From Gammaproteobacteria bacterium (GTDB taxonomy: Bacteria; Pseudomonadota; Gammaproteobacteria; Steroidobacterales; JABDKV01), in NCBI GenBank assembly GCA_013003425.1, contig JABDJB010000045.1:1-64000 (forward strand): 64,000 nt of DNA, given 5' to 3'. Each line of letters begins with the position of its first letter. Positions within the stretch are counted from its first letter, which is position 1. Under the pieces are notes generated by a model, which had not been told where the DNA came from, made no database searches, and saw only the letters and a program-made list of their open reading frames with translations. Positions 1 to 64,000 of the stretch are shown here, one piece after another. The translations under genes were made by a program, and so were the position numbers.

Positions 1-1700
1 GTGCCGCCGATACCGGTCAGTGCATCGTCATAGCTGGCAACGACAGTGCTGCCATTCTGCACGTCGACAATGCCGTCTTCGTTGTTACCGGCCGTGCCGA
101 ACTGTGTCGGCAGGCTGGCCGAGAAGACGCCGCTGTTCGGCGTAGTCTCGGTCAGCGTAACGGTTTCGGTCTCGGCGCCTTCAGTGACGGTGATATCGAC
201 CGTCTCGGCCACACCCGGGTTGGTGTCGAGATCAGCATCATCGACTGTGATGGTCAGGGTGTCGCCGGGGACGATGTTGGCCGGGGTAATCGTGATGGTG
301 CCGTCGATACCGCCGGTCGTCATCACGGCATCGGTCACCGTTGCCGTGCCGCCGGTGTCAGTGAAGGCATCATCGTAGCGTGCCTCAAGCTGCTGGTTTA
401 CCTGCGCATCGAGGACGCCATTGTTGTCCGGGCCAGGCCCGGCACCCAGCTGCGTTGGCAGTGAGCCGGTGAACACGCCGGTATTGATTCCGGTTTCGGT
501 CAGCAGAACGGATTCTGCTTCGCCCGTCACTGTATTGATAACCGTCGCAGTGGCGTTTTCAGCCAGTCCCGGATTGGTGTCCAGGTCGATGTCCGAGACA
601 GTGATTAACAGGCTGTCGCCGAGCACCACCGGATCAGGATCTAACACGATGGTGCCGCTGGTGCCGCCGTTCACCGCTGAAGCATCGGTGCGGGTGACGC
701 TGTTGCCGATCAGTGTCAGGGCATCGAGGTAGGTCAGGGTGATGGTCTGGCTATCCTGCACGTCAAGGATGCCATCCTCGTCAGGTCCGGCGGTGCCGAA
801 CTGCGTTGGCAGGCTGCCGCTGAAGACGCCGGTGTTGGCTGCCGTCTCTGTCAGCAGCACCGTCTCGGTTTCCACGCCATCGCTGACGCTGACATTAACC
901 GTTTCGGCCACCGCCGGGTTGGTGTTCAGGTCAGGATCGGTGACAGACAGCATAAGCAGGTCACCGACCACCACCGGATCAGGTGCCAGTGTTGCGCTGC
1001 CGTCGGTGCCGCCACCGACCGCGCTGCTGTCGCTGACCGTGGCGCTGCCGCCATTGCCAAGCAGCACATCGTCATAGCTGGCGACGATGGTGTTACCTGC
1101 CTGCACGTCGACGATGCCGTCTTCGCTGTTGCCAGCAGTGCCAAACTGGGTCGGCAGGCTGGCCGAGAAGATACCGCTGTTCGGCGTGGTCTCGGTCAGC
1201 GTGACGGTTTCGGACTCGGCGCCTTCGGTAACGGTAATGTCGAGAGTCTCGGCCAGCCCCGGGTCGGTATCCAGGTCGGTGTCGGTGACCGTGATCGTCA
1301 GCGTGTCACCGGGAACGATACTGGCCGGCGACATCGTGATGCTGCCGTCAAAGCCGCCGTCCACATCGGACTGGTCGGTTGCGACCGCCGGGTTGCCGCT
1401 GATATCGAGGGCGTCGTCGTAGCGTGCCTCGACGGTTTGACCTGCCTCCACCACCAGGAGAGCATCGTTATCGAGGCCTGGCGAGGTACCAAACAGCGTA
1501 TCGAGTGTAGCGTTGAAAACGGCAGTTGCCGGGCCGGTCTCAGTAAGCACCACGGTCTCGGTCTCGAGCGTGGCGAGGTTACTGATCACAACCGATACGG
1601 TGTCGGCTGTAGCGCCGTCGACATCGTGATCGGCGTCGCTGACGGTAACAGACAGCGCGGTACCGGGAACGAAGCTGGCCGGCTCGAGGACCACGGTGCC
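1..1700 (-). repeat. Five in-frame coding tandem repeats of 345-351 bp
   Basis: The conserved SLPTQFGTAG signature recurs with its anchor codon at 102-104, 450-452, 801-803, 1146-1148 and 1494-1496, giving periods of 348, 351, 345 and 348 bp. All periods are multiples of three, so each unit is 115-117 residues. Units share the order PGDTLTITVxDxDLDTNP, AETVxVTV, ETETVxLTET, GVFSASLPTQ and YDDAL. Third positions differ widely between units except for the units centred near 100 and 1146, which are much closer at nucleotide level (shared stretch tcggcaggctggccgagaag) and suggest recent duplication or conversion. The array continues past the left edge. Confidence 0.9.
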
Positions 1701-3539
1701 GGTGTCATTGGCCAGTATCGTCACGCGTTGCACCGTCACGGTGGTGTTTGGTGTTGATGCCGAGTCGCTGGCCTGCCAGGTGATGTCATAGCTGCCCGGC
1801 GGCACGTTCGGAGAACCCAGCGGCACGGGTGTTCCCGACGCGGTCGTAATGGCAATGGCCTGTACGTCAGGGCTGGGGTCGATGTTGTCCGACGCCAGCG
1901 GCACCGGCGTCACAGCCAGCAGGTCGGTAAGCGGCCCGGTGGCGCGGATGCTCAGATCAGCCAGCGGGTCCGGGATAAAGACCGGCGCGACGGTGTCATC
2001 GTCGTCGGCCGCGCCCAGGCACACGGAGCCTTCGATCTGCGCCAGTGGTGTACCGCCAAACTCGCTGAGGTTATTGTTGCGGAAACGCAATATCGACAGA
2101 TTCAAATCCAGGTCTGTTGGCAGGTTCGTAGGTGTGCCGCTCAGAGAAAAGACCACCGGGGTCCTGGTCGCGCCAACAAAGTGATAACCGTCGAGCACGC
2201 AGTCGGACAGGTCGACAATGACGGCGCGGATCATCTCGAAGGTCATCTGTGAGCGGGCAAAACGAACGGCCACGTCGTTGATGACATTGGCCACGCCGCC
2301 CAGGGCCATGCCATAGATGCGCGCAGTTTCGGGGTCAGCCGGATCGAGTGCCGCCGCATCGGAAGGGGTGGTCGCCAGCAGGTCAGCCGGCCAGCCGAAG
2401 GCGGTGCGGTAGAAGACACGGTCAGCGGCAAAAATGCCGGCAAAGCTGCCGCTGCCGGCGGTGTTGCGGCTTTTTTCGAGGATCGCGTTGGTGAAAACGT
2501 TGAGCGAGACAAAAGATTCGTTGCCCGGCAGGTAGGTTTCCAGGCCTTCGCCAGCGTTCAGCACGATGCTGCGATTACCGGCGGTGTCGGTCTCGTCGTC
2601 GAACCCGCCTCCCGATGAACGCACCAGCAAGTTACCGCGTGGCAGCGGTACATCAGCGCACCAGCGGCCGGTGCTGTCGGTGATAGCTTGCGCTACCGCG
2701 GCGCCGGCCGGGTTGCCGGTTGCGTCAACGGGAAGCAGGCTGACCAACGCGCCGCGCAGCGCGCCTTTCATGACGATACCGCAAACCGTTTCCGTTGCCA
2801 CCGGGACGCCGACCGTTACGGTGACAATGCCAGGCGCTGAGTCAGTGCCGTCGCTGGCGCTGTAGGAGAAAGTATCGATACCGGTGAAGCCGGGCGCCGG
2901 TGTGTAGACCAGCCAGTCGTCGCCGGGATCGGCAGTGCTGCGATCGTCATGTGCAACCGCGCCATTGATGGCCGTTGTGAAGCTGCCGATTGTCAGTGAG
3001 TCACCGTCAGGATCCGAATCGTTTGCCAGCACCTCGATTGCCACAGGTGTGTTCATGGCTGTCGTTACGGCGTCGTCCACAGTCAGCGGCAGGTTATTGA
3101 GCGGGTTACCGACGGTGATCTGGATAACGCCGGTGGCACGCCCGTTCTTGCCATCACTGATGGTGTACTGGAAACTGACCACGCCGACGAAGACGTCGTC
3201 GCATACGTAGCGCAGGTAGTCGTCGGAAAAATCACCCGGTGTGCCGTTGTCCTCGATGGTCACCGTGCCGTGCGCGGGCTGGGTTACGTAGACAATTTTC
3301 AGTGAATCGCCGTCGCGATCGAGGCTGGTATCGAGCACGCGCAGGATCAGGTCATTACCGGGCTGCGCCTGGGTCTGCACGTTGAACGCGCGCGGTGGGT
3401 TGTTGGTGCCGGCAGGGCCGGATAGCGGGTCCAGAGCCGAGCCACCGCCGCCGCTGCACGACGCCAGCACCACGCTCATTGCCAGGGCGGCGCAACGTGC
3501 GACGCTGAAACAGCTTGTTTTATAATTTAATTCAGTCAC
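1..3539 (-). CDS. Giant surface lipoprotein with Ig-like and ~116-aa tandem repeats (C-terminus beyond window)
   Basis: The 5' end of a very large minus-strand gene that runs off the left edge (about 1180 codons visible). I place the start at a GTG (3537-3539), giving MTELNYKTSCFSVARC followed by a hydrophobic stretch and lipobox LASC-SGGGG, a lipoprotein signal; an ATG at 3477-3479 is too close to the cysteine to leave a normal signal peptide. Then come Ig/cadherin-like segments resembling Big_9 (for example DSDPDGDSLTIG followed by YTPAPGFTGIDTFSYSASDG), a carboxypeptidase-regulatory-like segment around CGIVMKGALRGALVSLLP, and from about 1700 down to base 1 a run of ~116-residue repeats with Asp-rich DxDLDTNP turns and the signature SLPTQFGTAG. 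The architecture suggests an outer-membrane-anchored, calcium-stabilised adhesin or matrix protein; this is inference from domain types. The terminal domain and total length are unseen. Confidence 0.85.
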   Translation of the reverse strand, partial: MTELNYKTSCFSVARCAALAMSVVLASCSGGGGSALDPLSGPAGTNNPPRAFNVQTQAQPGNDLILRVLDTSLDRDGDSLKIVYVTQPAHGTVTIEDNGTPGDFSDDYLRYVCDDVFVGVVSFQYTISDGKNGRATGVIQITVGNPLNNLPLTVDDAVTTAMNTPVAIEVLANDSDPDGDSLTIGSFTTAINGAVAHDDRSTADPGDDWLVYTPAPGFTGIDTFSYSASDGTDSAPGIVTVTVGVPVATETVCGIVMKGALRGALVSLLPVDATGNPAGAAVAQAITDSTGRWCADVPLPRGNLLVRSSGGGFDDETDTAGNRSIVLNAGEGLETYLPGNESFVSLNVFTNAILEKSRNTAGSGSFAGIFAADRVFYRTAFGWPADLLATTPSDAAALDPADPETARIYGMALGGVANVINDVAVRFARSQMTFEMIRAVIVDLSDCVLDGYHFVGATRTPVVFSLSGTPTNLPTDLDLNLSILRFRNNNLSEFGGTPLAQIEGSVCLGAADDDDTVAPVFIPDPLADLSIRATGPLTDLLAVTPVPLASDNIDPSPDVQAIAITTASGTPVPLGSPNVPPGSYDITWQASDSASTPNTTVTVQRVTILANDTGTVVLEPASFVPGTALSVTVSDADHDVDGATADTVSVVISNLATLETETVVLTETGPATAVFNATLDTLFGTSPGLDNDALLVVEAGQTVEARYDDALDISGNPAVATDQSDVDGGFDGSITMSPASIVPGDTLTITVTDTDLDTDPGLAETLDITVTEGAESETVTLTETTPNSGIFSASLPTQFGTAGNSEDGIVDVQAGNTIVASYDDVLLGNGGSATVSDSSAVGGGTDGSATLAPDPVVVGDLLMLSVTDPDLNTNPAVAETVNVSVSDGVETETVLLTETAANTGVFSGSLPTQFGTAGPDEDGILDVQDSQTITLTYLDALTLIGNSVTRTDASAVNGGTSGTIVLDPDPVVLGDSLLITVSDIDLDTNPGLAENATATVINTVTGEAESVLLTETGINTGVFTGSLPTQLGAGPGPDNNGVLDAQVNQQLEARYDDAFTDTGGTATVTDAVMTTGGIDGTITITPANIVPGDTLTITVDDADLDTNPGVAETVDITVTEGAETETVTLTETTPNSGVFSASLPTQFGTAGNNEDGIVDVQNGSTVVASYDDALTGIGG

Positions 3540-3739
3540 TTGAAGCCGGCTCGATCGATCTGGACCATGCTATCCAAGTAGCTGATTTTCAACGTTGCGC
3601 GGCGTCACATTTCCGCTTTGACTCACGTCACGAAATTGCGGAAAAAGCTATAAGAAATAGAAAGTTGACTAAAAACTGTTCAATCTGCGCGGCGCTACGG
3701 GGCGGGCGCAAAAACTGCCTGCATCGAATTTCTTCGGCA

Positions 3740-3757
3740 CAGGCGCTGTAGCGCCTG
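3740..3757. repeat. Perfect 8-bp palindrome in the 290-bp gene-free stretch before the tRNA
   Basis: CAGGCGCT-GT-AGCGCCTG forms a perfect hairpin with no T-run on either side, so it is not a simple terminator; it may be a REP-type element. Apart from this hairpin and the tRNA promoter I see no gene in 3540-3829. Confidence 0.5.
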
Positions 3758-3788
3758 CAAACTGCGGGACAGGATTCGGTCGCTGCCA

Positions 3789-3816
3789 TTGCCGTTGGCA
3801 GCCGGCCTGTTAGAAT
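3789..3816 (+). promoter_or_regulatory. Sigma-70-type promoter of the tRNA-Ile gene
   Basis: TTGCCG (3789-3794), a 16-nt spacer and TAGAAT (3811-3816) lie 14 nt upstream of the first tRNA base. The spacing and hexamers fit a housekeeping promoter. Confidence 0.6.
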
Positions 3817-3829
3817 CTCGCGCCTGAGT

Positions 3830-4142
3830 GGGCCTGTAGCTCAGTTGGTTAGAGCAGGGGACTCATCGAGAAGGTGCGTTCATGCTGAAAGGCATGAAAT
3901 GAACGGGATGAATTCAGGGGAACCGTACCGATCCGTGTCGGCGGCAACCCTGAGCCAAGCCGGCGGTGCACCGCCGGAAGGTGCAGAGACTACCTGAGAA
4001 CTACAGTGTTCTTAATGACAGGCTAGAGCGTCCCGCACCCTAACGATTTGCGTCGTGGGTGGTGAGATAGTCCACTCCCACCGGAAACAGTGGGGCACAG
4101 TGAATCCCTTGGTCGTAGGTTCGAGTCCTACCGGGCCCACCA
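3830..4142 (+). tRNA. ileX: tRNA-Ile(CAU), interrupted by a group I intron
   Basis: Exon 1 (3830-3866) begins GGGCCTGTAGCTCAG and ends in the anticodon loop at CTCAT; exon 2 (4103-4142) is AATCCCTTGG followed by the T arm GTAGGTTCGAGTCCTAC, the acceptor strand CGGGCCC and an encoded ACCA. Joined, the acceptor stem pairs over 7 bp (one G-T), the anticodon stem is GGGGA/TCCCT and the loop is CTCATAA, so the anticodon is CAT at positions 34-36. Overall similarity to tRNA-Ile2, for example the GACTCATAATC core, supports isoleucine AUA decoding after lysidine modification by TilS rather than methionine. The gene is solitary, lies between the surface lipoprotein and rpoD, and can only function after splicing. 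Confidence 0.93.
3867..4102 (+). ncRNA. ORF-less group I intron (IC3-like) in tRNA-Ile
   Basis: A 236-nt insertion exactly between tRNA positions 36 and 37, preceded by exon U and ending in G, as group I introns require. Core elements can be paired by eye: P4 TCAGGG (3914-3919) with CCCTGA (3948-3953); a P6 hairpin made of the palindrome CCGGCGGT-GC-ACCGCCGG (3960-3977); P7 GACTA (3988-3992) with TAGTC (4068-4072); a P9-type hairpin CCCAC/GTGGG (4078-4082, 4090-4094). The Q segment GGCAACCCTGAGCCAAGC and S segment ATAGTCCA closely match the known Azoarcus tRNA-Ile(CAU) intron, with compensatory change in P4. There is no room for a homing endonuclease. An internal guide GUG (3873-3875) can pair with exon CAU. 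Self-splicing is inferred from structure. Confidence 0.92.
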
Positions 4143-4149
4143 TTGTCAC

Positions 4150-4173
4150 GGGGACAGTACCTGTACTGTCCCC
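4150..4173. repeat. Perfect inverted repeat between the tRNA and rpoD
   Basis: GGGGACAGTAC-CT-GTACTGTCCCC: 11-bp perfect arms, seven bases after the tRNA CCA end and 16 bases past the convergent rpoD stop. There is no T-run, but the strong hairpin could stop or protect both transcripts. The GGGGACAGT-type palindrome resembles dispersed REP-like elements of proteobacteria; that is an inference. Confidence 0.6.
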
Positions 4174-4189
4174 TGCTGTTGCCGTGAGT

Positions 4190-6043
4190 TCAGTCTTCGA
4201 GCAGGAAGCTGCGCAGCTGCTCGGAGCGGCTGGGATGACGCAGCTTGCGCAACGCCTTGGCTTCGATCTGGTGAATACGTTCGCGGGTGACGTCGAACTG
4301 CTTGCCGACCTCTTCCAGCGTGTGGTCGGTATTCATATCAATGCCGAAACGCATGCGCAGCACTTTTGCTTCGCGCGGCGTCAGGCCGGCCAGCACGCCG
4401 TGCGTGGTTTCGCGCAGGCCTTCGTTGGTGGCTGAATCAACCGGTGAATCGACGTTGGTGTCCTCGATGAAATCGCCGAGGTGTGAATCCTCGTCGTCAC
4501 CGATTGGCGTTTCCATCGAGATCGGTTCCTTGGCGATCTTCAGCACCTTGCGCACTTTGTCTTCCGGCATTTCCATGCGGATGGCCAGTTCGTCCGGTGT
4601 CGGTTCGCGGCCCATCTCCTGCAGCATTTGCCGGCTGATGCGGTTGAGCTTGTTGATGGTTTCGATCATGTGCACGGGGATACGTATCGTGCGGGCCTGG
4701 TCGGCAATCGACCGGGTGATTGCCTGACGAATCCACCAGGTGGCGTAAGTCGAAAACTTGTAGCCGCGGCGGTACTCAAACTTGTCTACCGCTTTCATCA
4801 GGCCGATGTTGCCTTCCTGAATGAGGTCGAGGAACTGCAGCCCGCGATTGGTGTATTTCTTGGCGATAGAAATCACGAGGCGCAGGTTGGCTTCGACCAT
4901 TTCCTTCTTGGCACGGCGCGCCTTGGCCTCGCCGATGGACATCTGCCGGTTAATCTCCTTCATTTCGGAGATGGACATGTGATTGATCTTCTCCATCAGT
5001 ATCAGCTTGCGCTGGGCGCGGGTAATGTCCGGCCGCAGCTTGGCCAGCGTCGATGAATGCTTGCGCTTGGCGCGTATATGTTTTTCGACCCAGTTCAGGT
5101 CGGTTTCATTCGCCGGGAAGCTGGCAATGAAATCCTTGCGCGGCATACCAGCTTCGCGTACGCAGTACTGCATGATCTGCCGCTCCTGGGCGCGGATCAT
5201 GGCGATGGTCTCGCGCACGCTGCCGACGAGAACCTCGAAAGTTTTTGGCGCCAGCTTCAGCTCCATGATCTGGTCGGCGATGCGTTCCCGTGCCTTATAC
5301 ACCTTGGGATCGCTGGAGCCGGAGGTTTCAATGCCGCTGATCATCCGGTTGTAGGCGCGTTTCATGGTGGCGAACCGACGCTTGGCCTCTTCCGGATCGG
5401 GCCCGTCATCCTTCTTCTTCTCATCGTCATCGGTCGATTTCTTTTCGCCGTTTGCCGTATTGACCGGCTTGGCAATTTCATCGGGTGCATTGGGATCGAT
5501 GAACCCGGTCAGCAGTTCGTTGAGACGCTTGTCACCACGGTGCACTTCGTCCCAGGTTTCGATGAGTATGTCCGGGGTGCGCGGCAGCATGGCCGTGGCG
5601 CGGCGTACCTGGTTGAGCCCCTGCTCGATGCGCTTTGCAATGCGGATTTCGCCCTCGCGAGTGAGCAGCTCTACCGTACCCATTTCGCGCATGTACATAC
5701 GTACCGGGTCGGTGGTGCGGCCAAACTCGCTGTCGACGGTGGCCAGCGCAGCGGCGGCCTCGGCAGCGTCGTCATCGTTGTCGGCCACGGGCGCGTCGGA
5801 CAACAACACGGAATCGTCATCCGGTGCTTTCTCATGCACGGTGATGCCCATGTCGTTAATCATGTTGACGACATCTTCGATCTGTTCCGGATCGACGATT
5901 TCGTTGGGCAGGTGATCGTTCACCTCGGAGTAGGTCAGGTAACCCTGCTCTTTACCGCGCGCGATCAGCAGTTTCAGCTGCGACGCGCGGTCTTCCGCGA
6001 CGCCGGGCTTCAACTGTTCAGGTGCTGCTTTCTTCCCGCTCAA
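4190..6043 (-). CDS. rpoD: RNA polymerase primary sigma factor (sigma-70)
   Basis: About 617 residues, the usual RpoD length. It shows region 1.1 ([26 protein letters not shown]), region 1.2 ([21 protein letters not shown]), the acidic non-conserved insert of gammaproteobacterial RpoD ([16 protein letters not shown]), regions 2.1-2.4 ([20 protein letters not shown] to [17 protein letters not shown]) and region 4.2 ([20 protein letters not shown]). I chose the TTG at 6041-6043 because GAGG lies 8 nt upstream; an in-frame TTG at 6076 has no ribosome-binding site. It is the last gene of the rpsU-yqeY-dnaG-rpoD operon, 60 nt after dnaG, and directs housekeeping transcription. Confidence 0.97.
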
Positions 6044-6103
6044 AACATGTGCCTCAAAAACTGTGCAAACAAACAAACCAGTATATCGGAGACCGTGCCC
6101 CCG

Positions 6104-7885
6104 CTACAGTAGGCGACCCTCGTCCCCGGTCGCCTGTGGCCGGCCGCGATCCCGCAGAAGTTGCTGTAATTCCAGCTTTTCTTCCGCGGAGAGCTGTTTT
6201 TGACGCGCTTTGGTCATCAGCTCATCGGCCCGCCGCCGGGATACGTCCCGCGCGACCAAATGTAAAAGACTGTTACGCAATTCCGCGACGGCCTCTTCCT
6301 CCTCGACCAGCGGCTCGGTCGCCGCCAGCGTTGCCAGGTGTGATCCGACCGCATCCTCGCGCCAGCGTTCCAGCACCATCGCGGTGGACAGCTCGGGCTG
6401 CGCCTGCAGCTCGGCCAGCAATCGTGCCAGCACATCGACTCCGGGCCGGTCTACCTGCGGCAGCTGCTGCGGAGCATCCACCTGTGCTGCGATGCCCGGG
6501 TAATGCAGCAGCAGCGTAATTGCCTGGCGCACCAGGTTGCCACGACCCGTGCTGATTCGATGCCGCGCGCGACGCCGGGGTTTGCGTGCCGCCTGTGGTG
6601 TGCTGCCCAGCAGCGAACGCAAGCGCGCCGGCTCCATCCGCACTGTCTGGCCAATGCGGTCGACCAGCATTTCGCGGTAGACCCCGTCAGGCAGCCCTTC
6701 TACCAGCGGCCGGGCCAGTTCGACAAAGCGGGCGCGGCCATCGACGTGATCGAGGTCAGTCTGCTCAGCCAGCTGCTGCACCATGTATTCCGATAACGGC
6801 AATGCTGCGTCGATGCGTTGCCGAAACCGTTCGGCACCCTCGGCTCGCACCAGCGAGTCCGGATCATGCCCGTCTGGCAGGAACAGAAAATCGATGCGCC
6901 GGCCTTCACGCACGCTGCCGAGCGCGTTTTCCAGCGCCCGCCATGCGGCCTTGCGACCGGCGCGGTCGCCGTCAAAACAAAACACGACGTTTTCGGCGAT
7001 ACGAAACAGGCGATCCAGGTGCGCTTCCGTGCAAGCTGTCCCGAGCGTCGCCACAACGTTGCGAATACCGTGCTGCGCCAGGCCCACAACGTCCATATAG
7101 CCTTCGACCACCAGCAGCGTGGAAATATCCCGCAACGCCTGGCGCGCTTCGTGCAGGCCGTATAGTTCGCGGCCCTTATGGAACAGCGGCGACTCCGGAG
7201 AGTTCAGGTACTTGGGCTCACCGTCACCGAGCGCCCTGCCGCCAAAAGCGATAACGCGGCCGCGGGTGTCGCGAATGGGAAACATGATCCGGTTGCGGAA
7301 CATGTCATAAAAGCCGTTGCCGCCCTGGCGCGGCTTTATCATCCCGGTATCGGTCAGGTGCTTGCGCGCGTCGGTATCGGCACCGATCGAACCGACCAGC
7401 GCGTCCCAGCTGTCCGGGGCGTGGCCAATAGCAAACTCCCGGGCGATCTCGCCGCTCAACCCGCGTTCCTTCAAATAGTCGACCGCCGGCCCGTTTTTCT
7501 TCAGTTGTTCGCAGTAGTACGCTGCCGCTTCGCCCAGCGTCGCGTAAATCTCGGTGCGTGGCCGCACCGGCGCGTCCCCGCCGCTGCTGCGCGGTACTTC
7601 CATACCGGCCTGCGCCGCCAGGTCCTCGATGGCTTCGATAAACCCCCGGCCCTCATATTCCATGATGAAACCCAGTGCCGTGCCATGCACGCCGCAGCCA
7701 AAGCAGTGATAGAACTGCTTGGTCGGGCTGACGGTGAAAGACGGTGTCTTTTCCTCGTGAAAGGGGCAGCATGCCTTGAACTCGCGACCGGCTTTCTTCA
7801 GCCGCACGCGGGCACCGATGACTTCGGCAATGTCGGTGCGAGCAATCAGCTCATCGATAAATTGTTGTGGAATGCGCCCGCTCAT
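6104..7885 (-). CDS. dnaG: DNA primase
   Basis: 593 residues. The N-terminal zinc ribbon is visible (CCPFHEEKTPSFTVSP, then FYHCFGCGVHG), followed by the primase catalytic core and the Toprim domain (LLVVEGYMDVVGLAQHGIRN with the later CFDGDRAGRKAAWRA). The C-terminal third corresponds to the DnaB-binding domain (ELMTKARQKQLSAEEKLELQ). It makes RNA primers at the replication fork. It sits between yqeY and rpoD, as in the classical macromolecular-synthesis operon; the C-terminal region is divergent as is usual for the family. Confidence 0.97.
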   Translation of the reverse strand: MSGRIPQQFIDELIARTDIAEVIGARVRLKKAGREFKACCPFHEEKTPSFTVSPTKQFYHCFGCGVHGTALGFIMEYEGRGFIEAIEDLAAQAGMEVPRSSGGDAPVRPRTEIYATLGEAAAYYCEQLKKNGPAVDYLKERGLSGEIAREFAIGHAPDSWDALVGSIGADTDARKHLTDTGMIKPRQGGNGFYDMFRNRIMFPIRDTRGRVIAFGGRALGDGEPKYLNSPESPLFHKGRELYGLHEARQALRDISTLLVVEGYMDVVGLAQHGIRNVVATLGTACTEAHLDRLFRIAENVVFCFDGDRAGRKAAWRALENALGSVREGRRIDFLFLPDGHDPDSLVRAEGAERFRQRIDAALPLSEYMVQQLAEQTDLDHVDGRARFVELARPLVEGLPDGVYREMLVDRIGQTVRMEPARLRSLLGSTPQAARKPRRRARHRISTGRGNLVRQAITLLLHYPGIAAQVDAPQQLPQVDRPGVDVLARLLAELQAQPELSTAMVLERWREDAVGSHLATLAATEPLVEEEEAVAELRNSLLHLVARDVSRRRADELMTKARQKQLSAEEKLELQQLLRDRGRPQATGDEGRLL

Positions 7886-7970
7886 CTCGCTGGGTCGTGT
7901 TATCGATCAGAGTCCGAAGCTTAGTTGAAAAGTCCGGGCCGCGTAGCCCCGAAAGGTGACGCTGTGTAAA

Positions 7971-8420
7971 TCAGCCAGCCAGCCGCTGTTTGACCAGCGC
8001 GCTGACTTTGCCCATGTCCGCCCGACCGGCAGCGGCTTTTTTCACAGCACCCATTACACGGCCCATATCTTGCATGCTGCTGGCGCCCGTTGCGGCCATG
8101 ACTTCGTCGATTATTGCCGCAAGTGCCGCGTCGTCCAATGGTTCAGGCAGGTACGAGCGGAGCAGCTCAATCTCGGCCTGTTCCTTGTCGGCCAGCTCCT
8201 GGCGTCCGGCGGCTGCAAACTGCTGCACAGACTCCTTGCGTTGCTTGACCATTTTTTCGAGCACAGTGGTGACGGCGGCATCGTCGAGTTCGATGCGCTC
8301 ATCTACTTCACGTTGCTTGATGGCCGCCATGACCATGCGCAGTGTTGTCAGGCGCGTCTTTTCACCAGCACGCATCGCCGCCTTGACGTCGTCGCCGAGC
8401 CTGGTCTTCAGAGCTGACAA
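7971..8420 (-). CDS. yqeY: GatB/YqeY-domain protein
   Basis: About 149 residues, matching the YqeY family: LKTRLGDDVKAAMRAGEKTRLTTLRMVMAAIKQREVD at the start, the helical core LEKMVKQRKESVQQFAAAGR and the ending MGRVMGAVKKAAAGRADMGKVSALVKQRL. The domain is shared with the tail of GatB and aspartyl/glutamyl-tRNA amidotransferase, but the role of the stand-alone protein is unsettled. I favour the TTG at 8418-8420, which gives MSALKTRLG as in relatives and starts 10 nt after the rpsU stop; the ATG at 8480 would overlap rpsU by 50 bp. It lies in the conserved rpsU-yqeY-dnaG order. Confidence 0.9.
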   Translation of the reverse strand: MSALKTRLGDDVKAAMRAGEKTRLTTLRMVMAAIKQREVDERIELDDAAVTTVLEKMVKQRKESVQQFAAAGRQELADKEQAEIELLRSYLPEPLDDAALAAIIDEVMAATGASSMQDMGRVMGAVKKAAAGRADMGKVSALVKQRLAG

Positions 8421-8430
8421 TGGAGTGAAT

Positions 8431-8646
8431 TCAGTACAGACGCTTGCGTCGGCCAGTCTCGCGGGAAATCCGCTTGGCATGACGCTTCACCGCAGCGGCC
8501 TTGCGCCGCTTTCTTTCCTGGGTGGGCTTTTCGTAATACTCACGCCGGCGCAGTTCAGTCAGGATGCCGGCCTTCTCGCAGGCGCGCTTGAAGCGCCGCA
8601 TGGCGGCATCGAAATACTCGTTTTCCTTGACCCGGACGCTGGGCAT
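8431..8646 (-). CDS. rpsU: 30S ribosomal protein bS21
   Basis: 71 residues, [20 protein letters not shown] through the basic tail GRRKRLY, the full-length S21 pattern with the RREYYEKPT segment. It is involved in translation initiation on the 30S subunit. It has a good TTGAGG ribosome-binding site and is the first gene of the rpsU-yqeY-dnaG-rpoD operon, divergent from tsaD. Confidence 0.98.
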
Positions 8647-8698
8647 ACCAAAACCTCAAAATACAGTTAAAAAAAGGCCGCATTCGGCCGAACGCGGT

Positions 8699-8727
8699 AT
8701 TCTAGTGGCGGGTTCTCCGGGTGTAAA
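8699..8727 (-). promoter_or_regulatory. Sigma-70 promoter of the rpsU-dnaG-rpoD operon, with overlapping hairpin
   Basis: On the minus strand TTTACA (8722-8727), exactly 17 nt, then TAGAAT (8699-8704). The predicted start, near 8692, falls inside a 20-bp dyad (8678-8697, CCGCRTTCGG arms) followed by a T7 tract on the minus strand, so the first transcribed bases are terminator-like. The divergent tsaD begins at 8732, so its own promoter must lie in this same short interval or further upstream. Confidence 0.6.
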
Positions 8728-8731
8728 GGGA

Positions 8732-9754
8732 ATGCGGGTACTTGGTGTAGAAACTTCCTGCGATGAGACCGGCCTGGCTGTCTACGATGAGCAGGATGGC
8801 CTGCTGGCGCATGTGCTGCATAGCCAGGCCGATTTGCATGCGCAGTGGGGCGGGGTGGTGCCGGAACTGGCCTCGCGCGACCATGTGATCAGGCTGATAC
8901 CGCTGCTCGGGCAGGTTCTGCGGGACCGCAAGGGCGGGCCGCCGGTCGACGGCGTGGCCTATACCGCCGGACCCGGTCTGGCTGGCGCATTGCTGACCGG
9001 GGCGGCGTTTGCCCGCAGCCTGGCCTGGACCTGGCAGGTGCCGGCAGTGGGTATCCATCACATGGAGGGTCACCTGCTGGCCCCGATGCTGGAGGATGAG
9101 CCGCCGGAATTTCCCTTCCTGGCCCTGCTGGTCTCGGGCGGCCACACGATGCTGGTTGATGTCAGCGGTCTCGGCCGATACCGGATCCTGGGCGAAACCC
9201 GTGATGATGCCGTCGGCGAGGCTTTCGACAAGACCGCGAAGATGCTTGGCCTGGGTTATCCGGGCGGGCCGGAAGTTGCCCGGCTGGCGCTCGAGGGCCG
9301 CGCCGGGGCGGTAGATTTTCCCCGGCCGATGACGGCCCGCCCGGGGCTGGACTTCAGTTTCAGCGGGCTCAAGACTGCCGTGCTCAGGGCAACTGAAAAT
9401 GATGCTGCCGCGCCGGCCGACATCGCGCGCGGCTTTGAGGATGCCGTGGTCGACACGCTGGCCATCAAGTGTCGCCGGGCGCTGGAGCAGACCGGGCATG
9501 GCACACTGGTTGTGGCTGGTGGCGTCGGCGCCAATGCCAGGCTGTGCGCCAGGCTGCGGGCAGATTGCGCAGCGGCCGCTGTCAGGGTGTGCTATCCGCG
9601 CGGTGAATTCTGCACCGACAATGGGGCGATGATTGCCTACGCCGGGCTGCTGCGACTGGCCGCGGGTGAGAAAGAGCCGGCAGTTTTTGGCGCGCGGCCG
9701 CGCTGGCCGCTGGATGAACTGAAGGCCGCAGGGAAAACAGAACGATGCACATGA
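8732..9754 (+). CDS. tsaD: tRNA N6-threonylcarbamoyladenosine synthase subunit TsaD
   Basis: 340 residues of the Kae1/TsaD family, which transfers threonylcarbamoyl to A37 of ANN-decoding tRNAs with TsaB and TsaE. Visible motifs are the start [19 protein letters not shown], the metal-binding [15 protein letters not shown], the nucleotide loop [28 protein letters not shown] and the C-terminal GGVGANARL and [10 protein letters not shown]. Divergent from rpsU as in most gammaproteobacteria. It overlaps folB by about 10 bp, suggesting co-translation. Confidence 0.96.
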
Positions 9755-10623
9755 CTGATGACGGCGACACCATCTTTCTTACCGACCTGCGGGTGCGTGC
9801 GATTATCGGAATCAACGACTGGGAACGCCGGGTACGACAGACGGTGGCAATCGACCTGGTGATGCCGGCCGACGCAGGACGCGCTGCACGCAGCGACGAC
9901 ATCAGCGATACGGTCAACTACAAGTCTGTGGCCAAGAGACTGATTGCGTTTGTATCCGAGTCGGAATTCCAGCTGGTCGAAACGCTGGCGGAGCGCATCG
10001 CCGGGATCGTAATCAATGAACACGGGTTGCCATGGGTGCGTGTCAGCGTGCACAAGCCCGGTGCGGTGCGTGGAGCGAAAGATGTCGGCATCACGATTAC
10101 CCGCGGTGAGGCCGTGCCGGGCGCCGCAGCAGCGACCAACGAGGTTTTTGTAGGCATCGGCAGCAACGTGCAGCCGGAGCACTACATTGCGATGGCGTTA
10201 CGCGCACTGGAACAACACTATGGCCCGTTGCGCCGTTCGACCGCCTATCGCAATGCCGCTGTGGGTTTTGACGGCGACGATTTTCTCAACCTGGTTATCG
10301 CATTTGATACCAGCGAAGACGTGCAATCGGTATCGGCAACACTGGCTCGCATCGAGCAGCAGTGTGGTCGCGAACGCAGTGGCATTCGTTTTGCTCCGCG
10401 CACGATGGACTGCGACCTGCTGATGTACGGCAGCCGGGTATTCAACGACCCGGACTTCAGATTACCGCGAGCGGAAATACTGCAACACGCTTTTATCCTG
10501 CGCCCGCTTGCGGAGCTCGCCGGCAACGTGGTGCACCCGGTCGAGAAACGCAGCCTGGCCGACCTGTGGCGCGACAGCGCATTGCAGGATCACGCGATGC
10601 AGCCAGTGGACCTGCGATGGTAA
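9745..10623 (+). CDS. folBK: Bifunctional dihydroneopterin aldolase / 6-hydroxymethyl-7,8-dihydropterin pyrophosphokinase
   Basis: 292 residues combining two consecutive folate-pathway enzymes. Residues ~8-120 are FolB-like ([48 protein letters not shown]). Residues ~128-290 are FolK-like ([20 protein letters not shown], the PPPK signature region [11 protein letters not shown], and [19 protein letters not shown]). In many bacteria folB and folK are separate. The ATG at 9745 has AGGGA 10 nt upstream, while a second ATG at 9751 would give an ATGA overlap with tsaD; I keep 9745. It overlaps the next gene by 7 bp. Confidence 0.93.
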
Positions 10624-11918
10624 GCCGGTTGGCATGGCCGGTAATTGTGGCCGTGCTGCTGTCGGCTTGCGGGGGCGGCAACGGTGGTGGTGGCGGTGGC
10701 GCACCGATTAATGCCGTGTTGCCCGATGACTGCTCGGTGATCGCACAAAACCGCTTCGTCAGCGACGTAATGAAAGACATCTATTACTGGGTCGACGAAA
10801 TGCCGGAACTCGATCCGGACCTGTTTGCGTCTCCGCAGGAGCTGCTCAATGCGCTGCTGTTTTCTGAACTGGACCGGTTCAGCGTTATTGCGGATGCTGC
10901 GGCAGAAGACGCGTTTTTTTCCAACAGCCAGTTCATTGGTATTGGCATGGGTATCTTGCTGACTGGCGGGGATACCTTGCAGGTGACGCAGACCTTCAGT
11001 GACGGGCCGGCACGGGCGGCCGGTATCGATCGGGGTTTCAGCATCCTGGAGATCAACGGCCAGACCATAGCCGAGGCCGTCGCTGGCGATGGCGTGTCGG
11101 CGGCATTCGGTCCGGACCGGGAGGGGGCGCAGGTCAATTTGCGCTACACCGACCTTGCGGGCACGGAAATGCAGGCAACCCTGTTCAAGGCGATTGTGAC
11201 TATCGACACGGTATCGGCGCAGGCTGTGTTCGACGTTGATGGCAGGACCACCGGTTATCTCAAGTTCCGTAATTTTGTCGAACCTTCGTTTGACGCACTG
11301 GCGTCGACTTTTGCCGACCTGCAGCAGCAGGGCGTGACCGAGCTGGTGCTGGACCTGCGTTACAACAGTGGTGGGCTTATTTCCGTTGCGAATTACCTGG
11401 CCGGTTTGTTGGGTGGGCAGGTTACAGCAGGAGAAGTCTTCACCCGCCGGGTACATAACATGCAGAACGCAGACCGTAACCTGACCACGAACTTTGTTGA
11501 CGAAGCCGACGCTTTGGACCTGAACCGGGTTGTCATTATCACCAGCGGTTCGACCGCGTCGGCCAGCGAGCTGATCATCAACGGGCTCGATCCTTTTATC
11601 GATGTCTGGCTGGTTGGGGACGATACTGTCGGCAAGCCAGTCGGTTCTTATGGGTTTTCTTTTTGCGACAAGGTGCTGCGGCCAATTTCATTTGCAAACG
11701 AAAACGCAGTCGGCAACACGGATTTTTTCGCCGGTTTTGCCGTGGATTGCCCGGCCGCTGATGAGCTGGAGCGCGCGCTGGGTGACCCGCTCGAAGCGTC
11801 GCTGGCCGAGGCGCTGTACGTTATCGACAACAACGCCTGTTCGTTGAGCGCGCGGTCGCGAGAAAAATCCCGCTACACGCCACCGCGCAGCTACAACCTG
11901 TTCGACGGCCTGCAATAA
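10617..11918 (+). CDS. S41 (C-terminal-processing) family peptidase, lipoprotein
   Basis: 433 residues. The signal [15 protein letters not shown] ends in lipobox LSAC (Cys18), then a glycine-rich linker. A PDZ-like stretch (GIGMGILLTGGDTLQV, GPARAAGIDRGFSILEINGQ) precedes the S41 core: GYLKFRNFVE, LVLDLRYNSGG, and the nucleophile region GSTASASELI with Ser315, followed 25 residues later by Lys340 in GKPVGS, matching the Ser-Lys dyad of Prc/CtpA. It is probably an envelope protease trimming periplasmic proteins; the substrate is unknown. The ATG overlaps the folBK stop. Glycosyltransferase genes follow immediately. Confidence 0.88.
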   Translation: MVSRLAWPVIVAVLLSACGGGNGGGGGGAPINAVLPDDCSVIAQNRFVSDVMKDIYYWVDEMPELDPDLFASPQELLNALLFSELDRFSVIADAAAEDAFFSNSQFIGIGMGILLTGGDTLQVTQTFSDGPARAAGIDRGFSILEINGQTIAEAVAGDGVSAAFGPDREGAQVNLRYTDLAGTEMQATLFKAIVTIDTVSAQAVFDVDGRTTGYLKFRNFVEPSFDALASTFADLQQQGVTELVLDLRYNSGGLISVANYLAGLLGGQVTAGEVFTRRVHNMQNADRNLTTNFVDEADALDLNRVVIITSGSTASASELIINGLDPFIDVWLVGDDTVGKPVGSYGFSFCDKVLRPISFANENAVGNTDFFAGFAVDCPAADELERALGDPLEASLAEALYVIDNNACSLSARSREKSRYTPPRSYNLFDGLQ

Positions 11919-11924
11919 GACGCC

Positions 11925-13121
11925 TTGGCAAACCTGCTCCTAATCGAGCCAAAAAGTAGCGGGCATCAGCCAGTCTACGCGGCACACCTGGCGAGGGCGG
12001 CAGCAGGCGCCGGACACACCGTCACGCTGTCAACACTGGATTCGTCAGCCGCTCATCCGGTGTATGCCGCCGTGGGGAAAACCGCTGGCGTCAGGATGGT
12101 CCTTCTCAATACCGCGCTCCCGCGAAAGGGCGACGGAGTATTCAGCCTGATGCGCGCAGAGTTTGCTTATCACGATCTGCTGCGGCGCATGTATCGGCAG
12201 GCTGCCGCTGAGGCGCAGCCGGATGCGGTGCTGGTTTGTTATCTGGATAGTTGCGTCAACGCTATTGCAATAAAGGGTTCGCCTTTTGGCCGCACACCAT
12301 GGTCGGGCATAGTTATGCGGCAGCGTTTTCACCATGCTGCCAGCGGGGTTCCCACCGCAGCTGCTCCTCTCGACGCAATAAAAAAGAAGATGTTTCTGCG
12401 CATGCTGCGCAACAACTCCCTGGCAAAACTGTTTACCATCGACCCGACGCTACCGCGATGGTGCGAACAGGTTGTTGGTCCGCTGGCCGTCAGGACCTCT
12501 TATCTGCCGGATCCGGCTGACCTGAGTCCAGCCGATTCGATGATCTCCGCCGCGCGCGGCAGATTTGGTATCCCGGAAGGGGTTTGCCTGGTGCTGCTGT
12601 ATGGGAGTATCGGTCCGCGCAAAGGAATTGCGCCGCTGCTGGAGGCCGCTGTGCGCCTCGGTAATTTTCATGTGTTATTAGCAGGCGCGCAGACAGATGC
12701 TGCGAAGCAGGTGCTGCAAATGAGCTCCGCTGTAGAACTCCGGCGGCAGGGCCGCCTGCACGAGGCGGATCACTTTCTTGATGAACAGGAGCAGGGTGCG
12801 GCCTTTGCCGCGGCCGATATCGTCTGGCTTGGCTACCAGGGACACGACACGATGAGCGGCGTCATTGTGCTTGCGGGAGCTGCAGGACGGCCCGTGCTGT
12901 CGTGCGATCGAGGCCTGATTGGCTGGATGACGCAGAACTACCAGTGCGGCCTGGCCGTCGACGTAGCCGATGCCAGGGTCGTCGCAACGGCGCTGGGACA
13001 GCTGGTTGCCAGCCCGTCATTGCGTCAACAGCTGGGTGCCAACGGCAAAGAGCATTTCGCCGTACACACGGTCGAAAACTTTACAGCTCCAGTGCTCTCC
13101 TGGCTGATGGCTTCCGACTGA
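11925..13121 (+). CDS. GT4-like glycosyltransferase
   Basis: 398 residues with a GT-B shape: an N-terminal half starting LLLIEPKSSGHQPVYAAHLARAA, and a C-terminal half with LLYGSIGPRKGIAPLLEAAVRLG, VWLGYQGHDTMSGVIVLAGAAGRPVL and LGANGKEHFAVHTVENF. This resembles group 4 glycosyltransferases, although the usual EAmAxGxPVI element is altered to LAGAAGRPVLS. The sugar and acceptor are unknown. Only a TTG start (11925) with no clear ribosome-binding site is available, 6 nt after the protease stop, so translation may be coupled. Its stop overlaps the next glycosyltransferase start by one base. Confidence 0.75.
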   Translation: MANLLLIEPKSSGHQPVYAAHLARAAAGAGHTVTLSTLDSSAAHPVYAAVGKTAGVRMVLLNTALPRKGDGVFSLMRAEFAYHDLLRRMYRQAAAEAQPDAVLVCYLDSCVNAIAIKGSPFGRTPWSGIVMRQRFHHAASGVPTAAAPLDAIKKKMFLRMLRNNSLAKLFTIDPTLPRWCEQVVGPLAVRTSYLPDPADLSPADSMISAARGRFGIPEGVCLVLLYGSIGPRKGIAPLLEAAVRLGNFHVLLAGAQTDAAKQVLQMSSAVELRRQGRLHEADHFLDEQEQGAAFAAADIVWLGYQGHDTMSGVIVLAGAAGRPVLSCDRGLIGWMTQNYQCGLAVDVADARVVATALGQLVASPSLRQQLGANGKEHFAVHTVENFTAPVLSWLMASD

Positions 13122-14239
13122 TGCCGCGCATCCTGATAGTCCAGCCATCAGCGCCCGCCTATAGGCGCCGGTTCTTTGAATGCCTGGCCGCCGAGGCCGA
13201 TGTGGAATTGCTGTGTTCAGAGTCGTCGTTGGATGGTGCCGGCAGCGATCTTGCCGGCGTTAATTGCCGATATGAAATCGTTCCGCAGTATTGCATTGGG
13301 CGGCGGGCCGCATGGCAACCTGGGCTTGTAAGTAAGGTGCTGCGGGATCCGCCGGAGATACTCGTGATAAACGGTAATCCGCGTTATATCTCCAGCATGA
13401 TTGCTATGTTCGTAGCCCGTCTGCGGCGCGTTCCGGTGGTTTGGTGGGGGCATGCCGTGTCCGCCACCTCAGTACCGCGCCGTGCCGCATGGCGATACCG
13501 ATTGATGCGGATGTCCACCCGAATCTTTGTTTACTACCCGGAAGAGATTGCGCGGCTACCGGATAATTTGAAGCAGCGGGCTGTCGGTCTGGATAACTCG
13601 TTTGATACCAGTGCCAGCCTGGCGGTAAGTGACTCGCTCAGCCGGCATGACATCGAAGTGTTTCGCACGGCAGCCAGCTTAACGGCGCCCCTGATCCTGA
13701 CCATTGGGCGGCTTACCGCCAAAGCCCGCATCGACATATTATTAGACGCTATGCGATTGCTCAAAGATGACAATTTCAATCTACAACTCGCGATACTCGG
13801 TGGTGGCGAGTTGCAGCCATACTTAAGGGATCGAGTGAGGGAGGTCGGGTTGACCGAAGAAATCCTGTTTGTCGGGAAGATTTTCGATGAAAACGAAATA
13901 GGCAGGTGGATGCGTGCATCACAGCTTTTTGTCTACGGCGGAGCAGTCGGGCTTTCTCTACTGCATGCATTCAGTTATGGGCTCCCCGCCGTAATCTCAT
14001 CACCGCTGAGCAGTCATATGCCGGAAGCATTGTTGTTCAGAGATGGTGAGCATGGTGCATTGTTTGAGAGCCGAAACCCGCAGTCTCTGGCTGCGACCAT
14101 CAAGCGAGTGCTGAGTAATCCTGAGCAGCTAGACGCGATGGGTGCACGCGCGCAGCAGCTGGTGCGAGATAGGCTGAGCGTTGAGAAGATGGCGCAGAAC
14201 TTCCTCCGCGGGCTCGCAGGGCTGAGTAGAAAAGGCTAG
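13121..14239 (+). CDS. GT4-family glycosyltransferase
   Basis: 372 residues. The N-terminal domain begins MPRILIVQPSAPAYRRRFFE and contains VPVVWWGHAVSATSVPRRAAWR; the C-terminal Rossmann half has LILTIGRLTAKARIDILLDAM, LAILGGGELQPYLRD, EILFVGKIFDENEIGRWMRAS and GLSLLHAFSYGLPAVIS, the family's donor-binding region. RYRLM and basic patches suggest membrane association, perhaps acting on a lipid-linked sugar. It shares a TGATG junction with the upstream glycosyltransferase and converges with the SDR gene, overlapping it by 4 bp. The acceptor is unknown. Confidence 0.82.
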   Translation: MPRILIVQPSAPAYRRRFFECLAAEADVELLCSESSLDGAGSDLAGVNCRYEIVPQYCIGRRAAWQPGLVSKVLRDPPEILVINGNPRYISSMIAMFVARLRRVPVVWWGHAVSATSVPRRAAWRYRLMRMSTRIFVYYPEEIARLPDNLKQRAVGLDNSFDTSASLAVSDSLSRHDIEVFRTAASLTAPLILTIGRLTAKARIDILLDAMRLLKDDNFNLQLAILGGGELQPYLRDRVREVGLTEEILFVGKIFDENEIGRWMRASQLFVYGGAVGLSLLHAFSYGLPAVISSPLSSHMPEALLFRDGEHGALFESRNPQSLAATIKRVLSNPEQLDAMGARAQQLVRDRLSVEKMAQNFLRGLAGLSRKG

Positions 14240-14964
14240 ATGCTGCGGCCGCCGTCGACGGCGATGATCTGGCCTGTAATAAATCCGGCATCACGCAGCA
14301 GGAACAGCACCGTGGCGGCGATATCATCGGGATCACCGGTACGTTTCAGCGCTGTGGCGGCAATAATTTTTTCCTGCGCATCATCGTCGACGCCCTGTTC
14401 GGGCCACAGGATGGGACCGGGCGCGACACCATTGACGCGAATGTCGGGTCCAAGCTCGCGTGCCAGTGAGCGGGTCAGCATGTCCAGGCCGGCTTTTGCT
14501 GCGCAGTAGACCGGGTGTTCGTGCAGCGGCCGCTTTGCATGAATATCGACGAGATTGACGATAGCGCCGCGACTTTCGCGCAGTCGTGGCGCCGCGGCCT
14601 GCGACAGAAACAGGGGCGCGCCCAGGTTCGTGCCGAGCAGGTCCTCCCAGTCGCCGGTATCGATATTACCGACCGGCGTGGGATAAAACGTCGAGGCATT
14701 GTTGACCAGGGCATCAAGCTGACCGAATCGGTTGACGGTCTTTTCCACCAGGTCCGGCAGCCTGGCGAAATCACGGATATCGGCCTGCAGCGCAAGCGCA
14801 GAGTTGTCGCGCTTTGCGTTGAATCCGGCAACCAGGCTTTCTGCGTCATCGGCTGACTGGTTGTAGTGCACGACCACCCGGGCGCCAGCATCATGCAGGC
14901 ACGCAGCTATCGCCGCGCCAATGCGGCGCGCCGCGCCAGTGATCAGGACGACCTTATTATCCAT
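14236..14964 (-). CDS. Pteridine reductase-like short-chain dehydrogenase (FolM type)
   Basis: 242 residues of the classical SDR family. The NADP-binding motif is TGAARRIGAAIA, where the GAARRIG form with Arg is typical of pteridine reductases; NNAS, catalytic Tyr in PVYCAAKAG (YxxxK) and the closing GQIIAVDGGRS are all present. Likely reduces dihydrobiopterin or dihydrofolate-type substrates, which fits the neighbouring folBK gene. It is transcribed towards the glycosyltransferases and is divergent from the MidA-like methyltransferase, with the two ATG codons overlapping. Confidence 0.85.
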   Translation of the reverse strand: MDNKVVLITGAARRIGAAIAACLHDAGARVVVHYNQSADDAESLVAGFNAKRDNSALALQADIRDFARLPDLVEKTVNRFGQLDALVNNASTFYPTPVGNIDTGDWEDLLGTNLGAPLFLSQAAAPRLRESRGAIVNLVDIHAKRPLHEHPVYCAAKAGLDMLTRSLARELGPDIRVNGVAPGPILWPEQGVDDDAQEKIIAATALKRTGDPDDIAATVLFLLRDAGFITGQIIAVDGGRSI

Positions 14965-16198
14965 GGTTAGCGTCAGCTGCTGCTCTCAGGCAATAATTCC
15001 ATCATTCATTCTGCCCAAGCGGAGCGGTATCGTCGAATCAACATGGCCACAACCCGACGCGGTGGCGCGTGCGCACAGCAAAAAGCTGATCGAACACATC
15101 GGCGCGGCTATTGACGCGGCCGGTGGCTGGATCAGTTTTGCCGACTACATGCGCGAGGTGCTGTATGCGCCGGGGCTGGGTTACTACAGCGCCGGCGCTG
15201 CGAAATTTGGTGCGGCCGGTGATTTTGTCACTGCCCCGGAAATATCTCCGTTGTTTGGACTGTGCCTGGCCAGTCAGTGCCAGGATATTTTCCAGCAGGT
15301 CGACGGCAACACTATCGTCGAAGCGGGTGGCGGCAGCGGCAGGCTGGCGGCAACAATCCTCGGCGAACTACCGCAGGTCGATTACGTGATGGCAGATGTG
15401 TCTGCCGAGTTGCGCCAGCGCCAGGCGGAAACAATCAGCGGGCAGGGTGTACGGCAGAGCAATGTTCGCTGGGTGGACGGGCCAGACGACCTGGAGTCAT
15501 TTTCCGGTGTCCTCCTGGCCAACGAAGTAATCGACGCGCTGCCGGTAGAGTTGTTCGTAATCAGCGATGGCGTTGTCCTGGCCAAAGGAGTTCGAATGCG
15601 CGATGGCCGGTTTGTTGCTGCCACGCGTGAAGCCGGGGCCGGGCTGACGGCAGCGGTGCGCCGCGTCGAGGAGGTTATCGGCCGTGCGCTGCCGGATGGC
15701 TATACCGCAGAAATTCGGCCGCAGCTGGCGCACTTTATTTCGGCGTGGGCACAAAAGTTGCAAAGCGGCGCGATGATTTTTATCGACTACGGCTGTTCAC
15801 GGGCCGAACTCTACGCCCCCGAGCGTCACATGGGCACGCTGTTGTGTCACTACCGTCACCGCGCTCACAGCGATCCTTTTGTCTATCCCGGATTGCAGGA
15901 CATCACCGCCTGGGTTGATTTCACCGCGGTCGCCGAGGCAGGTGTTGCTGCGGGACTGGCTGTCGGCGGTTATGCAACACAGGCCCACTTCCTGATGGCG
16001 AGCGGTATCGAGCAACGGTACGACGAGCTGCGTCGCTCCGGCACCGACGAGCAGCATCTCGCCACACTGAACGGTCAGCTGCGGCGGTTGATGATGCCGG
16101 GAGAAATGGGTGAAAGGTTTCGGGTAATGGCGCTGACCCGCGGCATGGACAGAAAACCGGCAGGTTTTTCTTTTCGCGACCTGTCTGCTTCGTTATAG
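14963..16198 (+). CDS. MidA/NDUFAF7-like SAM-dependent methyltransferase (COG1565)
   Basis: Around 400 residues. The family core is clear: FADYMREVLYAPGLGYYS, FVTAPEISPLFGLCLA, the SAM loop VEAGGGSGRLAATIL, LLANEVIDALPVELF, FIDYGCSRAELYAPERHMGT and the tail MGERFRVMALTRG. Mitochondrial NDUFAF7 dimethylates an arginine in complex I; the bacterial substrate is not established. The start is uncertain: the ATG at 14963 overlaps the divergent SDR start, while GTG at 15062 would cut into the PQPDAVARAHS segment that looks conserved. No good ribosome-binding site decides between them. Confidence 0.88.
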   Translation: MVSVSCCSQAIIPSFILPKRSGIVESTWPQPDAVARAHSKKLIEHIGAAIDAAGGWISFADYMREVLYAPGLGYYSAGAAKFGAAGDFVTAPEISPLFGLCLASQCQDIFQQVDGNTIVEAGGGSGRLAATILGELPQVDYVMADVSAELRQRQAETISGQGVRQSNVRWVDGPDDLESFSGVLLANEVIDALPVELFVISDGVVLAKGVRMRDGRFVAATREAGAGLTAAVRRVEEVIGRALPDGYTAEIRPQLAHFISAWAQKLQSGAMIFIDYGCSRAELYAPERHMGTLLCHYRHRAHSDPFVYPGLQDITAWVDFTAVAEAGVAAGLAVGGYATQAHFLMASGIEQRYDELRRSGTDEQHLATLNGQLRRLMMPGEMGERFRVMALTRGMDRKPAGFSFRDLSASL

Positions 16199-16978
16199 CC
16201 AGAGCAGCCAGGCAATGAACGTCATGCCGGCCAGCCACGCGTAGCCTGCAAAGATATAAAACCGCTGCGTCTTTAGCATCCAGACGAAGGCGGACAAAGC
16301 AGCCAGTCCGCTCAACAACGCTCCGATGCTGCCTATAGCTATGCTGCTGGCCAGTGCGGTGTCGGCCTGCGAGATTTCCGGTAAAAGCAGAACCGCGGCT
16401 CCGGCCATTGCAATCACCCCGAGCAGGAAAGAGAACTCTGCGGCAGCGGCGGGTGCCATGCCCAACGCCATTGCTGCGGCGACCGTGGAGCCACTGCGCG
16501 ATATACCGGGCAGGATGGCCAGCGCCTGGGCGCAGCCGATGAGAAGCGCGCCGGTCCAGGTCGGTTCCAGGTTGCGGCCACGATTAGTGGTGTAGCGGGT
16601 ACTCCAGACTATTGCGCCGGTGATCAGCAGCATGTAGCCGGTCACGATCGGCATGTCGAAGGTCGATTCGATCAGCGAGCGTGCCAGCAGTGCGGTGGCA
16701 ACCGTCGGCAAGGTGCCGACGACCAGCTTGCCTACGTAGCGCAGCGCATAGGCCTTGCCAGTGATCGCGCCAGCTGCAATTTGCGCTACGGGCCGGCGAT
16801 AGAAAATAAGGATGGCGACCAGCGTGGCGACGTGAACAGCCACTTCGAATACAAGTCCGCCGCCCGGCTGAAAATCGAGCAGCTCCTGCATCATTACCAG
16901 GTGACCGGAGCTGGAAACCGGAAAAAACTCGGTAAGGCCCTGGACGATGCCGAGAATGAGGGGTTCGAGCCAATCCAT
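16193..16978 (-). CDS. uppP: Undecaprenyl-diphosphatase
   Basis: 261 residues of the BacA/UppP family of polytopic inner-membrane phosphatases that recycle undecaprenyl pyrophosphate. Both signature segments are present: GLTEFFPVSSSGHLVM near the N-terminus and ALAILPGISRSGSTVAAAM in the centre, with many hydrophobic helices around them. The ATG at 16976-16978 begins MDWLEPLILGIVQGLTEF as in relatives; a longer reading frame upstream is not family-like. It follows cca by about 75 bp on the same strand and overlaps the convergent methyltransferase end by 6 bp. Confidence 0.96.
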   Translation of the reverse strand: MDWLEPLILGIVQGLTEFFPVSSSGHLVMMQELLDFQPGGGLVFEVAVHVATLVAILIFYRRPVAQIAAGAITGKAYALRYVGKLVVGTLPTVATALLARSLIESTFDMPIVTGYMLLITGAIVWSTRYTTNRGRNLEPTWTGALLIGCAQALAILPGISRSGSTVAAAMALGMAPAAAAEFSFLLGVIAMAGAAVLLLPEISQADTALASSIAIGSIGALLSGLAALSAFVWMLKTQRFYIFAGYAWLAGMTFIAWLLWL

Positions 16979-17054
16979 CGGCGCGGATGGTACCTGAGGA
17001 TCCCCGTCGCTTCGAATAACGCCGGCACAGTTTTGGCAACCGGTCGCCGCCGGG

Positions 17055-18281
17055 TCAGTCGTCGGCGGTCGCCGTGGTACGAATCGCTGCCACCCGGGCC
17101 TGGTGCAAACGCGCACCGATGGCGGCCCCATCCAGACCGGCCGTATCGATGTCGGCCACCGAAACCGCCGATGCGACCTGCAATGCCCGCCGCAGCAGGC
17201 GCGCCTGTGGATAGTCGCGCTGTTCCATGCCGAGGCGTCCTCGCGCGTCGGCTTCGCAGGCAATCAGGAACAGCTCGAAGCGTTCGGGCCGGCGGAATGC
17301 GTCACATTCTTCAAGCAGGTTGATCACCGTGTTGGCGCGCATCTCCAGGGCGCGATGACAGCGAATATGATTGCGCGCAACAATCCGGGCCAGTTCACGA
17401 AAGTCATTGGGTACGCGCAGCCGGTCGCACAGCGGGTGCAGCAGCTCTACTGATCGTTGCTCGTGACCGCGGTGGCCGGGCAGCTGCTCGGCGGGCGTTG
17501 TGGCCTTGCCCAGGTCGTGAGTCAGTGCAGCAAAGCGTACGCGCGCGTCATCACTGAGCTGCGCCGCCTGCACCAGCACCAGCAGCAGGTGCCGGCCGGT
17601 ATCGACTTCCGGGTGCCAGCGCACCGGCTGCGGAATTCCAAACAACGCATCAATTTCGGGCAATACCACGGCGAGTGCGCCGCATTCACGCAGGGTCGAG
17701 ACAAAGACATCAGGACGACGGGTGTTGAGCGCCTTGAGTATTTCCTGCCACACCCGTTCGGCGACCAGCGCATCCAGCTCGCCACTGCCAGTCATTTCGC
17801 TCATAAGCTGCAGAGTTTCAGGCGCGGGCTCAAATCCCAGGTGATGAAAGCGTGCGGCGAAGCGGGCGGCGCGCAGGACCCGGAGCGGGTCTTCGACAAA
17901 AGCCGGTGACACGTGACGCAAGACGCGCGCCTCGATATCGCGGGCACCGCCGTATGGATCGATAAGTCTGCCGTCCTCGTCTTCGGCAATCGCGTTTATT
18001 GTAAGGTCGCGACGTTCCAGGTCCTGTTCCAGGGTTACATCTTCTGCCGCGTAGCAGTCAAAGCCGTGATAACCGCGGCCGGTTTTGCGTTCAGTGCGTG
18101 CCAACGCGTATTCCTCGCCAGTTTCGGGATGCAGGAACACCGGAAAATCCGCGCCGACCTGGCGGAAGCCGCGATCGAGCATTTGCTGTGGCGTGGCGCC
18201 AACCACGACATAGTCGTCGTCGCCGCCCGGTTCCCCCAGCAGCCGGTCACGCACCGCTCCGCCTACCCGATAGATTTTCAT
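17055..18281 (-). CDS. cca: CCA tRNA nucleotidyltransferase with HD domain
   Basis: 408 residues, class II CCA-adding enzyme of the gammaproteobacterial type. The catalytic head has [23 protein letters not shown] (G-GxVRD and DxD), then [23 protein letters not shown] and [16 protein letters not shown]. The C-terminal half has an HD phosphohydrolase site, [15 protein letters not shown], found in E. coli-type Cca with 2',3'-cyclic phosphodiesterase and phosphatase activity. It builds and repairs tRNA 3' ends. Upstream of uppP, same strand. Confidence 0.96.
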
Positions 18282-18331
18282 TGCGCCATTCTAGCAACGG
18301 CGCGGCCGGTCAACGTGATATCTTCAAACCG

Positions 18332-19399
18332 ATGCGCGCCCTGCTGTCAGTCCTGGTCATCTCGCTGTTGCTGCCTGCGGCCGGTTGCGTTCGAGCCGGC
18401 TACTACCTGCAGTCGGTGCGCGGGCAGCTCGACCTTATGTCGCGCCGCGTGGATATTGAGGAGCTGCTTGCGGACCCGGACACACCGGCACACCTGCGCA
18501 GCCGCCTGCTGAGCATCACAGAGATGCGTCAGTTTGCCTCGGCGGAGCTGGGTTTGCCGGATAACCCGAGCTATCGCAGCTATGCCGATCTCGAGCGCCC
18601 CTACGTGGTTTGGAACGTTTTTGCCGCGCCGGAGTTTGCTGTCGAACCGCAAACCTGGTGTTTTCTTTTCGTCGGCTGTATTTCCTATCGCGGCTATTTC
18701 AGCGAACAGAAGGCGCAGGAGTATGCCGCCGGTCTGGCAGCGCAGGGAATGGATGTCTATGTTGCGGGAATAGCTGCCTACAGCACCCTGGGGCGTTTTG
18801 CCGATCCGGTTCTGAACACCATGCTGGCCGGCGATGACCTGTACCTGGCCGGCCTGATATTTCATGAGCTGTCGCACCAGCAGCTGTATATCAAGGACGC
18901 GACCACGTTCAACGAAAGTTTTGCGACGATGGTCGAAGAAGAGGGCGTGCGCCGCTGGCTTGCGCGCCGCGACGACGAGGATGCCTGGCTGCGCTGGCAG
19001 CGTCAGGAGCGTCGCGCTGCGCAGTTCACTACGTTGATTGTCGAAACCCGTGACAGGCTGGCCGCGCTTTACCGGTCCGATCTGGATTCTGCGCACATGC
19101 GTTCTGCCAAAGCGGAGATTATTGCCGGCATGCGCGCCGCGCACGATCGCCTGCGGCAGCAGTGGGGCGGTTACTCCGGCTACGAGCGCTGGTTTTCCGG
19201 GCCACTCAACAATGCCCAGCTGAGTTCGGTCGCCACTTACCAGGCACAGGTGCCGGCGTTTCGCGCGCTGCTGTCAGAGGCAGACGGGGACCTGCGGCTG
19301 TTCTACCAGCGTGCCCGCGAGATTGGCGAGTTGCCGCGTGAAGAGCGTGACCGGCGTATGAGCGAACTGGCGGAGTCGTTGCCTGGTCAGGCGGACTGA
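18332..19399 (+). CDS. Putative zinc aminopeptidase lipoprotein (PF10023-like)
   Basis: 355 residues with lipoprotein signal MRALLSVLVISLLLPAAGC (Cys19). A zinc-metallopeptidase motif HELSH at 178-182, with Glu195 in FNESFATMVEEEG as probable third ligand, matches the predicted aminopeptidase family COG4324. The N-terminal GYYLQSVRGQLDLMSRR is typical of that family. Activity in the outer-membrane or periplasmic space is inferred; the substrate is unknown. It stands alone on the plus strand, divergent from cca and converging with the NDUFA9-like gene (13-bp overlap). Confidence 0.82.
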   Translation: MRALLSVLVISLLLPAAGCVRAGYYLQSVRGQLDLMSRRVDIEELLADPDTPAHLRSRLLSITEMRQFASAELGLPDNPSYRSYADLERPYVVWNVFAAPEFAVEPQTWCFLFVGCISYRGYFSEQKAQEYAAGLAAQGMDVYVAGIAAYSTLGRFADPVLNTMLAGDDLYLAGLIFHELSHQQLYIKDATTFNESFATMVEEEGVRRWLARRDDEDAWLRWQRQERRAAQFTTLIVETRDRLAALYRSDLDSAHMRSAKAEIIAGMRAAHDRLRQQWGGYSGYERWFSGPLNNAQLSSVATYQAQVPAFRALLSEADGDLRLFYQRAREIGELPREERDRRMSELAESLPGQAD

Positions 19400-20352
19400 T
19401 TGCGGCGGCGGTAATTATCAAGGCGACCGCGTCCCAGCCGGCCGCCCAGTAGCTGAGGTATCAGACGCGCGCTGGAAGTGGGCTGTATACCGAGTCGTTC
19501 CAGCCCGTTACTGTCACAAATACTGTTGACCGTCAGTGACAGGTAATTATCGGTGGAAAATGGTTTGCCCGGAACGAAATCCATAATGAACGCCTGGAGG
19601 CGCGCCAGCGCGTCCGGCATGCCGATGACTTTACGACGCACGCCAAGGGAGCTGGCGATAAGCTCGATGAGCTCACGCAGGGAATAGACTTCCGGGCCGC
19701 CCAGCTGGTAGGTCTTGCCGAAAGTCGCCGGGTTGTCGATGGCCTGTGCGAATGCAGTCACAACGTCGCCGATATAAACCGGCTGCAGGCGGGCATTGGC
19801 GCGTGGCAGCAGGAACAGCGGCGATGGCACGCGCAGGAGCGCGGCAAAAACGTTTATAAAAGAGTCGTCGGCACCAAAGACTACCGATGGCTGGAATATT
19901 GTGCCGTCTATGTCGCGGGCGCGGTTAACGATAGCTTCGGCCTCACCCTTTGTGCGCAGGTAGTGGCTGGGGCCGTCGGCCGCATTGGCCTTGAGCGAGC
20001 TCATTTGTAATACGCGGCGCACGCCGCTTTCCTGGCAGGCAGCGATCAGCTTGCCGGTCAGCTCAACGTGGGCCCGCTCGAAACCTTTACCGTCACGATG
20101 ACCGGCACTTTCATTGAGAATGCCAACCAGGTTGATGACCGCCGTGCATTCGGCAACCTGGCGGCGCAGGAACTCGGGGTTGTACACATCGCCCTGAACG
20201 ATGGTGACCGTCGGCAAAACTTTCAGCGCGCGATGGCGTGCCGCACTGCGGGTTAACAGCCGCACCCGCCAGCCAGCATTGGCCAGTCGGGTAACGAGGT
20301 GGCCGCCGACAAAGCCGGTACCGCCGAGTACACATATAGTTCGATCAGACAT
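19387..20352 (-). CDS. NDUFA9-like NAD(P)-binding SDR protein
   Basis: 321 residues of the atypical extended SDR group that includes complex I accessory subunit NDUFA9. Rossmann motif VLGGTGFVGGHLVTRLANAGW; then VINLVGILNE, MSSLKANAADGPSHYLRTKGEAE (active-site YxxxK retained), FQPSVVFGADDSFINVF and LGGPEVYSLRELIELIA. In bacteria these proteins often sit near quinone or respiration genes; the exact role is not known. It follows slt on the same strand with about 60 bp between them. Confidence 0.82.
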   Translation of the reverse strand: MSDRTICVLGGTGFVGGHLVTRLANAGWRVRLLTRSAARHRALKVLPTVTIVQGDVYNPEFLRRQVAECTAVINLVGILNESAGHRDGKGFERAHVELTGKLIAACQESGVRRVLQMSSLKANAADGPSHYLRTKGEAEAIVNRARDIDGTIFQPSVVFGADDSFINVFAALLRVPSPLFLLPRANARLQPVYIGDVVTAFAQAIDNPATFGKTYQLGGPEVYSLRELIELIASSLGVRRKVIGMPDALARLQAFIMDFVPGKPFSTDNYLSLTVNSICDSNGLERLGIQPTSSARLIPQLLGGRLGRGRLDNYRRRNQSA

Positions 20353-20412
20353 GCGGGCAGTTTAACCGGTATCAGGCGGAACAGGTTACCGGGCGCCGTG
20401 GCGACCGGGAAG

Positions 20413-22362
20413 CTAGTCGGCGATCGGCACCGGCGGCATGATGGCGGCCAGCCGCCGGGTATTGCCGGTGAGACGCCAGTGGAAGATTGCGTCGGCGGTC
20501 AGCACGCGGCGCAGGTAGCCACGGGTTTCGGTGTACGGAACGGTCTCGACCCAGATGTCAGCAGCGACGGCTTCGTCCTCCGGCAGCCAGCGATCGACGC
20601 GGTGTGGCCCGGCGTTGTACGCCGCGGTGGCCAGCACCTGGTGGTCATCAAAACGCGCCAGCATGCGATCGAGATAGAAGGTGCCGAGCGCGATATTGTC
20701 CTCGGGATTAAGCAGCGTATAGCGCCCGCGATAACGCATGCGGGCCTGGCGCGCCGTCAGCCGGCCGGTTTCGGGCGTGACCTGCATGACACCCAGCGCG
20801 CCGGCCGAGGAGGTCACATCGGGCATGAACAGGCTTTCGCTACGTGCGATGCCGAAAGCCCAGGTGGCCGGCAGGCCAAGGGATTCGCTGTGCTGCTCGA
20901 ACAGTTCGCGAAACGCCATCGGGTAGGTGATTGCCAGGTCGTCGAAAATTCCGGCCCGTGCGGCTGTCGAAATAGCCCGCGAATGCCAGCCCCAGCGATT
21001 TGCCAGGATTGCCGACTGCGCTTTTTCGGCACGAGTCAGGTCGGCGACACTGCGATCCCACTCGGAGCGGCCTTTGCCGTGCAGGTCGACAAAAAACAGT
21101 TCGCGGGCGCGTACAAGTCCGTGATTGTTTTCCAGCCGGGTAAGTAGTTGCTCATCGGGATCAGCGGGAATGTAGTTGTACTGATACGGAGCAGCGATGC
21201 GATCGGCGGCTAGAAATTCGTAAAAGCCGCGCTCCTGCGCCAGCCTGGCATAGACACCGGCCGCCTCATCGCTGCGGCCGTTGGCTTCGAGAGCTCGCGC
21301 GCGCCAGTATTGCCACTTCGCCTCGCCGCGGTTTTTTTCGCTCATTGCACCGATCGCCTGCAGCACGCTGGCCCAGTCGCCGTGCTTCAGTGATGCCCGC
21401 GCACCCCACTCCAGCAAGGTATCGTCGACCATGTGGCGTTCAAGCCCGAATATCATCTCCGGGGCGTGTGGCTGGTGATTGCGAGCTGAGGTCAGCGCCA
21501 GTGAACGCAGCACCGAGCGATTCTGCCGGGTATCGAAATCATAGGCATTGACCACTTCAGCCCAAACCCGCGCAGCGGCTTCGACGTCACTGCGAGCGAG
21601 ACGCTTGACGCCGTAAATGATCAGGTCGCGGTGTTGCTCGCTGTCGGATATCTGGCGCCAGTTGACCAGCACGTCGGCGGGACGATGTCGCATGCGCCGC
21701 CACATCTGCACATATTCGCGGTCAGCTTCGGGCATCGGCCGTGCCAGCCATGCCGCCAGTTCGAACTTGCGTTTGTCCAGCGCCAGCTGAATACGACGGC
21801 GTCGATCGTCGTCACCGATGACATCCTGTTGCTCGAGCCAGGCGAAAGCCGGGTCGCATTCTCCGGCGCGGCTCTCGCCATTCATCCAGAAAGCCAGGGC
21901 GTCGCGTGCAAACTGCTCATCCGGACCCAGCTTCAGGCGGGCGTTCAATGACAGGCAAGTCAGCGTTTCGTCGCCGCTCGACGAATAGTCGACATCGTAG
22001 ATGTCGAGGTAGCTGCGCCACTGGCCCCGGCTGGCGAGCGATTTTGCCCAGCGATAACGCAGGTCACGGATGGCCGACGAGCCGCGGTGGCGGCTGACGA
22101 AGTCCGCGATTTCAGCATCGTCGATGCGGCCGAGCTGGGAACGCAACCAGGCTGCCTGCAGGTCCGGGTAAAGAGGGTAGTCCGATAGCAGCAGCTGGTG
22201 CTGCCGGATCGAGCTGGCATCGCCATCGAGCGCTTCCGGCCAGGCCTGGCGAAAGGCGTCGCGCTGCTGCTCGAGGCGCTGCGACCAGTTGGCCGCCAGC
22301 GGTGCGGCCAGTGCCGTCAGGCCGGCAAGAATGAGCACGGTGGCCGGAGCTAAGCGATACAT
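20413..22362 (-). CDS. slt: Soluble lytic murein transglycosylase
   Basis: About 649 residues, Slt70 size. The ATG at 22360-22362 follows TGGA and encodes a signal peptide (MYRLAPATVLILAGLTALAA). A long alpha-helical superhelix (residues ~30-440) is followed by the SLT catalytic domain: FGIARSESLFMPDVTSSAGA with catalytic Glu, LGVMQVTPETGRLTA, NPEDNIALGTFYLDRML and VLATAAYNAGPHRVDRWL. It cleaves peptidoglycan glycan strands in the periplasm, leaving 1,6-anhydro-MurNAc ends. Confidence 0.95.
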   Translation of the reverse strand: MYRLAPATVLILAGLTALAAPLAANWSQRLEQQRDAFRQAWPEALDGDASSIRQHQLLLSDYPLYPDLQAAWLRSQLGRIDDAEIADFVSRHRGSSAIRDLRYRWAKSLASRGQWRSYLDIYDVDYSSSGDETLTCLSLNARLKLGPDEQFARDALAFWMNGESRAGECDPAFAWLEQQDVIGDDDRRRRIQLALDKRKFELAAWLARPMPEADREYVQMWRRMRHRPADVLVNWRQISDSEQHRDLIIYGVKRLARSDVEAAARVWAEVVNAYDFDTRQNRSVLRSLALTSARNHQPHAPEMIFGLERHMVDDTLLEWGARASLKHGDWASVLQAIGAMSEKNRGEAKWQYWRARALEANGRSDEAAGVYARLAQERGFYEFLAADRIAAPYQYNYIPADPDEQLLTRLENNHGLVRARELFFVDLHGKGRSEWDRSVADLTRAEKAQSAILANRWGWHSRAISTAARAGIFDDLAITYPMAFRELFEQHSESLGLPATWAFGIARSESLFMPDVTSSAGALGVMQVTPETGRLTARQARMRYRGRYTLLNPEDNIALGTFYLDRMLARFDDHQVLATAAYNAGPHRVDRWLPEDEAVAADIWVETVPYTETRGYLRRVLTADAIFHWRLTGNTRRLAAIMPPVPIAD

Positions 22363-22480
22363 AATGATCCAGCTTAAGCGTTTGGGCCGCGGGCACAAGG
22401 GCTGTTGTTCACATTTTCGTATTTATTCCAAAGCGTTAGCACTTTTGGAAGATTATGTTAAACTTCAGCCACTCTCCCTA

Positions 22481-22516
22481 GTCGTCCGGTCCCCCTCGGC
22501 CGGGCGACCTTTTTTT
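22481..22516 (+). terminator. Rho-independent terminator oriented on the plus strand
   Basis: Arms GTCGTCCGG (22481-22489) and CCGGGCGAC (22500-22508) pair over 9 bp with one G-T, followed by T7 at 22510-22516. Both flanking genes (slt and degQ) are on the minus strand, so the transcript it ends is unidentified, possibly a short RNA starting near 22440-22470. Confidence 0.65.
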
Positions 22517-22530
22517 ATCCGGCTCAGGCA

Positions 22531-23889
22531 TTACAGGATCAGCAACAGCTGGGCACTGCCACGGCGGATGGTCAACACCAGCGACTGGGCCTCCTCGATC
22601 GCCTCGCGAAACCCCGCCAGGCTGTCGATGCGGCTGCGGTTTACCTTGGTAATGACATCGCCGGCCTGCAGCCCGCGCCGCGCCGCGGCGCTGCCGGCTT
22701 CGACGCTGGCAACCAGCACACCCTCGACGCCACGGTACTCGCGGTTGTCCGGTAACTCCGACAGCTCGGCGCCACGCAACCCGGCCGGCAACTCGGCTGC
22801 CGCAATCTGCTGGTCCTGCGCGCCGCCCAGTTCAGCGGTCAGCCGGCGTCGTTTGCCGTCGCGGATAACAGTGACCTTCACTTCATCGCCGATGCGCATC
22901 AGCCCGATGGTATTGCGCAGCTCACCGGCGTCGTCGACCGTCGTGCCGTCGATATCGACAATCACGTCGCCGGCCTCGATGCCGGCTTTTTCCGCAGCCG
23001 AGCCGGGCATGACCTGCGCTACGAGGGCGCCTTCGGTCGTATCGAGGCCGTAAGCCTCAGCCAGCTCGTCGGTCAGTGTGTAGATATTCACGCCCAGCAG
23101 TCCGCGGCGGACTTCGCCGAACTCTACGATCTGGTCCATGATCGAACGCGCCATATTGATCGGTATTGCAAAGCCGATACCGAGATTGCCGCCGCTGTTG
23201 GAAATAATGGCGGAATTTATGCCGACGAGTTCGCCGTTCAGGTCAATCAATGCGCCACCCGAATTGCCCGGATTGATCGGGGCGTCAGTCTGGATAAAAT
23301 CTTCGTAAGCATCGCGATTGAGACCGGAACGGCCAAGTGCGCTGACAATGCCGGAAGTAACGGTGTTGGTGAAACCGAACGGATTGCCGATCGCAACGAC
23401 AAAGTCGCCCACTTCGAGCTCGTCGGAATTCCCCAGCGCAATCTGTTTCAGCTCGCCGGATTCAACCTGGATAACCGCAATATCGGAGCCGGCATCAGCG
23501 CCGATGACTTTTGCTTCAACGGTGCGGTCGTCGAGCAACGTCACTTCGATTTCTTCGGCGTTATTCACCACATGTGCATTGGTGAGTATGTAACCCTTGC
23601 TCGCATCGACAATGACACCTGAGCCTGCGCTCTGGAACTGGCGCCGGCGCGACTGCTCCGGGACGTCGAAGAAGCGGCGAAAAAACGGATCGTCAAAAAA
23701 CGGGTTGTTTGCGACCTCGACGCTGCCGCGCACCGCGATATTCACCACGGATGGCGCGACTTCCTTGATCATCGGCGCCAGCGAGGGCACTTGTTTCCCG
23801 CCGACTTCCAGCGGTAGTGCGGCGTGCAGTGACCACGCGCTGGTGAGCAGCAATACGGCGGCAATGGCGAGCCGGGTTTTCATGGGCAT
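22531..23889 (-). CDS. degQ: DegQ/HtrA-family periplasmic serine endoprotease
   Basis: 452 residues. Signal peptide MPMKTRLAIAAVLLLTSAW to HAALP; trypsin-like domain with His106 (LTNAHVV), Asp136 (AGSDIAVI) and Ser210 (NPGNSGGAL); then two PDZ domains (YGLDTTEGALVAQVMPGSAA and EGVLVASVEAGSAAARRGLQ). Both PDZ domains and the length fit DegQ/DegP-type quality-control proteases. GGGAG sits 4 nt before the ATG at 23889; a second ATG two codons on is possible. Single gene between slt and hsp20, both on the same strand. Confidence 0.95.
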   Translation of the reverse strand: MPMKTRLAIAAVLLLTSAWSLHAALPLEVGGKQVPSLAPMIKEVAPSVVNIAVRGSVEVANNPFFDDPFFRRFFDVPEQSRRRQFQSAGSGVIVDASKGYILTNAHVVNNAEEIEVTLLDDRTVEAKVIGADAGSDIAVIQVESGELKQIALGNSDELEVGDFVVAIGNPFGFTNTVTSGIVSALGRSGLNRDAYEDFIQTDAPINPGNSGGALIDLNGELVGINSAIISNSGGNLGIGFAIPINMARSIMDQIVEFGEVRRGLLGVNIYTLTDELAEAYGLDTTEGALVAQVMPGSAAEKAGIEAGDVIVDIDGTTVDDAGELRNTIGLMRIGDEVKVTVIRDGKRRRLTAELGGAQDQQIAAAELPAGLRGAELSELPDNREYRGVEGVLVASVEAGSAAARRGLQAGDVITKVNRSRIDSLAGFREAIEEAQSLVLTIRRGSAQLLLIL

Positions 23890-23961
23890 CTGTCTCCCGA
23901 AAAATGAACGGCAATGGTAAGCACGACGCCGGGGGGCAGCAAATCAGGCGCGCCGTGGTAG

Positions 23962-24009
23962 AAAAAGACAGCAGGACAGGGGCGATGGTTCCATCATCGC
24001 CCTGGTCCT
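23962..24009 (-). terminator. Terminator downstream of hsp20
   Basis: On the minus strand AGGAC-CA-GGGCGATG and CATCGCCC-CT-GTCCT pair around a 7-nt loop (23973-24009), with a T5 run at 23962-23966. It lies 16 nt past the hsp20 stop. Confidence 0.6.
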
Positions 24010-24024
24010 CAGGCCGGAAGCCGT

Positions 24025-24459
24025 TCAGCTTGCCCTGATCTCGATCCGTTTGCGCTGGGTCCGGGCGGCCTTCGGAATGCTGATTTCCAGCACGCCATTC
24101 TCGCTGCGCGCGCTTACGGCCTCGGTGTCAACGCCATCCGGCAGAGTGAATCGGCGCAGGAAACGACCGCTGATGCGCTCGACCCGGCGGAAGCCTTTGT
24201 GGTCATCGCTGGAGGTCGATTCACGCTGTCCTGACAGCGTCAGGACGCCGCCTTCGACCGCTATATCAATGTTCTGCGGGTCGACACCGGGGACGTCCAC
24301 ATGCAAAAGGAAACAGTCTTCCTGTTCCTGCAGGTCTACGGCCGGGACCCAGTCGGCCACAGTTTCGCGGTCTCGACTGCCAATATCGCGGAACAACCGG
24401 TCAATCTCGCGGTGCAGCGAGCGGGCGGTGTCCCAGGGCTCATAACGCATCAGGTTCAT
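24025..24459 (-). CDS. Small heat-shock protein, Hsp20/alpha-crystallin family
   Basis: 144 residues. Short N-terminal arm MNLMRYEPWDTARSLHREIDRLF, alpha-crystallin domain starting WVPAVDLQEQEDCFLLHVDVPG, with GVLTLSGQRES and the C-terminal ENGVLEISIPKAARTQRKRIEI carrying an IxI-type tail (IEI). It acts as an ATP-independent holdase for unfolding proteins in the cytoplasm. GAGGAG is 7 nt before the ATG at 24459. The upstream sequence carries a sigma-32 promoter. Confidence 0.94.
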   Translation of the reverse strand: MNLMRYEPWDTARSLHREIDRLFRDIGSRDRETVADWVPAVDLQEQEDCFLLHVDVPGVDPQNIDIAVEGGVLTLSGQRESTSSDDHKGFRRVERISGRFLRRFTLPDGVDTEAVSARSENGVLEISIPKAARTQRKRIEIRAS

Positions 24460-24508
24460 GATCAATCTCCTCGTGGATCTGGGGGGTCAAAATGCCTTGT
24501 GACAGGTG

Positions 24509-24536
24509 ATCTGGGGGCACTTTTGCGCAATTCAAG
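24509..24536 (-). promoter_or_regulatory. Sigma-32 heat-shock promoter of hsp20
   Basis: On the minus strand CTTGAA (24531-24536), a 14-nt spacer and CCCCAGAT (24509-24516), close to the RpoH consensus CTTGAA-N13/14-CCCCATNT. It is about 50 nt upstream of the hsp20 start. Confidence 0.85.
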
Positions 24537-24584
24537 CGCGTTCGTCAGGCTTGACATAAGGGGCGGATTCTGCGTTCGGGCAAA

Positions 24585-24600
24585 ACACAATATCTTGTGT
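24585..24600. promoter_or_regulatory. NrdR box (distal)
   Basis: ACACAATATCTTGTGT matches the NrdR operator consensus ACACWATATMTTGTGT at all 16 positions. It lies about 280 bp upstream of nrdJa, in the interval shared with divergent hsp20. Confidence 0.85.
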
Positions 24601-24640
24601 CCACAGCCCTTGCGGACTTGTTAAAATTTCCCCCAGTCAA

Positions 24641-24688
24641 TTCAACAACTTTTCCACAAGTTATCCACACTACGTTGATTTTGTTGAA
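24641..24688 (+). promoter_or_regulatory. Paired DnaA boxes flanked by an inverted repeat
   Basis: A perfect DnaA box TTATCCACA (24661-24669) and a near-perfect one TTTTCCACA (24650-24658) lie in direct orientation 11 bp apart, one helical turn. They sit between perfect 8-bp inverted repeats TTCAACAA (24641-24648) and TTGTTGAA (24681-24688). DnaA is known to control nrd promoters in E. coli, so a role in timing RNR expression is inferred. Confidence 0.75.
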
Positions 24689-24720
24689 AAAAATGACCCT
24701 GTTTCCGGCGGTGCCGGGTC

Positions 24721-24776
24721 TTGACACTGACCGGGGCGAGCCCTAGTCTAGTGGCCCGCTGCACAAGATGTTGTAT
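24721..24776 (+). promoter_or_regulatory. nrdJ promoter with proximal NrdR-like box
   Basis: TTGACA (24721-24726), 17 nt, TAGTCT (24744-24749). Immediately downstream, GCACAAGATGTTGTAT (24761-24776) matches the NrdR consensus at 12 of 16 positions, placed where a bound repressor would cover the transcription start. Confidence 0.6.
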
Positions 24777-24882
24777 TGCCGCCGGGCAACTTACATAACA
24801 ACACCTGCAGCAGTGGAGGGACCGGTCGGGCAGGGGCCGGGCAGATCAACAATTCTATTCTCTATGGGGAGCGGACGCGGCT

Positions 24883-27024
24883 ATGACCACAGCCCTCAAG
24901 TTGGCACCGACGGCGACAGAAATACCTTTCCAACCGGCATCACTCGATATCTGGGAACAGAAATACCGTCTGTCCTCACGCGGTGGCGAGCCGGTGGACC
25001 AAACGATCGAGGCTACCTACGAACGGGTCGCTCGCGCACTCGCAGACGTCGAGACCGCGGATTGCCGCGAGCGCTGGTACGACCGTTTTGTCTGGGCACT
25101 GCGTCATGGCGCAATCCCGGCAGGCCGTATCGTCTCCAATGCGGGCGCGCACGCACACAAGCCCGCCACATCGACTATTAACTGCACCGTGTCAGGCACC
25201 GTTCGTGATTCGATGAACGATATTCTCGGCAAGGTGCACGAGGCCGGGCTGACCCTGAAGGCCGGGTGCGGCGTCGGCTACGAGTTCTCCACGCTGCGCC
25301 CGCGCGGCGCCTATGTCAGTGGCGCCGGCGCACACACTTCCGGGCCGCTGTCGTTTATGGATATCTACGACCGCATGTGTTTCACGGTGTCGTCGGCCGG
25401 CGGTCGCCGCGGCGCACAAATGGCGACTTTCGATGTGGGGCATCCGGACGTCGTGGACTTCATCCGCGCCAAGCGTGAAGACGGTCGTCTGCGCCAGTTC
25501 AACCTGTCACTGCTGGTAACCGACGAATTCATGCAGGCGGTCATGGACAATACCGACTGGTCGCTGGCGTTCCCGATTTCGCACGAAGAACAGGACGCCG
25601 AACAACTCGACCTGGACGATGCAGACAAAGTCATCTGGCGGCACTGGCCGAATGACGAGAACTACATAAGAAACGAAGCCGGCCTGGTTGCCTGCAAGAT
25701 ATACAAGAAAATGCCGGCACAGCGCATGTGGGACATGATCATGAGTTCCACCTACGATTTCGCCGAACCGGGTTTTGTGCTCATCGACCGTGTCAACGAG
25801 ATGAACAACAACTGGTTTGCCGAAGATATACGTGCGACAAATCCGTGCGGCGAGCAGCCGCTGCCGCCGTACGGCAGTTGCCTGCTGGGATCGGTCAATC
25901 TCACGCGTTTCGTGCGCGACCCGTTCACCGACGAAGCCTGCTTCGACTGGCAGGAGTTCAACAAGGTCGTCCGTATTTTTACCCGCATGCTCGACAACGT
26001 TGTCGAAATCAACGGGCTGCCTTTGTCACGGCAGCGCGACGAGATTACCGGCAAGCGGCGCCACGGCATGGGCTTTCTCGGCCTGGGCTCGACGATAGCG
26101 ATGCTGCGGATGAAATACGGTGACGAGAAGTCCGTCGAATTCACCGAGCGGGTAGCACGCGAGCTGGCCCTGACCGGCTGGCAGACCGGGCTGGAGCTGG
26201 CCAAGGAGAAGGGGCCGGCGCCAATCATGCTGGAAGAGTTCACCGTAACCGAAGAAATGCTGCGGCAGCGGCCGAAGATGGTGCGGGACGGCTGGCGGGT
26301 CGGTGCGAAAATACCGGGCCGGGTGCTGCACGCGCGCTACAGCCGCTACATGGAGCGTATCGGCGAGGTGGCGCCCGAGCTGGTAGACGAGCTGGCCGAG
26401 GTCGGGGCACGGTTCACTCATCACAGCTCTATCGCCCCGACCGGCACAATTTCCCTGTCGCTGGCCAATAACGCAAGTAACGGTATAGAGCCGAGTTTTG
26501 CCCACCATTATTTCCGCAACGTGATACGAGCGGGCCGCAAAACCAAGGAAAAGGTCGGCGTGTATTCCTTCGAGCTGCTGGCCTATCGCGAGCTGGTAAA
26601 CCCGCAGGCGGGTCCGGATGGCGAAGGCGCCGACGCCCTGCCGGACTACTTTATTACGACCGAAGACATCACGCCGAAAGCGCATGTCGACATTCAGGCG
26701 GCTGCACAACGCTGGGTTGATTCGTCCATCTCGAAAACGGCCAACGTGCCCACCGACTACCCGTACGAAGATTTCAAAGACATCTACCTGTACGCGTACA
26801 AGAAAGGGTTGAAGGGCTGCACGACTTTCCGCTTCAACCCTGAGGCATTCCAGGGCGTGCTGGTGAAGGAAGGCGACCTGAAAAACACCCGGTATCGCTT
26901 CACCCTCGATGATGGCGATGTGGTGGAGCTGCGGGGCGACGAAGAAGTTGAGTACGACGGCGAAACGCACACTGCAGCCAACCTGTTCGATGCCCTCAAG
27001 GAGGGCTATTACGGCAAGTTCTGA
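24883..27024 (+). CDS. nrdJa: Adenosylcobalamin-dependent class II ribonucleotide reductase, large part
   Basis: 713 residues. The RNR barrel shows TSTINCTVSGTVRDSMNDIL, GCGVGYEFSTLRPRGAYV, the conserved DRMCFTVSSAGGRRGAQM stretch, the radical-site motif NPCGEQPLPPYGSC with Cys322, and IAPTGTISLSLANNASNGIE. It reduces ribonucleotides to deoxyribonucleotides using coenzyme B12, in air or without it. It lacks the usual long C-terminal extension, which is encoded separately by the next gene, as in the NrdJa/NrdJb pair of Pseudomonas aeruginosa. The upstream region carries NrdR and DnaA sites. Confidence 0.93.
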   Translation: MTTALKLAPTATEIPFQPASLDIWEQKYRLSSRGGEPVDQTIEATYERVARALADVETADCRERWYDRFVWALRHGAIPAGRIVSNAGAHAHKPATSTINCTVSGTVRDSMNDILGKVHEAGLTLKAGCGVGYEFSTLRPRGAYVSGAGAHTSGPLSFMDIYDRMCFTVSSAGGRRGAQMATFDVGHPDVVDFIRAKREDGRLRQFNLSLLVTDEFMQAVMDNTDWSLAFPISHEEQDAEQLDLDDADKVIWRHWPNDENYIRNEAGLVACKIYKKMPAQRMWDMIMSSTYDFAEPGFVLIDRVNEMNNNWFAEDIRATNPCGEQPLPPYGSCLLGSVNLTRFVRDPFTDEACFDWQEFNKVVRIFTRMLDNVVEINGLPLSRQRDEITGKRRHGMGFLGLGSTIAMLRMKYGDEKSVEFTERVARELALTGWQTGLELAKEKGPAPIMLEEFTVTEEMLRQRPKMVRDGWRVGAKIPGRVLHARYSRYMERIGEVAPELVDELAEVGARFTHHSSIAPTGTISLSLANNASNGIEPSFAHHYFRNVIRAGRKTKEKVGVYSFELLAYRELVNPQAGPDGEGADALPDYFITTEDITPKAHVDIQAAAQRWVDSSISKTANVPTDYPYEDFKDIYLYAYKKGLKGCTTFRFNPEAFQGVLVKEGDLKNTRYRFTLDDGDVVELRGDEEVEYDGETHTAANLFDALKEGYYGKF

Positions 27025-27061
27025 GCCGTTTTTTTACCAATTTGCAGATTTAGAAAGAGCC

Positions 27062-27781
27062 ATGAACCCGATCAAGATTGAACGCAAGATAGTCGAATAC
27101 AACGTATTGACAGAAGAAACGGCTGCTGAAAAAGCCGCGCAGGCCCAGGTTTTAGAGCTGGCGGCGGCCAGCGAGTCGACCAGCAACGTCATTCACATGC
27201 ACGAGAAGGTCGGCCGGCCGGAGGAGCTGGAGGGATCGACCTACAAGGTGAAGACGCCGGTGTCGGATCACGCCATGTACGTAACGATCAATGACATCAT
27301 TCTCAATGCCGGCACCGAACACGAGCAGCGCCGGCCGTTCGAGATTTTCATCAACTCGAAAAACCTCGACCACTACCAGTGGATCGTCGCGCTGACCCGC
27401 ATTATTTCAGCGGTGTTCCGCAAAGGTGGTGATGTCACCTTCCTGGTCGATGAACTGAAGGCTGTTTTCGATCCGCGCGGCGGCTACTGGAAATCAGGCG
27501 GCACCTATATGCCGTCGATCATTGCCGAGCTCGGTCACGTGGTGGAAACGCACCTGCGCAAGATCGGCCTGCTGGCGCCGACAGAGCTCGACGAGCATCA
27601 CAAGAAGCTGATCGCCGAGAAACGCGCCGAGTTCGAGGAAGCCAACCGCCAGACCGATGCCTTCGCCGAAACGGTCTATCCGGCCGGTGCCCAGCTCTGT
27701 GCCCGCTGCAACACTGCCGCCGTGGTCATGCTCGACGGCTGTCGCACCTGCCTTTCGTGCGGCGACAGCAAGTGTGGCTGA
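27062..27781 (+). CDS. nrdJb: Class II ribonucleotide reductase, small C-terminal part
   Basis: 239 residues, 37 bp after nrdJa. It contains a TSCPD-type domain (PFEIFINSKNLDHYQWIVALTR, RKGGDVTFLVDELKAVFDPRGGYW) and ends in a cysteine-rich tail CARCNTAAVVMLDGCRTCLSCGDSKCG-like, with CxxC pairs that would re-reduce the NrdJa active site and may bind zinc. This is the second half of the split NrdJab enzyme. The ATG at 27062 has GAAAGAG upstream; open frame before it belongs to nrdJa shadow. Confidence 0.9.
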   Translation: MNPIKIERKIVEYNVLTEETAAEKAAQAQVLELAAASESTSNVIHMHEKVGRPEELEGSTYKVKTPVSDHAMYVTINDIILNAGTEHEQRRPFEIFINSKNLDHYQWIVALTRIISAVFRKGGDVTFLVDELKAVFDPRGGYWKSGGTYMPSIIAELGHVVETHLRKIGLLAPTELDEHHKKLIAEKRAEFEEANRQTDAFAETVYPAGAQLCARCNTAAVVMLDGCRTCLSCGDSKCG

Positions 27782-28129
27782 CGCAGTGACTACTCGCTTG
27801 TGGGAATACCCATAAGCTGATTCTGACGATGGCGAAGAACAGGTCTTTACCATGGCGTCAGGAGTCCATCTCTTGTGGAGAGACATTCTTTTTCGATTGC
27901 GGCGGCTCTTCCAGTGACATATCTGTTACCACTGGATTAACAGGTTTGGTAAAGATCGGGCGGGCCATCTCAATCAGCGAGCCGCCCCCCGCCGGCTTGC
28001 TCCTGCCAGGGCTCCTTGCGGTCTACGAGCTGGACGCGCCAGAAGCAAAGGTCTGTGATTGTATTGTCCGCCGTGGATCATCGCGTTCGCTTCGGTGACC
28101 AGAAGTTCGGATACCACCTGCGTTAGCCA
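27782..28129. other. 348-bp gene-free interval with one hairpin
   Basis: A hairpin GCTTGTGGG-AATA-CCCATAAGC (27797-27818) follows nrdJb and may end its transcript, though no T-run follows. An open frame at 27829-28098 has no family resemblance and no ribosome-binding site. Nothing else recognisable. Confidence 0.5.
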
Positions 28130-28870
28130 TCAGGGTTCTGCTCGACGCCGGTCGAGAAACGCAGGGAGTCGCATTGCAGGGATTAACCCAAAATACATGT
28201 AGCCGGCAGCTACAACCCAGGCGTCGGGCAGGGTAAGGGCCAGAAGAATTGACAAGCAGCCGAAGCTCGCGGAAAGCGCCCATGCGTGCATCTCAACTCT
28301 GGTCTTTCGCTGTTCAATTGAATTCAGCGCCAGCGAAGTGGAGCTGCGCAGGGCCAGACGATATAACTGGCTAACGAGCAGTGACATGGCGAGAAAACCG
28401 GCGGAGTAGAATACGAATATCAGGCGCAGGTCCAGGTAGGTCTCGATCTGATAACTCGTGGCCAGGTAACCGCCAGTGAGGTTGGAGAACATTCCCTCGA
28501 ACACCATTCTCAGTGGATACACATAAACCAGCATCACAAATATAAATAACAGGCTGTGCAGAACCGTACTGGAGTTCTCCAGGCCATAGCGACGACTCCA
28601 CATTCGGTGTTGAAGCCAGAACAGCATCAGGACCGCAAAACTGGCGGCAAACCCGGGAATCCGTTTTACGGCTGCCAGCATCTCAGGAATATCTGACGGA
28701 ATATCGTCGAACGATATTACGAGCAGCGTAAGTACAAAGGCGAAAGCCGCATCAACAAAAGTGTCCAGACGCGTTACTTCCAGCCCTCTCAGCCGAAATT
28801 GTCTTTCGACCGTGAGACCGTCCAGTTCCTCATCGGTCCACCGCTTGTCGGCGGCAGCGTGCGTATTCAT
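28130..28870 (-). CDS. TMEM175-like (DUF1211) membrane protein
   Basis: 246 residues with several hydrophobic segments. The N-terminal RLDTFVDAAFAFVLTLLVISFDD resembles the RxxAFSDGVFAIaxTLLV signature of bacterial TMEM175 proteins, and FWLQHRMWSRR corresponds to the helix-2/3 region. Bacterial members are potassium-permeable channels with six helices per subunit. In the signature the usual FSD is FVD and the Gly is Ala, so it is a divergent member and channel function is uncertain. It stands alone between nrdJb and the GGDEF gene. Confidence 0.7.
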   Translation of the reverse strand: MNTHAAADKRWTDEELDGLTVERQFRLRGLEVTRLDTFVDAAFAFVLTLLVISFDDIPSDIPEMLAAVKRIPGFAASFAVLMLFWLQHRMWSRRYGLENSSTVLHSLLFIFVMLVYVYPLRMVFEGMFSNLTGGYLATSYQIETYLDLRLIFVFYSAGFLAMSLLVSQLYRLALRSSTSLALNSIEQRKTRVEMHAWALSASFGCLSILLALTLPDAWVVAAGYMYFGLIPAMRLPAFLDRRRAEP

Positions 28871-29117
28871 AGATGAGCCATGCCAAAACGGAATAACGAT
28901 TAATTGTGTCAGGGCCCGTTGTCAGAATCGACAGTTATTGATACCCGGTATCGAACGGCCTACCGGGCGATGCTGCGACGCAGTATTGCCCGGCTGCATG
29001 GGCGTCCCTATCGTTGTTTCCGCGGAGACGCTTCGTGAACCGGAAGCGATGGCAATAAGGTGGAAGTTGCGGGCCGCCGCCCTGGCCGGAAAAAACGGGG
29101 GGCAGACTTGATCCTTG

Positions 29118-30800
29118 CTAGGGGCAGATAGCGGCGATGGCGCCGCTGTCGTTCGGGTTCTGCTCGACGGCGGGCGGTGGTGCTACTATGATCTGGTCGC
29201 GGCCGTTGGACTTGGCGCGGTACAGTGCCTTGTCTGCCGCGTTCAGCACCGGCTCCATGGTGTTGATGTGTTCGTTGATCTGGCACACCCCGGCGCTGAA
29301 GGTAACGGGAATTACCTGGCCGTTGTGTTCGATCGGTCGTTCTTCGAGACTTGCGCGCGCGCGTTCCAGCACCCCTTTGGCGGTCTGGGCATCGGCGGTC
29401 GGTAACAGCATCACGAACTCCTCGCCGCCGTAACGGGCAACCAGATCGTGCGCGCGGGAGACCTCGGTCAGGCGTTGCGCCATAGCCTTGATAACGGCGT
29501 CCCCGGCGGCGTGACCGCGGCCGTCGTTGATCTGTTTGAAGTGGTCGAGGTCAATAATTGCAGCGGAGAGAGGCTCGTTCTGCAGCCGCGCTTCGGCGAA
29601 CAGACGCTTGCCGTGTTTCATCAGGAAGTGGCGGTTGTGAATTTGCGTCAGCTGGTCGCGATTGGCCTGGAAATGCAGCATCTCCAGCGGTGTCCATGCC
29701 GTCGATGTAAGCAGTACGCCAATGAGCACGGCGAGGCACATGATGCCGATCGCCAGGTACATACTGCGGCGCTCGCTGGCGCGGATGTCGCCAAGAAAAT
29801 CGGCGCGTGGCGCATATGTCGCAATCAGCCACCGGTCACCATCGGTCAATGTCAGCGGCATGGAGTCGGCGATATAGCGGATCTTGCCGGCGGTAAAGCT
29901 GGTGCTGTGGCTCATGCTGGATACCAGGCTGGCATCGCGGATGGCATCGAGCACGTTGCGGGCGATCGGATCGGACATGGCGTCCAGTGACAAAGCCTCC
30001 AGGTCACGCACCGCCTGGTTACGCAGGTGCGGTGCGGCAATCAGCAGACCGTCGGTGCTGGCAATAAAAGCAGAGCCGGCATCGCTGATATCCAGTTCGG
30101 CAAGAAAGCCCGCCAGCGCCTGCAGCTCGACATCGACGCCGATAACGCCAATAAAGCTGCCGTTAGTATCGTAAACCGGGTTGGCTGCGGTAATACCGAG
30201 CTGCTGGGCAGTGAAAAAAATGTAGGGATCGGTCCAGGAAAACGCGGCGCTGGCCTTTGCATCGCGATACCAGGGCCGGCTGCGCGGGTCGAAGTCATCC
30301 TGCGGGTCAGAGATTCCGCCGAGTTTGCCGGCGGCGGTGTTGCGCCACCATAGCGTGGTTTCCGTACCGCCGTTCACTCGCCTGACATGCTTGAGGCGAT
30401 ACTTTCCGGCGGCTTCGTCTACTGCACGTGACAGATAAACAAACTCACCTGATTCGGTGCCGAGATAGATGCCCGCGAAAGACGGGTTAGCATCCAGCTG
30501 ACTGACGAAATAGCTTTCCAGTTGTTCGGTGTCGCCGGCCTCCAGCACGCCACTGCCGAGCAATTCCGCGGTGATTACAGCCTGGCCGTAGGCGCGCCCC
30601 AAAAATGCTTCTGCGTGACCTACAGTCTCCAGCGTGGCGCCGTTGAGGATCTTCTTGGCCTGGCGCAACAGCGCAGCCTCGCTGGCCAGCCCCGAGAAAA
30701 ACAGGATCGAGATCACCGTGGCTGCCTGTAGCACCACCAGCAATATCACGGCCCAACGCTTGAGCTGGTTGAGGTATGGGCTGTGGTTTACTTCCGGCAT
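29118..30800 (-). CDS. Membrane diguanylate cyclase, dCache-GGDEF
   Basis: 560 residues. One N-terminal transmembrane segment (AVILLVVLQAATVISILFF), a periplasmic dCache-type sensor (residues ~40-340; FDPRSRPWYRDAKAS and GVIGVDVELQALAGF are characteristic), a second transmembrane segment (~348-366), then a GGDEF domain with IDLDHFKQINDGRGHAAGD and active site GGEEF at 458-462. An intact I-site RAHD (449-452) lies five residues before GGEEF, so product inhibition is expected. It should make c-di-GMP in response to a small extracellular ligand. A c-di-GMP riboswitch lies 2 kb away. Confidence 0.92.
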   Translation of the reverse strand: MPEVNHSPYLNQLKRWAVILLVVLQAATVISILFFSGLASEAALLRQAKKILNGATLETVGHAEAFLGRAYGQAVITAELLGSGVLEAGDTEQLESYFVSQLDANPSFAGIYLGTESGEFVYLSRAVDEAAGKYRLKHVRRVNGGTETTLWWRNTAAGKLGGISDPQDDFDPRSRPWYRDAKASAAFSWTDPYIFFTAQQLGITAANPVYDTNGSFIGVIGVDVELQALAGFLAELDISDAGSAFIASTDGLLIAAPHLRNQAVRDLEALSLDAMSDPIARNVLDAIRDASLVSSMSHSTSFTAGKIRYIADSMPLTLTDGDRWLIATYAPRADFLGDIRASERRSMYLAIGIMCLAVLIGVLLTSTAWTPLEMLHFQANRDQLTQIHNRHFLMKHGKRLFAEARLQNEPLSAAIIDLDHFKQINDGRGHAAGDAVIKAMAQRLTEVSRAHDLVARYGGEEFVMLLPTADAQTAKGVLERARASLEERPIEHNGQVIPVTFSAGVCQINEHINTMEPVLNAADKALYRAKSNGRDQIIVAPPPAVEQNPNDSGAIAAICP

Positions 30801-30915
30801 TACGGCACGGCGTCAGGCGCTGCTATTGGTTCAGCTACCAGCCTAGAGCTATTACGGTACGTCGACTGTGCGCTGGATCACGGAGGCACAGCGCGTGACA
30901 ATTCAGCGATTTAAC

Positions 30916-32250
30916 TCAATCTGCCGGTGCCTGCGCGAAAGCATCGCGGCTGAGGTTCTCGTGCCCGGATGAGGTGATGCAGATATCGTCCTCCACCCGC
31001 ACGCCGCCAAACGGCAGAAACTGCTCGACTCGCTCCCAGTCAACTTCGGCGGCGGCAGTTTCCTGGCGCAGCTCGGCCAGCAGCATATCGATGAAATAGA
31101 TGCCCGGTTCTATCGTGCAGACCAGCCCTGGCTCCAGCGTGCGTGTCAGACGCAGGAACGGATGCTCTGACGGAGGAGGTCGCTGGTCGCCGGCCGGGCT
31201 GGCCTGGTGGCCACCAATGTCATGTACCTGCACGCCGATCAGGTGTCCCAGCCCGTGCGGGAAAAACGTGCTCATGATGCCCTGGTCTACTGCACTGGCA
31301 GCGGTGCAGCGCAGGACGCCGTGCTCGACCAGCACCTGCGCCAGGCGGGTGCAGGCCTCCAGGTGCAGGTCGACATAGTCCAGTCCTGGCCGGGCCAGCT
31401 CGCACAACGAGAGCTGTGCGGCGTCGACCGCATTAACCAATGCGGCAAATTCATCATCGGCGGCAGAATACGTGCGGGTGATGTCAGCGGCGTAGCCACA
31501 ATACGATGCACCGGCATCGATCAGGAATGCCTGTGGTGGCTGCTTCTGCTGCTGGTAATTGTGATAGTGCAGCACCGCGCCATTGCCGTTCAGGGCGATG
31601 ATGTTGTCGTACGGCAGTTGATCAGGCGCCTGGCCACAGGCCGAGCAATACGCCATGTGTATTTCAAACTCGGAAGCACCTGCGCGAAAAGCTGCTTCTG
31701 CCGCGCGATGACCGCGAACCGCAAACCGGTTGGCGCGACGCATGCATTCGATCTCAAAGCCGGTCTTGATCGCACGATCAAAATGCAGGCGGGCCAGCAA
31801 TTTTTCCGGGTTGCGCTCGCCCAGCCCGAGTATGGCGGGTGGCTTGGTGTGGTCACCAACAACGGCAACCTTCCCTGCGACAGCATCTGTCAGCAAGGCT
31901 GCGACCTCGATGTCATCCCGGACAATCTGCACATCAAAGCTGTCTGTCCAGTAGCCGTCCGGATCGGCCGGCGGGGTGTGCCAGTAGTCGCGCGGTTGCA
32001 GGTAGACCAGTGTCGGCTGGTGCCCGGGCCTGAAGACTATTGCGGAGCCCTGAAGCTGCGGCAGCGGCACCCAGGTCTTGAAGTGCGGATTGGCGCGAAA
32101 CGGGCATTCACTATCGTCGAGGAATTGTGCATGCGATTTGCCGGCATAGATGACCAGTGTGTCGTAGCCGGTTGCGGCAAGTGCCTCGGCGTGGCGCGTT
32201 GACAGAGCCTGGTGATGCTCTGAATAGAGGCTGCCAATCTGGTCTTTCAT
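30916..32250 (-). CDS. pepQ: Xaa-Pro dipeptidase
   Basis: 444 residues, M24B metallopeptidase of the PepQ/prolidase type found in gammaproteobacteria. The creatinase-like N-terminal half is followed by the pita-bread domain with metal ligands in FLIDAGASYCGYAADITRTY (two Asp), FFPHGLGHLIGVQVHD (His), CTIEPGIYFI (Glu) and GGVRVEDDI (Glu). It cleaves dipeptides with C-terminal proline. The ATG at 32248-32250 follows GGGGA; a further upstream start is not supported. Single gene on the minus strand, 70 bp after the riboswitch-controlled gene. Confidence 0.94.
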   Translation of the reverse strand: MKDQIGSLYSEHHQALSTRHAEALAATGYDTLVIYAGKSHAQFLDDSECPFRANPHFKTWVPLPQLQGSAIVFRPGHQPTLVYLQPRDYWHTPPADPDGYWTDSFDVQIVRDDIEVAALLTDAVAGKVAVVGDHTKPPAILGLGERNPEKLLARLHFDRAIKTGFEIECMRRANRFAVRGHRAAEAAFRAGASEFEIHMAYCSACGQAPDQLPYDNIIALNGNGAVLHYHNYQQQKQPPQAFLIDAGASYCGYAADITRTYSAADDEFAALVNAVDAAQLSLCELARPGLDYVDLHLEACTRLAQVLVEHGVLRCTAASAVDQGIMSTFFPHGLGHLIGVQVHDIGGHQASPAGDQRPPPSEHPFLRLTRTLEPGLVCTIEPGIYFIDMLLAELRQETAAAEVDWERVEQFLPFGGVRVEDDICITSSGHENLSRDAFAQAPAD

Positions 32251-32319
32251 CTGCGATCCCCGCCAACTGGATCGCTGATGATAAAGCATGGTGCCGCGTG
32301 CAGCACCCGGCCGTAAGCT

Positions 32320-32745
32320 TCAGGCGTTATCGAGGTAGCTGATATGAGCCTTGAAGTTCAGCTCGTAGAAGCATTTCTGCTGGCCAACCAGCCTCGCACT
32401 GCGCCAGCCGTCACAGACACGGCGACCGGTCAGCTCATTACGGTTTTCCCGCACCGCTTCGAGCACATCCTGCTGCAGGTCAAAGCCACCGTCTACGCAA
32501 TCGACGTTTTTGCAGCGGAAATTAAAAAATGCCCGCGATTTCGGTCCGAAGCTGCGGTTGTTCAGGCTCGGCTCGATCTCATGGTCGGGGGCGCGGATGG
32601 ACAGGTTGATCGCCAGATGCCGCACGCCGGGCAGTACTCGCGCGATGGTGTTTGCGTTCTCGAGCTGGTCGAGGCCCGAAGTCTCGGTGCCCTCTACCTG
32701 CTCAACCTGTTCCTTCTTCCGCAACTTCTTCAGAAAACCTAACAT
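32320..32745 (-). CDS. Small Cys-containing protein of unknown function under a c-di-GMP riboswitch
   Basis: 141 residues; I do not recognise the family. It starts MLGFLKKLRKKEQVEQVE, a basic amphipathic head, after a strong AGGAG 5 nt upstream of the ATG at 32743-32745. The middle contains FFNFRCKNVDCVDGGFDLQQDVLEAV and VCDGWRSARLV, with C-x5-C, a further Cys and a CFYEL segment, which could form a metal site. No signal peptide or transmembrane helix is seen. The leader (32746-33010) carries a c-di-GMP-I riboswitch, so expression should follow c-di-GMP level, suggesting a role in attachment, motility or secretion, but the sequence does not say which. Confidence 0.75.
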   Translation of the reverse strand: MLGFLKKLRKKEQVEQVEGTETSGLDQLENANTIARVLPGVRHLAINLSIRAPDHEIEPSLNNRSFGPKSRAFFNFRCKNVDCVDGGFDLQQDVLEAVRENRNELTGRRVCDGWRSARLVGQQKCFYELNFKAHISYLDNA

Positions 32746-32763
32746 CACACTCCTGCCTGACCG

Positions 32764-32786
32764 GGCCCGGCGACAATCGCCGGGCC
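32764..32786. other. Strong hairpin in the riboswitch leader
   Basis: GGCCCGGCGA-CAA-TCGCCGGGCC, a perfect 10-bp stem, extended on the minus strand by flanking GACCG/CGGTC. It lies between the riboswitch aptamer and the AGGAG of the downstream gene. On the minus strand it lacks a U-tract; on the plus strand only TTT follows. It may be part of the expression platform. Confidence 0.55.
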
Positions 32787-32892
32787 TTTGCCGGTCTGTA
32801 TCCAGAGCTGATTTCACCTCAGGCGGGGGGGACGTGCCTGTGACGAGCCGCACAAAGCGGGACATGCATCTCAATTCGAGCGGGATGCGGCT

Positions 32893-32990
32893 CGGTTCGT
32901 GGCAGCTCCGCTGTCCGGGCAGCGCGGCTGCCGAAGGACCGGTGGCTTTGCGTCCCCGCCTTTCGGCGGGTTTGCCCTGGTCACGCGTGT
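32893..32990 (-). promoter_or_regulatory. Cyclic di-GMP-I (GEMM-I) riboswitch aptamer
   Basis: On the minus strand the hallmark pieces occur in order: CCAGGGCAAACC, the P2 hairpin CCCGCC-GAAA-GGCGGG with GNRA tetraloop, GGGACGCAAAGCCACCGG, then the P3 tetraloop-receptor hairpin GGCAGCCGCGCTGCC (32918-32932). CGTG and CACG at the ends can close P1. These match the GEMM-I consensus closely. It lies in the leader of the unknown gene ending at 32320. Whether it turns the gene on or off cannot be read from sequence; no clean intrinsic terminator follows. Confidence 0.93.
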
Positions 32991-33014
32991 CCTGCGGACA
33001 CGTTTGATGCTTAA

Positions 33015-33020
33015 TTTATA
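33015..33020 (-). promoter_or_regulatory. -10 element for the riboswitch transcript
   Basis: TATAAA on the minus strand, about 25 nt upstream of the aptamer; no strong -35 is evident (best GCAATT region 15-18 nt upstream). Confidence 0.5.
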
Positions 33021-33061
33021 CCCCGGCTCTCATTGAATTGCGGTGATGGCAATCACAAAAG

Positions 33062-33094
33062 AAAAAAGCCGCACCCGTGAGGGTGCGGCTTTTC
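33062..33094. terminator. Bidirectional rho-independent terminator after the PEP-CTERM gene
   Basis: AGCCGCACCC-GTGA-GGGTGCGGCT (33067-33090), a perfect 10-bp stem, with T6 on the minus strand and T4 on the plus strand. It ends the PEP-CTERM transcript just before the riboswitch promoter. Confidence 0.88.
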
Positions 33095-33112
33095 TCGCGA
33101 GATTTGACTAAA

Positions 33113-33727
33113 TCAGCTGCGGCGGCGTAGTGCGCCCAGACCCAGCAGGCCCGAGGCGAACAGCAGCAGGGGAGCCGGCAGCGGAACAACTGCGCCGGTG
33201 CCGATATCGATGCCGATGCCGTTGTCCACATCACCACCCCAGGCGAACATTTCCAGCGTGGTGCCGTCGAACGTCGAAGAGTTGAACGGCGTGCTGCCGT
33301 AGCTTGCTTCGGCAAACGTAAAGGTGCCGCCCGTGATGTCGACGGTGCCGAACGGTCCGGCGCCGCCGGCGACGCTCAGGTCGTAAGTCAGCGTGCCGCC
33401 GGCAAAGCCGTTGGCGCCACTGAGGTCAAAAGAGGCAGAAACCAGCGTAAAAGTGCCAACCGATCCCTTGGCATTGCTAAGGGTAAATTCCTGCGGCCCA
33501 ACAGCGCTCAGCGTGTTGCCGGTAAGGTCCCAGATCACCTGCTGGCCGGGATCCCAGCGCAGCCAGTTGTTAGGGTTGTTTTCTGAATCGCCAGGTCCGG
33601 AACCCGGATGAATCAGTGTCCAGGCGGCGTCGTCGAGAAAGGTCCCGATCAGAGTCGCGGCACCGGCATTCACTGCCACCAGTGAAAGCAGAGCAGCAGC
33701 TGCAGCACGTACGAAGAAGATTCTCAT
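33113..33727 (-). CDS. PEP-CTERM/VPLPA-type secreted protein
   Basis: 204 residues with signal peptide MRIFFVRAAAAALLSLVAVNAGA and a C-terminal sorting tail VPLPAPLLLFASGLLGLG followed by ALRRR: the motif, hydrophobic helix and basic end required for exosortase (EpsH/XrtA-type) processing. The body is beta-rich with WDLTGNTLSAVGPQEF and GTLTYDLSVAGGAG segments, typical for these low-complexity surface proteins. No exosortase is in this window. The product is probably released to or through the outer envelope and associated with exopolysaccharide; its individual function is unknown. Confidence 0.88.
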   Translation of the reverse strand: MRIFFVRAAAAALLSLVAVNAGAATLIGTFLDDAAWTLIHPGSGPGDSENNPNNWLRWDPGQQVIWDLTGNTLSAVGPQEFTLSNAKGSVGTFTLVSASFDLSGANGFAGGTLTYDLSVAGGAGPFGTVDITGGTFTFAEASYGSTPFNSSTFDGTTLEMFAWGGDVDNGIGIDIGTGAVVPLPAPLLLFASGLLGLGALRRRS

Positions 33728-33940
33728 TTTCTTATCCCTATCAATTGGTCGGCAAAGCCGTTGTTATTAACGCGGAGCGCTGTATACGCGCTTCTTGCCG
33801 GATCACACGCCCGGTTGTGGATAAAGAGTCTAGGCTGAGGCGCCCGACGTCGCAAATGTTAAATTATCCGAAGCTCGTAGGTGATTGATTATTTGGGGGC
33901 GCTTGTCACAGATTTCACATAATGGTCATGGCGCGGCCGA

Positions 33941-35533
33941 TCAGGCTGCGCGGCGCGGGCCATTGGTGAGGGCGTCACGCACCGCATTGACGATCATGGC
34001 AATCTCGGCCGAGCTGATCGAAAACGGCGGAGTGAAGCGCAGCGAGTGCTTGCCACCGTGTACTACGCCGATGCCATGCAGGCGCAAATATTCCTCGATG
34101 CTGCCGGCGCCGTAGCATTTGTAGCGATCCGGATTCAGTTCACAACTGATCAGCAGGCCGGTCCCCTGAACCGCAGTAATGGCGTCGCCCATCTCGTCGG
34201 CCAGGGACTGCAGTCGTTGCGCAAATTCGGCGCCGCGCTGGCGAATGTTCGCCCGCAGCTTGTCGGTCAGCGAATCGAGCACCGCGCATGCGACGTCCAG
34301 CGCTCTCGGATTGGCCGTCATTGTGTTGCCGTAGATGCCGGCGCGAAACACTGCCTTTGCCCGCTCGCCGATAGCCAGTACCGATAGCGGGTACTGTCCG
34401 GCATTGAGCGCCTTGGAATAGGTTTCCAGGTCGGGCGGTATGCAGTCGGTGAACCCCGGATAGTCCACCACGGAAAGACAGCCGTGAGCCCGCAGCCCGG
34501 CCTGGATAGAGTCGATTACCAGGAATGAGCCGTGTTCCAGCGTCAGGCGCCGCGCGGCATCGTAGAACTCGCGCGATACCGGCATGCCCGGGTTGCCTTC
34601 TCCCATTACCGGTTCCATGCAAACCGCTTCGATAAAAAAGCCTTGCTGGTCGGCCATCGCGAAAACCTCTTCGAGTTGTGCGATGTTGTTGGGCTCGACG
34701 GTCAACGGCCCGCCGCCGTCGCGGAAGCTGGCGAGGTGTTCGGAATAGCTGGCCAGTGTGGAGTCGGAATAGCGGGCCGGCCCGTCTGTGCGGCCGTGGA
34801 AGCCCTGCTCGAGCGCGACCCGGCGAATGGGTTTGCCGCGATGGCGGCCGTCAGGATCGGTATGCACTTTGGCGTTGATGTCTGCCAGCCGCAGCGCGAC
34901 AGTCATTGCTTCGGAGCCGCTATTGAGGCAGACGAAGCCCTTATACGGACACGAGCCGCGAGTTCGGCCGAGTTCCTGCCGCAGCGCGGAGACAAAGCGA
35001 TGTTGCGAAAGGCTGGGCGTCATGACGTTTGCCATCACCTGGCGACGGTTCATGGCTTCGAGCACAAACTGCGGGCTGTGACCGAGCCCGAGCATGCCGT
35101 AGCCGCCGGAATCATGAATGACAGCGCCGCAGGTGGTAATGATCCAGGGCCCGCAGGCGGCCAGCGCCACATACGGATTAACCACGTCGTCGGGATAGAA
35201 ATTCACCAGGCCATCCTGTAGCCGGGCGGTAAGGTCTTGTTCTGCCGTGGCCAGTAAATCAGCCGCTTCACTGCCAAGTGCGCTATGCGCATCGCCTGCA
35301 TCAGCGATCGCCTGTTGCAGGCTGGCGTCAGAGTCGACAAAGACCTGCACAACGGCATCGGGCAGTCCGACGGTGCGGCTCTCGCCCGCTGTCTCGCGCA
35401 GGTTTTCGAGGATAGCCAGATAGTGGCTCCCGGGGTGTTCAGCGGACCTGTTCTGCAGCATTTGCCTGGCCTCGTGTAGCAAGCCGCTCAGTATAGATGA
35501 GTTGTATGGCACGCCTCCACCGACCGGGTCCAC
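33941..35533 (-). CDS. Class III pyridoxal-phosphate aminotransferase
   Basis: 530 residues, longer than the ~430-460 of typical class III enzymes because of an extra ~90-residue helical N-terminus. The PLP fold is evident in the glycine-rich GYGMLGLGHSPQFVLEAMN, CLNSGSEAMTVALRLA, EQGFHGRTDGPARYSD, LVIDSIQAGLRAHG (Asp for the pyridine nitrogen) and the Schiff-base Lys in ETYSKALNAGQYPLSV. The substrate is unknown; the normal DEVQTGFGRTG element is changed to DSIQAGLRAHG. The GTG at 35533 has no clear ribosome-binding site, and an ATG at 35461 is an alternative. It is divergent from the TIR-like gene. Confidence 0.85.
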   Translation of the reverse strand: MDPVGGGVPYNSSILSGLLHEARQMLQNRSAEHPGSHYLAILENLRETAGESRTVGLPDAVVQVFVDSDASLQQAIADAGDAHSALGSEAADLLATAEQDLTARLQDGLVNFYPDDVVNPYVALAACGPWIITTCGAVIHDSGGYGMLGLGHSPQFVLEAMNRRQVMANVMTPSLSQHRFVSALRQELGRTRGSCPYKGFVCLNSGSEAMTVALRLADINAKVHTDPDGRHRGKPIRRVALEQGFHGRTDGPARYSDSTLASYSEHLASFRDGGGPLTVEPNNIAQLEEVFAMADQQGFFIEAVCMEPVMGEGNPGMPVSREFYDAARRLTLEHGSFLVIDSIQAGLRAHGCLSVVDYPGFTDCIPPDLETYSKALNAGQYPLSVLAIGERAKAVFRAGIYGNTMTANPRALDVACAVLDSLTDKLRANIRQRGAEFAQRLQSLADEMGDAITAVQGTGLLISCELNPDRYKCYGAGSIEEYLRLHGIGVVHGGKHSLRFTPPFSISSAEIAMIVNAVRDALTNGPRRAA

Positions 35534-35583
35534 GGAAATGCTCGCAGTTGAGCTAAAATAGGCCGCTTGCTGGGAGAAATGCC

Positions 35584-36039
35584 GTGCCCGACGAAGACGC
35601 GATCCACCTTTTTGCTACCCACCTGTGGGAGCTCGACGACGATTACCTGCGGTTGTTCGACTATCTCGGCGATATCGACACTTTCTATTATGTCAATCAT
35701 GCGGATCCCGAGCACGAGCCGGAAGGCGACGAAGTATTGGCCGGGCGCGATGAACTAACCCGCCAGATCGAGGCAGCGGAGGTGGTCATCGTGCTTTGCA
35801 CGCAGTACCTGCAGAACCCGGAGCTGGTTGACCTGCAGATGACCATAGCCAAACGACATGGAAAACCGCTGCTGGCTGTGGAGCCGTTTGGCCCGGACGA
35901 CGTTCCTGACAAGATAAAACAAATGTCAGATCATATAGTTGAGTGGTACGCGCGCAAGATCGTCGATGGTATAAAGATGCTGGCGCGTGGTGAGGAAGCG
36001 CACCGGTACGATACGATCGACTGGCCAGGCGACCTCTGA
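35584..36039 (+). CDS. Stand-alone TIR-like (Thoeris ThsB/DUF1863-type) domain protein
   Basis: 151 residues, essentially one domain. IHLFATHLWELDDDYLRLFDYL matches the TIR-like opening (VFISHSWxYxxxYxRLxxLL), FYYVNHADPEHEP corresponds to the FxxxNYSxPxxxP segment, and AEVVIVLCTQYLQNPELVDLQMTIAKRHGKPLLAVEPFG to strand D, helix and strand E, ending in IVEWYARKIVDGIK. At the position where related domains carry the catalytic Glu (EIxxAK), this protein has Gln85 (LQMTIAK). GGGAG lies 7 nt before the GTG start. No ThsA or other NAD-dependent effector is nearby, so a defence role is only a possibility. Confidence 0.75.
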   Translation: MPDEDAIHLFATHLWELDDDYLRLFDYLGDIDTFYYVNHADPEHEPEGDEVLAGRDELTRQIEAAEVVIVLCTQYLQNPELVDLQMTIAKRHGKPLLAVEPFGPDDVPDKIKQMSDHIVEWYARKIVDGIKMLARGEEAHRYDTIDWPGDL

Positions 36040-36084
36040 ACAGCCCCGCCGACCGGCCCTGTATTTATATTTTGGAGATATTCC

Positions 36085-36705
36085 GTGAATAAAACAGCAG
36101 TTGTAGTGAGCCTGATCGCGCTGGGTCTGTCCGGCCCCGTGCTGGCGGCTGATGCCGGGCAGGGCAAAGCCAGCTACAAGGTCTGTGCCGCCTGTCACGG
36201 CGCCGATGGCGAAGGCAGCAAAGCCCTTAATGCGCCGAACATCGCCGGCATGCCTGCCTGGTATACCGCACGCCAGCTGCAAAACTTCAAAGCTGGTGCA
36301 CGTGGCACTGATCCCAAAGATATGTACGGCACACAAATGCGGCCGATGGCGATGACGCTTGCCGATGATGCCGCAGTTGCAAACGTTGCGGCGTTTATCG
36401 AAACACTGCCGGCCACCAAAGCGGCAGCGTCCGTCAAGGGTGATGTCGAAAACGGCAAGAAGTTGTACGCGACGTGTGCCGCCTGCCATGGCGCGGGTGG
36501 CGAAGGTATGGAAGCGCTCAACGCACCGCCGCTCGCTGGTCTTGCTGACTGGTATATCGAGCGACAGCTGCTGGCGTACAAGAGCGGCATCCGCGGCACC
36601 GATCCAAAGGATGCCTTTGGTATGCAGATGAGGCCCATGGCGATGATGCTGGCCGACGATCAGGCCGTGCGCGACGTCGCAGCCTACATCGCAACGCTCG
36701 ACTGA
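36085..36705 (+). CDS. Dihaem cytochrome c4
   Basis: 206 residues: signal peptide (MNKTAVVVSLIALGLSGPVLA) and two homologous cytochrome c domains. Haem sites are CAACH in KVCAACHGADGEGS and again in ATCAACHGAGGEGM; axial methionines are in the repeated MRPMAM segments. The two halves are clearly internal duplicates (GTDPKDMYGTQMRPMAM and GTDPKDAFGMQMRPMAM). It is a periplasmic electron carrier, a plausible partner of the complex III genes that follow. GGAG lies 7 nt before the GTG start at 36085. Confidence 0.94.
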   Translation: MNKTAVVVSLIALGLSGPVLAADAGQGKASYKVCAACHGADGEGSKALNAPNIAGMPAWYTARQLQNFKAGARGTDPKDMYGTQMRPMAMTLADDAAVANVAAFIETLPATKAAASVKGDVENGKKLYATCAACHGAGGEGMEALNAPPLAGLADWYIERQLLAYKSGIRGTDPKDAFGMQMRPMAMMLADDQAVRDVAAYIATLD

Positions 36706-36706
36706 G

Positions 36707-37099
36707 TTGCTGCAAGCGTTCTTTTGCGACGACGCCGCCGATCAGGACGGCAAGCTGCACATCCTCGGCGTGTACAACGAGCTCCTGGCGGAAGGATTTC
36801 CGGCTCGCCAGGAGCGCCTGCTGCTGTGCGGCGTCATCGAGTGGCGCGAAACCGATTCCGGCAGGCAGGATTTCACCGTCGATTTGCTCGACCCTGACGG
36901 CCACTCTGTTTACACCGTGGAAGGTCATACGGAGGTTAACGCGGTCAGTCGCGGACGCCCGCCGGCACGCAGCCACCTGCTTCTGCCACTGAAAAACGTG
37001 GTGTTCCCGAGCGCCGGCCGTTATCGAACGCGGTTTTGCATTGGCGGCTCTGACTGCTTCGGACCGGACATCTATCTCACCGACGCAAGCTCTTTCTAG
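36707..37099 (+). CDS. DUF6941-like protein
   Basis: 130 residues, beta-rich. The opening MLQAFFCDDAADQDGKLHILGVYNELLAEGF fits the family of phage-derived and chromosomal proteins annotated DUF6941, with LLCGVIEW and VFPSAGRYRTRFCIGG later. It starts at a TTG one base after the cytochrome c4 stop, so the two are probably co-translated. Function unknown; no signal peptide. Family assignment from memory, moderate. Confidence 0.6.
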   Translation: MLQAFFCDDAADQDGKLHILGVYNELLAEGFPARQERLLLCGVIEWRETDSGRQDFTVDLLDPDGHSVYTVEGHTEVNAVSRGRPPARSHLLLPLKNVVFPSAGRYRTRFCIGGSDCFGPDIYLTDASSF

Positions 37100-37100
37100 C

Positions 37101-37160
37101 TGCGTCGCAACATGACAGCAAAGCGTTAAAAAAGGCAACATCCCCAAAGGTTGCGACGCA
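37101..37160. promoter_or_regulatory. Perfect 11-bp inverted repeat upstream of the complex III operon
   Basis: TGCGTCGCAAC (37101-37111) and GTTGCGACGCA (37150-37160) flank 38 bp containing TTAAAAAAGG. The right arm ends 24 bp before the actA start. It may be an operator, a long-range hairpin in the leader, or a terminator of the upstream gene. Confidence 0.55.
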
Positions 37161-37184
37161 TCAAAATTCGAAAGGGAATGGGGG

Positions 37185-37730
37185 ATGTCTGTATCGGTTT
37201 ACACCGCGCTGCGGACCTTTAAGAAGCACGCCTTAATCGCCCTTGCCGTTATTGTCGGTTTCACGGTTGGCTACGCGGTCAACGCGGCCTTCTATAGCGA
37301 AAACGCACCGGCCCAGCCCATCGAGTTCAGTCATCGTATTCACGCCCAGGAAAACGAAATCCCCTGCATGCATTGTCATGTGCATGTCGCAAGGTCAATC
37401 AACGCTACGGTGCCGAGTGTTAACAAGTGCATGAATTGCCACCGCGCCATGCCGACCGTGTGGGAAAGCCCTGAAATCATCAAGCTGCGCGGTTACTGGG
37501 AGCGGCAGGAGCCAATTCCCTGGGTAAAGGTTCACGACTTGCCGGACTTTGCCTACTTTCCTCATAAACGCCACATCCAGGCGGGTGTTGATTGCAGCAA
37601 CTGCCATGGTGACGTGGCGAATATGGACAGGGTCGCGCAGGTGGAGCCGCTGAAAATGCAGTGGTGCCTCGACTGTCACAACGAGCGCCAGGTTGAACAC
37701 GGGCGCGACTGCTGGACCTGTCACAAGTAG
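37185..37730 (+). CDS. actA: Alternative complex III subunit A, pentahaem cytochrome c
   Basis: 181 residues with an N-terminal membrane anchor (HALIALAVIVGFTVGYAVNAAF) and five CxxCH sites: CMHCH, CMNCH, CSNCH, CLDCH and CWTCH. The number, order and length fit ActA of alternative complex III, which passes electrons from the Fe-S subunit to the monohaem ActE or an external carrier. GGGAATGGGGG precedes the ATG. It is the first gene of the operon actA-B1-B2-C-D-E-F, with the inverted repeat at 37101-37160 just upstream. Confidence 0.9.
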   Translation: MSVSVYTALRTFKKHALIALAVIVGFTVGYAVNAAFYSENAPAQPIEFSHRIHAQENEIPCMHCHVHVARSINATVPSVNKCMNCHRAMPTVWESPEIIKLRGYWERQEPIPWVKVHDLPDFAYFPHKRHIQAGVDCSNCHGDVANMDRVAQVEPLKMQWCLDCHNERQVEHGRDCWTCHK

Positions 37731-37749
37731 GAATGGACTGGAACGTCAT

Positions 37750-39954
37750 ATGTCGGCAATAGACCGGAGAGACTTCCTCAAGATAGTCGGCGCCGCCGGT
37801 GCCGGTGCCGGCGCTGGTTTCCTGGTTAAGGAAAGCAGAAAGTACCGCCGCGAGCAGTACATACCCTACGTGGCGACGCCGGAAGATTTCACGCCTGGTA
37901 TTGCGACTTATTACAAGACCGTGTGCGGTCAGTGCAGCGCGGGTTGCGGTATCGAGGTGCGGGTACGCGAGGGTCGCGCCAAGAAGATCGAAGGCAACCC
38001 GCTGCACCCGGTCAGCCAGGGCCGCAGTTGTGCTCTCGGGCAGTCTGGCCTGAATGTGCTTTACAACCCCGACCGGTTGCGGCAGCCGCAGCAGCGTCGC
38101 GGCGATCGGGGGACCGGCAGGTTCGCGCCAATGGGCTGGGAACAGGCCTTTACTACGGTTGCTGAGCGTTTGTCGGCTATACGCCGCGCCGGTCGTGCCG
38201 ACCGCATTGCGTTGCTGGCTGGTGCAACGCGGGGCCACCTGCACGACCTGCAGGAAATATTCATGGCCGGACTGGGTTCGGATCGCTACCTGCAATACGA
38301 CTTCACCGTGCCGGAGGCAATGCTGGCAGCCAACGTTGCCAGTTATGGTCGCGCCGAGCTGCCGTACTACGATATCGCTAACAGCGACTTCCTGCTGTCA
38401 TTTGGTGCTGACTATCTTTCCCACTGGCTGTCGCCGGTTCATCACAGCCTCGGTTACGGCCAGCTGCGGCAGGGCGGTGAGCACCGCGGGCACGTGGTCC
38501 AGGTCGAGGCGCGCATGTCGCTGAGCGGCGCCAACGCCGATCAGTGGTTGCCGGCCCGGCCAGGCAGCGAAGGGCTTGTTGCGCTGGCGATTGCCAACCG
38601 CATGGGTGGCAGTGGCCTGGCGGCTTACACCATCGAGCGCGCTGCAGCAGCAAGCGGTCTTGATGTCGCCACCATCAGCCGTCTTGCCGACAAATTCGCA
38701 GCGGCTGAACAGCCGCTGGCTATCGCCGGCGGCGGCGCTACAAACGCAGTAAACGGCACCGCCAACGCGGCGGCAGTCAATGTGCTGAACGCCGTTGCCG
38801 GAAGTGCAGTTACCGCGAACCCCGACCCGGCAATTGGTACCGCTGCTGCGGACCGTGTTGCCGGTTTTGCTGATATCGCCAGGCTGGCTGACGACATGAA
38901 CGCCGGGGGCATCGAGGCCCTGGTGATTGTTGGCACGAATCCGGTGTTCTCGCTGCCGGAATCCGTCGGCTTGCAGGCGGCAATGGAGGCGGTGCCATTT
39001 ATCGCGGCAATCTCGCCGTTTGTCGATGAAACCTCGGCGATGGCCGACGTGATCCTTGCGCCGCACTCCACGCTTGAGGACTGGGGTGATGACACGCCGC
39101 AACCCGGTGTCGGGCTGGCGATGGCATCGATCATGCAGCCGGTAGTCGCGCCCGTGCATGACACCCGTCCGCGCGGCGATATCCTGATCGAACTGGGCCG
39201 GCGTCTGGGCAGCGACATGGCCGAAAAACTGCCGTGGAATGACAGCTACAGTTTCCTGCGATCGCGCTGGCAAAGCGTGTACGAGCAGCGCAAGGCAGCG
39301 CTCGATGGCATGAGCTTCGACGACTTCTGGAACAGCGTGCTGCAGGCAGGCGTGTGGGCGGAAGATCGCAAGGGGCCGGCGTTGCCGCCGCCGGCACAGG
39401 TTCTGGATCCGGCGGAAGTGGCAAAACCGGCCGGTAGCAACAGCTACTACTTCCAGCCTTATCTCAGCCATGCCTGGTTCGACGGTCGCGGCGCCAATCT
39501 GCCGTGGCAGCAGGAGCTGCCTGATCCGCTGACCAGCGTGGTTTACAACAGCTGGATCGAGCTCAATCCACAAACCGCCGCGGCGATGAAGCTGCGTGAT
39601 GGCGACGTGGTCGAAGTGCGGTCCGGGTCCGGCAGCCTGCGTGCGCCGGTCATTACCTATCCCGCCATTCGTCCGGATGTCGTTGCCATGCCGATCGGCC
39701 AGGGGCACCGCACATTCGGCCGTTATGCGAGTAACCGTGGTGCAAATCCGCTGGCCATAGTTGATGTGGCCACCGACCGTGACAGCGGTGCGCTGGCATG
39801 GGGCGCAACCATGGTCAGTCTTGAACCCACCGGCGAACGGGTGAAACTCATCCGCACGTCCGGTACGCCGCGTGAACTGGGCCGGTCCATACTCGGACCG
39901 TATGGCGAAGGCGGGAAACCCGATCCGCATGCAAAAGATGAAAACCACGGTTAG
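37750..39954 (+). CDS. actB1: Alternative complex III subunit B1, molybdopterin-oxidoreductase-like
   Basis: 734 residues. A Tat-like signal DRRDFLKIVGAAGAGAGAG, then CGQCSAGCGIEVRV and GRSCALGQSGLN, giving the C-x2-C-x3-C...C cluster pattern of molybdopterin oxidoreductases, and the family fold continues (NADQWLPARPGSEGLVALAI, GTNPVFSLPESVGLQAAME, SWIELNPQTAAAMKLRDGD). In alternative complex III this subunit is structural and does not bind molybdenum. In many organisms it is fused to the Fe-S part; here the Fe-S part is a separate gene 15 bp downstream. Confidence 0.9.
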   Translation: MSAIDRRDFLKIVGAAGAGAGAGFLVKESRKYRREQYIPYVATPEDFTPGIATYYKTVCGQCSAGCGIEVRVREGRAKKIEGNPLHPVSQGRSCALGQSGLNVLYNPDRLRQPQQRRGDRGTGRFAPMGWEQAFTTVAERLSAIRRAGRADRIALLAGATRGHLHDLQEIFMAGLGSDRYLQYDFTVPEAMLAANVASYGRAELPYYDIANSDFLLSFGADYLSHWLSPVHHSLGYGQLRQGGEHRGHVVQVEARMSLSGANADQWLPARPGSEGLVALAIANRMGGSGLAAYTIERAAAASGLDVATISRLADKFAAAEQPLAIAGGGATNAVNGTANAAAVNVLNAVAGSAVTANPDPAIGTAAADRVAGFADIARLADDMNAGGIEALVIVGTNPVFSLPESVGLQAAMEAVPFIAAISPFVDETSAMADVILAPHSTLEDWGDDTPQPGVGLAMASIMQPVVAPVHDTRPRGDILIELGRRLGSDMAEKLPWNDSYSFLRSRWQSVYEQRKAALDGMSFDDFWNSVLQAGVWAEDRKGPALPPPAQVLDPAEVAKPAGSNSYYFQPYLSHAWFDGRGANLPWQQELPDPLTSVVYNSWIELNPQTAAAMKLRDGDVVEVRSGSGSLRAPVITYPAIRPDVVAMPIGQGHRTFGRYASNRGANPLAIVDVATDRDSGALAWGATMVSLEPTGERVKLIRTSGTPRELGRSILGPYGEGGKPDPHAKDENHG

Positions 39955-39969
39955 CTGACGGAGTAACCG

Positions 39970-40728
39970 GTGCCAGAAATACTCGACAAATGGAAAAAAC
40001 TCCGCGAGCCGGGCTACTTCGGCAAGTTCGATTATCACTGGGGCATGGTGATCGACCTGGACCGTTGCAGCGGCTGTGAAGCCTGCGTCGTCGCTTGTAC
40101 GGCGGAGAACAACCTGCCCATCGTCGGCGAGAAGCAGTTCGCCAGGGCACGCGAGATCAAGTGGATCAGGGTCGAGCGCTACTGGGAGGGTGAATACCCT
40201 GACGCCAGGGTGACTTTTCTGCCGATGCTGTGCCAGCAGTGCGACCAGGCGCCGTGCGAGACAGCGTGCCCGGTGTTCGCCACGTATCACAACCAGGATG
40301 GCCTCAACACGCAGGTCTATAACCGCTGCATCGGTACCCGCACCTGCGCGGTGTACTGTCCGTACGAGGTGCGCTATTTCAACTGGTACTCCTACCAGTG
40401 GGACGAGCCGCTGGAGCAGCAGCTGAATCCGGATGTTTCTGTGCGGGAAAAGGGCGTGATGGAAAAATGCACGTTCTGCATCCAGCGCATTCGCGACGCC
40501 AAAGACCAGGCCAAGGATCGCGGTGGCGACAAGCGCGTCAAAGATGGCGAGGTTACGCCGGCCTGTGTGCAGGCCTGCCCGACCGAGGCCATGGTGTTTG
40601 GCGATTTCAATGACCCTGACAGTGCAGTATCGAAAGCCGCCACCGACGAACGCAACTACCGGGTTCTGGAAAAACTCAACACAACGCCGTCGGTTGTGTA
40701 TCTGAGGAAGGCGGAAGCTCATGGCTGA
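39970..40728 (+). CDS. actB2: Alternative complex III subunit B2, four-cluster Fe-S protein
   Basis: 252 residues, ferredoxin-like with four cysteine groups: CSGCEACVVAC; CQQCDQAPCETACP; CIGTRTCAVYCP, whose Cys-poor spacing is typical of a 3Fe-4S site in this family; and CTFCIQR with CVQACP. It carries electrons from the quinol site of ActC to the haems of ActA. GTG start at 39970. Its end overlaps the actC start by 8 bp, implying translational coupling. Confidence 0.9.
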   Translation: MPEILDKWKKLREPGYFGKFDYHWGMVIDLDRCSGCEACVVACTAENNLPIVGEKQFARAREIKWIRVERYWEGEYPDARVTFLPMLCQQCDQAPCETACPVFATYHNQDGLNTQVYNRCIGTRTCAVYCPYEVRYFNWYSYQWDEPLEQQLNPDVSVREKGVMEKCTFCIQRIRDAKDQAKDRGGDKRVKDGEVTPACVQACPTEAMVFGDFNDPDSAVSKAATDERNYRVLEKLNTTPSVVYLRKAEAHG

Positions 40729-42061
40729 CTACCAGGAACCGGCATGGGCTGACGTCAACAAGGATGTCCTGCGTTCGATGCTGGTCACCACGCCGAAATA
40801 CTGGTGGCTGCTCGGCACGACCATCACTATCGCGGTGGTCTGCTTTTTCCTGCCCTGGCTTTACCAGTGGCACGTTGGTGTCGGTGCCGCCGGAATGAAC
40901 CGCAATGCGGTGTGGGGCACGTATCTTTCCAATTTCATTTTCTGGATTGGCCTGAGCCATTCGGGCACGCTGCTGTCGGCAGTGCTGCACATCACGCAGA
41001 GTTCCTGGCGCAAGACGATATACCGCAGCGCCGAGGCAATGACGTTGTTCTCGCTGATGACTGCCGCGATGTTTGTAATGGTGCATGTCGGGCGGGTCTG
41101 GTACGTGCACTGGAGCTTCCCGCTGCCAAACGAGATGGGTCTGTGGCCGAATTTCCGCTCGCCGCTGATGTTCGACGTGATGGCGATCACCACCTACCTG
41201 ACCGCCAGCTCGATATTTATCTACATGGGCTCGGTGCCGGATTTTGCCGCGGTACGCGATAACAGCACCGGCATGCGGCGTCGCCTCTACACGATCTTTT
41301 CCTTTGGCTGGCGTGGCACCGAGCACGAGTGGCACACACTCAACTGGGCCTATACCTTCTTCGCGGTGTTTGTGATCCCGCTGGCTGTCTCGGTTCACAG
41401 TATTGTGTCGTGGGATTTTGCCTTGTCGATAGTGCCCGGCCTGCATCACACGATTTTTGCGCCGTATTTCGTCTGCGGGGCAATCTATTCGGGTACCGCC
41501 GGAATTGTTACGGTGATGTGGTTGCTGCGAAAGGCCTTCGGCTACGAGAAGTACATACGCAAGATACATGTCGACAACCTCGGCAAACTGCTCCTTGTGC
41601 TGTCGCTGATATGGACCTATATCAACGTCATGGAGGTGTTCAACGCCTGGTACGGCGGAACATCGTTCGAGCGCGAGTGGTTGAAATTCCGTATGGCCGG
41701 ACCGTATGCAATTCTGTACTGGGAAATGATTACATTTTGCGCCTTCGCGCCGCTGTTGATGTTTTCCAACAAGATCCGCTGCTCGTGGAACAAAATGCTC
41801 GTGCTGTCGATCCTGATCAACATCGGCATGATCACCGAGCGCTTTATCATTGTGGCGACAGCATTGCCGCGCAAATTCCTGCCGGATTCATTCGGTTTTT
41901 ACCTGCCAAGCCTGGTAGAGGTGTCAATCACCATCGGGTCATTCGCAATCTTCGCGACGCTGTTTCTGATATTCGTCAAGTGGGTGCCATGTATCTCGAT
42001 TTATGAGACCAAGGAAACGCTCACGCCGCTGCGGAGGGACGCCAGATGGCAGAAAGCGTAA
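40721..42061 (+). CDS. actC: Alternative complex III subunit C, NrfD-like quinol-binding membrane protein
   Basis: 446 residues with about ten hydrophobic segments, NrfD/PsrC family. Characteristic stretches include FWIGLSHSGTLLSAVLHITQSSWR, which contains the His and Ser residues of the quinol pocket region, RSPLMFDVMAITTYLTAS, SIVSWDFALSIVPGLHHTIFAPYFV and YEKYIRKIHVDNLGKLLL. It is the quinol-oxidising and possibly proton-moving subunit. It overlaps both neighbours (8 bp with actB2, 16 bp with actD). Confidence 0.92.
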   Translation: MADYQEPAWADVNKDVLRSMLVTTPKYWWLLGTTITIAVVCFFLPWLYQWHVGVGAAGMNRNAVWGTYLSNFIFWIGLSHSGTLLSAVLHITQSSWRKTIYRSAEAMTLFSLMTAAMFVMVHVGRVWYVHWSFPLPNEMGLWPNFRSPLMFDVMAITTYLTASSIFIYMGSVPDFAAVRDNSTGMRRRLYTIFSFGWRGTEHEWHTLNWAYTFFAVFVIPLAVSVHSIVSWDFALSIVPGLHHTIFAPYFVCGAIYSGTAGIVTVMWLLRKAFGYEKYIRKIHVDNLGKLLLVLSLIWTYINVMEVFNAWYGGTSFEREWLKFRMAGPYAILYWEMITFCAFAPLLMFSNKIRCSWNKMLVLSILINIGMITERFIIVATALPRKFLPDSFGFYLPSLVEVSITIGSFAIFATLFLIFVKWVPCISIYETKETLTPLRRDARWQKA

Positions 42062-42546
42062 TGGCATTGTATGAATACGAGGAGGATTTCCTCGAAGTTG
42101 CCGGCAAGCTGAAGGCCATGGACGTGCCGCTCAGCGTGATGACACCGATCCCGATGCATGACGTCGAAAAAGTGCTGGGGATAGGCAAGAGCAAGGTGCG
42201 GTTTTTCTCGTTGACCGGCGCAATACTCGGTGGGGTGTCCGGTTTTGCGCTTGCCGCCGGCACCGCGCTGGTGTTCCTGCTGCCAACTGGCGGTCGGCCG
42301 ATAATCCCGATACCGCCCTACCTGGTGATCATGTACGAGATGACGATCCTGTTCGGCGTGCTGGCCACGTTGCTTGGATTTCATGTGGTCTCGGGGTTGC
42401 CGGCATGGAAAGACGCCCCTTATACACCGGAGGCCAATATTGACCGCTTTGTGGTGTCCGTGCCGGCAGATACCTCTGACCTGGCTGCGGTCGAGGGCGT
42501 GATGCGTGAGGGCGGTGCGGTCGAGATCAAGCGGGTGGAGTACTGA
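42046..42546 (+). CDS. actD: Alternative complex III subunit D (DUF3341)
   Basis: 166 residues, DUF3341: an N-terminal alpha/beta part (MALYEYEEDFLEVAGKLKAM, IPMHDVEKVLGIGKSKVRFF) followed by two transmembrane helices (GAILGGVSGFALAAGTALVF and MTILFGVLATLLGFHVVSGL) and the ending RFVVSVPADTSDLAAVEGVM. It is a structural subunit of alternative complex III. The context between actC and actE confirms the call. Confidence 0.9.
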   Translation: MAESVMALYEYEEDFLEVAGKLKAMDVPLSVMTPIPMHDVEKVLGIGKSKVRFFSLTGAILGGVSGFALAAGTALVFLLPTGGRPIIPIPPYLVIMYEMTILFGVLATLLGFHVVSGLPAWKDAPYTPEANIDRFVVSVPADTSDLAAVEGVMREGGAVEIKRVEY

Positions 42547-42547
42547 T

Positions 42548-43060
42548 ATGCGCCTGGTGTTGCTTGTCATCGGAGTCCTGTCCGCCGCCGCGGCGCAAGG
42601 GCTGCCGTGGTCCAAGGACATGGTGGACCAGCCGTCGGTCAAACCCCAGGAGACGGCGGTACGCGAGCCACAGGGTTCGGTTCCCGTCAAAGGCAAAGAG
42701 GCGATGCCGGTGCCGCAGGACGTTGCCGAGGTTGTGCGTTCCCGACTGCTGGCGACCCGGACCCTGAGCAACCCGGTGGCAGTGGATGAGGCGTCGGTCG
42801 CGCGCGGCAAGGAGGTCTACGACATTCATTGCTCGGTATGCCACGGCGCCAGCGGCAAGGGTGACGGGCCGGTCGGAAAAAAATTCGTGCCGCCGCCGAT
42901 GGACCTTTCAACCGACTATGTACAGCTGCAGGGTGACGGCCAGATCTTCTACACGATTACGCACGGCGGGGTTGCCATGCCGTTTTACCGTGATGCCATC
43001 GACAAAATCGATCGCTGGCACATCATCAACTACATCAAGAGTGAGCTGAAGGCGCAATGA
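42548..43060 (+). CDS. actE: Alternative complex III subunit E, monohaem cytochrome c
   Basis: 170 residues with a signal sequence (MRLVLLVIGVLSAAAAQG), a proline-rich linker and one cytochrome c domain: haem site CSVCH in YDIHCSVCHGASGKGDG and candidate axial Met in GGVAMPFYRD. It lacks an obvious lipobox cysteine, unlike some ActE proteins, so the uncleaved segment may anchor it. It delivers electrons to an oxidase or soluble cytochrome. The stop overlaps the actF start by 4 bp (ATGA). Confidence 0.88.
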   Translation: MRLVLLVIGVLSAAAAQGLPWSKDMVDQPSVKPQETAVREPQGSVPVKGKEAMPVPQDVAEVVRSRLLATRTLSNPVAVDEASVARGKEVYDIHCSVCHGASGKGDGPVGKKFVPPPMDLSTDYVQLQGDGQIFYTITHGGVAMPFYRDAIDKIDRWHIINYIKSELKAQ

Positions 43061-44349
43061 ACGAAGACGCCGCAGTATCAGTTGAAATACCCCGGGCCGT
43101 CGGTGTTGACCAGCGGTCCCGTTACAACACCATGCGCCTGGTCATGGCGGCGATCTTTGTAATCAGCGCACTGGTTGCGGCAATGACGCTGCCCGGCGAC
43201 ACAGCCGGCGGCTGGGGCATGTTTCTGACTACGCTGCTGTTCCTGCAGGGTATTACCCAGTTTGGCGTAGCCTTTACCGCCATCATGCGGTTGTCCGGCG
43301 GGTTCTGGGCGCGACCCTTGTTCCGGCTGGCTGAAGTGACAACGCTGGTTTTCATGCCGATCTCATTTGTCGGCATATTGCTGGTTTATTTCGGGGCGCG
43401 TCACCAGTTGTTTTTCTGGATCGACCCCGCGCCGGGCGAACACCTCAGCGCCTGGCTGGGTGAAGGAAAGCTGCTGTTCCGTGCGCTCGCGTCACAGGTG
43501 GTGTTCTATGTCGTGGCGTTTCTGTACGTGCGCATCAGCCTTCGTCCCGATATCGACCAGCGGGCCGTCGCCGAGGCAACCGGACTGCGCCGGATGGTGT
43601 TAGCGCTGTTTGGCGGTGCCGGTGGCACCGCGGATCCGGAAGCGCTGACGCATCGGCTGTACTTCTGGTCGGTGCCTGTACTGATCATTGCCGGCCTCGC
43701 CAACACCTTGATCTCGCTGGATTTCGCCATGATGCTGTGGCCGCACTATCACAGCACAGTATTTACCATGTACTACATGATCGGCTGCATGTTTGGCGGG
43801 ACCGCGCTGTTGCTGCTGCTGGCCGGCCTGCAGCGCCGCTACATCAATATCGATACCGTGTTCAGTACGCGTCAGATCAAAAACCTCGGCATCATTTTTA
43901 CGGGCTTTATGTGTCTGTGGCTGTACTTTTTCTGGGCGCAGTTTTTTGTTACGTGGTTTGGCAATCTGCCGAACGAATTGCGGCCATTGAATGCGCAGAT
44001 GGAGGGTCACTACGGCCCGGTTTTCTGGACGTCCGTCGCCTGCCTGTTCATGTTGCCGCTGGCGTTCCTGATATTTGCCAGGGTCAAACGCAGCCTGGTG
44101 CTGGCCAGCATGGTCGCGCTGCTGATATGTACCGGCGTATGGCTCAATCGTTACCTGATGGTGCTGCCGGCGCAGTGGGAGGCGCACGTGCCCTTCAGCA
44201 CGGTCGGTGGTGCGGCTGGTACAATCGCCCTGGTAAGCGGCTTTCTGCTTTTGCTGCTGCTGGCATTCGACGCTTTTCCCATGCTGTCGCGCTGGGAAGT
44301 CGAGCGTATAGCGCCGGAAAAGCGGGCAAGCTGGCACAGCAGTCACTGA
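43057..44349 (+). CDS. actF: Alternative complex III subunit F, second NrfD-like membrane protein
   Basis: 430 residues with about ten hydrophobic helices and the ActF pattern FARPLFRLAEVTTLVFMPIS-like (here WARPLFRLAEVTTLVFMPIS), LISLDFAMMLWPHYHSTVFT and LWLYFFWAQFFVTWFGNLPNE. It pairs with ActC in the complex and may form part of a proton pathway. Last subunit gene of the operon; 22 bp separate it from the START-CBS gene, which is probably co-transcribed. Confidence 0.92.
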   Translation: MNEDAAVSVEIPRAVGVDQRSRYNTMRLVMAAIFVISALVAAMTLPGDTAGGWGMFLTTLLFLQGITQFGVAFTAIMRLSGGFWARPLFRLAEVTTLVFMPISFVGILLVYFGARHQLFFWIDPAPGEHLSAWLGEGKLLFRALASQVVFYVVAFLYVRISLRPDIDQRAVAEATGLRRMVLALFGGAGGTADPEALTHRLYFWSVPVLIIAGLANTLISLDFAMMLWPHYHSTVFTMYYMIGCMFGGTALLLLLAGLQRRYINIDTVFSTRQIKNLGIIFTGFMCLWLYFFWAQFFVTWFGNLPNELRPLNAQMEGHYGPVFWTSVACLFMLPLAFLIFARVKRSLVLASMVALLICTGVWLNRYLMVLPAQWEAHVPFSTVGGAAGTIALVSGFLLLLLLAFDAFPMLSRWEVERIAPEKRASWHSSH

Positions 44350-44371
44350 GTTCGGGCCGCGACGAGCGGGT

Positions 44372-45331
44372 ATGCCGGTTATCCATTTACAACGCAAGAT
44401 AAAAGCCCATGCTGACGTGGTGTGGCGTGTCATCAGCGATCTGCAGAGTTTTGCGGACGCGTCGCCGCATATCAGCAAGGTAGAGATGCTGGATGGTGCG
44501 AACGGCACCGCCCGCAGGCGTCTATACAGTATCCGCGGCTATACCTGGACCGAGCACTGCACCCAATGGGACGAGGGCCGCTCTTACACGATGGAGGTCG
44601 ACTCCAGCGACGGCGTGTATCCGTTTCGCAGCATGACGCGGCGATTCGAAGTTGAAGAGCAGGACGATGGTGTCGTGCTCAGGATGCATTACAAGTACCA
44701 GCCCAAATATGGCCTTGCCGGTCGCCTGATGGACGCCTTGTTCCTGCACCGCAAGCGCCGCAACCTGTACCGCGAGTTAATGAATAACTGGGTCGCCAAA
44801 ATTCGCGACCGCGAGTGGGCCTACACGGTAACGGTAGCAACGATCCTGCAGAGCAAAGGTCACGATGTGGTTACGGCCAACGTCAGTGACAGCATTATCG
44901 AGGTGGCGAGAATCCTGCGGCAAAATCGCATCGGTGCGGTGCTGATCCGGGATGAGTCGGGCCAGCTTGCCGGCCTGGCCTCTGAGCGCGATATCACGTC
45001 GGCCCTGGGCGATCACGGTCCCGAGGCGCTGCAGCACCCTATAGGCGATGTCATGGCGCGCAAGCTGGTGGTGTGCGAGCCACACCATGATATGGGCTTT
45101 GTCATGGCCTGCATGACTGACCGCCGTGTGCGCCACCTGCCGGTCCTGGAAGGCGGCGAACTGGTGGGCATCATCAGCATTGGCGACGTGGTCAAGGCGC
45201 GCATCTATGACCTGGAATCAGAGTCGGAAACCATGCGTGAGTACATCGCCGGGCGCGAATGGAGCTATCACCATAAAGTGACCGGTGTACACGATGTTGC
45301 CGCATTGCGGCAGGAGCTCGGCAACCCCTGA
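44372..45331 (+). CDS. Fusion of SRPBCC/COQ10-like lipid-binding domain with tandem CBS domains
   Basis: 319 residues. Residues 1-145 form a SRPBCC/START-type domain (PVIHLQRKIKAHADVVWRVI, then SDLQSFADASPHISKVEML, YTWTEHCTQWDEGRSYTM, LMDALFLHRKRRNLYREL), similar to COQ10 and oligoketide-cyclase proteins that bind quinone-like lipids. Residues ~150-290 are a CBS pair (VTANVSDSIIEVARILRQNR, IGAVLIRDESGQLAGLASERD, PIGDVMARKLVVCEP, RVRHLPVLEGGELVGIISIGD). CBS pairs usually bind adenine nucleotides. Its place just after actF suggests a nucleotide-sensitive quinone chaperone or regulator for complex III; this is inference. Confidence 0.85.
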   Translation: MPVIHLQRKIKAHADVVWRVISDLQSFADASPHISKVEMLDGANGTARRRLYSIRGYTWTEHCTQWDEGRSYTMEVDSSDGVYPFRSMTRRFEVEEQDDGVVLRMHYKYQPKYGLAGRLMDALFLHRKRRNLYRELMNNWVAKIRDREWAYTVTVATILQSKGHDVVTANVSDSIIEVARILRQNRIGAVLIRDESGQLAGLASERDITSALGDHGPEALQHPIGDVMARKLVVCEPHHDMGFVMACMTDRRVRHLPVLEGGELVGIISIGDVVKARIYDLESESETMREYIAGREWSYHHKVTGVHDVAALRQELGNP

Positions 45332-45334
45332 AGC

Positions 45335-45398
45335 GATTGTAAATTGTTGCGTCGGCAGCCTCTGCAGCTGTCGATCTGACGGAGTAGCAATTACAATC
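45335..45398. promoter_or_regulatory. Inverted repeat in the leader of the DUF4332 gene
   Basis: GATTGTAA (45335-45342) and TTACAATC (45391-45398), perfect 8-bp arms with TTGTTGC/GCAA partly extending the pairing. They bracket the end of the START-CBS operon and the start region of the next gene. Function unknown. Confidence 0.35.
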
Positions 45399-45440
45399 CC
45401 CTCATCTTTGTCGGGCGATTAAATTTCTGGAGGAACAACA

Positions 45441-45845
45441 ATGGCAAGAATTGCAGACATCGAGGGAATCGGACCCTCATACGCCGAGAAGCTGGCTGGT
45501 GCCGGCATCAAGACTACAGATAAGCTGCTGGAGATGGGTGGTACCCCGAAGGGACGCAAGGAAATCGCCACCAAGTCCGGGGTGACCGAAAAGCTGATCC
45601 TCGGCTGGGTAAACCGGGCCGACCTGACTCGCATCAAGGGTGTCGGCAGCGAATATGCCGACCTGCTCGAATGTGCTGGTGTCGACACCGTTCCCGAGCT
45701 GAAGGGCCGCAGTGCAAAAAACCTTCACGCCAAGATGGCCGAGGTTAACGAGAAGAAGAAACTCGTTCGCAAGCTGCCAACCGAAAACCAGGTAACCGAG
45801 TGGGTGGCTCAGGCCAAGAAGCTCAAGCGCGCAGTAAGTTACTGA
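45441..45845 (+). CDS. DUF4332 helix-hairpin-helix protein
   Basis: 134 residues with two helix-hairpin-helix-like halves: IEGIGPSYAEKLAGAGIKTT and IKGVGSEYADLLECAGVDTV, as in DUF4332 proteins, with the DNA-polymerase-like HhH glycine pattern GIGPxYA. It ends in a basic segment (VAQAKKLKRAVSY). It may bind nucleic acid, but the family has no settled role. GGAGG lies 10 nt before the ATG, and a strong terminator follows, so it is a monocistronic gene. Confidence 0.85.
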   Translation: MARIADIEGIGPSYAEKLAGAGIKTTDKLLEMGGTPKGRKEIATKSGVTEKLILGWVNRADLTRIKGVGSEYADLLECAGVDTVPELKGRSAKNLHAKMAEVNEKKKLVRKLPTENQVTEWVAQAKKLKRAVSY

Positions 45846-45864
45846 GTTAGCGGTTATTACGCGT

Positions 45865-45892
45865 AAAAAGCCGGGGCTTGCCCCGGCTTTTT
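45865..45892. terminator. Bidirectional terminator after the DUF4332 gene
   Basis: AAAAAGCCGGGGC (45865-45877), TT, GCCCCGGCTTTTT (45880-45892): a perfect 13-bp palindrome with T-run. Confidence 0.93.
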
Positions 45893-46006
45893 ACATTCTG
45901 TGGCACCCGTTACTTTTTGGGGAATTGTTTTAAACACTGCAACAAGCTATCGAGTTGCCGGATCGTTGCGCCGATAATAAGGGCGTCGAAGTTCACAGGA
46001 AGAGCC

Positions 46007-46198
46007 GTGCGTTTTTTCTTTCGCAAGTCACGCCGCAACCGCAAGACGGTTACCAACAAGGACAGTTCACGCCAGCAGACTGGTGAGCTGAGTATTTCGC
46101 GCGAAAACCGCGGTTACGACCCGTATGACACGCTGCCTGGTGTGTCACGCGAGTCATTTGGCATGCGGCGTAATGACGACGGGAAGTGGTCGTTCTGA
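46007..46198 (+). CDS. Small basic protein, unknown
   Basis: 63 residues from GTG at 46007 with AGGA 6 nt upstream. The head MRFFFRKSRRNRKTVTNKD is strongly basic, the rest hydrophilic with RENRGYDPYDTLPGVSRESF near the end. I do not recognise it. The pattern (a good ribosome-binding site and a tidy stop) supports a real small gene, but evidence is thin. Confidence 0.5.
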   Translation: MRFFFRKSRRNRKTVTNKDSSRQQTGELSISRENRGYDPYDTLPGVSRESFGMRRNDDGKWSF

Positions 46199-46257
46199 CC
46201 CTCCAGGTTCTTCATTGCGGAGGCGATTACGCCCGGCACCTTTTCCAGCACCATCTT

Positions 46258-46300
46258 CGCAGGTAGTGGCGGCAGGATGCCGCTCCCACGAGAACCTGCG
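46258..46300. repeat. REP-like nested palindrome
   Basis: Outer arms CGCAGGT (46258-46264) and ACCTGCG (46294-46300), inner GTGGCGGCA and TGCCGCTCCCAC around GGA. The GTGGCGGCANNNTGCCGC form resembles intergenic REP elements of gammaproteobacteria. Confidence 0.55.
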
Positions 46301-46384
46301 GCTAAAGCGAATACACTCAGCATAATCTAAGGTTGCTCGCCGCAGGCGCGCCTCATGCTCTTCAAAAGTGTGACCGAGCGCGTC

Positions 46385-46409
46385 AAAAAAAACCCCGCGC
46401 GAGGCGGGG
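46385..46409 (-). terminator. Strong minus-strand terminator with no assigned gene
   Basis: On the minus strand CCCCGC-CTCGC-GCGGGG followed by T8 (46385-46392). There is no recognised minus-strand gene upstream within 2 kb, so it implies an unannotated transcript arising between about 46420 and 46860. Confidence 0.75.
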
Positions 46410-46497
46410 CTACAGGTCCGGCGGTGGTGTTGTTGTTATTATTTTCTTGTTGTAGTTATCTCTCGCGGTTTCAAAGCGTTTCGTTATCTGGGATTGT

Positions 46498-46554
46498 TTA
46501 CTTTCCGTCTTCGAAGCGAGCATGCCAGGCGTTGGAGTCAGCGATGACCGGCAT
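46498..46554 (-). CDS. Possible 18-residue peptide ORF
   Basis: ATG at 46552-46554 encodes MPVIADSNAWHARFEDGK and stops at 46498-46500, about 90 nt before the strong terminator. A GAG lies 8 nt upstream. Composition is not obviously random, but a frame this short is weak evidence; the transcript could equally be a non-coding RNA. Confidence 0.2.
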   Translation of the reverse strand: MPVIADSNAWHARFEDGK

Positions 46555-46863
46555 GAATGTTCTCGATATCAGTCCACCTTTTGCTTATGTCGCCAGCGCG
46601 CCGTTCTTGCGTCGGCTTGCGCGTGCGTACACTGTCAGCAAGCACGTTCTGTGCCAGACGGGCGCTGTAGCAATAGAATCATGTGCCTACACCGATTGTT
46701 GCTAAGGTTATGTAAAAGTTAAAAAAAAATGCTGCGGGCGAAGCTTGTGCGCTGTAAGAAATGCCGACATGAGGCTGGCGTGTTATGACATGGTCGAAAA
46801 CGGGTGGCCGCCACCCTTGGCGACACGCTAGGCTGCCTGCAACAAGCCTGAGGAAACGCCGAG

Positions 46864-47712
46864 ATGGATGATTACCAGCGCGTTGCCAGCGCCATTCGTT
46901 ACATACAGGAATCAGTGACCGGGCAGCCGTCGGCAGAGGATATTGCCCGGGCCGCCGGTGTCAGCAAATCACACTGCCAGCGGTTGTTTCGTCGCTGGGC
47001 TGGCGTGAGCCCGAAGCGGTTCCTGGAATATCTCACGGTCCAGCATGCCAAGGTCCTGCTGGATCAATCAGCGAGTGTCCTGGATGCATCTGTCCAGATC
47101 GGTCTGTCCGGGCCGTCGCGTCTGCATGACCAGTTTGTTTCGGTAGAGGCAGTCAGCCCCGGCGAATACCAGCAACGCGGCAAAGACCTTGTAATTCGCT
47201 ACGGCCATCATGACAGTGCTTTCGGTGATGTGCTGCTTGCACTGACCGATCGTGGCATCTGCGGACTCGCGTTTTGTGAAAAGGACGGCGTCACTGCCGA
47301 AATCGAGCGGCTGCAGCAGCTGTGGCCGGGGGCGCAGCTGCGCCGCTCGCAGGCCGATACGGAGTCGCTTGCAGGTCGTCTGGCAACCCCGCCGGATGCG
47401 CAGCACCCGGTTTCATTGCTGGTGACCGGTACCAATTTCCAGCTCAAGGTCTGGCAGGCATTGCTGGCGATCCCGCAGGGAGTCGTTTGCACCTACGGCA
47501 GGCTGGCAGAACTGGCCGGTCACCCGGGCAGCGCCCGCGCGACCGGATCGGCGGTTGGCGCCAATCACATTGCCTGGTACATACCGTGTCACCGGGTTAT
47601 TCGCAGTAATGGCGCCAGCGGTCAGTATCGCTGGGGCGAAACTCGCAAGCGCGCCATACTGGCGTGGGAATCGGCGCAGCAGGAGGCGGCTGTCGAGGTA
47701 GCCGCGGGCTGA
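46864..47712 (+). CDS. AraC-type HTH / O6-alkylguanine-DNA alkyltransferase (Ada-like, lacking the N-terminal domain)
   Basis: 282 residues. Residues ~10-105 are an AraC helix-turn-helix pair (PSAEDIARAAGVSKSHCQRL); ~110-275 are the methyltransferase with FQLKVWQALLAIPQGVVCTYG, the active-site PCHRV with Cys242, and RWGETRKRAIL. E. coli Ada has an additional N-terminal zinc domain that takes methyl groups from phosphotriesters; it is absent here, so this protein repairs O6-methylguanine but must be triggered differently. Followed by an overlapping hydrolase gene. Confidence 0.9.
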   Translation: MDDYQRVASAIRYIQESVTGQPSAEDIARAAGVSKSHCQRLFRRWAGVSPKRFLEYLTVQHAKVLLDQSASVLDASVQIGLSGPSRLHDQFVSVEAVSPGEYQQRGKDLVIRYGHHDSAFGDVLLALTDRGICGLAFCEKDGVTAEIERLQQLWPGAQLRRSQADTESLAGRLATPPDAQHPVSLLVTGTNFQLKVWQALLAIPQGVVCTYGRLAELAGHPGSARATGSAVGANHIAWYIPCHRVIRSNGASGQYRWGETRKRAILAWESAQQEAAVEVAAG

Positions 47713-48563
47713 AGAACCAGCAGGAAATACGTCTGGAAATCGCCGGTCGCGTGATCGCCGGTGTGCACTGGCCGTGCGCCGGCGGTTTTCCTGTCATCGC
47801 GTTACACGGTTGGCTGGACAATGCGGCGACCTGGTCGAAATTGCTGCCGCTGCTCGATGAGATGGACGTGTATGCCCTCGACCTGGCCGGGCATGGTCGT
47901 TCCGATCATCGGCCTGCCTCGGTGCCCTATCATTTTATCGACAACGTGGCAGATGTCATCGCTGTCGCTGATGCGCTGGGGCTGGAGAAGTTCGGCCTGC
48001 TGGGCCATTCGCTCGGTGCTTCCGTGGCAACCCTGGTGGCCGGGACGGTCCCGCAGCGGATTTCCAGCGTCATATGCCTGGAGGGGTTTGGCGCATTGAC
48101 GACGCCGGCGGAACAGGCGCCGGGGCAGCTGGAAAGATCCCTGCAGCGCTACCTGCAGCCGACGTCGCCGCCATCGCGCTATGCGTCGGTGGAGGCAGCA
48201 GCGCAGGCGCGGACCGATGCAACGGGTCTGGGAAGCGATGCTGCCCGACTGCTGGCGCAACGCGGCACGCGGGACCTGGATGGCGACATCGTCTGGAGCG
48301 CTGATCCGCGTCTGCGCTACGACTCGCCGCTACGTCTTACCGAGGAGCAGGTCTGCGCTTTTATCGCGCGAATCGAGACGCCGGTCCTGCTGGTCCGCGC
48401 GGCCGGGGGCCTGGATTTTCCGCAACAGGTCTACCAGCGCCGGGCCCGGGCATGTCGCAGCCTGCAGATTGTGGAGGTTGAAGGCGAGCACCATCTGCAC
48501 CTTGAAGCGGCAACTGTCGCAGGCGTTGCTGCAGCGATAGCATCTTTCCAGCAGGACCTGTAA
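47664..48563 (+). CDS. Alpha/beta hydrolase
   Basis: About 285-299 residues. Alpha/beta hydrolase fold with oxyanion region ALHGWLDNAATW, nucleophile elbow LLGHSLGAS (Ser), VLLVRAAGG before the acid strand and catalytic His in GEHHLHLEA. It resembles the metazoan serine-hydrolase-like (SERHL) group and bacterial esterases; substrate unknown. The only ordinary start is GTG at 47664, which overlaps the Ada-like gene by 49 bp; a CTG at 47709 preceded by GAGGT would fit the conserved region better. Confidence 0.82.
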   Translation: MGIGAAGGGCRGSRGLKNQQEIRLEIAGRVIAGVHWPCAGGFPVIALHGWLDNAATWSKLLPLLDEMDVYALDLAGHGRSDHRPASVPYHFIDNVADVIAVADALGLEKFGLLGHSLGASVATLVAGTVPQRISSVICLEGFGALTTPAEQAPGQLERSLQRYLQPTSPPSRYASVEAAAQARTDATGLGSDAARLLAQRGTRDLDGDIVWSADPRLRYDSPLRLTEEQVCAFIARIETPVLLVRAAGGLDFPQQVYQRRARACRSLQIVEVEGEHHLHLEAATVAGVAAAIASFQQDL

Positions 48564-48660
48564 CTATGTAAACCGGCTGCGGTTGTGACCGGTGCCGCTG
48601 CATTCGCAGCCGGGAACGTCTATAGTCACGCTTCAATTGATACGTACCCAGGCATATTCT

Positions 48661-48822
48661 GTGAAAAAACAAAAAGACCAAGCGACACCAGCTGCCCGTG
48701 GTGCTTCTCCCGGCCAGGGAATCGACCGCAACGAGTGGATTGTGCGGGCGGTGGCCGCCGCTGCGATGCGCGACAAGAAAACAAGCCCGCCAACTGGCAA
48801 GACCGCTCCCGACGACGACTGA
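48661..48822 (+). CDS. Small hydrophilic protein, unknown
   Basis: 53 residues from GTG at 48661: MKKQKDQATPAARGAS, a central helix NEWIVRAVAAAAMRDKKT and an acidic tail. No recognised family and only a weak ribosome-binding site. Possible small gene. Confidence 0.4.
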   Translation: MKKQKDQATPAARGASPGQGIDRNEWIVRAVAAAAMRDKKTSPPTGKTAPDDD

Positions 48823-48919
48823 AGTCATGCCAGTGTGATGGCGTTCACGGAACTGTTCGCCTTGCATTTCTATGCTCCGTGCTCCACCTCGGAGAACGGC
48901 TTTGCAACGACTGGCGCGC

Positions 48920-49105
48920 ATGATGGATGATCTCGATGACGTACTCGCAATCGCTGGCGCGGCTTCGTCACACGCCTACCTGTTGATAATAGTTCTAAGC
49001 GTGGTTCTCGTAGTCCTGGCGACGCTTGTGCTGGGTCCGACCGGGCTGTTAGTTTCCCTGGCGGTGAGCGGCGCCGCCATTGGGGCTGCGACGCTCCATC
49101 ACTGA
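48920..49105 (+). CDS. Small membrane protein, unknown
   Basis: 61 residues from ATG at 48920: a short acidic head MMDDLDDVLAIAG and two hydrophobic stretches (AYLLIIVLSVVLVVLATLVL and LLVSLAVSGAAIGAA). No family recognised. It ends just before the DUF1272 gene, and may form a two-gene unit with it. Confidence 0.45.
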   Translation: MMDDLDDVLAIAGAASSHAYLLIIVLSVVLVVLATLVLGPTGLLVSLAVSGAAIGAATLHH

Positions 49106-49117
49106 GAGGTGCTGTTT

Positions 49118-49312
49118 GTGGCTTTGCTGATGAAAGGCAGCTGTGAGCGCTGTGGCTGCACTCTGGAGCCTGCTGGCAAGGCGCTGATCTGCAGTCACGA
49201 GTGTACATTCTGCTGTAGCTGCGGCGATCATATGGGGCACGAGTGCCCGAACTGCGGCGGCGAACTGGTGCTGCGACCCAGACGAACAGACGAGGGTGTT
49301 GCCAGCGGCTGA
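49118..49312 (+). CDS. DUF1272 zinc-ribbon-like protein
   Basis: 64 residues. The pattern CERCGCTLEPAGKALICSHECTFCCSC-like (C-x2-C ... C-x3-C-x2-C-x2-C) and HECPNCGGELVLRPRR match DUF1272, small cysteine-rich proteins expected to bind zinc. The GTG at 49118 has GAGAGG 8 nt upstream; a GTG at 49109 would sit on top of that site. Function of the family is unknown. Confidence 0.85.
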   Translation: MALLMKGSCERCGCTLEPAGKALICSHECTFCCSCGDHMGHECPNCGGELVLRPRRTDEGVASG

Positions 49313-49346
49313 TTTGCCCGGCCAAGAGGCAGGGAAAAGCCTGTCT

Positions 49347-49375
49347 TTGACCCCCATTCAGGGGCATGTTATACA
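49347..49375 (+). promoter_or_regulatory. Promoter of the ParM-like gene
   Basis: TTGACC (49347-49352), 17 nt, TATACA (49370-49375). It lies 34 bp upstream of the start codon, close to the sigma-70 consensus. Confidence 0.75.
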
Positions 49376-49408
49376 GCGTCGCTCGCTATAAACGTCCGGG
49401 GGAAAAAG

Positions 49409-50446
49409 ATGGAAGTGATCGGGCTGGATATCGGTTTTGGTTACACCAAGGCCACAAACGGTCAACGATTCATCGTCTTTAAATCGGTATACGGTGAAGC
49501 CTCGGAGCTGCAGTTCCGTGAGCAGCTGCTAAGCGATCCGGACGAAGAAGAGTATCTGCACATAGAGCTCGACGATCACAATTATTTCGTCGGTGAGCTG
49601 GCTGAACGGCAGAGCGTCGAGCGTTATTTCACCCTGGACCAGAGCCAGTTTGTCGCTGAATTTACCAAGGTGCTGGCATTAACACCGCTCTCGCAGATGG
49701 TGGAGAGGCAGGAGCCAATCAAGCTGGTGGCAGGTCTGCCGATCAGCCATTACCGTCGCCATCGTTCCGAGCTGATTAACATTCTGAAAGGCCAGCACCC
49801 GGTCGTAGTCACTGACAAGAACGGTGACCGCGAAGATACCGTGGTGCGTATTTCCGAGGTACGCGTCGTGCCGCAGCCTTTTGGTACTGTCATGAACCTG
49901 ATGCTGAGCGACCTGGGCGAGGTGCGTGACCGTCGATTCCTGAGTGAGAAAATCGGTGTCATCGATGTGGGTTTTCGCACCACCGATTACACTATTGCCG
50001 ACCGTACGCGCTATTCCGAACGTGGCAGTAAAACTACCGACACCGGCATTTCACGGGCTTACGCGACAGTTGCCGCCAAACTGCAGGAATCGAGCGGTAT
50101 CAGCGTCGAGCTTTACCGCCTGTACGATGCGGTCGATCGCGGCTCGATAAAGATTCATGGCAAGCGCTATGACCTCAAGCTGGTCAAAGAGCATGCGTTT
50201 TCGCAGCTGGCATCGGCGATTGCCACAGATGCCAACCGACTGTGGGCAAATGACTGGGATATCGACCGGGTCATGATCACCGGTGGCGGTGGAGCTGTTC
50301 TGGCACCCTTCCTGGCCAAGCATCTCAAGGGCGAGATAATTCCGGTCGAGCCGGGGACTGATACGCGGCTGAATAACGTGCGCGGCTACTGGAAGTATGG
50401 CAAGCGTCTGTGGGCGCGTGCGGCAACCGCAACGGCAACCAAATAG
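49409..50446 (+). CDS. ParM/StbA-type actin-like ATPase (chromosomal)
   Basis: 345 residues of the actin/ParM fold: phosphate-1 loop GLDIGFGYTKATNG, KLVAGLPISHYRRHRSEL, phosphate-2 loop IGVIDVGFRTTDYTI, and adenosine motif VMITGGGGAVLAPFLAKHL. It is closest in pattern to the plasmid-segregation and archaeal Ta0583-like group rather than MreB or FtsA. Good GGGGGAAAAAG ribosome-binding site and its own promoter. No parR, centromere-like repeats or other plasmid genes are adjacent, so the role in this chromosome is unknown; filament formation is likely from the family. Confidence 0.85.
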   Translation: MEVIGLDIGFGYTKATNGQRFIVFKSVYGEASELQFREQLLSDPDEEEYLHIELDDHNYFVGELAERQSVERYFTLDQSQFVAEFTKVLALTPLSQMVERQEPIKLVAGLPISHYRRHRSELINILKGQHPVVVTDKNGDREDTVVRISEVRVVPQPFGTVMNLMLSDLGEVRDRRFLSEKIGVIDVGFRTTDYTIADRTRYSERGSKTTDTGISRAYATVAAKLQESSGISVELYRLYDAVDRGSIKIHGKRYDLKLVKEHAFSQLASAIATDANRLWANDWDIDRVMITGGGGAVLAPFLAKHLKGEIIPVEPGTDTRLNNVRGYWKYGKRLWARAATATATK

Positions 50447-50547
50447 CAACGCTGTTTTTTGAAATTATAAGGAATGTAAATTTCAACTTGATCCGCACTT
50501 TGGCGCCTCGCTAGAATTCCGGTTCTGTTATCTACCGGAGAGCGGGA

Positions 50548-50796
50548 ATGAAAAGACTGGTCGTGATCGCCGCCCTGATGGCTGTAGCCGCCGGGGCTCA
50601 GGCCTACAGCATCAAGCACAGCTATTCAGGCGAGAACAAATCTATCGAGTACTACGGCGCCTGTGACAGCGGCCAGCTGATCAAGATCACCGAGCACTCC
50701 GATGGGCGCTTTTCTTTCGAGGGCCCGGCGGGCAGCGGCACGCTGCGTGGCCGCGGCAGTCTCGACAAGGCGGCAGCTGCCGCCTGCGGCGAATAA
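50548..50796 (+). CDS. Small exported protein, unknown
   Basis: 82 residues with signal peptide MKRLVVIAALMAVAAGAQA; mature part begins YSIKHSYSGENKSIEYYGACDSGQ and has two cysteines that could form a disulfide. Good ribosome-binding site (GGAG). Family not recognised. Confidence 0.65.
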   Translation: MKRLVVIAALMAVAAGAQAYSIKHSYSGENKSIEYYGACDSGQLIKITEHSDGRFSFEGPAGSGTLRGRGSLDKAAAAACGE

Positions 50797-50898
50797 AAAC
50801 GCGTCGGTATGTGATCTGGCACACACTACCGCCTCCTGCGCGTTGCTAATCTCGTAAGCTCGAAACCGCCGCAGTTGCGCGCGGTGCCAGGTTTGCCT

Positions 50899-51879
50899 AT
50901 GTCCATGCTCGTCGAAAACGAGGAAACGGTTGCAGTCGACCCGACGGCCGAAATGCTGGCGCGGGTGGACACGCGGTCTTCGATGGCACGCGATGCCATC
51001 ATCAATGAAAAACCGCATTGCGACGAGGCAATCGGACAGTTCTTCCAGGCCCTGTTGCACATGCTGGATGCGGCGCAGGTTGAAGGGCCGGATGATCAGC
51101 CGCTGGACGAGCGCGTGCTGCAACAACTGGCGCTGATCAAGCCGTGGCGGGATCACTATCTCCGGTTCGTCGAGCTGGCAATCACCAGTGAACGCAGCGC
51201 GGCAATTCACGAGGCCAACCGGGCATTTCTGGGCCGTCTGCTCAGTTACAAGCATGCACCGCGCGACGTGATTCATTTCAATCACCTGTGGTGCGATCAC
51301 TACCGGTTTGCAATTCGCGAGGTGTTCATTTCGGTGATCGCCCTGCTGCTGGCGAACCGCGATTTCGATCAGGCAAATCAGTACCTGAACGCAGAATATC
51401 GCTTCGAGACTGATCGCGGTCCGCAGCGGGCAAATTTTCTGCTGTTCGACTCGTATATCAAATCACTGGACGAATTTCGTAACCGCCGATTGCGACTGAA
51501 CCGGCTGTCGGTCGGAGCCGATCTGTTAAAAGAACGTGCCGACCTGAATTTCCTGACATTTGACGAGATGATGCAGGCAGACTTTGTCCTTTGTATCCGC
51601 GGCCTGTTGCATCATCCGCAGGCGCTGACCCGCTGGTTTCCGCGTACGCTGGTGTATGCAGAGCGCTACGAGGGCACCGGGTTTGATCTGTTTATTTCGG
51701 CCCAGTCAAAACGCGAGTTTCCCGGCATCCAGACCTTGTTACAGGTGAAAGACAAAGACGACCTGATCCGGCGGTTCGGCCAGGTGTCACAACAATGCGC
51801 GCTGCCGCAGTGGAAATTCGGTGGCGTGCCAATACCGTTTGCCAGTTTTATGGGTCTGGAGGCGCTGGCGACGCGTTGA
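50899..51879 (+). CDS. Hypothetical protein, mostly alpha-helical
   Basis: 326 residues, no signal peptide or transmembrane helix. Long amphipathic helical text (HCDEAIGQFFQALLHMLDAA, FNHLWCDHYRFAIREVFISV, NFLLFDSYIKSLDEFRNRRL) and a C-terminal alpha/beta part with YEGTGFDLFISAQSKREFPG. I do not recognise the family. The ATG at 50899 has AGGT 7 nt upstream. Monocistronic in appearance, followed closely by msrB. Confidence 0.7.
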   Translation: MSMLVENEETVAVDPTAEMLARVDTRSSMARDAIINEKPHCDEAIGQFFQALLHMLDAAQVEGPDDQPLDERVLQQLALIKPWRDHYLRFVELAITSERSAAIHEANRAFLGRLLSYKHAPRDVIHFNHLWCDHYRFAIREVFISVIALLLANRDFDQANQYLNAEYRFETDRGPQRANFLLFDSYIKSLDEFRNRRLRLNRLSVGADLLKERADLNFLTFDEMMQADFVLCIRGLLHHPQALTRWFPRTLVYAERYEGTGFDLFISAQSKREFPGIQTLLQVKDKDDLIRRFGQVSQQCALPQWKFGGVPIPFASFMGLEALATR

Positions 51880-51919
51880 TCTGCATCCGCTTGGCACACC
51901 GCGTTCCAGGATTTATTCT

Positions 51920-52327
51920 GTGCCGATGGGCACTGAAAAAGACGATGATGAGCGCAGCCGCCTGACGCCGCTGCAGTATGCCGTTACCCGGGAGGCGGCG
52001 ACCGAGCCGGCCTTCAGTGGCGATCACGTGTACAACAAGGATGACGGCACCTATCGCTGCGTCTGTTGCGACAGCGTGTTGTTCAACTCTGCCACAAAAT
52101 ATGACTCGGGTAGCGGTTGGCCCAGTTTCACCGCTCCCGAGGGGAATCAGGCTGTCAGCACTCGGCTCGACACCAGCCACGGCATGCGCCGGCTGGAGGT
52201 CAGTTGCGCCAACTGTTCTGCACACCTGGGCCACGTTTTCGATGACGGGCCGGGAGAGGACGGCAAGCGGTTCTGCATCAACTCTGCCGCACTGAACTTC
52301 GATCCCGATACCGGAGAACAGTCTTGA
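51920..52327 (+). CDS. msrB: Peptide-methionine (R)-S-oxide reductase
   Basis: 135 residues. MsrB signatures: [28 protein letters not shown], zinc-binding CVCCD and [13 protein letters not shown] and the catalytic cysteine in [11 protein letters not shown]. It reduces methionine-R-sulfoxide in proteins. The GTG at 51920 has AGGA 8 nt upstream; an ATG two codons later is an alternative. Its stop overlaps the TTG of the amidohydrolase gene (TTGA). Confidence 0.95.
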
Positions 52328-53601
52328 ACCGCTTTGCAGTGACACTGCTGGGCGCGCTGCTGGCCGCGCCCGCGCCCGCCCGTACGCTGATTCATGCCGG
52401 CACGCTGCTGCATCCGGAGGGCCGGTCACAGCAGCAGGTGACTGTGGTAGTCGCCGGGCAGCGCATTGCTGCAGTCGAGCCGGGGTTTGTGCCGGCACGG
52501 GACGGCGATGTATTAATCGATCTGAGCAATCTGACCGTTATGCCCGGCCTGATGGATATGCACGTGCACCTCAGCTCGGTGTACAGCCGTAATTCTTACC
52601 TTGAGAAATTCCAGCTCGATGCTGCTGATCTGGCGTTACGCGCCGCGGCAGCGGCCGGCAAGACGCTACGCGCTGGCTTCACTACCGTGCGTGATCTTGG
52701 TGACAGCTTCAACGTTACCGTAGCGTTGCGTGACGCTATCGGGAAGGGCTATGTCGACGGCCCGCGCATTTATACCGCAGCCAAGTCACTCGGGACCACC
52801 GGCGGCCATGCCGACCCGACCAACGGCTGGCGTATGGATTTGCGTGGCGACCCCGGACCGAAGCAGGGAGTGGTAAACGGTGTCGACGATGTGCGCAAGG
52901 CGGTGCGGCAGCGTTACAAGGACGGTGCCGACCTGATCAAGATCACCGCAACAGGTGGCGTGCTGAGCGTAGCCAAGAGTGGACAGAACCCGCAGTTCAC
53001 CACGGCTGAGATCGAAGCCGTGGTGGCAACCGCAGCTGATTACGGCTTCCACGTTGCCGCGCATGCACATGGAGCCGAAGGGATGAAGCGCGCGATCCGT
53101 GCAGGTGTCCGCTCTATTGAGCACGGCACCTATATGGATGCCGAAGTGATACGCCTGATGAAACGCAATGGCACTTTCTATGTGCCTACCATTGCGGCCG
53201 GGAAATGGGTTGGCGAAAAGGCGAAACTCGACGGCTTCTTTCCGGAGCTCGTCCGCCCAAAGGCGGCCGCTATCGGTCCACAAATTCAGGATACCTTCAG
53301 CGCGGCTTTCGAAGCCGGCGTCAAGATCGCATTCGGCACTGACAGCGGCGTCTCGGCGCACGGCGACAATGCGCTGGAGTTCGGTTATATGGTGGCCGGC
53401 GGCATGAGCCCGGCAGAGGCTGTTCGCTCGGCGACGCTGACGGCAGCACAGCTGTTGGACGTCGACGACGAACTCGGCAGCGTCGAAGCCGGCAAGCTCG
53501 CTGACCTTATTGCTGTAGTCGGAGATCCTCTGGCGGACGTCAGCGTGTTGCGTGACGTACGCTTCGTGATGAAGGACGGCAAAGTCTACGTGAATCGCTG
53601 A
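52324..53601 (+). CDS. Exported amidohydrolase, imidazolonepropionase/prolidase-like
   Basis: 425 residues. Signal peptide [19 protein letters not shown]; amidohydrolase TIM barrel with metal ligands in [13 protein letters not shown] (HxH), carboxylated-Lys candidate LIKITATGG, His in [10 protein letters not shown] and SIEHGTYMD, and Asp in [12 protein letters not shown]. It resembles secreted Xaa-Pro dipeptidases and related hydrolases of subtype III. Start is TTG overlapping the msrB stop. Substrate not determined; probably an L-amino-acid amide or dipeptide. Confidence 0.9.
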
Positions 53602-53602
53602 G

Positions 53603-53854
53603 TTGAGCTGGACGCGCCTGACAGTCTCATTTATTGGCGGCACAGTAGTTGTGCTGGCGCTGTTGCTGGTCGGGCTGAAGTTTTTCTATCGCGGGAATGC
53701 GGTGGCAGCACCTGCGATCGATGCCTTCGAAGTGGAGTTGCTCACTCCGGAAGAGGCCGCCCGACTGCTCGGTATCGAGCATCGTCGCAGGCTGCCACAG
53801 CCACCGGCCGCAGCCCCGTTGCCTGAGCGGGCAGAGCCGCCGCCGGAGCGCTAA
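53603..53854 (+). CDS. Small single-pass membrane protein, unknown
   Basis: 83 residues from TTG one base after the amidohydrolase stop: TM helix FIGGTVVVLALLLVGLKFFY, then FEVELLTPEEAARLLGIEHR and a proline-rich acidic/basic tail. No family recognised. Overlaps the convergent HhH gene by 4 bp. Confidence 0.5.
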   Translation: MSWTRLTVSFIGGTVVVLALLLVGLKFFYRGNAVAAPAIDAFEVELLTPEEAARLLGIEHRRRLPQPPAAAPLPERAEPPPER

Positions 53855-54900
53855 CCCGACTGGCGTTCTGCCAGGGTGCGCGCCTGCTGAATCCACTGGT
53901 CACGCACGATGCGCCCCGGAAAGCTTTTCAGGTGGCGTGCGACCCACAGGATGTCCTTGTCCGAAAAGCCGGCAATTTGCCGAAAGTGGAAAACGCCGAT
54001 CTTGTTCAGCTGCATCTCCAGTTTCGGGCCGATGCCGTAGATCGCCTGCAGGTTGTCTTTCTGCCCCTGCGGGGCTGTCAGGGTCCAGTCGGGCTCATAA
54101 GTCTCGGGTTGTGGCCGGCCGGCGTCGCTGATCGGCAGGTCCTGCTGGCGCTGTTTTTCAGGCGTGACCGGAGTGACGGTAGCTGCCGGGTCCGCAGGAC
54201 GAGTGGCTGTGGGGGCTGCTTTGTCACCGGATCCGGCCGCTGTTGTGGCTGCCGGCTGGTCTGCAGGACGGGCCTGGTATGCGCGCGCAGTCTTGTCGCC
54301 AGACCTGTCTGCAGCGGCAACAGCGCCGGCTTCTGCCTCACGCAGTGCCTGGCCGCGCAGCCCGCGCATTTCCTTTTGCAGTGATGCAATGGTGTTAATA
54401 GCGTGCTGGCGTTCCTGCCCCATCCGGCCGATTTCGCTTTCGCGGTCACGCAGTCGCTGGATCAGCATTTCTTTTTCGTTGGCCAGGCGATCGAGCTGGG
54501 CCTGCAGCTGCTTTGCTGTTGCCTTCTGCTCGGCAAGATGGCCCTGCAGGCGGGTATTCAGTTGCGCGGTGTGTTCTGTCCGGCTGGACTGAGCGTCAGT
54601 CTGGCGCGAAGCTGGCGTCTTTGATTGCTGGCGCAATTCCCTGATTGCGGCATCGCGCTGCTGCACCTGCTGCCTCAGTGTGGCAATTTCGTTTCGGGCG
54701 GCGGCTTCGTTGCCACTGTCGGCTGTGGCTACCGCCAGAGGTTGCGCCTGTTGCAGCTGCGCCAGCCTTGCGCGCCAGCGCGCTTCTACGGTTTCGGTTT
54801 GTGCCGAGGTTCCCAACCCGCGCAGCAGCCAGCCGACACTGGCGCCGACAACGAATGTGAACAGCAGGCAGAGTATTATTTGTCCGATCAGGTACAGCAT
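53851..54900 (-). CDS. Membrane-anchored coiled-coil protein with C-terminal helix-hairpin-helix domain
   Basis: 349 residues. An N-terminal TM helix (LIGQIILCLLFTFVVGASVGWLL) is followed by a long coiled coil (~45-190; RNEIATLRQQVQQRDAAIRELRQQ and QLQAQLDRLANEKEMLIQRLRDRESEI), an Ala/Pro/Thr-rich linker with repeated SGDKTA elements, and an HhH-type domain NLQAIYGIGPKLEMQLNKIGV like the fragment seen in predicted 5' DNA nuclease proteins (COG3743). A scaffold or DNA-contact role is possible. It starts directly after the OmpA-family gene (TAG-ATG), so the two form an operon. Confidence 0.8.
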   Translation of the reverse strand: MLYLIGQIILCLLFTFVVGASVGWLLRGLGTSAQTETVEARWRARLAQLQQAQPLAVATADSGNEAAARNEIATLRQQVQQRDAAIRELRQQSKTPASRQTDAQSSRTEHTAQLNTRLQGHLAEQKATAKQLQAQLDRLANEKEMLIQRLRDRESEIGRMGQERQHAINTIASLQKEMRGLRGQALREAEAGAVAAADRSGDKTARAYQARPADQPAATTAAGSGDKAAPTATRPADPAATVTPVTPEKQRQQDLPISDAGRPQPETYEPDWTLTAPQGQKDNLQAIYGIGPKLEMQLNKIGVFHFRQIAGFSDKDILWVARHLKSFPGRIVRDQWIQQARTLAERQSG

Positions 54901-56103
54901 CTAGTTGCTCTCGAAGACGAATTCAATTCGCCTGTTGATGGCCCGGTCTGCAGCGGTCTCGTTCGCCACCAGCGGTCGTTCCTCACCATAACCCCGCGCT
55001 GACAGCCTGCCCAGGCTGATCCCGCGCGTCACCAGGTGCTCCATTACTGCCTCGGCGCGACGCTGGCTCAGCGCGAGGTTGTTTTCTTCCAGCCCCTGGT
55101 CGTCGGTATGTCCTTCGATGACGACACGGGCGCCGGAGCAGCGCTTCAGCACGGCCGCGAGCTCGTCCAGCAATTGCCGGCTCGCCCCGGTGAGCGTTGC
55201 AGATGCGGTATCAAACAGTATTTTCCGCGCGCCAAGAGCCGCGCTGAAGGCTGTCTGGCAACCGCCCGCCGAAAGCGTTCGCGGTGCGGTCAGTTCATCG
55301 GGTGTGGCGGTCGTGCGATTGAGATTGACGCGCCGAGCCAGTTCGGGAGATGTACGCAGCACTGATTCGAGTTCCTTACGTGGCCCCGTTTGCACGGTCC
55401 CGGAGTAGCCGTCCGGCAATTCGTTGGCAACCAGTTCGCGCACTATCTGGTCGCCTTCGCGCGTTGCTGTTATTCCGGTCACGTGTAACGCCTGTTCGAC
55501 AAGATTGATTTCGCCGAACACGAGTTCGTCGGCGATCTCCAGCGCCACGGCGGCAGCCTGCAGCCAGCCGTCCGGTGCGTTGGCCGCTTCAGTAAGTTGT
55601 GCTTCAACGGCAGCGATACCAAACCGGGCCTGTGCCAACTCAACCAGCTCGCTGTGCTGGCGCACACCCGGTACCGCGCCGTCGAGCACCAGTCGCTGGT
55701 CGACAACCGTCATGCGGGTACGGAAAGTTTCACCGGGCGGCGGCGGGCGGGACCGGGTTGGCACCGACGCGGTCGTTGCGGCTTGTGACGAACCTTCCGT
55801 GACAAAAGCCTCGACGGTGTCGAGCGAACTGCTGACCTTTCTTGCGCCCCACACTGCAGCAACCTGCTGCGCCGCCGCGCGAGCCTGTTCGTCCGGAGCG
55901 ACCCCGGCAAGCAATATGTCACGGCCATCCACCTCCACTTTGGCCCAGCCCATCCGCTGGTCACGCAGCTCGGCTTCGGCACGCATCGCAAGGTCTGCCT
56001 CGATGGCAGGCACATTGTGACGAATGCACAAGCCACCAAATACGACTACCGCCAGGGTGCCGGCGCCAATAATCGTTAGTCGAGAGAGAGCGTCTGTAGT
56101 CAC
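54901..56103 (-). CDS. BON/OmpA-family envelope protein
   Basis: 400 residues. A membrane-anchor or signal segment IIGAGTLAVVVFGGLCI, then BON-like domains (MGWAKVEVDGRDILLAGVAPDEQARAAAQQ and FRTRMTVVDQRLVLDGAVPG), and a C-terminal OmpA-like peptidoglycan-binding domain: ILFDTASATLTGASRQLLDELA, VVIEGHTDDQGLEENNLALS and LSQRRAEAVMEHLVTRGI, GYGEERPL. OmpA-like domains grip peptidoglycan; BON domains may contact lipid. First gene of an operon with the coiled-coil/HhH gene. Confidence 0.85.
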   Translation of the reverse strand: MTTDALSRLTIIGAGTLAVVVFGGLCIRHNVPAIEADLAMRAEAELRDQRMGWAKVEVDGRDILLAGVAPDEQARAAAQQVAAVWGARKVSSSLDTVEAFVTEGSSQAATTASVPTRSRPPPPGETFRTRMTVVDQRLVLDGAVPGVRQHSELVELAQARFGIAAVEAQLTEAANAPDGWLQAAAVALEIADELVFGEINLVEQALHVTGITATREGDQIVRELVANELPDGYSGTVQTGPRKELESVLRTSPELARRVNLNRTTATPDELTAPRTLSAGGCQTAFSAALGARKILFDTASATLTGASRQLLDELAAVLKRCSGARVVIEGHTDDQGLEENNLALSQRRAEAVMEHLVTRGISLGRLSARGYGEERPLVANETAADRAINRRIEFVFESN

Positions 56104-56232
56104 TCGGGGGCCGGCTGCTGCGGAGGATTCGCCATTCTAACGGCGGCCCGGCCTCGCGCAAACCGCCCGCAATGTTGTTGCTGCGGCACGCTTGCTGCTA
56201 CCGTTAGCGTTCGACACGGGTCGGAGCACGAC

Positions 56233-58110
56233 TTGGAACACCATTTAACCGTAATTATCGTCGCCATTGTGGCCCTGGGCGTTGGCGCCCAGTGGATTGC
56301 CTGGCGCACCCATCTGCCTGCAATCATCCTGCTGGCTGTCGCCGGGCTGCTGGCTGGTCCGGTTTTCGGCGTAATCGATCCATCAGCAGAGTTCGGCTCA
56401 AAACTTCCCTCAGTTATCAGCCTGTGTGTCGCCATTATCCTGTTCGAGGGCGGACTCAACCTGCAGCTGCACGAACTGAAAGTTGCCGCTGCTGGCGTGC
56501 GACGACTGGTTTATGCCGGAGCGCCGCTGGCGTGGGGATTTTCTACCGCGGCTGCGCACTATATCGGCGGCATCGGCTGGCCGGTGGCATCGGTGTTTGG
56601 CGCCATCATGGTCGTGACCGGGCCGACAGTCATCATGCCGATGCTGCGTCAGGCCAGGCTGAACCGGCGCACCGCCTCATATTTTAAGTGGGAAGGCATC
56701 GTCAACGACCCGATTGGCGCGTTGCTGGCGGTGCTCGTGTTCCAGTTCATCTCATTCCAGGATCTGGGTATAGCCGGTGTTGTACAGGGCCTGGGCTGGG
56801 CCCTGCTGTCGGGTGGCCTGCTTGGTGGTGTAGGCGGGTGGCTGACCGGTATCGCCTTCAAAAAAGGCATGGTGCCTGAATACCTGAAGTCGCCGGTGAT
56901 GCTGGGTCTGGTGCTGGTCGTTTATGTGTTGTCGAACCAGCTGCAGAGCGAGGCCGGGCTGCTGGCAGTAACGATTATGGGCATCACGGTCGGCAACATG
57001 CGCCTGGCGGGAATCCAGGACATGAAGCGTTTCAAGGAGTACATCACCGTGATGCTGGTTGCGGTGGTTTTTGTGATCCTGACGGCGGACCTCGATCGCG
57101 AAGTGCTGGGGCGTATTGACTGGCGTGGTGCTGCGCTGGTTGCCTCGGTGCTGCTGCTGACACGGCCGGCAACAATCATGCTTGCAACGGTGGGCGCGGG
57201 AATGGATATGCGCGACCGTCTGCTGCTGTCGTGGATAGCGCCGCGCGGTATCGTGGCCGCGGCAACCGCTGGTGTGATGGGAACCGCGCTGGCCAAGCGT
57301 GCCGCGGAGCTTGGCCCCGAAGGCGCTTTGCTCGCTGCCGATGCCCAGTCACTGCTGCCGCTGGTGTTTGCGGTTATCTTTGCCACGGTCTTTTTTCACG
57401 GCATCAGCATCCGCTGGCTGGCACGGCGGCTCGAGCTGGCCACCGGTGACGAGGCCACCATGCTGATTGTCGGCGCCTCGCCGTGGTCTATCGCGCTCGC
57501 GACCAAGCTCAACGAGATCGGCGTGCAGGTGCTTGTTGCCGACAGCTCCTGGCACAAGCTGCGCAATGCCCGCCTTGCCGGCATACCGGTTTTCTACGGC
57601 GAGATTCTCTCTGACTTCGCCGAAGAGTCGGTGGAAATCAGTCACGTCGGAACCGTTCTGGCAGCAACCAGCAACGATGCCTACAACGCGCTGGTTTGCA
57701 CTGCGCTGTCGCACGAAGTCGGGCGCAGTAAGGTGTTCCAGCTGCCGATGGGCGCCGGTGACGAGGAAGATCCACGTGGCGTATCGCGGCCGCTACGGGG
57801 CCAGCCGGCGTTCGATCAAAACGCAGTATTCGAGCGGCTTTGGCGGCTGCAGGTGCGTGGCTGGAAGTTCTACCGCACCCGTATCACCGAAAACTACAAG
57901 TACAGTGATTTTCTGCGCGATTTTCCTGCCGAAGGCATCCAGATCATGTTGTTACGCGCCGACGGCGGTTATCGTCTGATGTCGACAACCGACACCCGTG
58001 AGCCCGCAGTCGGCGAGACGATTCTGTACTTTGCACCCGAACGCCAGGTGGCACGCGAGCGCCCTGACACTGACAGCGACGGCGTAACACCGGCACCGGT
58101 TCTGGCATGA
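56233..58110 (+). CDS. CPA1-family sodium/proton antiporter with cytoplasmic RCK/TrkA-N-like domain
   Basis: 625 residues. Residues 1-405 form the transporter: IILFEGGLNLQLHEL, VTGPTVIMPMLRQARLNRR, EGIVNDPIGALLAVLVFQ (the Asn-Asp ion-binding pair of CPA antiporters in ND) and GIVAAATAGVMGTALAKRAAELG. From about 415 there is a TrkA-N-like Rossmann domain (MLIVGASPWSIALATKLNEI, VLAATSNDAYNALVCTAL). It exchanges sodium or potassium for protons, regulated by nucleotide binding. TTG start at 56233 with GGAG 6 nt upstream. Its stop overlaps the next gene by 4 bp. Confidence 0.9.
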   Translation: MEHHLTVIIVAIVALGVGAQWIAWRTHLPAIILLAVAGLLAGPVFGVIDPSAEFGSKLPSVISLCVAIILFEGGLNLQLHELKVAAAGVRRLVYAGAPLAWGFSTAAAHYIGGIGWPVASVFGAIMVVTGPTVIMPMLRQARLNRRTASYFKWEGIVNDPIGALLAVLVFQFISFQDLGIAGVVQGLGWALLSGGLLGGVGGWLTGIAFKKGMVPEYLKSPVMLGLVLVVYVLSNQLQSEAGLLAVTIMGITVGNMRLAGIQDMKRFKEYITVMLVAVVFVILTADLDREVLGRIDWRGAALVASVLLLTRPATIMLATVGAGMDMRDRLLLSWIAPRGIVAAATAGVMGTALAKRAAELGPEGALLAADAQSLLPLVFAVIFATVFFHGISIRWLARRLELATGDEATMLIVGASPWSIALATKLNEIGVQVLVADSSWHKLRNARLAGIPVFYGEILSDFAEESVEISHVGTVLAATSNDAYNALVCTALSHEVGRSKVFQLPMGAGDEEDPRGVSRPLRGQPAFDQNAVFERLWRLQVRGWKFYRTRITENYKYSDFLRDFPAEGIQIMLLRADGGYRLMSTTDTREPAVGETILYFAPERQVARERPDTDSDGVTPAPVLA

Positions 58111-58742
58111 GCCGGCCACAGGCCGAGCGACTGCAGCTGGCGGGCCCGGCCGGCGAACTGGAGACGATGGTGGAATCGCCACCCGGGCCGGCGGGCGTTG
58201 CAGTTATCTGCCATCCGCATCCGTTGTACCACGGCACCATGACAAACAAGGTGGTGCACACTCTTGCGCGCGCTTTCAACGATCTCAACTACGCGGCAGT
58301 ACGGTTTAATTTTCGCGGCGTCGGCAACAGTGGCGGCGAATATGCCGATGCAATTGGCGAGACCGACGATGTGCTCGCGGTGGCAGACTGGGCACGTCAG
58401 CGCTGGGCTGACCTGCCGCTGTGGCTGGCCGGATTTTCGTTTGGCTCTTACGTTTCGCTGCACGCTGCCGCGCGGGTGCAGCCACACGGGCTGGTTTCGG
58501 TAGCCGTTCCGGTGCAGCGTTTTGATGTCGGCGCACTGCGGCAGCCACAGTGTCCGTGGATCGTGATACAGGGCGATCATGACGAGCTGGTCGAGGCAGA
58601 CGAGGTTGTCACCTGGATCGACAGTCTCGAACCCGGACCGGAACTGGTGGTCCTGGAGGGCGTCGACCATTTTTTTCATGGCCGTCTGCGTGAGTTGCGC
58701 CAGGTGGTGACGAGCCTTGTGCAGCCGCACCTGGCAACGTGA
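58107..58742 (+). CDS. Alpha/beta hydrolase (COG2945 type)
   Basis: 211 residues. VAVICHPHPLYHGTMTNKVV and FNFRGVGNSGGEYADAIGETDD are diagnostic for COG2945 hydrolases; nucleophile GFSFGSYVS with Ser, acid in GDHDELVEADE and catalytic His in EGVDHFFHGRL. No signal peptide. Substrate unknown. Overlaps the antiporter gene by 4 bp and precedes the TerB-like gene by 7 bp. Confidence 0.88.
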   Translation: MSRPQAERLQLAGPAGELETMVESPPGPAGVAVICHPHPLYHGTMTNKVVHTLARAFNDLNYAAVRFNFRGVGNSGGEYADAIGETDDVLAVADWARQRWADLPLWLAGFSFGSYVSLHAAARVQPHGLVSVAVPVQRFDVGALRQPQCPWIVIQGDHDELVEADEVVTWIDSLEPGPELVVLEGVDHFFHGRLRELRQVVTSLVQPHLAT

Positions 58743-58749
58743 TGTTGTC

Positions 58750-59217
58750 ATGCTGAAAAAACTGCGGGAGTTACTGGGCGGCGTCGCTGCGGAGGCTGCT
58801 GACGATGCAGACGGCGATGGCCTGCTGCGGGTAGCCACTGCAGCCCTGCTGGTGGAAATGGCGCGCGCCGATTTTTCCGAGGACGGCATCGAGCACGAGG
58901 AAATAGTTCGTGCGCTGCAGCAGCATTTCGCGCTGGACCTCGCTGCAGCACAGCAGCTACTGCGCGGTGCTGGTGACAGCGCTGACAAGGCGGTTTCCCT
59001 GCATCAGTTCACACGCCTGTTACACGAGCAGCTCGAGCCGCCAGAGAAACAGAAAATTGTCGAAATGCTATGGCGGGTGGCGCTGGCAGACGCAGTGCTC
59101 GACAAGCACGAAGATCATTTAGTGCGAAAAATCGCAGACCTGCTTTACGTTTCCCATGCCGACCTGGTACGGCTGAAGCATCGCGTACTCGGCGAACTCG
59201 ACGCAGGTAAGGCATAA
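58750..59217 (+). CDS. TerB-like tellurite-resistance domain protein
   Basis: 155 residues, helical. LRVATAALLVEMARADFSEDGIE and IVEMLWRVALADAVLDKHEDHLVRKIADLLYVS are the paired metal-binding helical halves of TerB-like proteins (acidic residues D/E at equivalent places in each). Despite the name, many such proteins are unrelated to tellurite and sit as conserved single genes. The ATG at 58750 begins MLKKLRELLGG. A bidirectional terminator follows. Confidence 0.87.
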   Translation: MLKKLRELLGGVAAEAADDADGDGLLRVATAALLVEMARADFSEDGIEHEEIVRALQQHFALDLAAAQQLLRGAGDSADKAVSLHQFTRLLHEQLEPPEKQKIVEMLWRVALADAVLDKHEDHLVRKIADLLYVSHADLVRLKHRVLGELDAGKA

Positions 59218-59247
59218 AAAAACCGGCGCCACTGGCGCCGGTTTTTT
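59216..59247. terminator. Bidirectional terminator between the TerB-like and HU genes
   Basis: AACCGGCGCCA (59221-59231) and TGGCGCCGGTT (59233-59243) separated by one base, with T6 on the plus strand and T7 on the minus strand. It serves both convergent genes. Confidence 0.92.
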
Positions 59248-59266
59248 CCTGTCCTGCGGCTGCAGG

Positions 59267-59590
59267 TTAAACCATATCTTTGAGACCCTTCAGCGGGGAA
59301 ACCTTGACCACTTTGCGTGCCGGCTTCGCCTTGAAAATAGTCGGCTCGCCAGTGAACGGGTTGATGCCTTCGCGTTCTTTTGTTGGCGGTTTTTTCACGA
59401 CCTTGATTTTCATCAGGCCGGGAACCGAGAAAACGCCCGGGCCGCGACGGCCGAGGTTTTTCTTGATCAGAGTTTGCAGGCTGTCGAATACTGCACCGAC
59501 TTCTTTCCTAGTCAGACCAGTATCGTCAGAAATAAAGCGCATTATTTCGCCCTTTGTCGGCGGCTTCGCCGCAGTGCTTTTGGTAGCCAT
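59267..59590 (-). CDS. HU-family DNA-binding protein, slightly long
   Basis: 107 residues against about 90 for HU. N-terminal extension MATKSTAAKPPTKGEIMRFI, then TGLTRKEVGAVFDSLQTLIKKNL and a beta-arm region GVFSVPGLMKIKVVKKPPTK and INPFTGEPTIFKAKPARKVVKV, which corresponds to the HU arm although RNPRTGE-type residues read NPFTGEP. It binds and bends DNA. GAGGAG precedes the ATG. Confidence 0.9.
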   Translation of the reverse strand: MATKSTAAKPPTKGEIMRFISDDTGLTRKEVGAVFDSLQTLIKKNLGRRGPGVFSVPGLMKIKVVKKPPTKEREGINPFTGEPTIFKAKPARKVVKVSPLKGLKDMV

Positions 59591-59723
59591 TTACGTCTCC
59601 TCAAAGAAGTGTTTTAACCTGAAAATAAAGCAGTATCGTGCCACGTCTCCGGCGAGAAAAATAGCACAAGATACCGGGGAAGGTAAGCTGTTTCGCGTAA
59701 CAGTCTGCGGCCGGAATCGGCGC

Positions 59724-60218
59724 CTAGCGCGTGAAGAACTGTTGCTGGAAACGCACGGTCATCGGGCTGGTCGTTGCGTCGGGCGTGGCCTCGATATCAA
59801 AAACCAGTACTTCGCCATCGGCCACATTGATGGTACCGATGTAGTAAGTCGCATCACCCTCTGTGAGAGGACGTAGCTCTAAGTTCTTGAGTTGCCCCGT
59901 TAGATTCGTTGTCTTTGCGGTGACATTTCCTTTCACCGAGCGTCCCAGGGTGCCCACTTCCTTTCGGATCATGACGATGTTCAGCATCGCCCGTGACTTG
60001 CTGCGCGTGATGCCGAAATTGCGCGCCACGTCGGCCGGCAGCTGATCGGTGGTCAGCGCATTATAGTGCAGCACGTAGTCGCCGAAGTCCTTCGAGCGCT
60101 CCGTTGCCTGGGGTGCCGCGGGCCTTGACGCGCTCGAATCGGGGTTCCCGCCGCCACAGGCGGCAAGCAGGCTGGATCCCAGCAGCAGGCTGGCGGCCCA
60201 CACGAGTCTGGTTTTCAT
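59724..60218 (-). CDS. DUF4426 lipoprotein
   Basis: 164 residues with lipobox LLAAC-GGG after MKTRLVWAASLLLGSS. The body matches DUF4426: DYVLHYNALTTDQLPADVARNFGITRSKSRAMLNIVMI and a beta-rich rest. Family function unknown; it is frequently placed beside the yggT-yggU-proC group in gammaproteobacteria, as here. Confidence 0.85.
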   Translation of the reverse strand: MKTRLVWAASLLLGSSLLAACGGGNPDSSASRPAAPQATERSKDFGDYVLHYNALTTDQLPADVARNFGITRSKSRAMLNIVMIRKEVGTLGRSVKGNVTAKTTNLTGQLKNLELRPLTEGDATYYIGTINVADGEVLVFDIEATPDATTSPMTVRFQQQFFTR

Positions 60219-60293
60219 GCGCGATATCTCCCTGGGCGATGCGGCGATCCGGCGTACTATAGCGTATTTGAACGCCGTTCCGAACCCGTCGCG

Positions 60294-60593
60294 CTAGCCG
60301 GGTGCGCGTGGTTCGACGCCGTCAGGCAAGGCAGCGGGTGTCCTGATACGCACGCGCTTGCGCCGGCCGGCGGTACCATTTTCTATGGTCACTGCCGCAC
60401 GGGTGACCGCACACATGGCCGCAAGCAGGCTCACGACGTCTTCATTGGCGCGGCCGGCTTCCGCCGGGGCAGTTACCTTGAGTTTCAGCGCGTCACCGTG
60501 CAGCCCGACAATGCCGGCCACCCTCGCGCGTGGCTGCACATGTAATGTCAGTATCAGGTCCGCACCATCCCAGCGGTACCAGCTCACATCCAT
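60294..60593 (-). CDS. yggU: DUF167/YggU family protein
   Basis: 99 residues. DLILTLHVQPRARVAGIVGLHGDALKLKVTAPAEAGRAN is the DUF167 signature, ending with KRVRIRTPAALPDGVE. Function unknown. The ATG at 60593 overlaps the end of yggT by 10 bp, so translation is coupled. Confidence 0.93.
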   Translation of the reverse strand: MDVSWYRWDGADLILTLHVQPRARVAGIVGLHGDALKLKVTAPAEAGRANEDVVSLLAAMCAVTRAAVTIENGTAGRRKRVRIRTPAALPDGVEPRAPG

Positions 60594-61114
60594 TCGCTGA
60601 GCAGGATGATGAAAGCCTGGATGGCGAGCAGGGCAAACAACGGCGACAGGTCTATGCCAGCGATCGGCGGGACAATTTTCTGGATCGGGCGCAGTACCGG
60701 TGCGGTCAGCGTACGGAGTACCTCGGAGACCGGATGATACGGAGCGAACCACGACAGCAGCACCTGACCGATGATGAGAAACATCATGATCTGCAGAAAC
60801 ATGAAGCCCAGCGCTATCAGGCTGCCAAGCAGCAGGCCGGGAACGTTGACGATCGGTTGTCCCAGTACCAGGTTGCTGACGACGCTGGCGAGTACCGTGA
60901 GCAGGTAGGCGATCAACAGCGTGGAAAAGTCGATGCCGCGAAAGCCTGGCACGAAGCGTCGCACCGGCCGTACCAGCGGATTAGTCAGCTGGAAGATAAA
61001 TTGCGACAGCGGATTGCTGAAATCGGCCCGGGTCCACTGCAGCATGAAGCGCAGCACAAAAGTGATGATGTACAGGTCAAATAGTGTGCTGAGGATAAAT
61101 TCCAGTGCGCGCAT
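60584..61114 (-). CDS. yggT: YggT family membrane protein
   Basis: 176 residues with two YggT repeats, each with paired hydrophobic helices: FILSTLFDLYIITFVLRFML, NPLVRPVRRFVPGFRGIDFSTL and again VLLSWFAPYHPVSEVLRTLTAPVLRPIQKIVPPIAGIDLSPL. Integral inner-membrane protein of uncertain function, perhaps in osmotic or cation stress. It starts 5 nt after the proC stop in a tight operon yggS-proC-yggT-yggU. Confidence 0.94.
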   Translation of the reverse strand: MRALEFILSTLFDLYIITFVLRFMLQWTRADFSNPLSQFIFQLTNPLVRPVRRFVPGFRGIDFSTLLIAYLLTVLASVVSNLVLGQPIVNVPGLLLGSLIALGFMFLQIMMFLIIGQVLLSWFAPYHPVSEVLRTLTAPVLRPIQKIVPPIAGIDLSPLFALLAIQAFIILLSEWM

Positions 61115-61119
61115 CGGCG

Positions 61120-61944
61120 TTACTCCTGGCCAAATTCGTCGGCGAGTTCGATGCCCCGGTCGCGCGCTGCGCGGATCGCGGTGCTGATCAGGTTGCGCAG
61201 TTCTGCGCTGTCGAGAGTTGCGAGCGCGGCGGCGGTAGTGCCGCCCGGCGAGGTAACCCGGTGTCGCAGCACCTCGATATCCTCGCCGGTTTCCAGCGCC
61301 ATGCGTGCCGCTCCCAGCGCGGTCTCGACCGTAAGCAGTCGTGCAATGTCGGCCGGCAAGCCGAGTTCTGTGGCAGACCGGGCAATCACTTCCATGAACA
61401 GGAAGAAATAGGCCGGCCCGCTGCCGGAGACTGCCGTAACTGCATCCATCAGCGTTTCATCATCAAGCCAGACGACGGCACCGACTGCACGCAATAAAGA
61501 TTCGGCAATTTCACGCTGCTGTTCGCTGGTGTGAGCATTGGCATAAAGCGCCGTCGCGCCGCTGCGTAACAGGGCAGGCGTATTGGGCATGGCGCGCACG
61601 ATTGCCGGCTTACCACCAAGCCACCGGCGTATATCAGGCTCGCGTATTCCGGCGGCGATAGAAACGATCAGCTTGTCGTTGCAGTCAGCTGCCGCTAGCT
61701 CGCTGGCGACTGCGGCAAGCACCTGCGGTTTCACCGCAAGGACGATGACATCAGCCATAGCTGCGGCAGCGGCATTGGTGGCCGCAGTGCGTACGCCGAA
61801 TGTTTGTTGCAGGACATCACGCTGATCGGGATCGGGGTCGGCAGCGCACAACGAGGCGGGGTCCGAACCGTCGGCGATGAGGCCGCCAATAAGGCTGCGC
61901 GCCATATTACCGGCGCCGATGAAACAGATGTTGGTTGCAGACAT
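61120..61944 (-). CDS. proC: Pyrroline-5-carboxylate reductase
   Basis: 274 residues. Rossmann motif ICFIGAGNMARSLIGGLIADG, then VIVLAVKPQVLAAVASEL, IVRAMPNTPALLRSGATALYA, TAVSGSGPAYFFLFMEVI and the ending HRVTSPGGTTAAALATLDSAELR, all standard for ProC. It makes L-proline from pyrroline-5-carboxylate. The ATG at 61942-61944 starts MSATNICFIG; a longer frame upstream is not family-like. Confidence 0.96.
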   Translation of the reverse strand: MSATNICFIGAGNMARSLIGGLIADGSDPASLCAADPDPDQRDVLQQTFGVRTAATNAAAAAMADVIVLAVKPQVLAAVASELAAADCNDKLIVSIAAGIREPDIRRWLGGKPAIVRAMPNTPALLRSGATALYANAHTSEQQREIAESLLRAVGAVVWLDDETLMDAVTAVSGSGPAYFFLFMEVIARSATELGLPADIARLLTVETALGAARMALETGEDIEVLRHRVTSPGGTTAAALATLDSAELRNLISTAIRAARDRGIELADEFGQE

Positions 61945-61980
61945 TAACTTAGGATAACCAGCAGCAGAGTTACAGGGCAA

Positions 61981-62664
61981 TCAGGCGCGTGCGCCAAACA
62001 CCGCTGTTCCGATGCGGACCATGGTCGAACCGGCGGCTATGGCAGCCTCCAGGTCGCCGGATGTTCCCATCGATAGCGTGTCCAGACCGTGGCCTGCGGC
62101 GCGCAATGTCTCGTACAGGTCCCGCGTACGCTCGAAATGAACGGCGGCAAGCCGCGCTTCGGTCTCCAGCGGTGGCATGCACATGAGTCCACGCAGGCGC
62201 AGGCGCGGCATCGCAGCGATTGTGGCTGCCAGCTGGTCAATCCCGGTGATGGCCGCGCCCGGCCGCGCCGGGTCGTCGCTCAGCCGCACCTGGATACAGA
62301 CATTCAGGGGCGGTTGATGTTGTCCGCGCTGGTCGTTCAGTCGTTGCGCAATACGCTGACGATCAACCGTCTGCACCCAGTCAAATTCGGTCGCAATATC
62401 GCGGGTCTTGTTGCTCTGAACCCTGCCGATAAAGTGCCAGACGGCGCCGGAATCGCGCAGCTTCTGGATTTTGACGGTTGCTTCCTGTAGATAGTTTTCA
62501 CCGAAGTCACGCTGACCTGCATCGAGGGCCGCTGATATCAGTTCCGGCGGTTTGGTCTTCGATACAGCAATTAGGCGGATTTCAGCGGGATCCCGGCCAG
62601 CCTGCCCGGCGGCAGCGGCAATCCGATCATGGATTTTGCTAAGTGTGACTGTGACTTGCGTCAT
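61981..62664 (-). CDS. yggS: YggS family pyridoxal-phosphate homeostasis protein
   Basis: 227 residues of the YggS/PLPBP family: RLIAVSKTKPPELISAALDAGQRDFGENYLQEA (PLP Lys in VSKTK), WHFIGRVQSNKTRDIATEFDWVQTVDR, RLRGLMCMPPLE and the phosphate-binding TLSMGTSGDLEAAIAAGSTMVRIGTAVFG. It holds and delivers PLP and affects amino-acid homeostasis. First gene of the yggS-proC-yggT-yggU operon, divergent from pilT. Confidence 0.96.
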   Translation of the reverse strand: MTQVTVTLSKIHDRIAAAAGQAGRDPAEIRLIAVSKTKPPELISAALDAGQRDFGENYLQEATVKIQKLRDSGAVWHFIGRVQSNKTRDIATEFDWVQTVDRQRIAQRLNDQRGQHQPPLNVCIQVRLSDDPARPGAAITGIDQLAATIAAMPRLRLRGLMCMPPLETEARLAAVHFERTRDLYETLRAAGHGLDTLSMGTSGDLEAAIAAGSTMVRIGTAVFGARA

Positions 62665-62686
62665 ACTGGCGTATGGGGTGCTCGGC

Positions 62687-62692
62687 TATACT
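62687..62692 (+). promoter_or_regulatory. -10 element of pilT
   Basis: TATACT, 82 bp upstream of the pilT start, with no convincing -35 at 16-18 nt. Confidence 0.45.
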
Positions 62693-62773
62693 ACGTCGCG
62701 CGCAGTAGTCAGGCGCTCTGGGCGATGTTGTAACTCGTTGTTTTGCCTGATGTAACTCACGCAGGAAAATCCT

Positions 62774-63814
62774 ATGGCTGTTGACATTTCGCAACTTCTT
62801 GCCTTTGGCGTCAAGAACAACGCCTCAGATCTGCATTTATCGGCCGGAATGCCGCCGATGATCCGGGTCGACGGTGATATGAAGCGCATCAATATGCCGT
62901 CGCTGGAGCACAAAGAAGTGCACAGCATGGTGTACGACATCATGAATGACAAGCAGCGCAAGGACTTTGAAGAGTTCCTCGAGACTGACTTTTCATTCGA
63001 AATTCCGGGCCTGGCCCGGTTTCGCGTTAATGCCTATAACCACAACCGGGGCGCCGGCGCGGTGTTTCGTACCATTCCTTCAAAGATTCTCAGCCTGGAG
63101 GATCTCAACGCACCCAAGATCTTCAAGGAAATTGCGCTTACCGCGCGCGGCATTGTGCTGGTTACCGGGCCGACCGGTTCGGGTAAATCCACCACGCTGG
63201 CCGCCATGATCGACTACATCAACGACACGCGGCCGGATCACGTGCTCACCGTCGAAGACCCGATTGAATTTGTCCACGAAAGCAAGAAGTGCCTGATCAA
63301 CCAGCGTGAGGTGCACCGTGACACGCTCGGCTTCAACGAAGCACTGCGTTCGGCGCTGCGTGAAGATCCGGACGTCATCCTTGTTGGTGAGATGCGCGAC
63401 CTCGAAACCATTCGCCTGGCACTGACCGCCGCGGAAACCGGGCACCTTGTATTCGGCACCCTGCACACCAGTTCCGCTGCCAAGACCATTGACCGTATCG
63501 TCGACGTGTTTCCGGCCGGCGAGAAAGAAATGGTGCGCTCGATGCTGTCCGAGTCGCTGCGCTCGGTAATTTCGCAGACTTTGCTGAAAAAGAACGGTGG
63601 CGGCCGGGTTGCCGCGCACGAGATCATGATTGGTACGCCTGCCATCAGGAACCTGATTCGCGAAGGCAAGATTGCACAGATGTATTCGGCCATACAGACG
63701 GGGCAGCAGTCAGGCATGCAAACGCTTGATCAGTGCCTGCAGGACGTGGTCAAGGCCGGCCTGGTTTCCCGCGAGGAAGCCCGCTACAGAGCCGTGATTA
63801 AAGAGAACTTTTAA
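62774..63814 (+). CDS. pilT: Type IV pilus retraction ATPase
   Basis: 346 residues of the PilT family: N-terminal NNASDLHLSAGMPPMIRVDGDMKRI, Walker A VTGPTGSGKST (~130-140), EDPIEFVHESKKCLINQREV, LREDPDVILVGEMRDLETI (Walker B) and the AAETGHLVFGTLHTSSA box. It retracts pili in twitching motility and DNA uptake. Divergent from yggS and followed by pilU after 20 bp, as in Pseudomonas. Confidence 0.97.
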   Translation: MAVDISQLLAFGVKNNASDLHLSAGMPPMIRVDGDMKRINMPSLEHKEVHSMVYDIMNDKQRKDFEEFLETDFSFEIPGLARFRVNAYNHNRGAGAVFRTIPSKILSLEDLNAPKIFKEIALTARGIVLVTGPTGSGKSTTLAAMIDYINDTRPDHVLTVEDPIEFVHESKKCLINQREVHRDTLGFNEALRSALREDPDVILVGEMRDLETIRLALTAAETGHLVFGTLHTSSAAKTIDRIVDVFPAGEKEMVRSMLSESLRSVISQTLLKKNGGGRVAAHEIMIGTPAIRNLIREGKIAQMYSAIQTGQQSGMQTLDQCLQDVVKAGLVSREEARYRAVIKENF

Positions 63815-63834
63815 TGGGGCATCAGGAGATCTGA

Positions 63835-64000
63835 ATGGAGCGGGACCAGGCAATAAAGCTCATGCGTGAGCTGCTGCAAAAGATGGTCGACAGCGAGGCC
63901 TCAGACTTGTTCATTACGGCGGGTTTTCCGCCGGCACTGAAAGTCGACGGCCTTGTAAAGCCTGTCGCCAATACGCAGCTTACTGCTGCCCAGAGCGCGT
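63835..64000 (+). CDS. pilU: PilT-like ATPase PilU (5' part only)
   Basis: 55 residues visible; the rest is beyond the right edge. MERDQAIKLMRELLQKMVDSEASDLFITAGFPPALKVDGLVKPV is the PilU N-terminal pattern, and GGAGAT sits upstream of the ATG. It assists PilT in pilus retraction. Confidence 0.9.
   Translation, partial: MERDQAIKLMRELLQKMVDSEASDLFITAGFPPALKVDGLVKPVANTQLTAAQSA

Follow-up and report, generated by a model that had tools for sequence, protein, structure and literature searches.

An ORF-less group I intron of a gammaproteobacterial P7.1/P7.2 clade in the anticodon loop of tRNA-Ile(CAU)

The window analysed here, a stretch of 64,000 nucleotides from contig JABDJB010000045.1 (GenBank assembly GCA_013003425.1) of a gammaproteobacterium of the Steroidobacterales, contains an interrupted tRNA gene that is convergent with rpoD. 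The features of this locus are as follows.

3789..3816, + strand: promoter-like site TTGCCG-16-TAGAAT, 5' of the tRNA gene, from a consensus scan
3830..3866, + strand: 5' exon of tRNA-Ile(CAU), positions 1-36, ending in GACTCAT with the anticodon CAU last, from ARAGORN on the joined exons
3867..4102, + strand: group I intron, 236 nt, ORF-less, with a terminal G, from RF00028, covariation and the empty site in G003
4103..4142, + strand: 3' exon of tRNA-Ile(CAU), positions 37-76, from AATCCC to an encoded CCA
4190..6076, - strand: rpoD, an ORF convergent with the tRNA gene, which anchors the orthologous locus

When the two exons were joined, ARAGORN recognised a tRNA fold with the anticodon CAT, and the best match of the joined sequence in E. 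coli was a tRNA-Ile with CAU (84%). The CAU anticodon lies in an Ile2-type body and TilS is encoded in the source genome, as expected of a tRNA-Ile2, whose C34 would become lysidine. The elongator tRNA-Met was rejected as host on the basis of this E. coli match and of the separate elongator and initiator Met tRNAs in the genome. In its default mode ARAGORN called no tRNA at 3830-4142, and with introns allowed it slipped by 2 nt and reported a tRNA-Gln(CTG). Such a miscall is an annotation trap, and intron-bearing Ile genes are missed or misnamed by tRNA finders in just these two ways. The candidate promoter agrees with the consensus at 9 of 12 positions, against a chance expectation of 0.2 in the region. 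Directly after the tRNA CCA, between the convergent tRNA and rpoD genes, we also observed a perfect 10-bp inverted repeat lacking a T run (4150-4173; GGGGACAGTA-CCTG-TACTGTCCCC), which could be a terminator or a processing hairpin.

The insertion is a real group I intron. Rfam model RF00028 gave a full-length match at 3854-4094 (+ strand) with 66.5 bits and an E value of 1e-14, the cut-off being 50 bits. The minimum free energy was -96.3 kcal/mol, compared to -77.3 +/- 5.0 kcal/mol for shuffled sequences (z -3.8), and free folding already displayed P2, P3, P4, P5, P6, P6a, P7.1/P7.2 and P8. A U.G pair is formed at the 5' splice site in P1 via the internal guide sequence, and the P3-P7 pseudoknot and the P4-P6 domain are present with all of their pairs. 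The last intron nucleotide (4102) is a G, the conserved terminal base of group I introns; agreement among the relatives on this point was built in, because our retrieval pattern demanded a G before AATC.

The exact insertion point, after anticodon base 36, is revealed by an empty site. In the congener G003, the tRNA-Ile(CAU) gene next to rpoD lacks the intron and does not differ at any of 77 nt from the joined exons in the window, and the rpoD site of a second genome from the same family (G004) is also intron-free. The insertion is thus exact and polymorphic within the genus, where the intron is found in G000 and G002 and is absent from G003. The latter genome contains two intron-free copies, which lie at contig ends with an exact overlap of 101 bases and hence are probably one copy. 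A preliminary description made from the window alone had proposed that an ORF-less group I intron splits tRNA-Ile(CAU) after base 36, to be checked with the Rfam group I model and a tRNA search on the spliced sequence, and this proposal holds throughout: the model score exceeds the threshold, exon 1 ends at 3866, no ORF was found within 3867-4102, and the joined exons form a CAT tRNA with an intron-free counterpart in a congener.

To assign the helices we built an alignment of 67 gammaproteobacterial-type introns together with their exon ends. All helices listed lie on the + strand, and percentages refer to pairing in this alignment.

3873..3876: internal guide sequence GGUG, forming P1 with 3864-3867 (CAU and the first intron base C), with U.G at the splice site
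3880..3897: P2 hairpin with a GAAA loop, 96% pairs, double changes at 7/7 pairs in the 67 sequences
3904..3910: P3 5' strand, pairing with 4029-4035, 99% pairs, nearly invariant
3914-3919/3948-3953: P4, 100% paired, nearly invariant
3923-3925/3942-3944: P5, 80% paired
3928-3931/3938-3941: P5a, 72% paired, covarying
3954-3956/3980-3982: P6, 100% paired
3960-3966/3971-3977: P6a, 100% paired, covariation at 5/7 pairs
3988..3992: P7 5' strand GACUA, pairing with 4068-4072, 100% paired, invariant
3993-3996/4019-4022: P7.1, 100% paired
3997-4001/4008-4012: P7.2, 100% paired, covarying
4029..4035: P3 3' strand, from the covariation alignment
4036-4040/4057-4061: P8, 100% paired, double changes at 3/5 pairs
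4043-4046/4053-4056: P8 inner stem, double changes in the alignment
4068..4072: P7 3' strand UAGUC, from the covariation alignment
4077..4094: P9 hairpin, 91% paired, covarying

P1, P4, P6, P7 and P7.1 were paired in all 67 introns. Double changes occurred well above the level of shuffled columns in P2, P5a, P6a, P7.2, P8 with its inner stem, and P9, while P3, P4 and P7 gave no covariation of their own since these core helices hardly vary. The P4 pairing of TCAGGG with CCCTGA had been predicted correctly in the preliminary description, together with a compensatory change relative to Azoarcus. Two pairs are indeed compensatory relative to the Azoarcus P4, presuming for the latter the sequence of the published ribozyme. 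Inside the gammaproteobacterial clade P4 hardly varies. The guide is matched to the host anticodon: GUG was found in 128/128 Ile introns and GAG, in the identical aligned column, in 4/4 introns from tRNA-Lys(CUU), fitting CAU and CUU, respectively.

Since the host tRNA would read AUA, we searched the source genome for other genes able to do so. No second tRNA-Ile(CAU) and no tRNA-Ile(UAU) was found in this draft of 115 contigs (95.5% complete), which encodes 37 other tRNAs, including elongator and initiator Met. The sole-copy finding in the draft alone is no proof, as its tRNA set is incomplete, with for example no Phe tRNA seen. In an evenly drawn class sample of 369 gammaproteobacterial genomes, the Ile(CAU) intron was present in 24 (about 6.5%); 23 of these 24 carriers lacked an intron-free copy, which was found in 241 of the 345 non-carriers (Fisher p 9e-11). 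The single genome of the sample with both forms is G169. In addition, all 11 carriers of an order-level set were without an intron-free copy. The missing second copy and the pattern among both sets of carriers suggest that AUA decoding probably depends on splicing in the source organism and in most carriers, in line with the preliminary description, which had noted no other copy in the window and proposed the genome search reported here.

A different outcome would be expected if the intron were degenerate and no longer spliced, leaving a dead tRNA gene while another tRNA reads AUA. We regard this as very improbable: the draft lacks several tRNA genes and a second copy may be hidden, but all core helices are intact, the exons are identical to the functional gene of the congener, the promoter-like site is kept, neither a tRNA-Ile(UAU) nor a second tRNA-Ile(CAU) was detected in the draft, and AUA is used at about 7 per 1000 codons in the long ORFs of the window.

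Our favoured explanation, held with high confidence, is that an ORF-less group I ribozyme of the gammaproteobacterial P7.1/P7.2 clade interrupts the anticodon loop of the one tRNA-Ile(CAU) gene and would be removed by splicing. Starting from the observed sequence, insertion point, helices, empty site and single copy in the draft, we infer that splicing would occur in vivo, would be needed, and would follow group I chemistry. The anticodon CAU of the pre-tRNA would pair with the intron guide GUG as P1, a guanosine bound in P7 would attack after U36, and the freed U36 would then attack after the last intron G, joining the anticodon loop. TilS would subsequently modify C34 of the mature tRNA, allowing AUA to be read.

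Next, we placed the intron among others inserted at the base-36 site. The phylogenetic tree contained separate Azoarcus-type betaproteobacterial, second betaproteobacterial, planctomycete and gammaproteobacterial clades, with the window intron in the last of these; the backbone and deep branches, and with them the order of the deep lineages, were weakly supported. The best-known intron at this site, in the tRNA-Ile(CAU) of Azoarcus sp. BH72, belongs to subgroup IC3, is 205 nt long and self-splicing, and has been visualised in crystal structures. It shares with the window intron the host tRNA, the position after base 36, the core helices, the absence of an ORF and the guide GUG, and within P4-P7 the two show 79% identity across 53 nt, the Azoarcus sequence used here and in the tree being presumably that of the published ribozyme. 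It nevertheless seems quite unlikely that the window intron is of the Azoarcus IC3 type, whether acquired from a betaproteobacterium or passed down within the Azoarcus-type family. The Azoarcus-type clade (15 rows) is separate, with an SH-aLRT of 99, and excludes the window intron, which moreover ends in GUG rather than ACAAACCGG. The segment that separates P7 from the P3 3' strand is 1-4 nt long in Azoarcus-type introns and typically at least 20 nt in the others, and in the window it forms P7.1 and P7.2 (3993-4022). The resemblance to the Azoarcus IC3 intron that had been put forward for this locus thus holds in the core, whereas the two extra hairpins and the tree position do not fit.

Phage introns matched the window intron better and over a greater length. 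The core with P7.1/P7.2 is nearly superposable on introns, confirmed as RF00028, of the crAss-like phage cr55_1 (78.7% over 89 nt) and of Synechococcus phage S-SRM01 (82% over 62 nt), although these lie near homing endonuclease genes and, as far as seen, outside tRNA genes. A domain 7 with the hairpins P7.1 and P7.2 marks class IA2, as in the IStrons (PMC4227781). Unlike IStrons, the window intron has no IS part and no extended domain 9 (P9.0, P9.1, P9.2), a single P9 hairpin preceding the 3' splice site, and because the extended domain is missing we did not file it as IA2.

We next asked how widely such introns are distributed. A scan of public genomes for an intron end joined to an Ile or Lys 3' exon returned at least 119 stretches, and more than 100 loci, a lower bound, parsed as complete intron-bearing CAU tRNAs. 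Carriers among the matches listed included Lysobacter, Luteimonas, Dyella, Rhodanobacter, Steroidobacter and Woeseiaceae; Polynucleobacter, Variovorax, Leptothrix and Gulbenkiania; and Singulisphaera acidiphila, other planctomycetes and one Opitutia MAG. A sample of 398 genomes drawn from the phylum, scanned for introns in tRNAs whose 3' exons are related, added only two more genomes, in which the introns have Azoarcus-like ends. A 2014 review confined bacterial tRNA group I introns to cyanobacteria, alpha- and betaproteobacteria (PMC4033280). The tRNAscan-SE 2.0 paper mentions group I introns in the Ile2 genes of Acidovorax and Burkholderia that tRNA finders likewise miss, the hosts there being betaproteobacteria (PMC8450103), and our literature search, limited in reach, retrieved no report of gammaproteobacterial Ile introns or of group I introns in tRNA-Lys(CUU).

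Introns in tRNA-Ile(CAU) are therefore common in Gammaproteobacteria. The earlier view of them as scarce is contradicted by their frequency in the class sample and in public genomes, and an extension of their distribution by the window copy is not supported, since the intron is already widespread in public gammaproteobacterial genomes, including those of cultured strains, though absent from the literature found. Rather than an Azoarcus rarity, a predicted self-splicing intron within a tRNA gene that is essential and usually present once is a common gammaproteobacterial state, and the cultured carriers Lysobacter, Dyella and Steroidobacter offer settings in which to test what ribozyme-dependent AUA decoding costs or whether it serves regulation.

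rpoD was present within the examined stretch at 83 of 141 intron loci, and for 53 gammaproteobacterial loci the distances between introns correlated with those between RpoD proteins (rho 0.53; reached in 0/2000 permutations). This correlation favours a long residence, in which the intron descended alongside the host and was lost repeatedly, over a recent spread, so that the intron would mostly have diverged together with its hosts; transfers are compatible with the tree, given its weak deep nodes. That the intron is instead a mobile element which arrived recently by homing is unlikely in our judgement. Its patchy occurrence within the genus and the relationship of its core to phage introns near homing endonuclease genes would fit such an arrival, but the intron encodes no endonuclease, a search of plasmids recovered no copy and the phages yielded no close one, its divergence tracks that of RpoD, and the copy in the congener G002 is only 85% identical.

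In addition to the Ile introns, we found tRNA-Lys(CUU) interrupted after base 36 by a group I intron at four loci, in the congeners G001, G002 and G003 and in G069 from another family. These introns resemble the Ile introns in their position, in an inserted helix between P7 and P3 and in an anticodon-matching guide, and differ in host tRNA, in the guide GAG and in forming a separate tree group. We rejected the idea that those of the genus had recently jumped there from tRNA-Ile, as they group on their own, apart from the Ile introns of the congeners. In the source genome the orthologous Lys gene, in a Pro-Arg-His-Lys-Leu cluster, is intact.

Considering all of these introns, we tentatively propose, at somewhat below even chances for the proposal as a whole, that structurally different group I introns have colonised the base-36 site of the AUA tRNA on at least two occasions. 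One would be an IC3 line of betaproteobacteria, the other a P7.1/P7.2 line that is related to phage introns and occurs in gammaproteobacteria, planctomycetes and other betaproteobacteria. The latter would also have moved into tRNA-Lys(CUU), one base of its guide having changed, and, the intron-bearing gene being the sole one in most carriers, AUA decoding would be obligately ribozyme-dependent in many species.

Finally, several further introns and partial copies were observed. Within the same order, a group I intron, in part with weak RF00028 matches, follows U34 of an apparent tRNA-Leu(UAA) at five loci, an intron site known from cyanobacteria and plastids, and two same-order genomes have group I introns in an apparent 23S rRNA gene (flank GGATGAACGGTCCTAAGGTAGC). 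On the minus strand of the window, at 32897-32985, lies a c-di-GMP-I-GGC riboswitch aptamer (RF03167, 70.1 bits). Nine loci are partial copies, in which the 3' part of an intron and the 3' half of tRNA-Ile follow unrelated upstream DNA; in Polynucleobacter they occur in addition to a full copy or at a distance of a few kb from one. They look like islands integrated at the intron-bearing tRNA gene, duplicating part of the intron.
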